From positions 1-41,956 of the forward strand of contig JARGFZ010000024.1 in NCBI GenBank assembly GCA_029210965.1: 41,956 bases of DNA, written 5' to 3'. Positions 1 through 41,956 of this stretch are shown here, one piece after another. The stretch comes from a bacterium (GTDB lineage: Bacteria; BMS3Abin14). The position numbers were made by a program, and so were the translations under genes. A model generated the notes under the pieces. That model did not search any database. It saw only the letters and a program-made list of their open reading frames with translations, and was not told the origin of the DNA. Numbering within the stretch: the first letter of the stretch is position 1; the number at the start of each line of letters is the position of its first letter.

Positions 1-101
1 GTGCCATTCCCATTTATCCATATTTGCCACACAGTTAGCTCACATCTCATCACCATCATGAATAATGCGGGCTAGTACCTATTATTAAAGATGGATTTAC
101 G

Positions 102-135
102 GCAGCGGCGTCTTTTGGCGCCGCTGCTTTTTTTT
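102..135 (+). terminator. Rho-independent terminator near the left edge
   Basis: A perfect 9-bp inverted repeat (102-110 with 119-127, GCAGCGGCG and its complement) has an 8-nt loop and is followed by eight T residues. It would end a plus-strand transcript that begins left of the window. No coding sequence could be recognised in bases 1-100, so the gene it serves is unknown. Confidence 0.85.
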
Positions 136-139
136 GTAA

Positions 140-202
140 GGAAAGGGAAATCAACGCTTTTCCCTTTCCTTGGAGCGAAAAGTCCCGGATTGGACTTTTT
201 GC
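140..202. repeat. Two consecutive hairpins
   Basis: Two inverted repeats follow the terminator: 140-150 with 159-169 (11 bp, perfect) and 175-185 with 192-202 (11 bp with one G-T pair). The right arm and flank of the second (GACTTTTTGCGA, 193-204) recur exactly at 30342-30353 inside another hairpin cluster. This suggests a dispersed palindromic repeat rather than a local regulatory structure. Confidence 0.5.
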
Positions 203-222
203 GACTCTATTATAATTGAGCC

Positions 223-450
223 ATGAATAAAAAAGTTCCGGATTTCAGGTCCGCGGAAGAGGAAAAGGCCTGCTGGGCGGAAGCTGGTTCGATTGATGAA
301 GCCGGCATCAGGGAGGACCGCGCCAGACCCCTTTTTTTATCCTCCTGCCGTATTTATTTTGGTTTTTCTCATCTTTTTCTGAAGAAAAGTCCAAAAGTCG
401 CTAAAATAATAAGAAAAATAGCCGCGATCTCATTTTTCCCACCAATATAG
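223..450 (+). pseudogene. Possible N-terminal scrap of a CopG/BrnA-type antitoxin
   Basis: The first 20-25 codons read NKKVPDFRSAEEEKACW, which resembles the N-terminus of small CopG/BrnA-like antitoxins (KK-P-F-S-EEE--FW). The remainder is hydrophobic and basic, does not continue the family pattern, and stops at residue 75. There is no convincing ribosome binding site and no toxin gene beside it. The resemblance is by eye over a short stretch, so this is either a decayed antitoxin or chance. Confidence 0.25.
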
Positions 451-844
451 AGGATCAGGGCTGATCGGGTGAGCCATCAGCGGCACAGCAGGCCGCCTTA
501 CCTGTGTAAGTGTTTGATATTAAAACGCTTTAATCGTGCCACCATTGGCCCATGTGTACAAATATAATGTATTTTATGTAAAATACCGTATACTGTACTT
601 TACTTGCCCACCCCCGCCATGCCTCTTTCCCATCCTAACCATATGAAATAAAAGGGAATATTAACAGACTCCCGTCCCATGTCGGGATAGTTCCCGGGTG
701 GTCTGTCCCTGCCGGATGTGTAATTTATGGCACAAGGCTTGCTGGCTACCTGTTATGCCCGATCAGTAACCCCCGGTTCCGGAAGGCTGGGCCGTGGGGA
801 TCCCGAACAATGGGGGAATCAGTCACAGGTATCGGAGGCAAGTA
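451..844 (+). promoter_or_regulatory. Control region of aclBA
   Basis: No gene was found here. The left part is AT-rich. At 664-706 there is a nested inverted repeat: ACAGAC (664-669) pairs with GTCTGT (701-706), enclosing TCCCG (670-674) and CGGGA (683-687). Its centre lies about 75 bp upstream of the start predicted from the sigma-54 promoter at 728-743, a usual distance for an enhancer-binding-protein site. That role is inferred from position and symmetry only. Confidence 0.45.
728..743 (+). promoter_or_regulatory. Sigma-54 (-24/-12) promoter of aclBA
   Basis: TGGCAC (728-733) and TTGCT (739-743) match the sigma-54 consensus TGGCAC-N5-TTGCW. The invariant GG (729-730) and GC (741-742) are exactly 10 nt apart. 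Transcription would begin near 754, giving a leader of about 90 nt before the aclB ATG at 845. Such promoters need an AAA+ activator, and none is encoded in this window. Confidence 0.75.
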
Positions 845-2056
845 ATGGGTAAAGTAGTAGAAGGGCACAGCATGAACCTGATGTCCAAGTGGGGAATTAC
901 AACTCCCAGGTATGTGGTGTCAAACTCCCTGGAAGAGTTTGACACTATGAGTGAGAAACACCCGTGGCTGGAGGACTCCCGCCTGGTGGTCAAAGCCCAC
1001 GAAACCATCGGTGGCCGCGGCCTCCTGGGCCTTGTTAAAATGTGCACCGATCTCAATTCCACCAGAGATGCCATTGAGGATATCCTTTCCTACGACCGGG
1101 ACTCGATCACAATTAACCAGGTGATCGTGGAGGAAAACGTCCCACACAGCCGGAAAAGAGAGTTCTACGCCTCCGTTATTTCCCGTAGGGAGGGAGTGGA
1201 GCTTCTTCTCAGTCCCAAGGGCGGCGTCAACGTTGAAAAAAACTGGAATAGTGTACGTAGCCTGAAAATTTCAACCGGTGCCGCAATTGATACAAGGGCT
1301 CTCGAAGAGTTTGTAGGCCAGGCGGGGTTCGATTACAGGTTCCGCAGCCTTCTCGGGGAGTTTCTGCAGCGGCTGCTCACCATGTTTGATGGAGAGGATG
1401 CTACCTACCTGGAAATCAACCCTTTTACAATCCTCCGGGGGTGCAAGAAGGTCGTTGCCCTGGACGCGGTACTCGACCTGGATGAGTCTGCCAGGTTCAG
1501 GCACCCGGATTGGAAATTCGGGTTCTCATCCGGCTTCGGCCGCTCCATGAGCCATGCGGAGAGGAGCATCCAGGAGATAGATGAGCAGGTAAAAGGTTCA
1601 GTGAAGTTCATCGAGCTTGATGGTGATACAGCCCTGCTTCCGGCAGGGGGCGGAGCCAGTGTGTTCCTGGCCGATGCTGTCGTTCGGGCCGGCGGAACCC
1701 TTGCCAACTACGCTGAATATTCAGGAGACCCCCCCGATTGGGCCGTAGCGGCTCTCACCGAACGCGTCTGTGCAATCAAGGGGATCAAGCGGATCATTAT
1801 CGGCGGAGCCATTGCCAACTTCACCGACGTCAAGAAGACCTTTGCCGGAATAATCCAGGGACTGCGCAAGGTGCGCAGCTGTGGTCAGCTGAACGAATCT
1901 GTTTCCATCTGGGTTCGCAGGGGAGGCCCCAACGAGGTTGAAGCGCTCCGGGAAATGGGGAAGATAAAAGACGAAGGGTTCAGGATCCAGGTGTTCGATC
2001 GAAAAACGGCCCTCACCGATATCGTGGACATGGCTTTTGCCGAGGAAGTGGTATGA
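845..2056 (+). CDS. aclB: ATP-citrate lyase beta subunit (ATP-grasp)
   Basis: This is the smaller subunit of two-subunit ATP-citrate lyase, which cleaves citrate with ATP and CoA to acetyl-CoA and oxaloacetate, a key step of the reductive TCA cycle. The N-terminal half is an ATP-grasp domain (VVKAHETIGGRGLLGLVK near residue 50). The C-terminal half is succinyl-CoA-synthetase-like, with LPAGGGASVFLADAV and a conserved NYAEYSGDPP. The ATG at 845 is chosen because GGAGG (834-838) lies 6 nt upstream; an in-frame GTG at 794 adds 17 unlikely residues. That gives 403 aa, close to the roughly 400 of Chlorobium-type AclB. The stop overlaps the start of aclA by 4 nt, so the two are co-translated. Confidence 0.93.
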   Translation: MGKVVEGHSMNLMSKWGITTPRYVVSNSLEEFDTMSEKHPWLEDSRLVVKAHETIGGRGLLGLVKMCTDLNSTRDAIEDILSYDRDSITINQVIVEENVPHSRKREFYASVISRREGVELLLSPKGGVNVEKNWNSVRSLKISTGAAIDTRALEEFVGQAGFDYRFRSLLGEFLQRLLTMFDGEDATYLEINPFTILRGCKKVVALDAVLDLDESARFRHPDWKFGFSSGFGRSMSHAERSIQEIDEQVKGSVKFIELDGDTALLPAGGGASVFLADAVVRAGGTLANYAEYSGDPPDWAVAALTERVCAIKGIKRIIIGGAIANFTDVKKTFAGIIQGLRKVRSCGQLNESVSIWVRRGGPNEVEALREMGKIKDEGFRIQVFDRKTALTDIVDMAFAEEVV

Positions 2057-3885
2057 GCATTTTGACCCATAAGGACGATCAGGTCCTTATACAAGGTGGC
2101 CCTGCCGGGGTGAACGCTGCCCGGTGCATGGCCGAGTTCCGTTATCTCATCGGAGAACCTGTCAACGTACCTGCTTTCGTATATCCCCCCGATGCGGGGA
2201 AAACGGTGGAGGTACCCTATGGAACCCAATATGTGTCCACTCCAGTATACGGCACGGTGACCGAGGCGGTTAAAATGCATCCGGAGATCAACACCAGCCT
2301 GGTGTACGTAGGTGCCGACCGCGCCGGTGATGCGGCGGTGGACGCATTGGATGCGCCCAACATAAGGCTGGTGAGCATGATCACCGAAAGCCTGCCGGAA
2401 AAAGATGCCAGGCTTCTGCTCAAGAAGGCCCGGGATACGGGTAAGATCTTTAACGGACCCTCCTCCATCGGGATCCTTTCCGGCGGGGAGAGCCGCCTTG
2501 GAGTCGTAGGCGGGAACTATGAGAACCTGGTTCTGGGAGAACTGTACAAGTCGGGGTCTTTCGGTATCGTTACCAAGTCCGGTGGGATGCTCAACGAGAT
2601 CATGTGGATTGTGAGCATGCACGGGGACGGTGTGAGTACAGCAGTGGGCCTGGGGGGCGATTCCTTTCCAGGTATGACCTTTGTGGATTGCCTGGAATTG
2701 TTTGAGAAGGATCAAGGGACCCACGCGGTCATCATGGTTGGGGAAACAGGTGGTACCCTGGAGGAGGAAGCAGCCTGCTGGTATGCCAGTGAACCGAGGC
2801 GTATAAAGATCATCGGGATGGTGTCCGGGTTCTGCCAGGAGGTCCTTCCCAAAGGGATGAAATTCGGCCATGCGGGTGCCAAGGCGGGTCCCAAGGGCGA
2901 AGGTGCGGCCGAAGATAAGAGGAAGGCCTTTGAGCATGCAGGCTTTCTCGTGCCTGAATCCTTCAACGAAATGGGCCGGATGATCGCCGATATCCATAAA
3001 GACCTGATCAACTCAGGAAAGGTCAAGGTAAAGAAGAGGCGGTCCGCTGAAAAGGTACGCCCTCTGCCCAAGACTGTTGGGCAAGCGGTGTCTGACGGCG
3101 ATGTCCTGGCCGAGCACATGATCACCTCTACCATCTGTGATGAACGGGGCGAGGAGCCCCTTTACTCCGGTTACCCGGCATCGGAACTGGCCGCCAAGGG
3201 TTATCAGATGGAGCACGTGGTGGGCCTTCTCTGGCTTGGCCGGCTGCTCACCAGTCAGGAAGCTGCGGTGGTGAGGAGGATACTAATACTCACCGCGGAT
3301 CACGGACCTTGTGTCAGCGGAGCTCTGACCACGATCATTGCCTCTTCGGCTGGCATCCCCCTGGCCCAGTCCGTGGCGGCGGGGCTCCTCATGATCGGCC
3401 CGCGCTTCGGCGGTGCTGTTACCGATGCGTCAAAATATTTCAAGTACGGCGTCGATGAGAACATGGAGGTTGAAGAGTTCCTGGCCCACATGAAGGAACA
3501 TGTGGGACCGGTGCCGGGTATCGGCCACAGGGTCAAAAGTCTGAGCAACCCCGACAAAAGGGTCCAGAGCCTTTTAGAGTGCGTCCGGGAGCAGGGTTTT
3601 CCAACGCCTGTTCTGGACTTTGCTCTTGCGGTAGAAAAAAGGACTACACGGAAAAAAGAGAACCTTATTCTCAACGTGGACGGGGCCATGGGTGCCGTCC
3701 TCACCGATATGGGCTTCCCCCCGGAGGCCCTCAACGGGTTCTTTGTTCTGGCAAGAACGATCGGATTCACGGGACACTGGCTGGATCAGAAAAGGCAGGG
3801 CAGCAGACTGATACGGATGTTCAAGTGGCTGGTGCGCTACGCGACCCCAGGAAGGAGAACGGTACCGCCACTCGAAAGCCTTTAG
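2053..3885 (+). CDS. aclA: ATP-citrate lyase alpha subunit (with citrate synthase-like domain)
   Basis: This is the large subunit, 610 aa, the usual length. Residues 1-320 are the succinyl-CoA-synthetase-alpha-like part, with a CoA-binding fold (KSGGMLNEIMW). The phosphorylated active-site histidine is His273 in FGHAGAKAG. Residues about 350-610 form the citrate-synthase-like domain, with GIGHRVKS and the C-terminal TIGFTGHWLDQKR, which cleaves citryl-CoA. It starts with ATGA overlapping the aclB stop. No terminator hairpin was seen after it. Both subunits look intact, so a functional citrate-cleaving enzyme is likely. Whether it runs CO2 fixation depends on 2-oxoglutarate:ferredoxin oxidoreductase and fumarate reductase genes, which are not in the window. 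Confidence 0.95.
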   Translation: MSILTHKDDQVLIQGGPAGVNAARCMAEFRYLIGEPVNVPAFVYPPDAGKTVEVPYGTQYVSTPVYGTVTEAVKMHPEINTSLVYVGADRAGDAAVDALDAPNIRLVSMITESLPEKDARLLLKKARDTGKIFNGPSSIGILSGGESRLGVVGGNYENLVLGELYKSGSFGIVTKSGGMLNEIMWIVSMHGDGVSTAVGLGGDSFPGMTFVDCLELFEKDQGTHAVIMVGETGGTLEEEAACWYASEPRRIKIIGMVSGFCQEVLPKGMKFGHAGAKAGPKGEGAAEDKRKAFEHAGFLVPESFNEMGRMIADIHKDLINSGKVKVKKRRSAEKVRPLPKTVGQAVSDGDVLAEHMITSTICDERGEEPLYSGYPASELAAKGYQMEHVVGLLWLGRLLTSQEAAVVRRILILTADHGPCVSGALTTIIASSAGIPLAQSVAAGLLMIGPRFGGAVTDASKYFKYGVDENMEVEEFLAHMKEHVGPVPGIGHRVKSLSNPDKRVQSLLECVREQGFPTPVLDFALAVEKRTTRKKENLILNVDGAMGAVLTDMGFPPEALNGFFVLARTIGFTGHWLDQKRQGSRLIRMFKWLVRYATPGRRTVPPLESL

Positions 3886-4329
3886 AAAGCAGGGGAAAAT
3901 TAATCAGACACGGAGACACGGAGACACGGAGACACGGAGACGCGGAGGGCGTGAGAGGGAGAGTGGGGGTGGGGGAGAAAAGGCTCGTGTATCTATGTAT
4001 CTACGTATCCAGGTATCAAAGTAACACCCTAAACCTGCCGCGCGAAAGCGTCCAACGTGCCGAAGGTAAAACCTCCAGGATCGTCCTTTCGGACAACCAC
4101 ACCGCACGCAGGTGCGATTCCCGGAATGACGTTGGTGGAGGTTGCCCCAAGCTAAGATTTCCTCCGCCTGCCTCCCTGTCTCAACGTCTCCGTGGTGAAA
4201 AAACATCGCCTTTTCTTTAGTCACGGGCCTTTCCCCAGACTGCCGGTTTCCTCTGCGTTAAAACAAGGTCGCATTAATAGCAATCGTGTTTTCCCCTTCC
4301 ACCTTCCACCTTCCACATTCTACCTTTAA
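3886..4329. repeat. Gap filled with short tandem arrays and dispersed repeats
   Basis: No gene was found here. 3907-3946 holds five copies of an 8-bp unit (GACACGGA, the last altered). 3989-4020 holds four 8-bp units beginning GTATC. 4297-4324 holds four 7-bp units (CTTCCAC, last ATTCTAC). 4121-4142 is the reverse complement of 16925-16946 and belongs to a dispersed family. 4189-4216 is a short copy of the GTGGTGAAAAACATCGCC element seen at 6471 and 35382. Confidence 0.7.
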
Positions 4330-5004
4330 CTATACAACTGCCGCCTTTTTCATCCTTTTGATGACATCCTCGTAAGGGGGATTCCCGAAGATGGCAGACC
4401 CTGCCACCAGGATGCGGGCACCGGCGCTGGTTACCTCTGCGGTGTTATCCGGGCCAACCCCGCCGTCCAGCTGAATGGGTATCGGTTTGCCCGCTTCGTA
4501 AAGCATGTTGGAAAGATCCTGGAGTTTCTGCATGGTGGACGGGATGAAGGCCTGGCCGCCAAAACCGGGGTTAACGCTCATAATGAGGATGTAGTCAAGG
4601 TCGTCAAGGATGTAGCGAAGCCCCTCGATGGAAGTGGCCGGATTAAGGACGACACCGGCTTTGGCGCCTTTGTCCCGTATGAGAGCCAGGGTCCTTTGAA
4701 GGTGTCCCGGAGATTCCAGGTGAACGCTGATCATATCCACCCCTGCATCAATAAACGGCTGGATAAACCGGTCAGGTTCCTGGATCATGAGGTGAGCGTC
4801 AAAGGGCAGTTCGGTGCAGCTGCGGATCTTTGCCACAACCGGTGGCCCGAAGGTGATGTTGGGGACGAAATGGCCATCCATGATGTCGAGGTGGATAATA
4901 TCTGCCCCGCCCCTGTCAATCCTGGCGATCTCCTCGCACAGACGGCTGAAGTCAGCGGAAAGAAGGGAAGGGGCTATTTGAATACTGTTCGGGTCGAGAA
5001 TCAT
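4330..5004 (-). CDS. rpe: Ribulose-phosphate 3-epimerase
   Basis: This enzyme interconverts ribulose-5-phosphate and xylulose-5-phosphate in the cytosolic pentose phosphate or Calvin pathways. It is 224 aa, the normal length for the TIM-barrel family. The expected metal ligands are present: His38 and Asp40 (IIHLDIMDGHFVPN), His71 (DAHLM) and Asp180 (QLDGGV). The phosphate-binding SVNPGFGGQ (143-151) and GSAIF near 202 are also intact. It is the last gene of the def-fmt-rsmB-PASTA-rpe run. It is separated from the PASTA gene by 259 bp of heptamer arrays, so it may have its own promoter. Confidence 0.96.
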   Translation of the reverse strand: MILDPNSIQIAPSLLSADFSRLCEEIARIDRGGADIIHLDIMDGHFVPNITFGPPVVAKIRSCTELPFDAHLMIQEPDRFIQPFIDAGVDMISVHLESPGHLQRTLALIRDKGAKAGVVLNPATSIEGLRYILDDLDYILIMSVNPGFGGQAFIPSTMQKLQDLSNMLYEAGKPIPIQLDGGVGPDNTAEVTSAGARILVAGSAIFGNPPYEDVIKRMKKAAVV

Positions 5005-5025
5005 ATATTCCTCACATTGAAAGGG

Positions 5026-5060
5026 TCAGTACCCAGTACCCAGGAGTCAGTAGTCAGTAG
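5026..5060. repeat. Heptamer array (5 units)
   Basis: Five consecutive 7-bp units: TCAGTAC, CCAGTAC, CCAGGAG, TCAGTAG, TCAGTAG. It lies just upstream of the rpe start codon on the minus strand. Confidence 0.75.
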
Positions 5061-5167
5061 TAATACATACTTATTTTTCAATCACTAGTTCTTGGTCCTT
5101 CCACAGTAAAATCACAAGGTGCCAGTGATTATCAGCGGTACTATGGATAGTTGGTTAATTTGATCTT

Positions 5168-5238
5168 CTCCTGGCTCCCGGATGCCGGCTCCTGACTCCT
5201 ACTTTACCTGAGCACTCAGCACCTAGTACTTAGCACTA
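5168..5238. repeat. Two heptamer arrays
   Basis: 5168-5202 holds five 7-bp units (CTCCTGG, CTCCCGG, ATGCCGG, CTCCTGA, CTCCTAC). 5211-5238 holds four more (AGCACTC, AGCACCT, AGTACTT, AGCACTA). Both lie between the stop of the PASTA gene and rpe. Confidence 0.75.
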
Positions 5239-5263
5239 CAAAGGGCGCCAATGCCACCCTTTG

Positions 5264-6214
5264 TTACGGTACCTTTCGCTCCTCAAGAAATACTTCATCC
5301 ACATAGACCTTGAGTACTCCAGGCGATGAGACGACCACAGGTATAGATACTGAACTTCCCGGCCCGATGGTGTCTTCCCAGACAGTTCTTTCGTTCCCAT
5401 TGATTTCAAGGACCAGGGTGAGAGTTCGGTCCAGGAGCCCGAAGGGCACGGTGTGATGATAAAGGATCACTTGTGAGGGTTCTGCCGGTCCCTGCATTTT
5501 TGTCACCGTCAGGTGGATGCTCTGACCTTCCACAACGGCACTGCCCGGAGGAGGGGTCAGGGCTGCAACTGTGCCTGGGGGAACTTTTTCATCTACGATT
5601 TCCATAATTCGCCCTGACCGCATGTTCCAGTCCCTTATCCGGGAAAGGACAGTTTCCATAGGCAAGCCGGTCATGTCGGGGAGAAGGTAGACGGCAGGTC
5701 TTGGCCCGTCGCTGAGCAGAAGATTGATACTGTCGCTGCGCGGAACAAATTGACCTGGTGGAGGCGACTGGGTGATAACCAGACCGGGGAGGACCTCTTC
5801 AACATGGGTGCGTCCGATCTTGCCAAGAGTGAGGCCCGCCTGGGCCAGCTGCAGCTCGGCTTTCCGAAGAGTGAGGTTGGTGAGGTTCGGGATGAAGACA
5901 GATGGTGTGCCCTGGCTCACCACGACGTAAACGATACGGTTTGCTTTGATCTTCGTGCCGGGCAGGGGATCCTGAGATATGACGTGTCCAGGCGGCGTGC
6001 CGAGGTCGTACCCGGTTCCCTTTACCCGCAGGCCCAGCTGATCCCTGCTTGCAAGTTCCAGCGCTGCGCGAAGTTCCACTCCCTCAAGAGCGGGAACAGT
6101 CACCTCTCCGCCTTGCGTAAGGAAGGTGAAGGCCACCCATGCGGAGAGAAAAGCCACCACCACCATGCCCGCGGCGAGAAGGAGTATCCTTATGGCAAGG
6201 CCGGTACGGGTCAT
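5264..6214 (-). CDS. Membrane-anchored PASTA-domain protein
   Basis: 316 aa. A short cytoplasmic N-terminus is followed by one transmembrane helix (about residues 8-31), then three PASTA-like repeats (about 36-103, 104-169 and 170-240) with typical P-G-xVI-x-Q-xPxPG signatures (PPGHVISQDPLPGT, LPGLVITQSPPPGQ, PPGTVAALTPPPGS). A beta-rich C-terminal domain follows. PASTA domains usually sit outside the membrane and bind peptidoglycan or muropeptides. No kinase or transpeptidase domain is present, unlike PknB or PBP2x. A stand-alone PASTA protein between rsmB and rpe is characteristic of Deltaproteobacteria. Its exact role is unknown; a cell-wall-linked function is inferred. Confidence 0.8.
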   Translation of the reverse strand: MTRTGLAIRILLLAAGMVVVAFLSAWVAFTFLTQGGEVTVPALEGVELRAALELASRDQLGLRVKGTGYDLGTPPGHVISQDPLPGTKIKANRIVYVVVSQGTPSVFIPNLTNLTLRKAELQLAQAGLTLGKIGRTHVEEVLPGLVITQSPPPGQFVPRSDSINLLLSDGPRPAVYLLPDMTGLPMETVLSRIRDWNMRSGRIMEIVDEKVPPGTVAALTPPPGSAVVEGQSIHLTVTKMQGPAEPSQVILYHHTVPFGLLDRTLTLVLEINGNERTVWEDTIGPGSSVSIPVVVSSPGVLKVYVDEVFLEERKVP

Positions 6215-6614
6215 GGGGGGATTATCCCTTTCGAGAAGGCAGAATGCAGAATGTAGAACGCAGAATAAATCCCATTCATAATCGATTCATAGGTGTTTTG
6301 GAGGATGTTGTCAAAAAAAACAGGAGGCTGAACAGGGAAGGAGGAAGGAGGAATAATACGCCTTCCCTCGTCCTGTATCCTTCTGTTTTTCGCCAGGTCG
6401 CTCAGTCGCTCATTCTCTTTGTCGGACTGTTTTACCCAGCTTACCGGTTTTCTCAGTGACCTCCGTGACTCTGTGGTGAAAAACATCGCGTTTATAGAAA
6501 CCGTTCCTTAACCAGGACTTAAGCCTTCCTCCACCCGTCGCCAAGGCTATGGGTGGCAAGCTGCGTCCGAAGCCTGTCACGCCAGAGGCGTGACGGCCTC
6601 TGCGTTAAAATCCT
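6215..6614. repeat. Repeat-rich gap between rsmB and the PASTA gene
   Basis: No gene was found here. 6239-6266 is a four-unit heptamer array (GCAGAAT, GCAGAAT, GTAGAAC, GCAGAAT). 6337-6357 is a three-unit array (GAAGGAG twice, then GAATAAT). 6450-6530 is a copy of the dispersed GTGGTGAAAAACATCGCC element. 6561-6606 matches 22825-22870 at 45 of 46 positions and contains the 8-bp hairpin GTCACGCC-AGA-GGCGTGAC. Confidence 0.75.
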
Positions 6615-8027
6615 TTATTTCTTTTCCATCAGGCATGCGTAAAATCCGTCACAATCGTGCAGGTGGGGCCAAAGCCGAAGCTCTCCCCTGTCGGAAAAAA
6701 CATTCTGCCGCAAGTCGGGGTATTTCTCTCTCATGTCGAGGCGGTCCATATCCGCCGATCCGGCCAGAAAGCGGTCCACGACCTCTTCATTTTCTTCCTC
6801 GAGGAGAGAACAGGTGGTGTACAGCAGGCGCCCCCCGGTTTTGAGGCTGCGAGTCATGGACACCAGGAGGTCCTCCTGGACCGCTGCTATCTGTGAAATA
6901 GTTTCGGGATCCTTTTTCCACTTCCCTTCAGGGTGTCTCCGGAGAACGCCGGTACCGCTGCAGGGTACGTCCAGCAGGATGCGATCAATAGTTTTCTCCG
7001 CCAGTGGAGATGCGGCTGTGCCAAGGTCGGCAGTTAAATACCTCACGTTGCCGACACCCAGCCTTTTGAGGCTGTCGGACATCATATGGACCCTTTTGTA
7101 ACTCCTGTCCGCGGCGATGATCAACGCCTGTTCTGATGTCAGCTGGGCCAGGTGTCCTGTCTTCCCTCCAGGAGCAGCACAAGCGTCCAGGATCTTCTGG
7201 CCTCGAGCCGGTTCGAGCAGCCCGGCAATGAGCTGGGCGCCCTCATCCTGAACCGTACACAGCCCCTCCTTGAAAGGTTTGAGCTCCCATGGCGGGGTAC
7301 GAGCCTCAAGGACGATGGCCGTTTTAGACAGCTTCCCCGGTTTTACCGTTACCCCCTGATCCTCCAGGTCTTTCATCAGTTCGTCTCTGCTGATCCGGGA
7401 GGTATTGACCCGCAGAGTTAAAGGTGGTGTCCGGTTAAGGGCCTGCAGGATCTGTCTGGTCTCCTCCACACTTTTAAAACTCAACAGGCGTTCTACCAGC
7501 CACTGGGGTGTGGAGGTGGCAAGTTCGATATGTTTTATGGGATCGTCATCCAGGGTCGGTATTGGTGAGGATCCCTTGTCTGCAATTTTCCGAAGGATCG
7601 CGTTGACGAGGGATGAGAACCTTCGATGTCTGGAGTCCTTGATGATCTGTACAGTTTCTTTGACAGCTGCATGAGCCGGTATCTTGTGCAGATGGATAAG
7701 CTGATAGGCACCCAGCCGGAGAGCAATGAGAACAGGACCGGGAAGGACAAGGTCAGGACGGTCCAGCTTACTTTGAATGGTATGGTCAAGGAAAAGCAGA
7801 TGACGGACAGTTCCTTGTGTCAATTCGGTAACAAGGGCCTTGTCCCTGAGGTCAAGCCTGGCACCATGGAAATAACTGTCGCGAAGAGCTTCCAGGGCGT
7901 CACTGCCGGCCTCCCAGGCCAGGAGGATCCGCCAGGCTGCCTTTCGTGCTCCCTCAGGAGACTGAGGTTTGCCCGGTTTCTTTTTCACTGGCAAAGGAAT
8001 GCTCCGACATGAAGGTTTCGAGGGCAT
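6615..8027 (-). CDS. rsmB: 16S rRNA (cytosine-967-C5)-methyltransferase
   Basis: RsmB (Sun/Fmu) methylates C967 of 16S rRNA using S-adenosylmethionine. The N-terminal part (about 25-165) is the NusB-like RNA-binding domain. The C-terminal part is the Rossmann methyltransferase, with SAM motif I DACAAPGGKTGHLA, motif IV LDVPCSGTGVLRRHPE and the catalytic-Cys motif VI TTCSLLEEENEEVV. At 470 aa it is a little longer than the usual 430-450. The ATG at 8027 (AAGG 6 nt upstream) overlaps the DUF116 gene by 74 bp. Later in-frame TTG or GTG starts near 7994-7991 would shorten the overlap, so the exact start is uncertain. Confidence 0.93.
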   Translation of the reverse strand: MPSKPSCRSIPLPVKKKPGKPQSPEGARKAAWRILLAWEAGSDALEALRDSYFHGARLDLRDKALVTELTQGTVRHLLFLDHTIQSKLDRPDLVLPGPVLIALRLGAYQLIHLHKIPAHAAVKETVQIIKDSRHRRFSSLVNAILRKIADKGSSPIPTLDDDPIKHIELATSTPQWLVERLLSFKSVEETRQILQALNRTPPLTLRVNTSRISRDELMKDLEDQGVTVKPGKLSKTAIVLEARTPPWELKPFKEGLCTVQDEGAQLIAGLLEPARGQKILDACAAPGGKTGHLAQLTSEQALIIAADRSYKRVHMMSDSLKRLGVGNVRYLTADLGTAASPLAEKTIDRILLDVPCSGTGVLRRHPEGKWKKDPETISQIAAVQEDLLVSMTRSLKTGGRLLYTTCSLLEEENEEVVDRFLAGSADMDRLDMREKYPDLRQNVFSDRGELRLWPHLHDCDGFYACLMEKK

Positions 8028-8754
8028 CGTTGACCTTGTCTACATTAACGCGAGTATTGATGCACGGCCCCTCGGGTCGCCGGATAAGAACACCAATTAC
8101 CGGGATGGGATAGGTGTCCACAATACCGCTTGTAAGATCGCGCTCGCAGGCCACCCCGACAATGAGTTCCGGGTTCTTTTCCACTACCACTCTTCTTGCG
8201 AGGGACCCGCCGGTGGCCACTGTCATCTCGATCCCGAGGCGGTCCGCCATCTTCGTCAGTTCGTTGAAATCGCACTTCCCGCACTGGCGACAGTTGTTCA
8301 CGGACACGGTGATCCTGTAAGGGCATATGTCTCTCTGGACACAATGAGGCAGGAGAATAAGGATCCGTTTCGGTGGTGCCTTGAAGGAGCTTGATCTCAC
8401 CAGGTCGTTATTGATCTCAATGAAGGACCTTCGAATATCGTCTTTGGGGATACCGAGCAGCTTGCCCACACTCATGATGACGGGCAGAAGGTACCGAACG
8501 AGTATGCCCCTGAGCCATTTGGCACCCCAAACCTCTCGCCCTCTGAGGATAATGGCCACCAGAAACAGAATTCCGAGGGTGAATACCACCATGATGAAGC
8601 CGAATGCCCAGCCCCAGAAAACAGAAAGGCTTTTACCGAAGTTCTCATATCCACTGGACGGTATGTACCAGAGGATGAAAAGCCCCAGGGCAAAAACGAT
8701 TTCCAGGCTCAGCAGGAGTCCGATGAAAAGTCTTTTACGGGGTTTAATTTTCAT
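7954..8754 (-). CDS. DUF116 family membrane protein
   Basis: 266 aa. Two transmembrane segments (about 8-31 and 46-70) precede a soluble domain. This has the DUF116 cysteine pattern around residues 137-160: CVQRDICPYR, then CRQCGKCDFNEL, four to five Cys suited to a metal or Fe-S site. The remainder (VATGGSLARRVV, VGVACERDLTSG, GVLIRRPEGPC) is the conserved DUF116 core. The function is unknown. The family is regularly found beside fmt and rsmB in Deltaproteobacteria and some Firmicutes, which suggests a link with translation or with the redox state. It lies 127 bp downstream of fmt and overlaps rsmB. Confidence 0.85.
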   Translation of the reverse strand: MKIKPRKRLFIGLLLSLEIVFALGLFILWYIPSSGYENFGKSLSVFWGWAFGFIMVVFTLGILFLVAIILRGREVWGAKWLRGILVRYLLPVIMSVGKLLGIPKDDIRRSFIEINNDLVRSSSFKAPPKRILILLPHCVQRDICPYRITVSVNNCRQCGKCDFNELTKMADRLGIEMTVATGGSLARRVVVEKNPELIVGVACERDLTSGIVDTYPIPVIGVLIRRPEGPCINTRVNVDKVNDALETFMSEHSFASEKETGQTSVS

Positions 8755-8758
8755 AGGG

Positions 8759-8793
8759 TCAGAACGCAGAACGCAGAATGTAGAACGTATAAT
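8759..8793. repeat. Heptamer array (5 units)
   Basis: Units TCAGAAC, GCAGAAC, GCAGAAT, GTAGAAC, GTATAAT. It lies between the fmt stop and the DUF116 start codon, immediately upstream of the latter. Confidence 0.75.
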
Positions 8794-8881
8794 TTATAAA
8801 CAAGATGTTCTGCACTCCCTGCACCAGGTTTATCGAATTTGTCTTTGCCTTTTCGCACATACGCACTCACGCTCCACGCAC

Positions 8882-9811
8882 TCACGTGCCGAGAATTTCC
8901 CCGACCTCGACTGTGTATCCGGCGAGAAATTCCGGGATGGACATTTCCCTTTTCCCTTCCGGTTTAACAGCGAGAACATCCAATGTACCACTGCCGCAGG
9001 CTACCTGGATACCATTGGTTCTGGTGGCGATGATGGTTCCCGAGGTTGCCTGGTTCAGTTCCTCCAGGGCTCGTGCTCTGGTAATGAGCAGCCTGCTGCC
9101 GGCCCTGGTGGTATATGTACCCGGCCAGGGCGAGAAACCCCGGATCCTGTTGGCGATCTGTCCTGCTGTGAAAGACCAGTCAATAAGGCCGTCTGCCTTG
9201 GTTAACAGAGGTGCGTACGTTGCCTGGGAATTGTCCTGCGGGACGGGAGGAAGCTCTCCCTGGTAAAAGCGAAGCAGGCCCTCACGCAGGAGCTGGGCCC
9301 CTATTTGTGCGAGACGAGCTCCCAACTCTCCCGCAGTTTCCTCGCTCCCTATAGCGGTGGTTTTTTGCAGAAGGATGGGGCCTGTGTCCATCCCCTCATC
9401 CATTTGCATCAAGGTCACCCCCGTCTCTTTAAAGCCCCTGGCAATGGCCCATTGGATGGGGCCGGCTCCGCGCAGTTCCGGGAGGATGGAGGCGTGGATA
9501 TTGACACACCCCATTTTGGGTACCGTGAGGATGTTGGGGGGAAGTATTTTTCCGTAAGCCACGACCACAGCGATGTCAGGTTTGAGTTTGCGCAGGATCT
9601 CCTCGATCTCCGGAGTCCTGAGAGAGTTCGGGGTCATGGCCTCGATACCCCACTGCCCAACTTCTCGGGATATGGGGGAAGCAGTCATTTTCTGACCGCG
9701 GCCGGAAGCTTTAGGAGGCTGGGTGAGGACCCCGACGATCTGGCCAATGTCTCTTGAAGCGTGGAAGGAGGGGATAGCCAGCTGGGGACTCCCCATAAAA
9801 AGGATCCGCAT
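8882..9811 (-). CDS. fmt: Methionyl-tRNA formyltransferase
   Basis: This enzyme transfers a formyl group from 10-formyl-tetrahydrofolate to Met-tRNAfMet for translation initiation. It is 309 aa, the normal length. The N-terminal hydrolase domain carries the catalytic triad Asn104 and His106 (CVNIHASILPELRG) and Asp142 (DEGMDTGPIL). The C-terminal OB-fold-like domain begins near residue 205 (KADGLIDW; IRGFSPWPGTYT). The start ATG overlaps the def stop by one base (TGATG), so the two are translationally coupled, the classic def-fmt pair. Confidence 0.96.
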   Translation of the reverse strand: MRILFMGSPQLAIPSFHASRDIGQIVGVLTQPPKASGRGQKMTASPISREVGQWGIEAMTPNSLRTPEIEEILRKLKPDIAVVVAYGKILPPNILTVPKMGCVNIHASILPELRGAGPIQWAIARGFKETGVTLMQMDEGMDTGPILLQKTTAIGSEETAGELGARLAQIGAQLLREGLLRFYQGELPPVPQDNSQATYAPLLTKADGLIDWSFTAGQIANRIRGFSPWPGTYTTRAGSRLLITRARALEELNQATSGTIIATRTNGIQVACGSGTLDVLAVKPEGKREMSIPEFLAGYTVEVGEILGT

Positions 9812-10320
9812 CAGGATATTTGCGCCTTCATTTTTCGTGCCTGTCGATGGTAAATTTGGCGCCGGATGGCTGAAGTATGGTCAAGGAGCAGGCGTCCTTC
9901 AAGGTGATCCATTTCATGTTGTATGGCTACCGATAAAAAGTCCTCAGCGGTCAGCGTCTTTTCTTTGCCTTCCAGGTCCTGGTACTTGACTTCCAGAACC
10001 CGGGCTCTTTCAACTTCCACCGTGAATTCCGGGAGACTCAGGCAGCCCTCCTCGAAAGCGATCACTTCGGAAGAGTTCACGATTTCAGGGTTGAGAAAAA
10101 CGATTGGATCCTTTTCTCCCAGGGCAACACCAACATCCACAACAATCATTTTCAGGGAAACGCCAACCTGTGGGGCGGCAAGGCCGACACCCGGAGCTGC
10201 GTACATGGTCTCGAGCATGTCCTCGGCCAACTTGTTTAGTTCAGCGCCTCCCGGCTCGGCAGGTTTGCATTCCCTCCGAAGGACCGGATCTGGATATGTT
10301 CTTATGGATAAAAGGGGCAA
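9811..10320 (-). CDS. def: Peptide deformylase
   Basis: Removes the N-formyl group from nascent proteins. It is 169 aa, with all three family motifs intact: GVGLAAPQVG (44-53), EGCLS (91-95, metal ligand Cys93) and HEMDH (135-139, metal ligands His135 and His139, catalytic Glu136). It is first in the def-fmt unit. It is separated from priA upstream by 208 bp containing a terminator and heptamer arrays, so it probably has its own promoter. Confidence 0.97.
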   Translation of the reverse strand: MPLLSIRTYPDPVLRRECKPAEPGGAELNKLAEDMLETMYAAPGVGLAAPQVGVSLKMIVVDVGVALGEKDPIVFLNPEIVNSSEVIAFEEGCLSLPEFTVEVERARVLEVKYQDLEGKEKTLTAEDFLSVAIQHEMDHLEGRLLLDHTSAIRRQIYHRQARKMKAQIS

Positions 10321-10329
10321 TAAAACCTC

Positions 10330-10357
10330 CAGTGAACCGTGAACAGTGAATGGTGAA
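10330..10357. repeat. Heptamer array (4 units)
   Basis: Units CAGTGAA, CCGTGAA, CAGTGAA, TGGTGAA, directly upstream of the def start codon. Confidence 0.75.
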
Positions 10358-10365
10358 CAGCTAAC

Positions 10366-10392
10366 AAAAAGGGAGACACACCTCTGTCTCCC
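10366..10392 (-). terminator. Terminator between priA and def
   Basis: On the minus strand an 8-bp stem (10385-10392 with 10371-10378, GGGAGACA and complement) with a 6-nt loop is followed by five T residues (10370-10366). It would end the priA-side transcript before def. Confidence 0.7.
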
Positions 10393-10458
10393 TCCTTATT
10401 TATCATAACTCCTGATTGGGTCAAGTCAACGCCTGGCTACGGAACGCAGCCAGGCGAG

Positions 10459-10527
10459 TTTGAGGTTTGAAGTTTGGGGTTTGAAGCTGTTATTCTACGT
10501 TCTGCATTCTGCGTTCTACATTCTGCC
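10459..10527. repeat. Two heptamer arrays after priA
   Basis: 10459-10486 has four units (TTTGAGG, TTTGAAG, TTTGGGG, TTTGAAG). 10493-10527 has five (TTCTACG, TTCTGCA, TTCTGCG, TTCTACA, TTCTGCC). The second ends within 2 nt of the priA stop codon. Confidence 0.78.
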
Positions 10528-10528
10528 T

Positions 10529-12691
10529 TTAAAGCAATTGCACCGGATCCACCCTCGTCGTCACGCGCACTCCCGGCACATCCACCTTTCTTGCCGCGTG
10601 CAGTACCTTCACCAACTCCCCATGGTTTTTGGTCAGTACCAGAATGTGCCACCGGTAGCGGTTGCGTATCTTTACCAGGGGTGCGGGAGCGGGGCCGAGA
10701 ATGCGGTTGTTTTTACTCGTCGGCAGCTGTCCGGTGAGAGTGAAGGCGGCACTTGTTACCTTTTCCTCGTTGGAGCCGTCCAGAATGATCCGTCCCATAC
10801 GGCCAAAGGGTGGATAGCCGAGCATCCTGCGCGTTTCGATCTCCGCGCCGTAAAAGGCTTCGTGGTCACCTGAAAGAGCCGTGGTGATGGCGTAGTGGTC
10901 CGGTGTAAAGGTCTGGATCACAACCTTGCCGGGCCGCTCGCCCCTCCCGGCACGTCCGGCAACCTGGGTGATGATCTGAAAAGTCCTTTCGCCAGACCTG
11001 AAGTCGGGGAGGTCGAGGGCCTGCTCCGCGCTGAGGATCCCGGCGAGGGTAACGTTGGGAAAATCGTGGCCCTTGGCAAGCATCTGGGTACCCACAAGGA
11101 TGGTGGTCTCACCGGAGTCCATCCGGCGGTAGATCCCTTCCAGGGCGCCCTTTTTCCCAAGAGCGTCCCGGTCCAGACGGTCCACCGCCACACCCGGAAA
11201 GAGCTCCTTTAATCCCTTCTCCACTCCCTGGGTCCCTGTTCCAACGGGTCCCAGTTTTCTGCTTCCGCAATCGGGACATTGGTCGGGAGGGTCCTGTTTG
11301 TGACCGCAATAGTGGCAGACAGCTTTACGGTTGGCGTGAAAGGTGAGGGTAACGCTGCAGTTGGGGCAGGGCACTGTGTGGCGGCAATCGGGACACAGGA
11401 GAAAGGGGGCCAGACCTCGCCGATTTAAAAACAGCATGGCCTGTTCGCCCCTCTCGATAACCCCGGTCAGTTCATCCCGCAGGGCCATGGAAAGGGCAGG
11501 ATGGTCAAAGTCTGTCTGGGCCGGATCGGACATGTCTATCAGGATGAGATCAGGGTCTGCGGCCGGGGTAACGCGATAAGGAAGGAGAGCAAGTTGGTAC
11601 TTGCCTTCACTGGCGTTGTACCATGACTCGAAGGATGGAGTGGCTGAACCCAGGACCACCGGAATCTTTTCCAGTTGCCCTCTTTTCACCGCAACATCCC
11701 TGGCGTTATAGTTTGGGGTGTCTTCCTGGCGGAAAGAAGTATCATGTTCTTCATCCACGATGATAAGTCCAAGGTCCGGGATGGGAGCGAACACTCCCGA
11801 GCGGACTCCCACCACCAGCTTGGCCTGACCTCTCCTGACTGCCTCCCATGAGTTGGTTCTTTCAGCGATGGACATGCCGCTGTGAAGGGTCGCGACCTCT
11901 CCCGCTGCCACACCTTCAAGCCGCGAGACCAGAAGCGGGGTCAGGGAGATCTCAGGCACAAGTAGAAGAACACGTTTCCCCAACCCGATAGTATGCAGTG
12001 CGGCCCTGAGATATACCTCCGTTTTGCCGGACCCGGTCACACCCTTCAGGAGGATGACTTCAAAACGCTCTTCACTCACACCATCCGAGATACGGCCAAG
12101 AGCCTCCTCCTGGGGGAGGGTCAGTTTCCCAACGGCGTTTTCCTCGCGTCTGTAGCTGTTGGAAGGGATGGTGTTTGTAGGGGCAGGGGACAACGCGGGG
12201 GCCATAAGACCTTCCGAAACTGCTGCCTCCAGCTGTATGGAGTCGAAGCGCTCTGTGAGCATGGTCGATGTCCGCGGTCCTCTTTTGAGAGTCTCGAGTA
12301 TTTCCCGGTGAGGTGATTTTTCCTTCTCAAGGGCCTGACGGCCAGGTTCGGTGAGGACGAACTTGGGACCCTTTCCGGAGACCCCGGAAGGGGGGAGGGC
12401 CAGCCTCAGCAGCAGGCCTCCGGGACTCTGGTAATAGGATGCCGTCCATTGGGCAAGATCCACAAGCTCAGGGGAGAGGGAAGGGCCCTCGGAAAGGGCA
12501 ACGATACTTCGCGTTGGAACGGGTGAGGATTCGACAAGCTCGACGACAACGCCCGTCATGGTCCGTTTTCCAAAAGGAACATGGACGATGCTGCCTCGTG
12601 TGATTTGGCCCGCAAGGTGGGCGGGCACTTCATAGTAAAACGGGTCCTCCACAGGTCGCGGAAGAGCAACCCGGACAAAGATGGTGCTCAT
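10529..12691 (-). CDS. priA: Primosomal protein N' (replication restart helicase)
   Basis: PriA is the superfamily-2 helicase that recognises stalled forks and reloads the replisome. It is 720 aa, the usual size. It has the N-terminal 3'-DNA-binding domain (1-100), Walker A GVTGSGKT (217-224), Walker B DEEH (313-316), the GSATPS motif near 348, and a zinc-binding insert with four paired CxxC motifs (CPDCRHTVPCPNC; CHYCGHKQDPPDQCPDCG). These are followed by helicase motifs V and VI (GTQMLAKGHDFPNVTL; QVAGRAGRGERPG). The start overlaps the stop of the upstream LolA-like gene by 4 nt. Confidence 0.97.
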   Translation of the reverse strand: MSTIFVRVALPRPVEDPFYYEVPAHLAGQITRGSIVHVPFGKRTMTGVVVELVESSPVPTRSIVALSEGPSLSPELVDLAQWTASYYQSPGGLLLRLALPPSGVSGKGPKFVLTEPGRQALEKEKSPHREILETLKRGPRTSTMLTERFDSIQLEAAVSEGLMAPALSPAPTNTIPSNSYRREENAVGKLTLPQEEALGRISDGVSEERFEVILLKGVTGSGKTEVYLRAALHTIGLGKRVLLLVPEISLTPLLVSRLEGVAAGEVATLHSGMSIAERTNSWEAVRRGQAKLVVGVRSGVFAPIPDLGLIIVDEEHDTSFRQEDTPNYNARDVAVKRGQLEKIPVVLGSATPSFESWYNASEGKYQLALLPYRVTPAADPDLILIDMSDPAQTDFDHPALSMALRDELTGVIERGEQAMLFLNRRGLAPFLLCPDCRHTVPCPNCSVTLTFHANRKAVCHYCGHKQDPPDQCPDCGSRKLGPVGTGTQGVEKGLKELFPGVAVDRLDRDALGKKGALEGIYRRMDSGETTILVGTQMLAKGHDFPNVTLAGILSAEQALDLPDFRSGERTFQIITQVAGRAGRGERPGKVVIQTFTPDHYAITTALSGDHEAFYGAEIETRRMLGYPPFGRMGRIILDGSNEEKVTSAAFTLTGQLPTSKNNRILGPAPAPLVKIRNRYRWHILVLTKNHGELVKVLHAARKVDVPGVRVTTRVDPVQLL

Positions 12692-13254
12692 GGTCCGTCG
12701 CTGGACGCTATTGCGGGCAGCAGCCGTTCTACGAAAATCAGCTCATTGTCTCGCCAAACCTCTGTCCTGGAAGGGTATTTGGTTTTTTCAGAGAGTTTAA
12801 CCATGTCAAGATACAGGTAGGCCGTGCCCAGTCGTTTTTTGGACAGGATCTCTATCTTCAGGGGTAATAGCTCATCCTTGCTGATCCACAGTCGTTCACC
12901 CACACCCTCCAGGATAAAGCAGACCTTGCCGTCCAGGCGTCCCATAGTCACTGATGCGCTTTTGGACGTGACTGTGGAGAGGATCTTGGTGAGTTCTTCC
13001 GTGGGAAGGGTCAGCAAGGCGTAAGGCAGGTCCAGGGCAGTCTGGAGGCTTTCAGTGCTGCCCGGTGTTGCCGGCACAGCCAGAGTTGTCTCCTCTATAA
13101 ATTCCCCGTCCGGCCCCTCTCGCACAACCATGGCCTCAACAGGATCGGCCCTTCGAAGTGCCGCCTCCATTTTGATAAGGATCTCGGGAGCAGTGGGTGT
13201 GTAGGCAAGGGCGGCCGCTCCCAGGGTCCATGCGAGCAATGAACGCAGGATCAC
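12688..13254 (-). CDS. Secreted LolA-like protein
   Basis: 188 aa with an N-terminal signal sequence (about residues 1-17, LLAWTLGAAALAYT). It then has a mainly beta-rich sequence with alternating hydrophobic residues. The segment ERLWISKDELLPLKIEI resembles the outer-membrane lipoprotein-sorting family (LolA/LolB, DUF4292-like), where a W-D/K-xxxxLPxxxE pattern is common. A periplasmic lipid- or lipoprotein-handling role is inferred from this alone. It overlaps its neighbours by 4 nt on each side, so it is firmly part of the DUF1015-to-priA operon. Confidence 0.55.
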   Translation of the reverse strand: MILRSLLAWTLGAAALAYTPTAPEILIKMEAALRRADPVEAMVVREGPDGEFIEETTLAVPATPGSTESLQTALDLPYALLTLPTEELTKILSTVTSKSASVTMGRLDGKVCFILEGVGERLWISKDELLPLKIEILSKKRLGTAYLYLDMVKLSEKTKYPSRTEVWRDNELIFVERLLPAIASSDGP

Positions 13255-13778
13255 TCTTCCTCCTCCTCAAGCAGTTCAAGGTAGGCAGCGGCGGTGGATT
13301 CAGGGCTCGGGAGGCCGAGGACCCGGGCAAACTCAAGCACGAACCCTCTCAGATAAACAGGCGCAGGCAGATCTCCCAACCGTTCATTTTCTATGTGCTC
13401 AAGGTAGGTTGTGCGGATCCGGGTCCTGGCGGCCACATCACGGAGTGTGAGGCCAAGATCCTCCCTGCGGCGTTTCAGGTAGGTCCCGATACTTTCACCT
13501 GGCTCAGGAGGGACTGGCGCTGCTGCATTTTCCGGGGAGACGGGAGCTTCAGGGGTTGATAATCGGGAAGTGATCTCCCTGGAGATCCTCATGTACGCCC
13601 GTTCGATTTTGTCGAGCATCTCCTCCCTTTCCTCGCCTGTCATCAGGCTATACGTGGCCAGGGAGCCTTCAGCGTAAAGAGCCTTCATTTTGTGGTAGGC
13701 GCGCCGTGCCTCCTGGGGTGTGGGGTTCTCATCCAGGTCGAGAAGCAAGTAGTCCTTGCTCAGTGTATTCTGACTCAA
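13251..13778 (-). CDS. RodZ-type HTH protein with J-domain-like N-terminus
   Basis: 175 aa. Residues 10-66 look like a degenerate DnaJ domain (DYLLLDLDENPTPQEARRAYHKMKALY, without the HPD motif). A Pro/Ala/Glu linker (about 74-94) follows, then a RodZ/HTH_25 helix-turn-helix (96-158: IGTYLKRRREDLGLTLRDVA, then TYLEHIENERLGDLPAPVYLRGFV). The transmembrane helix and periplasmic domain of true RodZ are missing, and the protein ends in an acidic LEEEEE tail. It is co-translated with the ParA-like ATPase upstream and the LolA-like gene downstream (4-nt overlaps). A role in cell organisation, possibly as partner of the ATPase, is inferred. Confidence 0.7.
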   Translation of the reverse strand: MSQNTLSKDYLLLDLDENPTPQEARRAYHKMKALYAEGSLATYSLMTGEEREEMLDKIERAYMRISREITSRLSTPEAPVSPENAAAPVPPEPGESIGTYLKRRREDLGLTLRDVAARTRIRTTYLEHIENERLGDLPAPVYLRGFVLEFARVLGLPSPESTAAAYLELLEEEEE

Positions 13779-14713
13779 GCTGAACCGTCCCTGACCCCGA
13801 GGAGGTTTTTGACGATGGAGTGGATCGCTCTGGAGAAGGCTGATAAAGGGAACGAGTCAACAGCCGCCTTCCGGAATCTCACAGCTTCCCTTAATGAATC
13901 GTCCGCATCAATGTGCCCCACGCTGCGGATGCTGATGCCGAAATAATCGTGGCATGCCTGAACGATTTCGGTCCCCAGTTCGTGGTCGTCGTGCCTCCTG
14001 GCCTGGTTGACGATAATATTGGGTTTAAAGCTCCTGGCTTCCTCTTCGAGTATGTGACCTGCCTCGGGGTTGATCTGGAGCACGCTGTTGATAAGGGTCC
14101 TGGGTGACTGGATACCTCGTGCCACTTTCTCTTCCATGGCCTTGTCAATGGCCGCCGCCACCCCGGATCTCCGTGTGGCTTTTTTGAGCTTTCTGTAAAA
14201 GGCGGCCTTGATGAAATGGTATGCGTTTTCCACCGAGGTGGGTTCGGGAAGGACCACAAGGATCCCCTCGTCCGCGGAGAGGAAAAAGTCCAAAGTGTTA
14301 AAGGATGATCCGGAGCCAAGGTCCAGGAGAACATAATCTACATCAAGGGAGGTGATGTGGCGGATGAGCTTTTCCTTCTGACTGAATTTGGGATTTGCCA
14401 TCTCAAGTAAAGCTTTGGACCCGCTTATAAAGTGAAGGTTCGGGTAAGGTGTTGGAACCATCGCCTCGGCCAGCGTCTCGACCTTCCGGCTGAGAAAGTC
14501 CGTAAGGGAACGATCTGGATCGGGGATCCCCAGAATTGTGTGCAGATTGGCGCCGCCCAGATCCAGGTCCATGGCGACACAGCGCTTGCCCTGTTTGGCC
14601 AGGGAAATAGCTGTATTGGCAGTGATGACGGTCTTCCCTACGCCGCCCTTGCCACCTCCTACTGCCCATATTTGAGGTAGGGGGTTGTTCATTTCAAGGT
14701 TCAGCTTTTCCAT
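13775..14713 (-). CDS. MinD/ParA-family ATPase
   Basis: 312 aa. It has a deviant Walker A motif GGGKGGVGKT (19-28) with the signature lysine of the MinD/ParA/Mrp group, switch I-type MDLDLGGANLHTILG and Walker B VDYVLLDLGSGSS. It resembles FlhG/MinD-like orphan ATPases but is not next to minC, minE, parB or flagellar genes. Proteins of this group polymerise or dimerise with ATP to position cellular structures. The start ATG overlaps the stop of the DUF1015 gene (TAATG). Confidence 0.82.
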   Translation of the reverse strand: MEKLNLEMNNPLPQIWAVGGGKGGVGKTVITANTAISLAKQGKRCVAMDLDLGGANLHTILGIPDPDRSLTDFLSRKVETLAEAMVPTPYPNLHFISGSKALLEMANPKFSQKEKLIRHITSLDVDYVLLDLGSGSSFNTLDFFLSADEGILVVLPEPTSVENAYHFIKAAFYRKLKKATRRSGVAAAIDKAMEEKVARGIQSPRTLINSVLQINPEAGHILEEEARSFKPNIIVNQARRHDDHELGTEIVQACHDYFGISIRSVGHIDADDSLREAVRFRKAAVDSFPLSAFSRAIHSIVKNLLGVRDGSA

Positions 14714-16023
14714 TACCTCACTGAGCCATGGTCGTAGAATACGAGCCCGCTGAGGAGTTTCGGGTAGAAAAATGTAGACTTCTGGGGCATGCGTTCTTTC
14801 TCACCGGTAACCGCCACCAGGTCATCCATCCCGGTTGGCGGCATCACTACCAGAAGCTGGCCTCCGCTCCTGGCGCGGTCCATCGCCTGTTCGAGATCCT
14901 TGAAATATTCCAGGTGCTCCTGATGGCTGATCTGCTCGGATGTCATGCCCAGGCACTCCTTCATGAGAAACTGCTCGGCCAGTGTGACCTCCAGCCTCCG
15001 CACAGGAGCGGAAATCTCCGGCATCCTGGCTGCCAGATCAACATCATCCCGAAGCAGAGCCCGGCGGAAACTGTTGGTGGCGGGATCGTAGAGGATAAAC
15101 CCGCGGCCGCCCAGATCAGACGGCGCAGTTCCCGATCGGATGCTTCTTTCTTCATCACCATCCAGCGCATCGAGGGTGAAAGAGGGTGAGAGGCAATCCA
15201 GAACCTTCTGGAAGTCATAGTTGTCAAAGCTGTGAATGTGGCGATGGGTAGGAAGAATAGCGAGGCCCGGATCCTCCATTCCAACCAGGGCCATCATGAT
15301 GAAGTTGTAGCCTTTTTCCGGGCCGGGATCCGGGTCCGCCACGGCCATCTCCCCGGCATAGGTAAGAGCTGTTTCGTAGCGGTGGTGCCCGTCAGCGATA
15401 TAAAGGTTCCTGTCTTCAAGTTGCTCTGAAATGGCGCTGATAATTTCGGGTTCCACAATGACCCAGAGCCGCCGTTCGATCCCGTCCTGATCGGTGATGT
15501 CTATGGCAGGGCTGGAATTGAAGACAGGATCGAGGGTAGATCGTACGGAGGAGGCGTCTCCATCAAAGAGGGTGAATACCTGGCTCAGGTTGCCCCCGAA
15601 GGCTTTCATGATCCGGAGCCGGTCTTCCTTGGGTCCCTGGTGGGTCCTCTCGTGAGGGAAGATGCGTCCGCTTTCGAAGGGCTCCAGACGCACCCGGCCG
15701 ATGATCCCCCAGCGTTTATAGGGGGTCTCCTCTCCCGGAAGAAGGAAAGAATCCTCGATGAGATAATAACAGTGCACAGGGTCGGTGATCAGGGTTCCCT
15801 CTTTGATCCAGCGGCGCATGGTGGCCGCCTCTTCATCGTAGTCGCCAGGGGCGGAAGGGTCAGAGCCAAGGATGAGGCGGACGACGTTGAGCGGGTCCCT
15901 GGCAAGGAGTTGGGCATGCTGCTCCTTGTCTATGACATCGTAGGGCGGAGCCACTACGAGGGAAAAATCATTTACGGCTTCCGGGTTGTAACGAACTCCA
16001 GGGAAGGGTTTGATCTCGGGCAA
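14713..16023 (-). CDS. DUF1015 family protein
   Basis: A TTG start at 16023 is chosen because a perfect AGGAGG lies 6 nt upstream and the protein then begins (M)PEIKPFPGVRYNPE, the conserved N-terminus of DUF1015. An upstream ATG at 16083 would add 20 unlikely residues. That gives 436 aa. Conserved segments include APPYDVIDKEQ, GRIFPHERTHQGPKEDRL and IADGHHRYETAL. The family is related to the ParB-like SerK serine kinases, but the function of most members is unknown. It is first in the tight run that leads to priA. Confidence 0.85.
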   Translation of the reverse strand: MPEIKPFPGVRYNPEAVNDFSLVVAPPYDVIDKEQHAQLLARDPLNVVRLILGSDPSAPGDYDEEAATMRRWIKEGTLITDPVHCYYLIEDSFLLPGEETPYKRWGIIGRVRLEPFESGRIFPHERTHQGPKEDRLRIMKAFGGNLSQVFTLFDGDASSVRSTLDPVFNSSPAIDITDQDGIERRLWVIVEPEIISAISEQLEDRNLYIADGHHRYETALTYAGEMAVADPDPGPEKGYNFIMMALVGMEDPGLAILPTHRHIHSFDNYDFQKVLDCLSPSFTLDALDGDEERSIRSGTAPSDLGGRGFILYDPATNSFRRALLRDDVDLAARMPEISAPVRRLEVTLAEQFLMKECLGMTSEQISHQEHLEYFKDLEQAMDRARSGGQLLVVMPPTGMDDLVAVTGEKERMPQKSTFFYPKLLSGLVFYDHGSVR

Positions 16024-16085
16024 TGGGTACCTCCTGAGGGGAAAGGGTCCATACAAAATGACATGAAAGGGAATCTGTGGCAAGA

Positions 16086-16148
16086 GCGGAACGCTCTAAT
16101 GAGCGTTCCGCACGAGTGTAAAGTGTAGAGTGCAGGGTGTAGAGGCAG
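16086..16148. repeat. Hairpin followed by a heptamer array
   Basis: A perfect 10-bp stem (16086-16095 with 16102-16111, GCGGAACGCT and complement) has a 6-nt loop and no T-tract. It is followed by five 7-bp units at 16114-16148 (GAGTGTA, AAGTGTA, GAGTGCA, GGGTGTA, GAGGCAG). Confidence 0.7.
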
Positions 16149-16222
16149 GCCTTTAAACATCATTTGCGATATATATTGTTTACTGTTTAAATAATGGATG
16201 AATTAGTTATTAACAGGGTGCT

Positions 16223-16285
16223 CTGCACTTTATGCCTTGCACTTTGCACTCTTTCTACACTACACACTACACTTTATCTTCACAC
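16223..16285. repeat. Nine-unit heptamer array
   Basis: Units CTGCACT, TTATGCC, TTGCACT, TTGCACT, CTTTCTA, CACTACA, CACTACA, CTTTATC, TTCACAC run without a break in register. The unit sequence drifts along the array while the 7-bp step is kept. It ends 9 nt before the Shine-Dalgarno of the nitroreductase gene and so probably lies in its leader. Confidence 0.75.
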
Positions 16286-16305
16286 TCTTTTCCGGAGGAA
16301 AAACC

Positions 16306-16812
16306 ATGCATCACATGCCCACGAAGAGCATAAAGCACCGCCGCAGCGTTCGCAGCTTTGTCAGTGATCCGGTGACGGAGTCGGTTATAAATGACATCCT
16401 GGAGTGCGGGAGGCTTGCGCCCACAGCCAGGAACGTTCAGCCATGGCTTATGGGAGCCGTTACCGACCCCGAACTCAGACACCGCATTTCGGACCTTGCC
16501 GAATATGGAAAGTTTATCAGGGAAAGCCCGGTGTGTTTCACGGTGTTCACCCTGGCCGATGAGAAATACTATCTGGAGGACGGCTGCGCTGCCACCATGA
16601 ACATTATTCTGGCTGCCTCCGCCCACGGCCTTTCCACCTGCTGGGTGGCTGGCGACAAGAAAGACTACGGGCCGGCGGTGGGAGATCTGCTTCATGTCCC
16701 GAAGGAGTACACCCTGATCAGCCTGATCGCCTGCGGGTATTCAGATGAAAAACCAGATCTGCAGAAGAAGGATCTGGGAGAGGTGTCCTTTAGAGATAAG
16801 TATAAGAGCTGA
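16306..16812 (+). CDS. Nitroreductase family protein
   Basis: The ATG at 16306 has GGAGG (16294-16298) 7 nt upstream; a start at 16237 would read through the heptamer array and is rejected. The 168-aa product begins with the FMN-binding signature KHRRSVRSFVSDPV, then ILECGRLAPTARNVQPW and GLSTCWVAGDKKD. This is the short NfnB/BluB-like fold typical of anaerobes. It would reduce a nitro, quinone or similar substrate with NAD(P)H; the substrate cannot be read from the sequence. It is transcribed alone. Confidence 0.88.
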   Translation: MHHMPTKSIKHRRSVRSFVSDPVTESVINDILECGRLAPTARNVQPWLMGAVTDPELRHRISDLAEYGKFIRESPVCFTVFTLADEKYYLEDGCAATMNIILAASAHGLSTCWVAGDKKDYGPAVGDLLHVPKEYTLISLIACGYSDEKPDLQKKDLGEVSFRDKYKS

Positions 16813-16845
16813 ACGCAGAACGCAGCACGCAGAACGCAGCACGCA
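16811..16845. repeat. Heptamer array (5 units) at the nitroreductase stop
   Basis: GAACGCA, GAACGCA, GCACGCA, GAACGCA, GCACGCA. The array begins inside the TGA stop codon of the nitroreductase gene. Confidence 0.8.
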
Positions 16846-17255
16846 GGAGGAAAAGCGGCTCCTGAAAGACGGTTATTTTCCCCCCAGTTATTGAGGACAC
16901 TGAGAAAACCTGAATCTTGGAAAACCTCCACCAACGTCATTCCGGGCCGAGTGAAGGAGGACCCGGAATCCAGTCGCTCTTGTCTGCCACGGCGAAGTGC
17001 GAAGGACGAAGACGGGTCATCGCGAGCCGATACCATGCGAAGCGATCCCGGTTACTATTAAAAGCGACGTTTTTTTAACGCAGAGTACGCGACTTGTCGC
17101 GGCGTAGCTGAAAGCGAAGACGGAAGGAACGCAGAGGAAGCTTAATCCTGGTTAAATACCGGTTGCTATAACGGCGATGCTTATCACCACGGAGATGTTG
17201 AAGCATGGAGGACGAGGAGAAAGGCTAAATTCCGGGGTTAACGATTGGAGTTATT
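16846..17255. repeat. Dispersed-repeat gap
   Basis: No gene was found here. It contains a match (16925-16946) to the reverse complement of 4121-4142. A GTCATCGCGAG...GCGATCC palindromic element lies near 17015-17050. 17093-17124 is a shortened copy of the 43-bp GTCACGCCGTAGCT element. 17130-17184 is an inverted copy of the GTGGTGAAAAACATCGCC element and is very similar to 35382-35446. Confidence 0.65.
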
Positions 17256-17573
17256 ATGCATTTACCTGACGAACTAAAGAAAAACCCTGAAATCGATGTC
17301 CCCATCGAGGGCATCCGCGGCTGGAAGGTGGGAGGTACTGAAGGGCTTGTGGTGTTCTTCGAGATCTCTCCGGGCTCGGTCCTGCCCGAGCACTCCCACT
17401 GCTACCAGTGGGGCTACGTCATTGACGGGGAGATAGAGCTCACCATCGGGGGAGAGGCGCGGGTTTACCGCAAGGGCGACTCCTATACCATTCCAGAGGG
17501 AGTTCCCCATTCGGGTTTGATCCGAAAGGGGTGCCTTGCCATGGATTACTTCGCGGATCCCAATCGATACTGA
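17256..17573 (+). CDS. Small cupin protein
   Basis: 105 aa, one cupin_2 beta-barrel. Motif 1 is PEHSHCYQWGYVIDGEIEL (HxH and a downstream Glu region) and motif 2 is YTIPEGVPHSGLI, giving three histidines for a metal site. It is preceded by GGAG 6 nt before the ATG. The family includes sugar- or metal-sensing and dioxygenase-like proteins; nothing here fixes the substrate. It stands alone between repeat-rich gaps. Confidence 0.82.
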   Translation: MHLPDELKKNPEIDVPIEGIRGWKVGGTEGLVVFFEISPGSVLPEHSHCYQWGYVIDGEIELTIGGEARVYRKGDSYTIPEGVPHSGLIRKGCLAMDYFADPNRY

Positions 17574-17685
17574 TCCGTGCCGTTGAGAGGAATCCAGTAG
17601 CCAGGAGAAACAACCCTCATATTCTTGTTCTCATGATAAGATCCAAGATTATTACCTTATACCTGGTTGGTTTTTGATCTTCTCC

Positions 17686-17771
17686 TGTGTTCTGCGTTCT
17701 GGTAATTTCTCCCGGCTCCCGGCTCCCGGCTCCCGGGTACCATGCACTACGCACTGTGCTCTTCCCTCTTC
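17686..17771. repeat. Long composite heptamer array
   Basis: Four exact CTCCCGG units (17709-17736) continue in register into GTACCAT, GCACTAC, GCACTGT, GCTCTTC, CCTCTTC (to 17771). GTGTTCT and GCGTTCT units precede them. It ends about 25 bp before the Fe-S gene at 17797, which has no clear Shine-Dalgarno. Confidence 0.75.
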
Positions 17772-17796
17772 CCCCTTTTCCCTGTAACTTATCCCC

Positions 17797-18687
17797 ATGA
17801 AACCCTCCACTAAAGCCTTTTTCAAGCTCCACGGCTGGCGTCATCCTTTCAGCTTTCTCCACGGCTATATCTACGGGAAGTGGATCAATGCCTACCTCAG
17901 TATCATCACCGGGGAAGCGTTCAAAAGCCGTAAAAAGAAAGTCGGGGCACCTCCCTCGGGCCCTCGGGCCACCCAACCCCAGACCGGAATTGGCCGATGG
18001 ATGGAGGAACGCTACCATTCCAAGGTCCTGACCCATGAGGATGCCGGGAAGATCGTAAAGCTCAACAAACCGCTTCGTGTGGAAAACCCCGAAAGGGTCA
18101 TCCCCTACGACATCGCCAACCGCATCATCCTCGACACCCCGGGCTCCCTGGCGGTCATGCGCTGCCCTTGCAGGGAGATCAAGGGTGACAGTGCGTGCGG
18201 ACCCCTTGAGGTTTGTATGGTGGTGGGGGAGCCTTTTGTGGATTTCGTGGTTGATCATGGCACCAACGGCGCCAGAAAGATCGGTCGAGAGGAGGGGATC
18301 GAGATCCTGGAAAAGGCCAGGGACAGCGGCTGGATTCACACTGCGTGGTTCAAGGATGCCATGGCTGGAAGGTTCTACGCTATCTGCAACTGCTGCTCGT
18401 GCTGCTGCATCCCCACCAGGGCCATGAAGAGGACCGGTCTTGAGGCGAAGTACCTGGCGCCATCGGGTTACGTTGCGGTCATGGATACGGAGATCTGCGC
18501 CGGGTGCGGCGGCTGCCAGAAGATCTGCGCCTTCGGGGCCATGAGCGACGACACATGTGTGGTCGTCATAGATCCGGAAAAGTGCTTCGGCTGCGGTGTG
18601 TGCGCAAACCTTTGCCCCAACGGTGCCGCTACGATGGTGCTTGCCCCGGAAAAAGGTGTTCCCTTTGATGTAGAAGCGCTGGGGTAA
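17797..18687 (+). CDS. Cysteine-rich 4Fe-4S protein
   Basis: 296 aa. The C-terminal part is a two-cluster ferredoxin (CAGCGGCQKIC, 234-244; CFGCGVCANLC, 263-273). The central part has more cysteines: CPCR (123-126), C134, C140 and the dense CNCCSCCC (197-204). This pattern recurs in uncharacterised 4Fe-4S proteins of anaerobes. The N-terminus (FKLHGWRHPFSFLHGYIYGKWINAYL) is aromatic and could lie on the membrane. A role in electron transfer is likely; the partner is unknown. No Shine-Dalgarno precedes the ATG. Confidence 0.75.
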   Translation: MKPSTKAFFKLHGWRHPFSFLHGYIYGKWINAYLSIITGEAFKSRKKKVGAPPSGPRATQPQTGIGRWMEERYHSKVLTHEDAGKIVKLNKPLRVENPERVIPYDIANRIILDTPGSLAVMRCPCREIKGDSACGPLEVCMVVGEPFVDFVVDHGTNGARKIGREEGIEILEKARDSGWIHTAWFKDAMAGRFYAICNCCSCCCIPTRAMKRTGLEAKYLAPSGYVAVMDTEICAGCGGCQKICAFGAMSDDTCVVVIDPEKCFGCGVCANLCPNGAATMVLAPEKGVPFDVEALG

Positions 18688-18692
18688 GTGGG

Positions 18693-18713
18693 AATCTCAG
18701 ATCTCAAATCTCA
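18693..18713. repeat. Short heptamer array (3 units)
   Basis: AATCTCA, GATCTCA, AATCTCA; the reverse complement of the ATTTGAG-type array at 33909-33936. It starts 5 nt after the stop codon of the Fe-S gene. Confidence 0.65.
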
Positions 18714-18852
18714 AAAAAAGCGGCCTCTCGCTCGTTCATCACAATAAAGTGTGACTCACTAGAGACGCAGGGAACGCAGTTAAAACTTAAGCAGGTCTGG
18801 GTTAACCCTAAACAATGTTTGTCTTTCCCTCTACTTCTACTATGATGTTCCC

Positions 18853-19962
18853 ATGAGTCATCCGCCTTTATTCCATTTCGCCGAAAGCTACAACGACGCC
18901 GACCAGTACCACCTTTCCGGGTTCCTGTGCCCTGATCCCTTCGCCGTTCTGGAGATAACCAGCCGAAAGGTGATCCTGGCCGTCTCATCCATGGAGGAGG
19001 GAAGGGCGAAGCTGGAAACTTCAGGAAAAACGGTTGTCTCCCTGCACCGGAAAAAGAGCAAACCTCTGAATAAGATCCTGGCCGACCTGATCCGGGATCA
19101 CGGCACCGAACGGATACGGGTGCTTCCATCTTTCCCCGTGGGCCTGGCCCAGGAACTTAAGGGGGAGGGTATCGGCATAGAAATAGACGGACGAACCCTG
19201 AGGGAACGGCGGAGGGTCAAGACTCTCGGGCAGATTAAAGCTATTGAACAGGCCCAGCGCAGCTGCGAAGGGGTTTTTACCATGGTCCGATCCCTCCTGG
19301 CCGGGTGCCCTGTCAAGGGAGATGTCCTTTTCCACGAGGGGCGTCCTCTCACGGCTCAGAAGGTCCGCTCCATGATCGAGGTGTTTTTTCTTGAAAGGGG
19401 TTTCGAGACAGCTGACACCATCTTTGCACCGGGACGGGGCGGGGCTGACCCCCATTGGCGAGGTGTTGGTCCCATCCACGCGGGCGTTCCCATTGTGATG
19501 GATGTTTTCCCCAGGTCAAGAACGTCGCGGTATCACTCGGATATGTCCAGAACTTTCGTGGTGGGCCGGGCTACAAGGTCCGTCAGGGAGATGCACGCAG
19601 CGGTGGTGGAGGCCCAGGACGTGGCCCTGGAAAGGATAAAACAGGGGATTCCCCTCTCCGAGGTCCATCAGGCTGTCTGCGAGCTTTTTCGGAAGAGAGG
19701 GTATCCGGTTCCCGGTGACGGTAAGCCCCCCAGGCGCGGTTTCCTCCACGGTACCGGACATGGTCTGGGACTTGAGATCCATGAGTCGCCTTCGGTTTCC
19801 GTTACAGCGGAGATCTTCCAGCCCGGCGATGTTGTGACCATCGAGCCCGGCCTCTATGATCGGCGTATCGGTGGTATGCGTATCGAGGATGTGGTGGCCT
19901 GTATGCCGGACGGTACGGTCCGCAATTTGACCAACTTCCCGAAGGATCTGGAAATTCTTTAG
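18853..19962 (+). CDS. M24 family metallopeptidase (Xaa-Pro aminopeptidase-like)
   Basis: 369 aa: a creatinase-type N-terminal domain (1-125) and a pita-bread M24 domain. The dinuclear-metal ligands are complete: Asp217 (IVMDVFPRS), Asp230 (YHSDMSRTF), His303 (GTGHGLGLEIHE), Glu331 (TIEPGLY) and Glu345 (MRIEDVV). Members remove N-terminal residues before proline. Substrate preference between prolidase and aminopeptidase P cannot be settled from sequence. It is monocistronic by position. Confidence 0.9.
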   Translation: MSHPPLFHFAESYNDADQYHLSGFLCPDPFAVLEITSRKVILAVSSMEEGRAKLETSGKTVVSLHRKKSKPLNKILADLIRDHGTERIRVLPSFPVGLAQELKGEGIGIEIDGRTLRERRRVKTLGQIKAIEQAQRSCEGVFTMVRSLLAGCPVKGDVLFHEGRPLTAQKVRSMIEVFFLERGFETADTIFAPGRGGADPHWRGVGPIHAGVPIVMDVFPRSRTSRYHSDMSRTFVVGRATRSVREMHAAVVEAQDVALERIKQGIPLSEVHQAVCELFRKRGYPVPGDGKPPRRGFLHGTGHGLGLEIHESPSVSVTAEIFQPGDVVTIEPGLYDRRIGGMRIEDVVACMPDGTVRNLTNFPKDLEIL

Positions 19963-20066
19963 GTCAAATTGCGGACGCAGGAGGAGGAGAAAAGGAGAAG
20001 AGGGGAAAAGGGGAAGGGAGTCTTAGTGCAGGTTAGCAAAACGGCATAGTCTCCTCTTCTCCCCGT

Positions 20067-20090
20067 CACCTCTTCACCTCTTCACCTCTT
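20067..20090. repeat. Octamer array (3 units)
   Basis: Three exact CACCTCTT units. The preceding 19973-20030 is purine-rich (GGAGAAAAGG-type) with a roughly 7-bp rhythm. Together they fill the gap between the M24 peptidase and the DUF362 gene. Confidence 0.6.
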
Positions 20091-20123
20091 CGTTGAGAGC
20101 ATCCCCCTGACCAGAGGAATATT

Positions 20124-21278
20124 TTGAGCAATAAGATCCCGGTATCCATCCAACGCTGCCATAACTACGACCCAGACGAAGTCCGGGATGCTCTCAACAA
20201 TGTACTCGATCCCCTTGGAGGAATGCGTGCATTTGTGACGAAAGGGGATCGAGTGCTGCTCAAGCCCAACCTTCTCGCTCCAAAGCCTCCCGGGGCAGCG
20301 GTGACCACCCACCCGGAAGTTGTGAGGGCCGCGGCACTTACGGTTATGGAGGCAGGTGGCGAGGTGTTCCTGGGGGACAGCCCGGGCGTGGGGTCCCTTT
20401 CCGGGGTCCTGAAAAGAACCGGGATCATGCCCGTGGTTCAGGAACTGGGAATCGAGATAGTCCCTTTTCGAAGCCCGGTGCCGGTTCCAGTGCCTGAAGG
20501 AGGTGTGTCACGGTCCTTTCTGCTGGCCGAGGAGGCCACCGGTTATGATCTCATTCTCAATCTGCCCAAGTTCAAGACCCACGGAATGATGACCCTGACC
20601 CTGGCAGTGAAGAATATGTTCGGGACGGTGGTGGGGGCCGCCAAACCAGGATGGCACCTTCAGGCTGGAGACACAGTGCGGTTCGCGGATATGCTCCTGG
20701 ACATCTGGAGCGCTCTGCCGCCCGGGCTGAGTGTTATGGACGGCATCACTGCCATGGAAGGAAACGGCCCGGGCTCAGGGGATCCTCTGGCTCTGGGGAT
20801 TCTCATGGCTTCGCCGTCGGCCCTGGCCATGGACTGTGTTGCGGGGTCTGTTGCCGGGCTGCCTGTTGAAAGACATCCGGTCCTTTACCAGGCCCGGGCC
20901 AGGGGTCTCGAGGGAGCCCGTAGTGATCAGGTCCAGGTGCTGGGAAAGGCGATTGAGGATGTGCGCAGGGTGTTAAGGCTGCCCAGGAGCGCCTCCAGGG
21001 TGGATTATCGGCTGCCTGGCTGGATGAAAAGGTCCATGCGGAAATCCCTGAACCCCTTTCCCCTTTTAAACCCGGAGCTATGCACCTCCTGCGGCGCATG
21101 CGCCGCCATCTGTCCCGCAGACGCCATCACACTTAACAATAAACCCCGCACCGGAGGCCTCGTGGACAAGGACAAGTGCATCAGCTGCTTCTGCTGTCAG
21201 GAGGTGTGTCCGGAGAGGGCCATCGAGATTGTTCCGGGAAGGTTGCTGCGCGTGCTGAAGAGAATTAATTTTGCCTGA
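20124..21278 (+). CDS. DUF362 protein with C-terminal ferredoxin domain
   Basis: 384 aa with a TTG start; AGAGGA (20113-20118) lies 5 nt upstream and the next in-frame Met lies well inside the domain. Residues about 1-300 are DUF362 (GDRVLLKPNLLAPKPPG, GGEVFLGDSPGVGS, LPKFKTHGMMTLTLAVKNMFG). The C-terminus has two 4Fe-4S motifs (CTSCGACAAICPADAI; CISCFCCQEVCPERAIEI). This fusion is common in anaerobes, and its redox role is not established. It is likely monocistronic. Confidence 0.88.
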   Translation: MSNKIPVSIQRCHNYDPDEVRDALNNVLDPLGGMRAFVTKGDRVLLKPNLLAPKPPGAAVTTHPEVVRAAALTVMEAGGEVFLGDSPGVGSLSGVLKRTGIMPVVQELGIEIVPFRSPVPVPVPEGGVSRSFLLAEEATGYDLILNLPKFKTHGMMTLTLAVKNMFGTVVGAAKPGWHLQAGDTVRFADMLLDIWSALPPGLSVMDGITAMEGNGPGSGDPLALGILMASPSALAMDCVAGSVAGLPVERHPVLYQARARGLEGARSDQVQVLGKAIEDVRRVLRLPRSASRVDYRLPGWMKRSMRKSLNPFPLLNPELCTSCGACAAICPADAITLNNKPRTGGLVDKDKCISCFCCQEVCPERAIEIVPGRLLRVLKRINFA

Positions 21279-21331
21279 ACCTTCCCGGAACACAAGAAGA
21301 GGGGAAGAGGAGAAGAGGCGAAAAGGGGATA

Positions 21332-21784
21332 TTGAGTGAGGAATTTTTCAGAAACATGCTATCCGCTCGCTATTTGGCGAAGGGTGATCGGCAATCGCAG
21401 ATAGGCAACTATGAAAAATCCTTGGAGTATTATCATGCATCCTTGGAAATTGACGATGATCCAATGATCCCTAATTACTGTATCGCTCATTCCTTAGCCA
21501 AGCTTGGCAGATATGAGGAATCCAGGACCTGCATCAACAAAAGCCTGGAAAAATACCGAAAGTTCGTTAGTGAAGGAGGGGCTCTACAAGATTTAAAAGC
21601 CGAAGCGACCAGTGGCTGCTGTGTTTCTCCTCCTCTCCTTTTCTCCTCTTCCCCTTTTCAGGGAGTCCTCCGGGGAGCGGCGTTTAACCGCCTATGTGCG
21701 ACATCGTGCGTGTGCATCCCCGCAGCCCTTCCCCCTCCCCCATCCCATGTCCTTCAGGCTTGGCGCTCAGAGCATCCTGGATGA
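21332..21784 (+). CDS. Possible small TPR protein, 3' end degraded
   Basis: From a TTG start (GGGG 4-5 nt upstream) the first 75-80 residues form two TPR-like helix pairs (YLAKGDRQSQIGNYEKSLEYY, IAHSLAKLGRYEESRTCINKSL). After residue about 90 the frame runs into CT-rich repeat sequence and then 101 bp into the antisense of moaA. The tail (SPPLLFSSSPFQG) therefore looks non-native. Probably a truncated TPR gene, or a real short one whose end has been replaced by a repeat. Confidence 0.4.
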   Translation: MSEEFFRNMLSARYLAKGDRQSQIGNYEKSLEYYHASLEIDDDPMIPNYCIAHSLAKLGRYEESRTCINKSLEKYRKFVSEGGALQDLKAEATSGCCVSPPLLFSSSPFQGVLRGAAFNRLCATSCVCIPAALPPPPSHVLQAWRSEHPG

Positions 21785-22697
21785 CGGTCAGGATCTGGTC
21801 GTCGCTGGCCCCTGATCGCAGAGGTTCGAGAATGTCGGTCTCGTTATCGGAGAAAAGGCAGGTCCGGATCTTACCGTCTGCGGTGATCCGGATCCGGTTG
21901 CAATCGATGCAAAAGTGCTGGGAAACCGGTGTGATGAACCCTATCGTGCCTTTAAAGCCTGGTATCTGATAGCGTACAGCAGGTCCGGATCCTTTGCCTC
22001 TGCCCAACGGTACGAGGGGACCGTGCACCGTTTCGAGTCGTCCGATGGCTTCAGCTGCTGTGACGACCTTCTCCGGTCCCCAGAACCCCTCGGGGCTCAT
22101 GGGCATGAACTCGATGAACCTGACTTCCAGTTCCCGGTCGCTGGTCAGGGCAACGAACTGTTCCAGTTCGTCATCGTTAAAACCCCTCATAAGGACCACG
22201 TTGATCTTAACCGGAGAAAGGCCCTCTATTTGGGCCGTTATCAGGCCCTCCATGACAAGATGAGGTCCTCTCTCAATGCCGTTCCCGTTGGGAGAGGTGA
22301 TCCATTGAAAGCGGTCTTCGTTCAGGGTGTCGAGGCTGACGTTGACCCTCGTAAGGCCTGCGTTACTCAGGGGATGGGCCAGTTCGCTCAGAAGCATCCC
22401 GTTGGTAGTCAGGCTTATATCGTCGATACCGTGAATATCAGAAAGGGAGCTGACGAGCCTGTCGAGATGTTTGCGTACCAACGGTTCTCCACCGGTGATG
22501 CGTACACTGGAAACGCCTCTGGGGGCGAGGAGACCCGCGAGCCGGACGATCTCCTCGTAGGAGATGATCTTATCGTGGGACAGGGAAACGAACCCGTCGG
22601 AGGGCGCGCAATAACGACATCTCAGATTGCACCTGTCGGTGACGGAGACACGCATGTACCTGATGGGTCTACCCTGGCTGTCAGTCAACTGCTCCAC
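21684..22697 (-). CDS. moaA: GTP 3',8-cyclase (molybdenum cofactor step 1)
   Basis: A radical-SAM enzyme that, with MoaC, makes cyclic pyranopterin monophosphate from GTP. It is 337 aa. The N-terminal SAM cluster motif CNLRCRYC has Cys23, Cys27 and Cys30. The C-terminal second cluster is in FCIDCNRIRITADGKIRTCLF, and the protein ends in the characteristic Gly-Gly (SHIGG). It is preceded on the same strand by a Moco riboswitch and terminator (22883-23022). moaC lies 4.6 kb away and has no such leader. Confidence 0.96.
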   Translation of the reverse strand: MEQLTDSQGRPIRYMRVSVTDRCNLRCRYCAPSDGFVSLSHDKIISYEEIVRLAGLLAPRGVSSVRITGGEPLVRKHLDRLVSSLSDIHGIDDISLTTNGMLLSELAHPLSNAGLTRVNVSLDTLNEDRFQWITSPNGNGIERGPHLVMEGLITAQIEGLSPVKINVVLMRGFNDDELEQFVALTSDRELEVRFIEFMPMSPEGFWGPEKVVTAAEAIGRLETVHGPLVPLGRGKGSGPAVRYQIPGFKGTIGFITPVSQHFCIDCNRIRITADGKIRTCLFSDNETDILEPLRSGASDDQILTVIQDALSAKPEGHGMGEGEGLRGCTRTMSHIGG

Positions 22698-22824
22698 GAA
22701 ATAATATCTCCCAGATACACCATTATCTAAACGCAGAGTAGGCGGAGGGTTGCGGAGAAAAAATCCAAATCAAATTAATGTTGAATTTGGAGAGTCTGCT
22801 TTTTCCCCGAAATATTGCCTTCCT

Positions 22825-22870
22825 CTGCGTCCGAAGCCTGTCACGCCAGAGGCGTGACGACCTCTGCGTT
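22825..22870. repeat. Dispersed 46-bp repeat, second copy
   Basis: Matches 6561-6606 at 45 of 46 positions, in the same orientation. It contains the hairpin GTCACGCC-AGA-GGCGTGAC and ends in CCTCTGCGTT. It lies between the riboswitch terminator and moaA. Confidence 0.8.
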
Positions 22871-22882
22871 TTCAAATAAAAA

Positions 22883-23022
22883 GGACCCGCAGAAAGGGGC
22901 CCGTTTTTTTCGCAGGCTTCTCCTTTCCAAATACGGGAGGCCCGGTCGTTTCCAACCAGACCCATCGGCCGGCCGCCTTGTACGCTTTGCATGCGCCGTC
23001 AGGCGGGACGGCTCGGAGAGCG
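22883..23022 (-). promoter_or_regulatory. Molybdenum-cofactor riboswitch with terminator
   Basis: On the minus strand upstream of moaA the segment 22940-22922 reads CCTCCCGTATTTGGAAAGG, the highly conserved part of the Moco RNA motif; the Escherichia coli moaA leader has nearly the same string. Other elements are a GCTCTCCGAGCC 5' side (23021-23010), a short hairpin GGTCTGG-TTGGAAACG-ACCGGGCC, and a GAAGCCTGCGA 3' side (22920-22910). A terminator hairpin follows (GGGCCC 22902-22897 with GGGTCC 22888-22883, one G-U pair) with a T-rich tail. This suggests cofactor-dependent transcription termination ahead of moaA. Aptamer limits are approximate. Confidence 0.8.
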
Positions 23023-23071
23023 TTTTTCAAATGTAGTACACGTTTATAGCGGGTAAGTTACGAAAAAGAAA

Positions 23072-23099
23072 GAAGGATGAAGGATGGAGCATGGAGGAG
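23072..23099. repeat. Heptamer array (4 units)
   Basis: GAAGGAT, GAAGGAT, GGAGCAT, GGAGGAG, in the gap between the riboswitch and the MshEN gene. Confidence 0.65.
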
Positions 23100-23202
23100 G
23101 AATAAAACCGGTCAGTATTCTGGGATATTCAAGACGGCGTTGATCGTCGTTGTCTGCTAATTTCTTCTTCCTTCCTCCTTCCCTATTCCTCCTTCTGGCT
23201 TT

Positions 23203-24282
23203 TCAAAGCATTACAATCCGGCTCTTCATGATCAGGATCTCGAAGGCGACAGAAGCTTTCTGCATGACCCGGACCAGGAACTCGGCCTCCTCATCTGTGA
23301 TGTTGGACTTGAAGGAAAAACCCACGAGGGCAGCGACCATGTGCTTTTTCAGGACCAGAGGGCAGATCAATACTTCCTTGGGTACCTTCAGGCTCAGCTC
23401 CTTGATCCACTGGTTGCTTTCGAAGATCTCCACGCCGTCGAACCTCTCGAGCTTGCGGGATTCACGCATATTGAACAGAACGTTCTGAGGGTCCACGGGG
23501 ACAGAAAGGGTTCCAAATTCCACTACCGGTTTGGCAGATCCTCCCAGCATCCACCCCAGCGCCTGATCGCCCTTGATGATAAACATGAACGCGTCGTTCA
23601 CGAACCTCAGCCCGGCTTTAATGACAGTGTGAGCCACTTCATCACGGTTTCGAATACCGAAAAACGGTTCGTTGATCTCTGAAACATCGAAGGGATCGTA
23701 TACCTCAATGTCCGCTACCTCAATGTCCGCCTCTGTGAGCTCCAGCATCTCGATGTCTTCGTCAGGAGAGGGAGCCTTCTCTCTGGCTGGTTGGCTGATC
23801 CGTCGCTGTTCGCTCGCGACGTTGTCGCTGACGGCGATATACCGGGCCTCGTGCTTGATGTTGTAGAACCTTTCCAAAGCCGCAACAATGCGCACTTCGC
23901 TGGCCACAACCGGCTGGATGACCCTGTTGGTCTGGAAGGCCACCTCGTCTATGATGTTCAGCTTGTGAGGATCTGTCATGGCAACGGTGATGCGGTGTCC
24001 ATCCACAACCAGAGGAATGATGCGGTGCTTTGAAATAAGCTCCTTGGGCACTGAGTCGAGAACTTCTTTTGGGATTTTCTCGAAATGGCCAGGCTCGGCG
24101 TAAGGAATGTTGAACTGGAGCGCAAGAAGCCTCATCAGCGCATCTTCGGAAACAGCCCCCATTTCCAGAAGGTTGGTCCCCAGTCTGCCGCCGAAAATGA
24201 CCTGTCGCTGAAGAGCCTCACTCAGGGCTTTTTCGTCAATGAGTCCTTTTTCAATCAGCAGTTGGCCGAGGTTCTTCTTCAT
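23203..24282 (-). CDS. MshEN-domain protein with GAF-like C-terminus
   Basis: 359 aa. Residues about 3-60 carry two tandem MshEN-type motifs (NLGQLLIEKGLIDEKALSEAL and RLGTNLLEMGAVSEDALMRLLA), continuing to about 145 as a type II secretion E N-terminal domain. In MshE this motif binds cyclic di-GMP. The secretion ATPase (Walker A/B) is absent. An acidic linker (about 180-205) leads to an alpha/beta domain (210-359) resembling GAF. It may therefore be a c-di-GMP-responsive adaptor rather than a pilus motor. It overlaps the end of tatC by 32 bp. A PilZ gene lies 3 kb away. Confidence 0.75.
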   Translation of the reverse strand: MKKNLGQLLIEKGLIDEKALSEALQRQVIFGGRLGTNLLEMGAVSEDALMRLLALQFNIPYAEPGHFEKIPKEVLDSVPKELISKHRIIPLVVDGHRITVAMTDPHKLNIIDEVAFQTNRVIQPVVASEVRIVAALERFYNIKHEARYIAVSDNVASEQRRISQPAREKAPSPDEDIEMLELTEADIEVADIEVYDPFDVSEINEPFFGIRNRDEVAHTVIKAGLRFVNDAFMFIIKGDQALGWMLGGSAKPVVEFGTLSVPVDPQNVLFNMRESRKLERFDGVEIFESNQWIKELSLKVPKEVLICPLVLKKHMVAALVGFSFKSNITDEEAEFLVRVMQKASVAFEILIMKSRIVML

Positions 24283-25054
24283 CCTTCAAATCTCCCGATT
24301 CGTCGGTGAGCGGTTTTCGTCCGAATACCTTTGCCACGGCAACGCTGATCTCGAAGAGGATCAGGAGAGGCCCGGCCATGAGAAGCTGTGTCACTATATC
24401 GGGAGGCGTCAGCATTGCCGATCCGACAAAGGCGAGCACGATGAAGTAACGGCGGTTCTTCGTGAGGGTCTGATAAGTAAGCAGGCCGGTTCTGGCAAGA
24501 AAATAGGTTACCAGGGGCAGCTCAAAGACAAGGCCGAAGGCCAGTAGCAGCTTGGTGGCGAAGGAAAGATACTCCTTCAGGGAAGGAAAGGGACGGATAG
24601 TCTCGGTGGCAAAACCAAGGAGGAACTTGAAACCGAAGGGGAATACGACGAAATAGCCAAAGCTTGCCCCTGTGACGAAAAAGAGGGTTGAAAAGATCAC
24701 AAAGGGGAAAATAACTCTTCTTTCTTTGCTGTAAAGCCCCGGAGAGATGAAAGCCCAGAGTTGGTAGAAGAGCACTGGCAGGGATAGAAAAATACCGGCG
24801 AGAAAAGAAACCTTCAGGTAGGTGAAGAAGGCCTCCGTCACACCCGTGAAGATCATCCAGGAGTTATCCGCCGGAAGGGAGGCGACAAGGGGGATAGCAA
24901 TAAACTCGAAGATTTTGTCTTTGAAAGCGTAACAGGCCAGGAACCCGACACCAACAGCGGCGCAGCAGATCATCAGCCGTTTGCGCAACTCTTCCAGGTG
25001 AACAGTGAACGGAAGTCTGTCGTCAGCCATCCTTGGTGTCGTCTTCCGTTTCAT
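24251..25054 (-). CDS. tatC: Sec-independent translocase TatC
   Basis: The core membrane receptor of twin-arginine export. The conserved N-terminus (LPFTVHLEELRKRLMICC) is followed by six hydrophobic segments and the typical FISPGLYSKERR loop. The start used (ATG at 25054, GAGG 6 nt upstream) gives MKRKTTPRMADD and 267 aa; an ATG at 25030 (MADDRLPF) is an equal alternative without a good ribosome binding site. It overlaps the tatB 3' end and the MshEN gene. Tat substrates often include molybdoenzymes, consistent with moa genes nearby. Confidence 0.94.
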   Translation of the reverse strand: MKRKTTPRMADDRLPFTVHLEELRKRLMICCAAVGVGFLACYAFKDKIFEFIAIPLVASLPADNSWMIFTGVTEAFFTYLKVSFLAGIFLSLPVLFYQLWAFISPGLYSKERRVIFPFVIFSTLFFVTGASFGYFVVFPFGFKFLLGFATETIRPFPSLKEYLSFATKLLLAFGLVFELPLVTYFLARTGLLTYQTLTKNRRYFIVLAFVGSAMLTPPDIVTQLLMAGPLLILFEISVAVAKVFGRKPLTDESGDLKDEEEPRPTAD

Positions 25055-25427
25055 CCCCACCCTCGATCTCCTCAAGTACATAGGATGGTTCGGGCGGGGG
25101 TTGAGGGGAGAGTTCAGGTTCAGTGGGGGTGTTTACTATTTCGGTGGGAGTTGCCGCCTCATCAGCCCCATTGCTATCCGGCTGAAGGGTGGTTTCTTCC
25201 TCTTTATCCTCGTCAGGGACCATGTCTGGGTATCTCTGCCGGAACACCTCATGCTTTTCCTTCTGAAGGTCCATGCGGACCGTTTCCTGAAGATCATCCG
25301 CTGCTTTACGGAACTCTGCGAACCCCTTTCCCAGAGTTCGGGCGAGGTCAGGCAGTCTTTTGGGTCCGATGACGATGAGGGCTACTACCAGAATTATCAG
25401 TATTTCCTGCATTCCAATACCGAGCAT
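25023..25427 (-). CDS. tatB: TatA/TatB-type translocase subunit
   Basis: 134 aa. One N-terminal transmembrane helix (about 6-22), then the TatA/B hinge IGPKRLPDLARTLGKGFAEFRKA and an amphipathic helix. A long acidic, Pro/Glu-rich tail follows to the end. The GPKRLP (rather than FGxxKLP) hinge and the pairing with tatC favour TatB, though a bifunctional TatA/B cannot be excluded. It is the first gene of the tatB-tatC-MshEN unit. Confidence 0.85.
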   Translation of the reverse strand: MLGIGMQEILIILVVALIVIGPKRLPDLARTLGKGFAEFRKAADDLQETVRMDLQKEKHEVFRQRYPDMVPDEDKEEETTLQPDSNGADEAATPTEIVNTPTEPELSPQPPPEPSYVLEEIEGGDETEDDTKDG

Positions 25428-25812
25428 TATCTATGAACCTCTAAAGTGTGTGGGCGGCCCTCTATAGCACATCATCTGCTTCGTTATCGCCCCTCGGAAA
25501 GCCGCGCCGTATGTCGTCATATACGCCTCCGGTTCCCTCAGGACTCTGGCCTTGTATCTAACCCCTTCTTGAAAGTCTTGAACAAGCTGACAGCTGACTG
25601 CGGTTCTCTTCTTTGAGCCTCGTATCTGGAGCACTCCTGACAGCCGATAAGCGCGTTCCATCCTACGCGACAACGTACTGCGTTAAAGAGATTTATCGAT
25701 TTTACAGTTATACTATTATAAAGCCACTTGCCGCTCTTTGATGAATTAAATTTTATATGTTATTTACAGTACCCTGTCAACGAAAGCACCCAATGATAAA
25801 GGGAAAATCCAT
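25428..25812. other. Gap upstream of nadA and tatB
   Basis: This divergent region carries the promoters of tatB (minus) and nadA (plus). No confident promoter boxes could be fixed, although 25685-25770 is strongly AT-rich. 25500-25560 contains a near-palindromic GTATGTCGTCATATAC segment followed by GCCTCCGGTTCCCTCAGG and looks like an intergenic repeat. No gene is supported: the open frame across it has no family resemblance. Confidence 0.4.
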
Positions 25813-26733
25813 ATGAAAGACGAAGCGGTCAAAAAGGAAATCCGGGACCTTCTCAAAGAGAGGAAAGCTGTTCTTCTTGCCCACAATTATCAAAGGGACG
25901 AGATACAGGAGATCGCCGACCATACTGGTGACTCCCTGGGCCTGTCACAGATCGCGGCCGAATCAGATGCCCAGGTCATCGTTTTCGCCGGGGTCCACTT
26001 TATGGCCGAATCCGCCGCCATCCTCGCTCCGGACAGGACGGTTCTTCTTCCCCGGGCCGACGCCGGGTGCCCCATGGCCGACATGATCACTCCGGAGGGA
26101 GTGGCCGATCTCAGGGAAAAATATCCCGGTGGTACCGTGGTGGCCTACGTCAATACATCGGCCGCGGTCAAGGCAGTAAGCGACATCTGCTGTACCTCCG
26201 GGAACGCCGTTAATGTGGCAAAGTCATTGCCGCCCGAGGCCGATCCCCTCATCATGGTCCCCGATATGAACCTGGCGCAGTACATCGCCACCCAGGTTGA
26301 CAGGAAGATCGTCTGGCACGAAGGGTACTGCCCTATCCACCATCAGTACACCGCTGAGGATGTCCTGAAAGTCAAGGCCCGGCATCCTGACGCAGTCTTC
26401 GCGGCCCACCCGGAGTGTCGGCCGGAGGTCCTGGCGCTGGCCGACCATATCACCAGCACCTCTGGCATGTACACCTTCGCCCGGGAGTCCAAGGCACAGC
26501 AGATCATTATAGGTACGGAGATGGGGGTCCTCTACAAAATGAGGCTGGAAAGTCCGGAAAAAACCTTCATTCCCTTGTCCGGGAACATGATCTGCCCCAA
26601 CATGAAGCTGACAAAGCTTGCCGACATCCGGGATGCCCTGGTCAACATGGAGCCGGTGGTGACAGTGCCGGAAGATATCAGGGTCAAGGCAAAAGGGGCG
26701 CTGGACCGGATGCTGGCGGTGCCGAGGGACTAG
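25813..26733 (+). CDS. nadA: Quinolinate synthase
   Basis: Condenses iminoaspartate with dihydroxyacetone phosphate to quinolinate for NAD synthesis, using an oxygen-sensitive 4Fe-4S cluster. It is 306 aa, the short anaerobe-type length. The cluster cysteines are Cys86 (AGCPMAD), Cys202 (HPECRPEV) and Cys261 (MICPNMK). The substrate motif is [21 protein letters not shown]. Neither nadB nor nadC lies beside it. It ends at a heptamer array and a bidirectional terminator. Confidence 0.96.
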
Positions 26734-26765
26734 GAGTCAGGAGCCAGTACCCAGGAGCCAGTAGT
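26731..26765. repeat. Heptamer array beginning in the nadA stop codon
   Basis: TAGGAGT, CAGGAGC, CAGTACC, CAGGAGC, CAGTAGT. The first three bases are the nadA stop codon. Confidence 0.8.
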
Positions 26766-26794
26766 AAAATGGCCTCCCAATGGGAGGCCATTTT
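26766..26794. terminator. Bidirectional terminator between nadA and moaC
   Basis: A perfect 13-bp stem (26766-26778 with 26782-26794) with a 3-nt loop is flanked by A-runs on the left and T-runs on the right, so it can end both the nadA (plus) and moaC (minus) transcripts. Confidence 0.88.
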
Positions 26795-26823
26795 TATGTG
26801 ATCCTTTGATTTAAGATCTTTGC

Positions 26824-27339
26824 TTAAAGATCTTCTCCTGACTCCTGGCTCCTGGCTCCTGGCTCCTCAATTCGCCATTCCCCGCTCTTCCCCCCCGCCT
26901 TGTGCACAAGCCTGATATCCGTGACCCTGATCCCCTTCTCCAGGCTTTTGAGCATGTCGTAGACGGTGAGGGCGGCGATAGACACCGCCGTCATGGCCTC
27001 CATCTCCACCCCCGTCTTTCCGGTGGTCGTGGCGGTGCCTTCGATGCGGATGCCGGGGAGATCCTTGTCAGGAACGACATCGACCTTCAGGGAGTCGAGC
27101 CCGATGGGGTGGGTGAGTGGAATGAGTTCGGAGGTTTTTTTGCCGCCGGTGATCCCGGCGATGCGGGCCACGGCAAATACGTCACCCTTGGGTACGCCGC
27201 CATCCAGGACAACACCCAGAGTTTCGGGTGAGACCAGCACTTCAGCTCTTGCGGTGGCGGTTCGATGTGTAGCATCTTTCGCGCCCACATCCACCATCCT
27301 GGCGCGACCCTTTTCGTCCAGGTGGGTCAGGTCGGCCAA
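26824..27339 (-). CDS. moaC: Cyclic pyranopterin monophosphate synthase
   Basis: Works with MoaA to make cyclic pyranopterin monophosphate. The core is canonical: GRARMVDVGAKDATHRTA, ELIPLTHPIGLDSLKVD, TGVEMEAMTAVSIAALTVYDM, then DIRLVHKAGGKSG. A TTG at 27339 is the likely start (product 171 aa), just after the PilZ stop; an upstream ATG at 27399 would add 20 residues that overlap the PilZ gene. The last 14 or so residues (EEPGARSQESGEDL) are encoded by the CTCCTGG heptamer array and are not part of the family. Confidence 0.93.
   Translation of the reverse strand: MADLTHLDEKGRARMVDVGAKDATHRTATARAEVLVSPETLGVVLDGGVPKGDVFAVARIAGITGGKKTSELIPLTHPIGLDSLKVDVVPDKDLPGIRIEGTATTTGKTGVEMEAMTAVSIAALTVYDMLKSLEKGIRVTDIRLVHKAGGKSGEWRIEEPGARSQESGEDL
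26835..26869. repeat. Heptamer array encoding the MoaC tail
   Basis: Units CTCCTGA, CTCCTGG, CTCCTGG, CTCCTGG, CTCCTCA, inside the 3' end of moaC. It is the reverse-complement type of the CAGGAGC array at 26731-26765 across the terminator. Confidence 0.8.
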
Positions 27340-27343
27340 GGGG

Positions 27344-27688
27344 CTACTCGTCCTCGTCCATGAATTCGGTAATAATGCGGGCGTCTTCGGCAGAAACATC
27401 CCTGAAGGCTATGCCCAGCCCCACCATCCCATCATCGAGCTCCCGCATATGGACGATCTCACCGGTTATCTGGATGACGTGATCCCTGATGCCGAGGATG
27501 ACCTCCACCTCTTTGTTCTCTGACGGGACGGGTTGGGAACACTCAAGGAGGATGCCTCCTTCGGAAAGATCCAGGGTTCGCCCCACGATCTCCAAATCAA
27601 CACGGCCATCGGGATCCTTGTGGCTCAAGGAAACGAGGTTAAGAGTCTCAAGGCGTTTGTGGCGTGGTCTCGGTGGCTTTTTGCTCAA
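27344..27688 (-). CDS. PilZ-domain protein
   Basis: 114 aa, a single PilZ domain. The c-di-GMP-binding signature is present: basic RPRHKRLETLNLVSL near the N-terminus (R-x-x-x-R) and TLDLSEGGILLEC (D/N-x-S-x-x-G). Such one-domain proteins act as c-di-GMP effectors on motility, pili or exopolysaccharide. It is directly upstream of moaC with a gap of 4 bp, a likely operon. Together with the MshEN protein it is the second c-di-GMP-type domain in the window. Confidence 0.85.
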   Translation of the reverse strand: MSKKPPRPRHKRLETLNLVSLSHKDPDGRVDLEIVGRTLDLSEGGILLECSQPVPSENKEVEVILGIRDHVIQITGEIVHMRELDDGMVGLGIAFRDVSAEDARIITEFMDEDE

Positions 27689-27829
27689 CGTGATCCTCCT
27701 TGATGACCATCCTTGAGGCTGCTCGGCGGTAGACTTTTTAGCGGGAAATTAACCTCTACCAAGAAGTTTGATATAGGGCGATGGATATCATGTTTTCCCT
27801 TCTATTGCAATTAGTTTGGCCGATTCCTT

Positions 27830-27858
27830 TTGACTTTGAAAGGTCGATTGGCTATAGT
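27830..27858 (+). promoter_or_regulatory. Sigma-70 promoter of yjbQ
   Basis: TTGACT (27830-27835), a 17-nt spacer, then TATAGT (27853-27858). Each box is one base from consensus. Transcription would start near 27865, just before the AGGAGG ribosome site at 27874-27879. Confidence 0.75.
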
Positions 27859-27882
27859 CAACGGGTTTAAAAAAGGAGGGGT

Positions 27883-28290
27883 ATGCACAGGATTTCTGTG
27901 TCCACCAGACGGAGGGAAGAGCTGGTGGATGTCACATCATCTATCGAGGATGCTGTCGGGAAGGCCGGCATTCCTTTCGGCCTTTGTGTTTTGTACTGTC
28001 CCCATACAACCGCGGCGATCACTGTCAACGAAGGCGCTGACCCTTCGGTTGCAGAAGACATGGTGATGGGTCTCCAGCGGTTGATACCCGGGGATTGGAA
28101 CTTCTCCCACATGGAAGGCAACTCGGACGCTCACATAAAGGCCAGCCTCATCGGGCCCTCGGAAACGGTGATTATTGATGGCGGCAAGCTTGTTCTGGGC
28201 ACATGGCAGCGGATCTTTTTCTGCGAGTTCGATGGTCCTCGAAAAAGGGTATTTTTTGTGAAGCTTCAAGGCAGGGAAGAGACCAGATGA
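27883..28290 (+). CDS. YjbQ/UPF0047 family protein
   Basis: 135 aa, the usual size. The conserved YjbQ features are CPHTTAAITVNEGADPSVAEDM (His41, Glu50), HMEGNSDAHIKASLIG and LGTWQRIFFCEFDGPR. Escherichia coli YjbQ has weak thiamine-phosphate synthase activity, but the true role of the family is unclear. Its stop overlaps the start of the next gene (ATGA), so it is co-translated with the GltD-like flavoprotein. Confidence 0.9.
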   Translation: MHRISVSTRRREELVDVTSSIEDAVGKAGIPFGLCVLYCPHTTAAITVNEGADPSVAEDMVMGLQRLIPGDWNFSHMEGNSDAHIKASLIGPSETVIIDGGKLVLGTWQRIFFCEFDGPRKRVFFVKLQGREETR

Positions 28291-30242
28291 GCAGCCAGCT
28301 CAGCCTGGAAGGGTATAGGGAGTGTCACGTTTGCTCCGTCACCAACAAGATGAAAGCCAGGCAATGTTTCCAGTGTATCGGGCGCCTGGATCTTAAGGAC
28401 CTGCTGCTTCTCGAGGGAGAAAAGCGCTGGCGTCGTCAGCGAGCACCCATCCTGTCTGCCATATTTCCGGGATTGGGCCACTGGTACTCGGGCCGCAGGT
28501 ATATCGGTACCTACTTCTTTGCCATGGCTCCTCTGAGCATCGGCCTTATCCTTGCAACCTACCAGAAGTGGAGCTGGGGGTTGTCGATCCTTACCTTGTC
28601 CTTTATTCTTGTCTGGTTCCTTGCCATCATCGATTCCAGAAAAGGCCCCTTCTACTTCAATCCCCCCTGCCAGGAGGCCTGTCCGGGCAGCGTGCCATGC
28701 TCCCACTATGTTCACCTTGCCGCGGCAGGGAAAGACCTTGAATCCCTGGAACTGGTTGAGTCGGTATGCCCCTTTCCAGGGACCATAGGAAGGATCTGTC
28801 ATCACCCCTGCGAACAGGAATGCAACCGCGGCAAGGACGGTGAGTCGGTGGCCATCTGCGCTCTGAAGCGGTTCGTGGACGACAATACGGACAGATCCTA
28901 TAACTTCTACCGCAGGGAACTGGACAAGGGAGTCGAACCTGTGGGCAAGAAGGTTGCTGTGATCGGGGCTGGGCCTTCGGGTCTGAGCGCGGCTCTTTAC
29001 CTGAAACTCTTCGGGTTTGACGTCACGGTCTTCGAAGGCCGTGAGTTCGGGGGAGGCACTCCCGCTATTTACGCTCCGGAGTACAGGTTGCCACACAGCA
29101 TATATAAGCGTGAAGTGGACAGGATCCTCGAACTGGACCTGGACCTGAAGTTCGGAATGAGGCTTGGGGAGGATTTTACTCTCCAGGATCTGGAGAAACA
29201 GGGATTCAATGGCATCTACCTCGCCCTTGGCGCCATGCGGTCCATTGTTCTGCCCCACACCGGTGATGAAAAAGAAGGGTTCCTGGACGGTCGGGATTTC
29301 CTGGAAACGGTGGTCATTGGCGGCGGGATGGAGCTTCCAGGCGAGGTCCTGATCATAGGCGGTGGCAATGTGGCCATGGATGTGGCCCGTTCCGCGGTGC
29401 GCTGCGGTGCGGACAAGGTGAGGATCATCTGTCTGGAGAAACTGCCCGATCCGGAAGAAAAGAAGTTCACCTACGAGAAAAACGAGTGGCGCCGTGTCAA
29501 AACCGAGGATACAAACCAGTTCATGCCTGCCCACCCCTGGGAGATCGAGGAGGCTCTGGCCGAAGGTGTCCAGGTCCTGGATGGCGGGGCGACCCTATCC
29601 TTTGACAGGGAGGGTGGGAAGGTCGTGAGAGCTCACTGCCTGAAGGTCGAGAGGATCGACCGTGATCCGCAGGGCAGGCTGATCCCTGTGCTCACTGACG
29701 GTTCCGAATTCTCTGTTAAGGCCGACTGGGTCATCACCGCCGTGGGATCGGCTCCGGATTTCAGCTCCCTGGGCGGAGTTCCCAGGACAACCCCACTTAT
29801 GGAAGGAACGCCCCTGGTTCAACTGGAAGAGGGCACAGGGGTATCTATCCCGGTCGTGGCCGGAGGCGATCTGGCTGTGGGGCCGGCATCGGTGATCGAG
29901 GCCATCGCTGCCGGCAAGGAGGCCGCCCTTCATTTTTACAGGTCCCTTGTGGGAAGCCCTGCAGTCACTATCCGCTACAGGACACGCAAACTGATGGAGC
30001 CGTGGGCCAACTACGCCGACAGCCTGGACTTCAGGAACCGCCGCCGGGAGTTGACCATCGCGAAGGATGAAAGAGTGTGCTCCTTCAAAGAGGTCTATGG
30101 CGGGTTCGCCGAGACAGTGGCGAGGCAAGAGGCCGACCGGTGCATGCGCTGCGACTGGCCGCTGATGAGGGAAAGTAAAGTGAGGAAATTCTTCCGAAGC
30201 ATTAAAGGACAGAACGCAGAAGAAGGTCAAGAACAAGGTTAA
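28287..30242 (+). CDS. Membrane-anchored GltD-like Fe-S flavoprotein
   Basis: 651 aa from the ATG at 28287, which overlaps the yjbQ stop. The order is: an N-terminal zinc-ribbon-like CHVC...CFQC (13-30); a TM2-like membrane part (about 55-117, PGLGHWYSGRRYIGTYFF then two hydrophobic segments); an Fer4_20 8-Cys domain (C128, C132, C138, C161, C171, C175, C179, C191); an FAD site VAVIGAGPSGLSAALYL (223-239); and an NAD(P) site LIIGGGNVAMDVARSA. The end (GQNAEEGQEQG) contains a GAACGCAG stretch that looks repeat-derived. The soluble part matches glutamate synthase small subunit and related NAD(P)H:acceptor modules. The membrane anchor suggests electron transfer at the membrane, perhaps with another subunit. 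Confidence 0.82.
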   Translation: MSSQLSLEGYRECHVCSVTNKMKARQCFQCIGRLDLKDLLLLEGEKRWRRQRAPILSAIFPGLGHWYSGRRYIGTYFFAMAPLSIGLILATYQKWSWGLSILTLSFILVWFLAIIDSRKGPFYFNPPCQEACPGSVPCSHYVHLAAAGKDLESLELVESVCPFPGTIGRICHHPCEQECNRGKDGESVAICALKRFVDDNTDRSYNFYRRELDKGVEPVGKKVAVIGAGPSGLSAALYLKLFGFDVTVFEGREFGGGTPAIYAPEYRLPHSIYKREVDRILELDLDLKFGMRLGEDFTLQDLEKQGFNGIYLALGAMRSIVLPHTGDEKEGFLDGRDFLETVVIGGGMELPGEVLIIGGGNVAMDVARSAVRCGADKVRIICLEKLPDPEEKKFTYEKNEWRRVKTEDTNQFMPAHPWEIEEALAEGVQVLDGGATLSFDREGGKVVRAHCLKVERIDRDPQGRLIPVLTDGSEFSVKADWVITAVGSAPDFSSLGGVPRTTPLMEGTPLVQLEEGTGVSIPVVAGGDLAVGPASVIEAIAAGKEAALHFYRSLVGSPAVTIRYRTRKLMEPWANYADSLDFRNRRRELTIAKDERVCSFKEVYGGFAETVARQEADRCMRCDWPLMRESKVRKFFRSIKGQNAEEGQEQG

Positions 30243-30281
30243 AAGATCGTCATTCCGACATCATTGAAGTCCCGTTCCTTA

Positions 30282-30362
30282 CAAATCAATGACTTACGGA
30301 GTGAGTCATTGATTTGGGCGCCCCGCGCGGGGCGCATTGATGACTTTTTGCGAAGTCATCAA
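30282..30362. repeat. Three consecutive perfect hairpins
   Basis: 30282-30294 pairs with 30304-30316 (13 bp). 30318-30335 is an 18-nt palindrome of G and C only. 30337-30346 pairs with 30353-30362 (10 bp). The last contains GACTTTTTGCGA, shared with 193-204. The cluster ends 7 nt before the ribosome binding site of the small Cys-rich gene. Either a dispersed palindromic repeat or a structured leader. Confidence 0.75.
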
Positions 30363-30380
30363 CTTTCCAGGAGGAAAAAC

Positions 30381-30569
30381 ATGAGCAAGGATGTCCATAA
30401 ATGCAAAGGCAGCGACAGCTGTCATGAGGAGAACCACATGTGCAAGATCGTGATCCGGCAGGAGTTTGACAGGGTGCGTGAGATCGTCAGGGACAGCGAA
30501 TATTACTGTAAGCTCTGCGGCCGGGCCGCTCATAACGAAGCCAATCTCTGTAAGCCGGCGAGAATCTAG
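30381..30569 (+). CDS. Small cysteine-rich protein
   Basis: 62 aa, with GGAGG (30370-30374) 6 nt before the ATG. Six cysteines and several histidines: KCKGSDSCHEENHMCK, then YYCKLCGRAAHNEANLCKP. The second part (CKLCGRAA...NLC) is a zinc-ribbon-like pattern found in small proteins of Deltaproteobacteria; the function is unknown. It lies behind three hairpins and ahead of a strong terminator, so it is probably expressed separately from the flavoprotein gene. Confidence 0.75.
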   Translation: MSKDVHKCKGSDSCHEENHMCKIVIRQEFDRVREIVRDSEYYCKLCGRAAHNEANLCKPARI

Positions 30570-30575
30570 GTCTGG

Positions 30576-30612
30576 ACAAACAAAGCCTCCCGGTACGGGA
30601 GGCTTTGTTTGT
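30576..30612 (+). terminator. Strong terminator after the Cys-rich gene
   Basis: A perfect 16-bp stem (30576-30591 with 30597-30612), a 5-nt loop and T-rich right arm. It begins 7 nt after the stop codon. Confidence 0.9.
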
Positions 30613-30706
30613 TGAGGAACCTTTACAATGAGCAATGCAATTAAGGTTTCAACCTAAACTCCGTTTCTGGCTAAACTCGAAACCCTTGTTTCATAATTCC
30701 GGGCGA

Positions 30707-30783
30707 GTAGAAGGTAGAAAGTAAGAAACTCAGTGCCTGGCGTCTGGTGCCTGGGAACAAGGTACCAAATACCAGGTACTGCT
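30707..30783. repeat. Eleven-unit heptamer array
   Basis: GTAGAAG, GTAGAAA, GTAAGAA, ACTCAGT, GCCTGGC, GTCTGGT, GCCTGGG, AACAAGG, TACCAAA, TACCAGG, TACTGCT. The sequence changes along the array while the 7-bp step holds. The rest of 30613-30909 holds no gene. Confidence 0.65.
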
Positions 30784-30909
30784 CTTCAGTCCCAATTCAC
30801 GGCCTGAACCCTTTGGTTCCTCAACAACAAACAGCAAGTGGCGAGGAAAAGAGTTATACTTTTACCTTCATACTTTTTGCTTTCTATCCGTATCCAAGAG
30901 AAGTGTGTC

Positions 30910-31806
30910 ATGCGTCGTATTCTTCTGTTTCTGGTAACAAACTTTGCTGTCATCCTCGTCCTTGGAATTGTCGCGTCCCTATTGGGTGTTAATCGGTTTT
31001 TAACACCATCAGGCCTCGATCTCAAAGCACTCCTGATCTTCTCCTTTATCTTCGGAATGGGCGGCTCATTGATATCCCTTCAGATCTCCCGATGGTCAGC
31101 CAAGCGCCTCACTCGCTGCAAGGTCATCACTGGCCGCAGTGGCAGCGAAACCGAAACATGGCTCTATTCCACGGTGGAAAGGCTTACCCGCCAGGCTGAC
31201 CTCCCCATGCCCGAGGTCGCTATCTACTCCAGCAGCAGCCCCAACGCATTCGCTACGGGACCAAGCAAGCGCCGGTCCCTCGTGGCCGTCAGCACCGGTC
31301 TCATGGACAACATGAAACAGGATGAGGTCGAGGCCGTTTTGGCCCATGAAGTCAGCCATATCAGGAACGGGGACATGGTGTCGCTGGCTCTTATCCAGGG
31401 AGTTGTCAACACCTTCGTATTTTTCTTCGCCAGGGTCGTGGGGTACGCTATCGACGCGGCCCTTTCCAAGGGCAAACAGAGCAGAGGCCCAGGAATCGGT
31501 TATTATCTGGGAACCATCGTTGCTCAGATCCTGTTCAGTATCCTCGCCTCAATCGTTGTTTTCTGGTTCAGCCGGAAACGGGAATTCAGGGCAGACCAAG
31601 GCGCCGCCCGGCTGTCCGGCGCGGAGAAGATGGTCTCCGCACTGCAGGCCCTCCAGCGGGGGGTGTCGCAGCCACTGCCGGGCTCCATGGCGGCCTTCGG
31701 GATATCTGGTAAAAAAGGGACCGGCCTGAGCCGGCTCTTTATGACCCATCCTCCCCTCGAGGAGAGGATCGCGGCCCTGCAGGGCTCTGGAGCACACCCG
31801 GAATAG
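30910..31806 (+). CDS. htpX: HtpX membrane metalloprotease
   Basis: 298 aa from the ATG at 30910; an ATG at 30838 would add 24 residues read from intergenic sequence. Two N-terminal transmembrane segments (4-24, 38-58), then the zinc motif HEVSH (146-150, HExxH), two further hydrophobic segments, and the downstream Glu of the M48 family in SRKREFRADQGAARLSG. It degrades misfolded membrane proteins. NAFATGP, a family signature, lies at about 112-118. It is followed by a terminator. Confidence 0.95.
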   Translation: MRRILLFLVTNFAVILVLGIVASLLGVNRFLTPSGLDLKALLIFSFIFGMGGSLISLQISRWSAKRLTRCKVITGRSGSETETWLYSTVERLTRQADLPMPEVAIYSSSSPNAFATGPSKRRSLVAVSTGLMDNMKQDEVEAVLAHEVSHIRNGDMVSLALIQGVVNTFVFFFARVVGYAIDAALSKGKQSRGPGIGYYLGTIVAQILFSILASIVVFWFSRKREFRADQGAARLSGAEKMVSALQALQRGVSQPLPGSMAAFGISGKKGTGLSRLFMTHPPLEERIAALQGSGAHPE

Positions 31807-31833
31807 GGGAAAAAGGCCTCAGGATTGTACAGG

Positions 31834-31889
31834 GCAGAAAATAGAAAGTAACATGTAGAAAGTTAAAAAGTAGATACAAGATACTTGGG
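31834..31889. repeat. Eight-unit degenerate heptamer array
   Basis: GCAGAAA, ATAGAAA, GTAACAT, GTAGAAA, GTTAAAA, AGTAGAT, ACAAGAT, ACTTGGG, between the htpX stop and its terminator. Confidence 0.6.
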
Positions 31890-31918
31890 ACAGGTACCCG
31901 CAAATACCTGTCCCTTTT
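31887..31918 (+). terminator. Terminator after htpX
   Basis: A perfect 10-bp stem (31887-31896 with 31905-31914, GGGACAGGTA and complement), 8-nt loop, then four T residues. Confidence 0.8.
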
Positions 31919-32255
31919 ACCTTGAACCTGTTTCCTCATTACTTTCCTCCCAGAGATCTTCAAGGACTGGAAAAGGCTGAGCCAAGGGATCGCCGATGCG
32001 AAGTCACGCCATCCGTCTTCGTTGCACCATGATTGCGACTCCGACGTGACAAGCAGGCGTGGTTAAAAGGCAAGATACGACCCTAGGGTCTTCCAGGAGC
32101 CAGGAGCCAGGAGCCAAAAGGAAAGCGTGCTTCCTTTGATGGCGGCTAAAGCTGTCTCTCGCAGGGGAGCCCTTCGATCATGCCATTGGCGTGACTCAGG
32201 CGGCAGGGTACGCAGAGGGAAAGATTATTTACGGATTGGGAATTAAGTTCCGGGA
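31919..32255. other. Gap without genes
   Basis: Nothing coding is supported. 32094-32114 holds three exact CAGGAGC units. 31995-32030 contains TCCGTCTTCG and GTCACGCC fragments related to the 43-bp repeat family at 34705. Confidence 0.5.
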
Positions 32256-32429
32256 TTAGCTTTTCAGCTTTTCCCTGATACCCTTGGACCGTTCGGGCAT
32301 GGCCTTGTGGAAAAATTCCGCCTGCGCCTGCAGCCTGGCAAGCTTGTCGCGGACGAAAACGCTCTGCCATGCCTGGATCTGTTCCCTGGAACGATAATAG
32401 AGCAGCATCCAGGGGGCCTTATTACTCAT
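32256..32429 (-). CDS. Small helical partner of the nucleotidyltransferase
   Basis: 57 aa, beginning MSNKAPWMLLYYRSREQI. It is basic and helical, with FHKAMPERSKGIREKLKS at the end. It starts 8 nt inside the end of the truncated nucleotidyltransferase gene, so the two form one transcription unit. A small gene of this kind beside such nucleotidyltransferases suggests a two-gene module, possibly toxin-antitoxin-like; that is inference from the layout. Confidence 0.5.
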   Translation of the reverse strand: MSNKAPWMLLYYRSREQIQAWQSVFVRDKLARLQAQAEFFHKAMPERSKGIREKLKS

Positions 32430-32800
32430 CGTCCCACCCCGCAAGGATCCTTCTCAGGTGAACTGTATCCGCTTCATCCTGGGGCCAGCCTGTGCCTTCC
32501 TTCATGGCGATGAGAGCCTCGATGGGGGCAAGGGGAACCACACTTCCCTCGATGTCCATCTTTTCCCTGTTATCATAGTTGGCGCTGAAACTGACCGGCT
32601 CATTAATGAGAATATCCACCTGAAACCAGGAATTCGCCCTGTCGTAAAGGGAAAAAGCCAGCATCCCCTTTTCCTCGATCCAGTTGCGCCTGACAGCAGG
32701 ATCGAGGATCAGTTCCAGTTCCACCGGCGCCCTGGGAGCCAGGTCCAGAACTTGGGCGCTATCGATGAAGCGCCTCAGGTTGTTTTCCTCGAGGCAGATT
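32422..32800 (-). pseudogene. Truncated nucleotidyltransferase-like gene
   Basis: The readable protein runs from about LEENNLRRFIDSAQVLDL through APRAPVELELILDP, WIEEKGMLAFSLYD and FQVDILINEPVSF to APIEALIAMKEGTGWPQDEADTVHLRR. This is the C-terminal two-thirds of a family of stand-alone nucleotidyltransferase-like proteins (DUF6036/AbiEii-like). The N-terminal part with the G-S...D-x-D catalytic site is missing. Upstream of 32800 the frame stays open but becomes AT-rich and unrelated. A GTG at 32724 could start a 100-aa remnant. Likely inactive as a transferase. Confidence 0.6.
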
Positions 32801-33077
32801 CCCGGCCTGACCCCCCGATTCTGGGTTTTGTTTTTGTTGTAAATGGCTCGGATAATTTGGAAAATTATGAAAAAACAAATGGATTCGACCTGGATAAAGG
32901 GGACTTTAAATTTGAATTTGTACCTGATGTTGTTGTTTTCGATTCCGGGAGGGTGTTACGTAGACGCATCTCTAATTAGTCTGAAATATCTGGTTGTTTA
33001 AATTGGGACCTCAAGGTTGCCCATCTCAAGGCTCGTCATCCGACTGACCCCCAGAATTCCACTGATTCTAAATGCAC
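32801..33077. other. AT-rich gap upstream of the toxin-antitoxin pair
   Basis: 32820-33010 is clearly richer in A and T than its surroundings and abuts the broken end of the nucleotidyltransferase gene, so it may be foreign DNA joined there. A plus-strand open frame through it has no start signal and no family resemblance. No gene is called. Confidence 0.4.
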
Positions 33078-33141
33078 TTGACAGGGCCACAAGTCTGTAT
33101 ATGCTTAGTAACAACAATGTTGTTACGCCAGGAGGCCTCCT
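33078..33141 (+). promoter_or_regulatory. Promoter and operator of the AbrB/Doc pair
   Basis: TTGACA (33078-33083) and TATGCT (33100-33105) have a 16-bp spacer. A 19-bp inverted repeat at 33108-33126 (GTAACAAC-AAT-GTTGTTAC) covers the expected start point near 33112, a good position for autorepression by the antitoxin. A second, 12-bp palindrome (33130-33141, AGGAGGCCTCCT) contains the Shine-Dalgarno of the antitoxin gene. Confidence 0.7.
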
Positions 33142-33143
33142 TT

Positions 33144-33371
33144 ATGATCAAAAACCTGAAAAAGCATGGAAACAGTATGGCCCTGGTGATAGAAAAACCG
33201 ATCCTGGATCTGCTGGGGGCCGACGCCGACACTCCTTTCGACATCACCACCGATGGGCAGGCTCTGATTCTCACACCCGTTACAGACCCTTCCCGCCAGG
33301 AAGCTTTCCGATCCGCCCTTGAAGGGACTAACACCAGGTACGCCAGGACTCTGAAGAAACTGGCGGAATAA
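33144..33371 (+). CDS. AbrB/MazE-family antitoxin
   Basis: 75 aa. The SpoVT/AbrB swapped-hairpin N-terminus is clear (IKNLKKHGNSMALVIEKPILDLLGA, then FDITTDGQALILTPV). The C-terminus would wrap the toxin. The start follows GGAGG (33131-33135) by 8 nt. The Doc gene begins 4 nt after its stop. It is expected to neutralise Doc and repress the operon through the upstream palindrome. Confidence 0.85.
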   Translation: MIKNLKKHGNSMALVIEKPILDLLGADADTPFDITTDGQALILTPVTDPSRQEAFRSALEGTNTRYARTLKKLAE

Positions 33372-33375
33372 TCCG

Positions 33376-33768
33376 GTGGCCCCGAAATTCCTGAGTTTTG
33401 CTGAGGTCATCGAGATCCACCAGGACCAGTTGGCCCGTTACGGCGGTGATCCGGGCATAAGGGACTTAAACGGTTTGAAATCGGCCCTCGGCACCCCCGC
33501 TGCCACTTTCGGCGGCGAGTTTCTCCATCCCGATATTTGCACCATGGCGGCGGCCTACCTTTTCCACATCACCGGGAACCATCCTTTGGTGGACGGCAAT
33601 AAACGGACAGGGACCGTGGCCGCCCTGGTGTTCCTGGATCTGAACGGATACGAATTTAATGCCCCCGAGGATGAACTCACAGATGCTGTCATGGCAGTGG
33701 CATCGGGGCAATCAGGCAAGGATGAGGTGACTGAATTTTTCCGCAAATGGACCAGGAGAAAGGAATAG
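33376..33768 (+). CDS. doc: Doc-type Fic toxin (death on curing family)
   Basis: 130 aa with a GTG start. The Fic/Doc motif is HPLVDGNKRTG (69-79), with the catalytic His and the NKR phosphate-binding part intact. The N-terminus (FLSFAEVIEIHQDQLARYGG, then RDLNGLKSALGTP) is typical of Doc, which phosphorylates elongation factor Tu. It is paired with an AbrB-type antitoxin. It appears complete and therefore potentially active. Confidence 0.9.
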   Translation: MAPKFLSFAEVIEIHQDQLARYGGDPGIRDLNGLKSALGTPAATFGGEFLHPDICTMAAAYLFHITGNHPLVDGNKRTGTVAALVFLDLNGYEFNAPEDELTDAVMAVASGQSGKDEVTEFFRKWTRRKE

Positions 33769-34257
33769 AAACACCGAATCGTAAGACCAGTCATCCGCAT
33801 CTCACTCTTTGAGTTTGCAGCTTTTCAGGAGAATCTTATGCCTTGAGATACGACCCTCGGCCCTCCATGGTGTCATTGCGAGGCCCGCAGGGCCGTGGCA
33901 ATCTAGGGTTTTGAGATTTGAGATTTGAGATCTGAGATACTCTTTTTTAACAGGGATGAAGGGGATGGGGAAAGGCAGTCCAAGGTCCAATGTCCAAGGT
34001 CCAACGGGGAAAACCAGGCCTGTCATTCCGGAAGTTCTGCCAAAGGCATGACTATCCGGAATCTATTTCAAATTGCTGAAGCGGCAAGAGCGGCCTCTCG
34101 CCCTTCGACAAGCTCCCCTCGACAGGCTCGGGGCAGGCAGGCCAGGCGCAGAGTTCGCAGGGAACGCAGAGAAATTCATGAAAATTGGATTAACCAAAAC
34201 CTGCTTGTCCGCCATAGCTGGACGGCAGTCGTTAGCGACGGCGGAAGAATGTGCCTG
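33769..34257. repeat. Gap of dispersed repeats downstream of doc
   Basis: No gene. 33870-33903 is a GTCATTGCGAGG...GGCAATC palindromic element of a type widespread in bacteria. 33909-33936 has four heptamers (TTTTGAG, ATTTGAG, ATTTGAG, ATCTGAG). 33978-34005 has four (GTCCAAG, GTCCAAT, GTCCAAG, GTCCAAC). 34022-34055 is one arm of a 34-bp inverted repeat whose other arm is 34951-34984. 34204-34245 is a 42-bp copy of the element that interrupts the RHS gene. Confidence 0.75.
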
Positions 34258-34296
34258 TCACGTCGTAGCCGATCGAGGGGCGTTGGCGAAGACGGA
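34255..34296 (+). repeat. Third copy of the 43-bp element
   Basis: It begins CTGTCACGTCGTAGCC and ends GCGTTGGCGAAGACGGA, the same layout as the copies at 34204-34245 (plus) and 34705-34747 (minus). It covers the 3' end of the frame of the RHS remnant. Confidence 0.7.
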
Positions 34297-34789
34297 AGGT
34301 GCGACCCCACGGTTTCCCCTTATGTGTAAATTAACAACAAAACCAAAATGGAACATGAAACACCAAGAACTGTATGAATAATTATTACGATCCTTAGAAT
34401 GTTCCCAAGCCTCAATTAATTCTTCAGGCAACGCATCCACCATATGATTCGAAAAATCATCATAACCATCCCCATCCCCCCCATCACCCGATCTATCATA
34501 TGTACTTGGATCTGATGGGTCATCATCATGGTCCGAATTGCCTAATTCATCCTCATACTCGCCTTCGATCTCCATCCCCGTCGTATCCGTATACCTGAAC
34601 GGATTATTCCTCCCGTAGGCGAACCTGTTGAGGCTCTGCGGGTCCAGGATATTCCCCCATAACGGATCTTCGGAAATAAACCGTCCCACCTCCGCATCAT
34701 ACCATCCGCCTTCGCTAACGCCTGTCGACCAGCTACGGCGTGACAAGTCTCGCATTGAAATAGAACAGACCGGCATCCTTGTTCCAGGG
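34258..34789 (-). pseudogene. RHS-repeat core remnant, frameshifted by a 43-bp insertion
   Basis: The conserved RHS core can be read as NKDAGLFYFNAR (34748-34783) and, in another frame, WYDAEVGRFISEDPLWG then LNRFAYGRNNPFRYTDTTG (34704 downward). The two frames are separated by exactly 43 bp (34705-34747) of dispersed repeat. The tail after TDTTG is short and acidic (GDGGDGDGYDD...) and then runs into another repeat copy before the stop. More than the 5' nine-tenths of an RHS gene is missing. This is a decayed end of an RHS/polymorphic toxin gene. Confidence 0.8.
34705..34747 (-). repeat. 43-bp repeat inserted in the RHS core
   Basis: Minus-strand sequence begins CTTGTCACGCCGTAGCTGG and ends GCGTTAGCGAAGGCGGA. 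Aligned with 34204-34245 it shows about 36 identities with one gap. It separates codons for NAR and WYDA, which are contiguous in intact RHS proteins, and has a length (3x14+1) that breaks the frame. Confidence 0.85.
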
Positions 34790-35502
34790 GTGGCAGGTAA
34801 GCATCGAATTAAAGTGAGGAGGGGTTTGATCCAATAACCAAGATCCAAGGAATTTCTCTGCGTTCCCTGCCTGTCCTGAGTCCCGCCGTTGGCGGGATCG
34901 AAGGGCGAAAGGCAGCCTTTAACGCTTTTCAGAAATTTTAAAAAATCTGAATAGTCATGCCATTGGCAGAACTTCCGGAATGACGGTTTGCCTTTTCCCC
35001 GACACACCGACACTCCGTTACCCCGATACGGGTTTCCCATCCCCTCCATCCACTTTATCCTTAAAATCGGAATAAAGAATGTGGAATAGGGAAGGTGGTA
35101 GAACGGCAAGTGCAGTAGTGCAGAATACTCATGCACAAAAGCCCCGCCATAGGTGCGGGTGCACTTGTGCACTGAATTTCGTGTCTTCCCCACTGATTTC
35201 AGGTTTTCCTCTGCGGCCCTCTGCGGTGCGAACATGATTGGTCGCTCTGCGAAACTCTGCGTTAAAGCTTTAGTCACTTTTTATAAAGAGCGGGATTGCT
35301 TCGGCCCCATCTTTAGCCTCGCAATGACAGGCTCTTTTTCTTCCTGTTTGGATTTGCCTTTCTCAGTGTTCTCTGTGAGCTCAGTGGTGAAAAACATCGC
35401 CGTTATAGCAACCGGAATTTAACCAGGATTAAGCTTCCTCTGCGTTCCCTGCGTCCCTGCGAGAGGCAGCCGTTATCGTTTTTACTGGAAACGTGTTTTC
35501 CC
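34790..35502. repeat. Repeat-rich gap downstream of the S4 gene
   Basis: No gene. 34951-34984 is the second arm of the 34-bp inverted repeat. 34992-35044 is identical over 53 bp to 41776-41828. Around 35083-35110 there are GAATGTG/GAATAGG-type heptamers. 35290-35330 is an inverted GTCATTGCGAGG element. 35360-35450 is the best copy of the GTGGTGAAAAACATCGCC element. Confidence 0.75.
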
Positions 35503-35537
35503 CTTCAACGTTCTACATTCCACATTCTACATTCTGA
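35503..35537. repeat. Heptamer array at the end of the S4 gene
   Basis: CTTCAAC, GTTCTAC, ATTCCAC, ATTCTAC, ATTCTGA; it ends 2 nt from the stop codon of the S4-domain gene. Confidence 0.78.
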
Positions 35538-35539
35538 CT

Positions 35540-35827
35540 TTAAAACAATTCTTCCTCAATAATCTCCTCGTTCAGAACCTTATAACCCTCTCCCTTTTTC
35601 ACCTGCTTGCCCGGTATTTCCATCACCTCCACCAGCACCATCTTCCTCGCGTACCGGATCTGCAGACGGTCCCCAACCTTGACCGACTTGCCCGGTGCGG
35701 CGGGCCTGCCGTTGATTGTGACATATCCGTTGTCGCAGAGGGTGGCGGCCAGAGGGCGGCGTTTGACCAGGCCGGAGCGTTTCAGGTACAGATCGAGTCT
35801 CAGACGACCTTGTTCTTTATCCGTCAT
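35540..35827 (-). CDS. Small S4-domain RNA-binding protein
   Basis: 95 aa from the ATG at 35827 (GAGG 9 nt upstream). The S4 domain is clear: RLDLYLKRSGLVKRRPLAATLCDNGYVTINGRPAAPGKSVKVGDRLQI. It is the Hsp15/YabO (RqcP) size and layout. Such proteins bind peptidyl-tRNA on split 50S subunits or other rRNA in ribosome quality control. The neighbourhood with parvulins and mfd is seen in several phyla. It overlaps the upstream SurA-like gene by 11 nt. Confidence 0.85.
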   Translation of the reverse strand: MTDKEQGRLRLDLYLKRSGLVKRRPLAATLCDNGYVTINGRPAAPGKSVKVGDRLQIRYARKMVLVEVMEIPGKQVKKGEGYKVLNEEIIEEELF

Positions 35828-36728
35828 CAGGGAAGACCTCGATGTAGGTGGTCTTCTTGAGTTCATTCAGCCATCGGGTGCGGACAGATTCTTCCCTGTC
35901 CGCCATGAGGCTTCTTTCCAGTGTATTTCTCACCTCCGTAAAAGGTGGTGGCTCGACGGTTCCACGGGACTCCAGCCGCAGAATATGGTAGCCGGCCGAG
36001 GTTCTCACCGGGCCTCCCACCTCGCCAGGTTCAAGGGTCGCGGCGAGATTTTCCAATTCAGGAAGGAGTTCTCCCTCATTGAAAGTTCCAAGTCGTCCAC
36101 CCTTGTCGGCCGATGAACTGTCCTGGCTGTATTCGGAAACCATGCTGTTAAAGGATGCGCCGTTTGCGATCCGGGCAAGGATCTGCTCAGCGGATCTCTC
36201 TACAGCTTCGTCCTTTTCCACTGGAGCCCCCTCATCAACAGCCAGCAGGATATGACTTACAGTGGAAGTGGTTTTCCTGGGATAGGTCTTGAGATAGAGC
36301 TCCTGCAGTTCACTGTCCGAGGCCTGAATTTGGCTGGACAGGGCAAGGCCCATTGCTTTGTTGATGGTGATCTGGACCCGGAGGTTCTCCCTGAACGACT
36401 CAAGAGTGTCCCCTGTGGAGGCAAGGGCTTTTTCAAACTGATCTGGAGCTATTTTGTTTTTCTCACGGATGGAAGTTTCCGTTTGATCCAACTCTTCCGT
36501 TGAAACGGAGATGTTTTTTCCGGCTGCCCATATAAGAACAAGTTGTCGCTCTATAAGAAGATCCAGGATCTTTTCCCTGGGGAGATTGGGATTCTGTTCG
36601 ATGGCGGCTGTAAGTTCACGATGAGTTATGGCCTCATTACCTACACGGGCCACCACCCTGTCACCGGCAAAAGCTGCCGATGCCATGAAGTTCATAGACA
36701 GGAGAAAGATGGTGAGAACGGTCCTCAT
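35817..36728 (-). CDS. SurA-like periplasmic peptidyl-prolyl isomerase
   Basis: 303 aa. It has a signal peptide (1-21, FLLSMNFMASAAFAG), a SurA N-terminal chaperone region (VVARVGNEAITHRELTAAIEQNP) and one parvulin domain (about 155-260, VSHILLAVDEGAPVEKDEA... GGRLGTFNEGEL... AGYHILRLESR). One PPIase domain rather than the two of Escherichia coli SurA. It likely helps outer-membrane proteins fold. The stop of the upstream ppiC-like gene abuts its ATG, so the two form an operon. Confidence 0.88.
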   Translation of the reverse strand: MRTVLTIFLLSMNFMASAAFAGDRVVARVGNEAITHRELTAAIEQNPNLPREKILDLLIERQLVLIWAAGKNISVSTEELDQTETSIREKNKIAPDQFEKALASTGDTLESFRENLRVQITINKAMGLALSSQIQASDSELQELYLKTYPRKTTSTVSHILLAVDEGAPVEKDEAVERSAEQILARIANGASFNSMVSEYSQDSSSADKGGRLGTFNEGELLPELENLAATLEPGEVGGPVRTSAGYHILRLESRGTVEPPPFTEVRNTLERSLMADREESVRTRWLNELKKTTYIEVFPDDG

Positions 36729-37700
36729 TTAAGAAATATCCTCCAGATTCTCCGGGTATATGATGATCCTGGCCTGCTTCTTCAGGGATTCGAGCCACTC
36801 CTTGAAAAAAGATTCCTGGCGGCCCTGAAAGATCCCCTCCGCGATCTGGTCCCGCACCTCCTCTAACTTCTGAAGCCTGGGCCTCATGCGGTCCTCGACC
36901 ATGAAGATATGATAGCCATATGCTGATTTGACGACCTTGCTGATGGAACCGACTCTGTATCGGAAAACGATCTCGTCGAACTCCTCGGGCATCTGGCCTT
37001 TGGCAAAAACTCCCAGATCCCCGCCATCCTGAGCGTCGGGGCTCAGGGAATGCAAGCGGGCTATTTCCTCAAACTTTTCCCCCCGCACGAGCCGTGTCCT
37101 CAGAGCGTTTGCCTCTTCCTCCGTGGCTACAACGATCTGCCTGGCCTTGACCATCAGAGGCAGTTGGAACTGATCCTTGTTGGCGTCGTAGAACTTTTGT
37201 ATCTCATCATCACTTACGTGGATGACACTGTCGATCTCCTTTTTGATGAGCTTGTCGATGAGCAGCTTTTCCTTCCGATCCTCCTTCCACTCCTCCAGTT
37301 TGAGCCCGATCCTCTCCAGAGCCTCGTCCAGGGTGTCCTTGGGATAATCCTCCTTGAGATGGGTTATCTCCAGGTTCAGTTCCTCATCGGAAACGAACAG
37401 GCCGCGCAGATCGGCTTCCTGCAGCAGGATCTCTGTCTCGATGAGCTTATTGAGGAATCCCAGTTTCAGTTCGTTTGCGGAATTAGGTGCTTTGGCTGAA
37501 GGGACGTGGAAGCGCAAGGTGAAACGGCTGTATCTCTCGTTAAAGAACGCAGCTGTAATGGGCTTTCCATTGACTTCGGCAACGATCTTCACGCCTGGCT
37601 TGGGAGGCAGAGGAGTTTCAGCTTTGAAAATGAAATAGGCAGCGCCAATGCATGCCGCCGCCACAGCCGCGATAATAGTAACAAGAATTGTCTTTTTCAT
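36729..37700 (-). CDS. Membrane-anchored parvulin-type peptidyl-prolyl isomerase
   Basis: 323 aa. An N-terminal hydrophobic anchor (4-27; the AAAC at 14-17 is at best a weak lipobox) is followed by a SurA-like N-terminal domain (KIVAEVNGKPITAAFFNERYSRF) and one parvulin domain (VKARQIVVATEEEANALRTRL... GGDLGVFAKGQMPEEFDEIVF... SAYGYHIFMVEDR). It resembles PrsA/PpiD-type foldases facing the periplasm. It is directly followed by the SurA-like gene, probably by duplication of a common ancestor. Confidence 0.88.
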   Translation of the reverse strand: MKKTILVTIIAAVAAACIGAAYFIFKAETPLPPKPGVKIVAEVNGKPITAAFFNERYSRFTLRFHVPSAKAPNSANELKLGFLNKLIETEILLQEADLRGLFVSDEELNLEITHLKEDYPKDTLDEALERIGLKLEEWKEDRKEKLLIDKLIKKEIDSVIHVSDDEIQKFYDANKDQFQLPLMVKARQIVVATEEEANALRTRLVRGEKFEEIARLHSLSPDAQDGGDLGVFAKGQMPEEFDEIVFRYRVGSISKVVKSAYGYHIFMVEDRMRPRLQKLEEVRDQIAEGIFQGRQESFFKEWLESLKKQARIIIYPENLEDIS

Positions 37701-37957
37701 TGATTTTATCCTGTCCGGCTTAATAAATATGGCTCATCAGTGAAATGAGTACCTGCAAATGAACTTTGATTTCTCACAACCGATCGCTCACTTCGTTCAG
37801 GTTCCACGTTTCAAGTTCCAGGTCCAACTCTTTTCATCGCCCGTTCGTCACTCACTACAAGAGTGTGGCTCTGTGGTGAAAAAAGGCGATTCAATAATAA
37901 CCGCTGTTTAATCCGGGTAAGCATTAGCCGTATGCACCATACATGGATTTTTATTAC
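37701..37957. repeat. Gap between mfd and the parvulin genes
   Basis: No gene. 37801-37828 has four heptamers (GTTCCAC, GTTTCAA, GTTCCAG, GTCCAAC). 37858-37922 is a degenerate copy of the GTGGTGAAAAACATCGCC element. Confidence 0.6.
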
Positions 37958-37993
37958 ATAAAACATTTCGAATCTGTGTGCGAAATGTTTTAT
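37958..37993 (-). terminator. Hairpin immediately after mfd
   Basis: A perfect 13-bp stem (37958-37970 with 37981-37993) with a 10-nt loop begins 11 nt after the mfd stop codon. The stem ends are AT-rich but there is no uninterrupted T-tract, so it may be a weak terminator or a 3'-end protecting structure. Confidence 0.6.
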
Positions 37994-38003
37994 TAGCAGA
38001 GAG

Positions 38004-41000
38004 TTACAATGACCGCAAGACATCCATCATATAGGAGATCCTGTCATCAACGCCGGAAAACCCTGAAACATCCATTCGCAGAGTCGAAGGTGGAAGAAAC
38101 GCGAGGCGCTTATCCGATGTCAGCATGCGGACGAGTGCGTCCGGTGAGACCTTGGCCCCGGGGTGAAATGCCGCCAGCAGGTAGGGCCCGGCAGTGTCAA
38201 TGCGCTCGATGCTCATGTCCCGGGCGGCAATCTCCACCTCCATACGGGTAAAAAGTCCGGTGACTTCCACCGGGAACCTGCCGAACCGGTCCCTGGTCTC
38301 TTCCCTTAGAGCGTCAAGGCTGTCCTGATCGGGTGCGCTGGCAAGACGTTTGTAAAGTGTAAGCCGCTCTCCCACTTCGGGCAGATATTCCTCCGGAAGA
38401 TAGGCCGGCAAGGGGAGGGTGACGCTTGGCTGGATCTGGGCCTGGGTGACATGATCGCTGGCCTCCCTCACAGCCTGTTCCAGCAATTGGGAGTATAACT
38501 CCAGCCCAACAGCGTCGATCCGGCCGGACTGTTCTTCGCCCAACAGGTTCCCGGCACCCCTCATCTCCAGATCGTAGGAGGCCAGTTTGAAGCCGGAGCC
38601 CAGTTCGCTCAGTTCCCTCAGGCTTCTCAGCCGTTTGCGGGCCTTATCGCTTATGGAACCTTCCGGTGGGATGAGGAGGTAGGCATAGGCCAGCCTGGAA
38701 GATCTGCCCACCCTGCCCCTGAGTTGATAGAGTTGGGCCAGACCGAAACGGTCGGCACGGTTGACGATCAAGGTGTTGGCATTGGCAATGTCCAGTCCGG
38801 ACTCAATGATGGCCGTCGTCACCAGGACGTCATAATCATGCTGAAGGAAGCGGATCATGACCTCTTCAAGCGCTCCTTCCCCCATCTGACCATGGGCCAT
38901 ACCGACCTTTGCGTGGGGCACCAGCTTCTCCACCATCTGGCGGACCGCATCGATGGTCTGGACCCGGTTGTGAACCAGGTAGACCTGGCCGCCCCTCTCC
39001 ATTTCCCGGTTGATAGCGTCCCGGATGATGTCCTCTTCAAAATAACGCACCTCGGTATGCACTGATTTCCGGTCGGGTGGAGGTGTGTGGATCAGGGAAA
39101 GGCTTCGAAGGCCGGAAAAAGCCTGGAAGAGGGTTCTGGGTATGGGTGTGGCAGATAAGGTCAGGACATCGATCGTCTCTCTGAGCTTTTTCAGGCGTTC
39201 CTTGTGACGTACTCCGAACCTGTGTTCCTCATCAATGACCACAAGACCCAGGTCGTGAAACACCACGTCCGATGAGAGTATGCGGTGGGTTCCGATGACA
39301 ATGTCCAGGTTTCCGTTAGCCAGCAGGTTAAGGGTGGCCTTCTGTTTTTGAGGCGTTACGAACCGGCTCATCAGCCCCACAGTCACTGGAAAATCCTTGA
39401 GCCTCTGGGTGAAGTTCTGGTAGTGCTGCTGGGCCAGGACGGTGGTAGGGACCAGAATGGCCGTTTGTCGGCCCTCCACTGCTGCCAGGAAGGCTGCCCT
39501 CATGGCCACCTCTGTTTTGCCGAACCCCACATCGCCGCACACAAGCCTGTCCATGGGTGTGGATGAGGTCATGTCCCCGATCACTTCGCTGATAGTGCGC
39601 TCCTGGTCAGGGGTTTCGGTCCAGGGAAAGGAAACCTCGAACTCCCGAAAAAGAGAGTCGGGTTCTGCGAAGGTATGTCCGGCCTGGCCCTGTCTCGCAG
39701 CTGACAGCTTGAGCAGTTCATCGGCCATGAGTTTGAGGGATTTCCGGATCCTGGTCTTGGACCTGTTCCAGGCGGCAGAGCCCAGTTTGCTGAGGGTTGG
39801 AGTTGTCTCGGACCCGCTCCTGTAGCGCTGGATCCTGTTCATCTGCCACACAGGGACATACAGGGAGTCCCCGTCCGCAAAAGTAAGATGCAGGAAGTCA
39901 TCTGTGGAGCCAGCCACATCAAGCTGCCGGAGACCCTCATAGCGGCCTATTCCGTGGTCTATATGTACAGCGATGTCTCCCCGCATGAGGGAACCTATGG
40001 GCAGGTCCCATTCCGGGAATACTGCTGGGGATGCTTTGCGCTCGGAGGGGGGGCCGAAAAGATCTGCGTCGCTTATGACGGTCAGGTTCTCATCGGGAAG
40101 GCTGAAGCCGCCGGACAGACTCCTTGTGAGCATGGTGAGATCTTTTGACTTTAGCGCCTCAGGAAAGGTTTCAACCCGCCTTACTCCAAGCCCGGACTCC
40201 GAAATGATCGATTGGAGGCGGTCGGCGGCGGCAGATGTCCGGACACAGAGGATAACAGGCTGTTTCCGGCGTTCTTGAAGGAGGCGGGTGAACTCTACGA
40301 TGCGGTCCGGCCTGGAGGAGGGCAGGGTGGACGGCAGAGGGGGCCGGCACTCCACCAGGCTGGCGCCGGGTCGGTGAAATAATCCTGTTAAAAGCGTCCG
40401 GTGCTCATGGATTCCTTCAAGCATCGTTGCAGGATCAAGGTAGACCCTTCCCGGTGCCAGAGGTGCGCCAACTTTTCGTTCGGATGTTTTATCGTAATAA
40501 TCCTGGAGGTTGGCCCGGATCTCCTCCGGCTCATGTAGCAGTAGAAGGGAGTTTTCGGAAATGTGATCAAGGGGGTAGGAACTTTCCGAGTACAGAAGGG
40601 GCAGAAGCAGACCCGTACCAGGCAGCTCCAGGCCATCCCTGAACAGGGAAAGGACCCTGTCTCTTTCCCTTGCCGCCACACCCGCGTTTGCCAGGGAATC
40701 CCCTAACCGTATTTCTGCGTTTTTTCTCTCCCCGGGGTCGAGAAGAAGTTCAGTGACAGGGAGGATCACAAACTCCTCAATGTCGGCCCCGGATCTCTGG
40801 GTCTGGGGGTCGAAATGGCGCAGGGTGCTCACCTCATCCCCCCACAGTTCGATCCTCACCGGTTTATCTGACAGGGGAGAGAAGAGGTCCAGGATCCCAC
40901 CCCTTACCGCGATATCTCCCACCTGGGAGACGACAGGTTCCCGTTGGTAGCCCATGACAGACAGCTTGCCCATAAGGTCATCACGGTAAAGATCCTGACC

Positions 41001-41393
41001 CTTCCTGACGGTAAGTTCCCATTGAGAGAGGACTGCAGGCGGAGGGGTTGGCTGGAGAAGGGCTTTCGCTGGCAAAACTACCGGTCCGACCCCTCGTTTT
41101 GCCGCCGCAAGGGCTGAAATACGAAAAGCTGTGGTATCGATATCAGGTGTAAGGTTGTCGTAGGGCAGAGATTCAAAGGGCGGGAAATACAGGGCTTCCC
41201 CTGCACCAAGGAAAAGGGACAGGTCCCGTGAAAAGTCCCTGGCTGAATCTTCGTCGGGGGTGATCACCACCAGGTTTTCAGAGCCACGGAGCCTGGAAGC
41301 GAGAAAGGCTGCCGCCGCCGCTGTGACCCCGGATACCGCCGCGGTCCCCATTTTTTCAAGGTTATCAAGCAGCGTGTCAGTTAACTTTTGCAC
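38004..41393 (-). CDS. mfd: Transcription-repair coupling factor
   Basis: Mfd removes RNA polymerase stalled at lesions and recruits UvrA. It is 1129 aa, normal length. The order is: a UvrB-homology region (1-340), the RNA-polymerase-interacting CarD-like domain (about 465-525, GDIAVHIDHGIGRYEGL), the helicase core with GDVGFGKT (620-627), DEEH in VVIDEEHRFGV and TLSATPIPRTL, then the RAD-type motifs QLRGRVGRSS and TRCF C-terminal part (YLPEVGERLTLYKRLA). The GTG at 41393 has no clear ribosome binding site, so the exact start is open. Confidence 0.96.
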   Translation of the reverse strand: MQKLTDTLLDNLEKMGTAAVSGVTAAAAAFLASRLRGSENLVVITPDEDSARDFSRDLSLFLGAGEALYFPPFESLPYDNLTPDIDTTAFRISALAAAKRGVGPVVLPAKALLQPTPPPAVLSQWELTVRKGQDLYRDDLMGKLSVMGYQREPVVSQVGDIAVRGGILDLFSPLSDKPVRIELWGDEVSTLRHFDPQTQRSGADIEEFVILPVTELLLDPGERKNAEIRLGDSLANAGVAARERDRVLSLFRDGLELPGTGLLLPLLYSESSYPLDHISENSLLLLHEPEEIRANLQDYYDKTSERKVGAPLAPGRVYLDPATMLEGIHEHRTLLTGLFHRPGASLVECRPPLPSTLPSSRPDRIVEFTRLLQERRKQPVILCVRTSAAADRLQSIISESGLGVRRVETFPEALKSKDLTMLTRSLSGGFSLPDENLTVISDADLFGPPSERKASPAVFPEWDLPIGSLMRGDIAVHIDHGIGRYEGLRQLDVAGSTDDFLHLTFADGDSLYVPVWQMNRIQRYRSGSETTPTLSKLGSAAWNRSKTRIRKSLKLMADELLKLSAARQGQAGHTFAEPDSLFREFEVSFPWTETPDQERTISEVIGDMTSSTPMDRLVCGDVGFGKTEVAMRAAFLAAVEGRQTAILVPTTVLAQQHYQNFTQRLKDFPVTVGLMSRFVTPQKQKATLNLLANGNLDIVIGTHRILSSDVVFHDLGLVVIDEEHRFGVRHKERLKKLRETIDVLTLSATPIPRTLFQAFSGLRSLSLIHTPPPDRKSVHTEVRYFEEDIIRDAINREMERGGQVYLVHNRVQTIDAVRQMVEKLVPHAKVGMAHGQMGEGALEEVMIRFLQHDYDVLVTTAIIESGLDIANANTLIVNRADRFGLAQLYQLRGRVGRSSRLAYAYLLIPPEGSISDKARKRLRSLRELSELGSGFKLASYDLEMRGAGNLLGEEQSGRIDAVGLELYSQLLEQAVREASDHVTQAQIQPSVTLPLPAYLPEEYLPEVGERLTLYKRLASAPDQDSLDALREETRDRFGRFPVEVTGLFTRMEVEIAARDMSIERIDTAGPYLLAAFHPGAKVSPDALVRMLTSDKRLAFLPPSTLRMDVSGFSGVDDRISYMMDVLRSL

Positions 41394-41956
41394 GCCGCGT
41401 AAATTTGTTAGAAGCTTAATTTTTCGTTCCTCTTATTTTAGAAGTCAAAAGCATTAACGCAGTGGGTCGCGGAGAATGTCGATATTGAATGAAGGATTGC
41501 GCATCTAGGATGGAAAATCTATACCGGTAATCAGTAATCCGCAATTCACATTGTCTTTCTCTCGCCCGTTCCCTTCGGTCTTCGCTGGAGTCTCGTCGTG
41601 ACAGGTCGGTCACTAGATGTGCCCATCGACGCGTTTCACTTGCTCAGGACAGGCAGGGGACACAGGAAAAATCTAAATAGTTTAATATGCTTTTCCTCTG
41701 CGAACTCTGCGTCCCTGCGAGAAACTGCCTTTATCGCTAATAAAGGAGTGGTGCCTGTATCAGTTAATTGTCTGTCTTTTCCCCGACACACCGACACTCC
41801 GTTACCCCGATACGGGTTTCCCATCCCCACCATCCCCTTCATCCCTGTTAAACAAGCTCTTGCCGCTCTTTCGCGGTAACCGAGACATAATGATGTCTGT
41901 CAGTTGTCAATAAGGATCTGCCTACCTTGCGACGTGGGTTATGCTTGGCATATATG
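41394..41956. repeat. Repeat-rich right edge
   Basis: No gene. 41528-41548 shows 7-bp-spaced GGTAATC, AGTAATC units. 41570-41604 is a diverged inverted copy of the 43-bp element. 41700-41735 repeats the CTCTGCG...GTCCCTGCGAGA segment of 35445-35465. 41776-41828 is the 53-bp exact repeat of 34992-35044. The promoter of mfd should lie just above 41393, but no boxes were convincing. Confidence 0.65.

Follow-up and report, generated by a model that had tools for sequence, protein, structure and literature searches.

Sigma-54 is the one sigma factor with a strict activator requirement. The pyruvate formate-lyase operons DVU2272 and DVU2824 of Desulfovibrio have sigma-54 promoters, and the Desulfovibrio sigma-54 consensus, tGGcacg followed by tTGCt, is akin to the motif obtained there by 5'-RNA-seq and agrees with the site described below (PMC4641369). 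In a broad survey of sigma-54 regulons the word 'citrate' is absent from the main text (PMC12316311). No description of control of ATP-citrate lyase by sigma-54 (RpoN) was found in the open-access literature searched, which is weak evidence for novelty.

The locus compared here with these systems lies in a 41,956-nt stretch of DNA, the window, in which a putative sigma-54 promoter precedes the ATP-citrate lyase genes aclBA. Its features are the following:

Positions 492 to 4303, no strand assigned: block with the promoter region and aclBA, absent at the equivalent place in the congener G007, to which its flanks align.
Positions 563 to 568, plus strand: TATAAT in the sequence, possibly the -10 box of a sigma-70 promoter, with no good -35 box.
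Positions 578 to 603, no strand assigned: AT-rich palindrome GTAAAATACCGTATACTGTACTTTAC with 11 of 13 pairs, a candidate enhancer site or operator.
Positions 664 to 706, no strand assigned: nested inverted repeat, not distinguishable from chance with confidence.
Positions 728 to 743, plus strand: putative sigma-54 -24/-12 promoter TGGCACAAGGCTTGCT, exact consensus; this motif also precedes ccmE, both in this genome and in G008.
Positions 845 to 2056, plus strand: aclB, ATP-citrate lyase small subunit, 403 aa (Pfam PF16114, PF24948, PF08442).
Positions 2053 to 3885, plus strand: aclA, ATP-citrate lyase large subunit, 610 aa (Pfam PF00285, PF00549).

Both subunits of ATP-citrate lyase are encoded with their expected domains, Citrate_bind and ATP-grasp in AclB and CoA-ligase and the citrate synthase C-terminal domain in AclA, and the genes are adjacent, aclA overlapping aclB by 4 bases. 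The start of aclB is marked by a GGAGG at 834-838 before the ATG at 845, and the N-terminus is collinear with that of Nitrospirota AclB. Reductive TCA steps are plausible in this bacterium because the genome has several 2-oxoacid:ferredoxin oxidoreductases, one of them adjoining succinyl-CoA synthetase genes. A search for sigma-54 sites at these oxidoreductase loci gave one weak match only.

The original prediction had placed a TGGCAC-N5-TTGCT element with the invariant GG and GC at 10-nt spacing about 100 bp before aclB, and the sequence is exactly as described: on the plus strand the GG is at 729-730 and the GC at 741-742, with 10 nt between them. Compared with the extended consensus TGGCAC(G)-N4-TTGC(A/T), the site at 728-743 matches throughout but for one less conserved position, where it has an A in place of the G. 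It begins 117 bp before the aclB ATG, and the predicted transcript start at ca. 753-754 would give a leader of ca. 91 nt. The exact pattern occurs once in the window, as TGGCACAAGGCTTGCT. With an approximate scoring matrix, this site scored 18.1 of a maximum of 19.3, while the next best site in the window scored 12.0. When the upstream 300 bp were shuffled 3000 times, no shuffle reached 18.1 (best 14.0), and the top score in twenty Markov copies of the window was 16.8. Genome-wide the exact pattern was barely enriched, with 6 occurrences against 4 for a reversed-pattern control, and the one-mismatch pattern gave 82 against 92. With so little enrichment the motif by itself proves little, and the weight is carried by position, a perfect sense-strand match ca. 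100 bp upstream of a start codon. The -24/-12 site at 728-743 is real, and a chance origin is unlikely.

A positive control is provided by TGGCACGGGGCTTGCT, also one of the six exact matches, which was found 79 bp before a ccmE-like gene that is followed by a ccmF-like gene (both named by reading). In G008, which belongs to another genus of the same family, TGGCACAAACCTTGCT is located 58 bp before the start of the ccmE match, and the orthologue is 73% identical. The flanks of the site have largely diverged between the two genomes. Because the ccmE site is kept in G008, sigma-54 promoters of this form seem to be conserved in the family; in the remaining family members scanned, the ccmE homologues are more distant (at most 61% identity) and such a site is absent. 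The conserved ccmE site is at 1067 in locus L117 and at 236 in locus L174, and inspection by eye showed a GTGCA-N5-TGCRC element above it in both genomes. This element was not seen by eye upstream of aclB, so the aclB and ccmE promoters probably do not share an activator. The exact match in locus L115 is inside a long reading frame and is probably due to chance. The site TGGCAAGGGTCTTGCT is present in identical form three times in G000 (contigs C14, C29 and C65), twice at contig ends, which suggests a repeated element.

The genome has the machinery for such a promoter. A single rpoN is present (482 aa; PF04552, 204 bits), adjoining genes that resemble lptB, hpf and ptsN. The sigma-54 activator domain gave 17 matches in the genome, and 15 scanned proteins combine it with a Fis-type HTH, for a genome total of about 15 enhancer-binding proteins. 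Most of these carry a receiver domain as in response regulators, one carries a GAF domain and two carry FHA domains. The activator L011 has ferredoxin and iron-hydrogenase-like domains and is possibly a redox sensor; sigma-54-like sites were observed near it on contig C62. An activator gene adjacent to aclBA, which the original prediction had proposed to look for, was not found anywhere in the 41,956-nt window.

We consider it likely that aclBA is transcribed from the sigma-54 promoter at 728-743. The sigma-54 form of RNA polymerase would wait on this site as a closed complex, and an AAA+ enhancer-binding protein, with its gene at another place in the genome, would bind upstream, most plausibly at 578-603. 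ATP hydrolysis by this activator would then open the complex, giving a transcript with the ca. 91-nt leader and aclBA. The enzyme would thus probably be made in response to a signal acting through the activator and not constitutively. An RNA element in the leader was considered and rejected, as the sole Rfam match in the window is elsewhere: a minus-strand molybdenum cofactor riboswitch at 22904-23030 that precedes a moaA-like gene (21684-22697). A repeat-element origin of region 560-844 was likewise rejected, as this region is single copy in the genome.

Two upstream elements were weighed as the activator site. The palindrome at 578-603 has 11 of 13 pairs, a level reached in 15 of 2000 shuffles of region 301-844. 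It is built of three related 9-mers, at 569, 578 and 595, the consensus of which was derived from this very site, and for this reason counting them gives no independent test; no further copies of the palindrome were found in the fetched loci. Activator sites for sigma-54 promoters are usually at least 100 bp upstream (PMC4641369), and the position of the palindrome 125-150 bp above the -24 element fits this distance. The original prediction had assigned the enhancer-binding protein to the nested inverted repeat at 664-706, which now appears unlikely. The repeat has symmetric arms above the promoter (ACAGAC at 664-669 and GTCTGT at 701-706, with inner TCCCG/CGGGA), and by a looser test an equally stable 43-mer was found in just 4% of shuffled regions. 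Paired arms and folding are nevertheless near chance: of shuffled 124-bp regions, 55% have perfect paired arms of the same length, and the RNA fold comes with a z of -1.04, 25 of 200 shuffles being as stable. Moreover, the repeat is only 22-64 bp above the -24 element, and its outer arms span 43 bp, beyond one usual activator dimer site, which is narrower. A role of the outer motif ACAGAC-GTCTGT as a shared element was set aside; it occurs at 5 places genome-wide against 1 in the control, of which the aclB context was examined. The palindrome appears to be the better supported candidate.

The palindrome at 578-603 could also be the operator of a sigma-70 promoter with the TATAAT at 563-568 as its -10 box. 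If such a promoter, starting near 575 and controlled by a repressor at 578-603, drove aclBA, the sigma-54 match would be due to chance or of minor importance. The TATAAT is exact and the palindrome follows immediately downstream, where an operator would be expected. However, a good -35 box is absent, the consensus scan did not list this promoter, the leader would be 270 nt, and the sigma-54 match would become a rare accident. We regard this explanation as improbable. Two promoters, a basal sigma-70 and an inducible sigma-54 promoter, would accommodate both elements, which are present and in order; this arrangement, which overlaps with transcription from the sigma-54 promoter as proposed above, is rather unlikely given the weak sigma-70 element.

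The relatives show how far this promoter extends. A set of 80 aclB loci was fetched from Nitrospirota (a few labelled otherwise), ca. 78 of them with at least 100 bp upstream. These Nitrospirota loci encode the closest ATP-citrate lyase found, with AclB 52-56% and AclA ca. 61-65% identical and the same gene order. Unlike the present locus, the ca. 78 Nitrospirota upstream regions gave no sigma-54 site up to 300 bp from aclB; their best score, 7.8, is matched by 7.9 for the opposite strand. All 12 genomes of this set that were tested have rpoN. Within the host's family, G005 also has ATP-citrate lyase genes in the order aclB-aclA, but its AclB is only 33-37% identical, its aclBA is directly behind an isocitrate dehydrogenase-like gene, and the best upstream sigma-54 score is 7.0. 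Among 12 genomes of the host's phylum this aclBA is in this genome only, and no close relative carrying it was found in these or among the fetched aclB loci.

In the alignment with the congener G007, window positions 222-491 and 4304 onward flank ca. 210-230 bp of unrelated sequence, which shows that the block at 492-4303 is absent from G007; in another congener, G006, ca. 100 bp separate rpe from the next gene. Because the block is missing in a congener, the promoter and aclBA were probably acquired together by this lineage; the promoter would have entered with the genes or been assembled there. Gain of the block in this lineage is a simpler reading than loss in the congeners. Contig contamination was rejected, as the neighboring rpe protein shares 93% and 86% identity with its counterparts in the two congeners, and a foreign base composition of aclBA was rejected since their GC3 of 0.65-0.67 matches that of the neighbors. 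Short tandem GGAGACAC-like repeats are present between aclA and rpe (3886-4303), inside the block. Window positions 223-450 hold the remnant of a CopG-like antitoxin-type gene (named by eye); in G007 a longer open frame occupies the equivalent place. At the contig end, positions 1-76 are a repeat, of which this genome has a 98.7% identical copy in locus L130 and G008 has a 91% copy in front of ccmE.

Taken together, the proposed sigma-54 control of aclBA is well supported by the motif, by rpoN and the activators in the genome and by the ccmE control, whereas the conservation of the -24/-12 elements in relatives that keep aclBA, a feature that supports such a promoter but does not strictly define it, is absent in the ca. 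78 Nitrospirota loci (AclB ca. 55% identical). This non-conservation limits the generality of the promoter and does not refute it, because the Nitrospirota are distant and the block seems to have been gained in this lineage specifically. As far as seen, the aclBA sigma-54 promoter would be specific to this lineage and not general to ATP-citrate lyase operons. A more specific proposal is that this citrate-cleaving enzyme of the reductive TCA cycle, gained along with its own sigma-54 promoter, is turned on and off by an activator that senses a signal, possibly L011, so that citrate cleavage follows redox state; this is very unlikely. If the promoter operates as proposed, an enzyme of autotrophy, central to carbon fixation, would be made only on demand, via the sigma factor with the strict activator requirement, and two metabolic genes obtained by transfer would have been wired into host signaling through their promoter.

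Among described systems, pyruvate formate-lyase of Desulfovibrio comes nearest (PMC4641369). There the enzyme is a different one, its activator is encoded by a neighboring gene and the promoter is kept across genomes (PMC4641369); neither of the latter two points holds at the present locus. In both cases an enzyme of carbon metabolism is behind a -24/-12 site, and the AT-rich palindromic activator site predicted for DVU2275 (PMC4641369) may have a counterpart in the AT-rich palindrome of the present locus. The best reading is that the sigma-54 mechanism is a known one and that ATP-citrate lyase is a new target for it.

What the first reader, a model, noticed from the sequence alone, without database searches (positions are those of the whole stretch)
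34705..34747. A 43-bp dispersed repeat has inserted cleanly into the conserved RHS core
The codons for GLFYFNAR and WYDAEVGRF, contiguous in intact RHS proteins, are separated by exactly 43 bp that also occur at 34204-34245 and 34255-34296, with shortened copies at 17093-17124 and 41570-41604. The insertion adds no other bases and shifts the frame. This is direct evidence that the intergenic element moves.
Basis: seen in the sequence. Interest (0 to 1): 0.72.

Follow-up and report, generated by a model that had tools for sequence, protein, structure and literature searches.

The report
Mobile REP-like palindrome interrupts RHS remnant
A tiny palindromic DNA element, one of about 100 copies in this bacterium, has jumped cleanly into a leftover piece of an RHS gene; other copies show exact empty sites in a sister genome, so the family really moves, although the enzyme that moves it is unknown.

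Summary
Window 34705-34747 (-) is a full copy of a REP-like palindrome, CYTGTC-(stem CGYCRTAGC, loop, GCGAMGRCG)-GA. The genome holds about 100 copies and all 11 family-level relatives carry it. The RHS core is contiguous at this point in a relative's homologue, so the 43 bp are an insertion; it shifts the frame and adds an in-frame TAG.

The same ends appear at four empty sites in a sister genome and at five self-nested insertions, with no target duplication and usually AG or TG next to the element. Movement is shown more firmly by these sites than by the RHS copy.

Corrections: the RHS target is only a short remnant; 17093-17124 is a normal short-loop copy; 41570-41604 is not a recognisable member.

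The mobilising enzyme is unknown: no convincing REPtron was found, and four carrier genomes show no Y1/RAYT gene. No duplication and a one-sided CT/CA target (bottom strand) suggest single-strand, HUH-type insertion. Closest known are the GTAG/CGTC-tagged REPs; this family has a TGTC tag but lacks their stem and tail signatures. New variant of a known kind.

The parts
34705..34747 (-). 43-bp element copy inserted in the RHS core remnant; contributes a frameshift and an in-frame TAG
   Evidence: contiguous in homologue L135
34204..34245 (+). 42-bp element copy, intergenic
34254..34296 (+). 43-bp element copy, intergenic, head-to-tail with the previous one
17093..17124 (+). 32-bp short-loop element copy
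   Evidence: 37.6 bits
34573..34704 (-). RHS core remnant, part downstream of the insertion (TIGR03696 positions 37-76)
34748..34783 (-). RHS core remnant, part upstream of the insertion (NKDAGLFYFNAR)
   Evidence: outer border approximate

Best explanation
The 43 bp are one copy of a non-autonomous, REP-like mobile palindrome. Shown: the unit runs from CYTGTC to GGA; it is an imperfect hairpin with a conserved mismatch bulge and a variable loop (30-34 or 42-43 bp in nearly all copies); it inserts precisely, adds no other bases, makes no target duplication, and mostly sits directly 5' of AG or TG; it has changed position since this genome split from its sister genome, and one copy landed in an RHS core remnant. 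Inferred: it moves as single-stranded DNA, cut and joined by an HUH/Y1-type transposase (IS200/IS605 or RAYT kind) acting in trans. On the bottom strand the target reads 5'-C(T/A)^ followed by the element TCCGCC...GACARG, which resembles the CT/CA cleavage reported for TnpA-REP enzymes. The enzyme was not identified.
For: Copy number and specificity: 31 pattern matches vs 0 control, at least 99 by model. Insertion at RHS: contiguous homologue. Exact ends: empty sites L003/L093, L027/L089, L006/L092, L026/L094; nested copies L007, L137, L152, L173, L174. No 3-6 bp target duplication and WG flank in 62 of 78, also seen in copies found with a flank-free pattern. Stem covariation, conserved mismatch. 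CT/CA cleavage by TnpA-REP: PMC8266576.
Against: The enzyme part is weak: no copy beside the two Y1 genes of the own genome; no Y1_Tnp match in G001, G008, G009, G011, all of which carry copies, although several are incomplete drafts; the G004 RAYT-like gene with copies on both sides has its own terminal repeats inside them; no GTAG guide 5' of the hairpin on the strand that shows the CT/CA target. The RHS copy alone does not fold better than shuffles.
Confidence: 0.6

Rival explanations
1. The element is mobile, but through another enzyme or route: an IS110/Piv-like recombinase, a phage integrase, or replication-coupled template switching that copies hairpins.
For: Carrier genomes without a detectable Y1 gene; CGTC-tagged REPs are reported to lack a dedicated transposase (PMC3733652).
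Against: The fixed ends, the one-sided dinucleotide target and the absence of duplication are what a sequence-specific strand transfer would give; template switching should give ragged ends. No such recombinase was searched for here.
Confidence: 0.33
2. The copy in RHS arrived by recombination or duplication of a block of intergenic repeats rather than by moving itself; repeats on both sides of the remnant lie in matching inverted order (34005-34245 and 34705-35001).
For: Inverted repeat pairs I1, I4, I5 and I2 are nested around the remnant.
Against: RHS codons touch the element on both sides with no other bases, and the same ends are found at unrelated empty sites. The spacings of the pairs differ by tens of bases.
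Confidence: 0.05
3. The 43 bp are a native part of the RHS reading frame, or a chance match.
For: None found.
Against: Homologue without it; in-frame TAG and frameshift; 31 matches against 0 in the control.
Confidence: 0.01

Closest known systems
CGTC-tagged REPs (Di Nocera et al. 2013, PMC3733652), including Rickettsia RPE-4/RPE-6 and Neisseria dRS3
   Same: Short hairpin with a 5' tag that in many copies reads TGTC; high copy; sometimes inside genes; no associated transposase gene.
   Different: Stem starts CG, not AT; tail is GGA, not CCA; stem is interrupted by a mismatch bulge; loop is often longer than 4-5 bases.
GTAG-tagged REPs with RAYT / TnpA-REP
   Same: High-copy imperfect palindrome with a mismatch bulge; target resembles the CT/CA cleavage sites of TnpA-REP (PMC8266576).
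   Different: No GTAG tag beside the hairpin (GTAG or ATAG lies within the stem); no REPtron found.
MITEs
   Same: Small, non-autonomous, dispersed, with empty sites.
   Different: 30-43 bp, a single hairpin, no terminal inverted repeats of a parent IS found, and no target duplication.
IS200/IS605 insertion sequences
   Same: Insertion without target duplication next to a short target.
   Different: No gene inside; ends of the local IS200-like element (L001) do not resemble the element.

Membership tests
REP (broad sense) | Short (20-40 bp) palindromic repeat in high copy | tested here: met
   At least 99 copies, mostly 30-43 bp, stem covariation
REP (broad sense) | Mainly extragenic | tested here: inconclusive
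   Copies examined look mostly intergenic, but no gene annotation was made for all of them; the RHS copy is in a gene remnant
CGTC-tagged REP | CGTC tag (TGTC and CCTC variants accepted) at one end | tested here: met
   CTTGTC or CCTGTC in 66 of 78 copies; variants per PMC3733652
CGTC-tagged REP | AT at the first two stem positions | tested here: not met
   Stem starts CG
CGTC-tagged REP | Unpaired tail, mostly CCA | tested here: not met
   Ends in GGA in 73 of 78. Most, not all, described families fit CCA
GTAG REP / REPtron | GTAG tag 5' of the hairpin | tested here: not met
   Tag is CYTGTC; GTAG/ATAG lies within the stem
GTAG REP / REPtron | RAYT gene flanked by the repeats | tested here: not met
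   One of 14 Y1 loci has copies nearby, outside the gene's own terminal repeats
IS200/IS605-type (HUH) mobilisation | No target-site duplication | tested here: met
   No 3-6 bp duplication in 78 copies; two 7-bp matches, apparently in repeat contexts; clean empty sites
IS200/IS605-type (HUH) mobilisation | Short fixed target on one side | tested here: met
   AG or TG after the element in 62 of 78, also with the flank-free pattern
IS200/IS605-type (HUH) mobilisation | Single-strand excision and insertion by a Y1 transposase | not testable with these tools
   Needs biochemistry or a transposition assay

The most novel reading that the evidence does not exclude
A TGTC-tagged REP-like family that moves actively without a resident RAYT, by an enzyme not yet linked to REPs, in a lineage where sister genomes offer base-exact empty sites.
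Probability: 0.25. Interest if true: 0.65.

Novelty: new variant of a known kind. Interest (0 to 1): 0.42.

Why it matters
[quoted passage not shown] This family gives exact ends, empty sites, nested insertions and a target rule, so candidate enzymes can be tested against a defined substrate. It also adds a case of a REP-like element breaking a coding sequence, though in a gene remnant.

Tried and rejected
RAYT association was tested in the own genome and the family and not supported. Rfam gave no meaningful match in 30000-36500. A full-text search for element sequence strings returned 164 papers; the 20 listed were unrelated by title. The genome-contig search with the neighbouring PpiC gene gave one close relative, PFL40. 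Four of the eight loci found in G001 (L007, L014, L017, L028) were too diverged around the element to read the junction, or were not aligned there. Excess hairpin stability of the single RHS copy was tested and not found. The 'shortened copy' at 41570-41604 was rejected.

Full report
Observation. On the minus strand, GLFYFNAR ends at 34748 and WYDAEVGRF begins at 34704, with exactly 43 bp between them. The downstream piece matches the RHS core family TIGR03696 from model position 37 on (36.4 bits, cut-off 32.5). In relative G005 the homologous core (L135, 75% identical over the 44 residues) runs straight through the same point with no extra residues, and the more distant core in G010 (L136) is contiguous there too. 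The 43 bp are therefore an insertion into an ancestrally contiguous sequence. It shifts the frame and gives an in-frame TAG after four codons. The two RHS flanks were compared separately and were not joined.

The target is a remnant. Recognisable RHS homology upstream of the insertion is short, about 12 residues, and the own genome has only weak RHS-core matches elsewhere. The whole stretch 30210-35358 is absent from the aligned locus of sister genome G001 (PFL40, JALHUC010000454.1), where the neighbouring sequence is 90-94% identical. So the copy does not show that a working RHS gene was inactivated.

The element. Thirty-one strict matches occur in the own genome and none for the reversed pattern. 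A covariance model built from 22 copies finds 99 at E up to 0.001, a lower bound because only 150 candidates were scored. Copies start CTTGTC or CCTGTC in 66 of 78 and end GGA in 73 of 78; lengths cluster at 30-34 and 42-43 bp because the loop varies. The stem is supported by covariation: 94.4% of cells paired against 88.6% in shuffles and 17-72% in slid versions (the alignment was fitted to the model, which leans towards the structure). The mismatch in the stem is itself kept: G.A in 38 and A.C in 34 of 78, never G-C. The RHS copy alone folds no better than its shuffles, so the structure claim rests on the family.

Movement. Eight of sixteen tested loci were located in G001, and none of those eight has a strong copy in the fetched stretch. 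Four have readable junctions, and all four are clean. At L003/L093 the extra piece in G000 is exactly CTTGTC...GGCGGA, 42 bp, and the borders cannot be shifted. At L027/L089 it is a 30-bp copy with the same ends; L006/L092 and L026/L094 agree, read by eye through a more diverged right flank. A precise excision in G001 would give the same picture at any one site, but the RHS copy (ancestrally contiguous codons) and five nested copies show gain. In the nested cases, taking out the inner copy restores a complete outer copy; L173 and L174 may share an origin.

Target rule. The two bases after the element are AG in 49 and TG in 13 of 78 copies. The model includes these two positions and so favours them, but copies found with a pattern that ignores the flanks show the same bias, and at L003/L093 the AG is present in the empty site. 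The left flank shows no comparable rule. No copy has a 3-6 bp target duplication; two have a 7-bp match, and some copies lie in heptamer or palindromic repeats.

Distribution. All 11 family-level relatives carry the family (3 to 83 matches). Outside, 9 of 133 sampled genomes match, mostly once or twice, with G019 as an exception with 11.

Mechanism. No duplication and a one-sided target suggest single-strand insertion of the IS200/IS605 kind (established knowledge of that family; inference here). On the bottom strand the target is C(T/A)^, like the CT and CA cleavage sites of TnpA-REP enzymes (PMC8266576). Against a resident RAYT: the two Y1 genes of the own genome have no copy nearby, four relatives with copies have no Y1_Tnp match, and the RAYT-like gene in G004 with copies on both sides has its own inverted repeats inside them. 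RAYT genes with such repeats (TIRYT, motif GGGGWSAS) are described in PMC3733652; the repeat of L002 contains GGGGTCAG and fits that motif. Some of these genomes are incomplete drafts, so absence of a gene is not proof.

Comparison. In the 2013 survey, CGTC-tagged REPs vary to TGTC, can lie inside genes, and are not associated with transposase genes. The family here shares these traits but fails the stem-base and tail signatures, so it is filed as REP-like, works like a REP, and is not claimed as a member of the CGTC or GTAG superfamilies.

Noticed in passing
window 30210-35358: About 5.1 kb, with an M48 peptidase gene, a Fic/Doc gene and the RHS remnant, is absent from the aligned locus of sister genome G001, where about 460 bp of other sequence lies instead. 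Gain or loss not resolved.
   Followed up: partly
window 34005-35001: Four pairs of inverted repeats lie in nested, matching order around the RHS remnant, as if intergenic repeat modules were arranged symmetrically.
   Followed up: no
L124 319-388, L125 1501-1570: A sister-looking palindrome (CTTGTGAGGGC...GCGACGCCCCA) sits in the loop of a copy; similar strings occur beside many other copies, suggesting related repeat families.
   Followed up: no
stem columns 14/91 of alignment A2: A non-canonical position switches between G.A (38) and A.C (34) and is never G-C, as if the mismatch itself were kept.
   Followed up: partly
window 33871-33904 and 35316-35329: TGTCATTGCGAGGC repeats in both orientations, which look like a second REP-like family.
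   Followed up: no
window 32010-32055 (-) and 6528-6562 (-): Two weak matches to the element model, about 19 bits each, possibly decayed copies.
   Followed up: no
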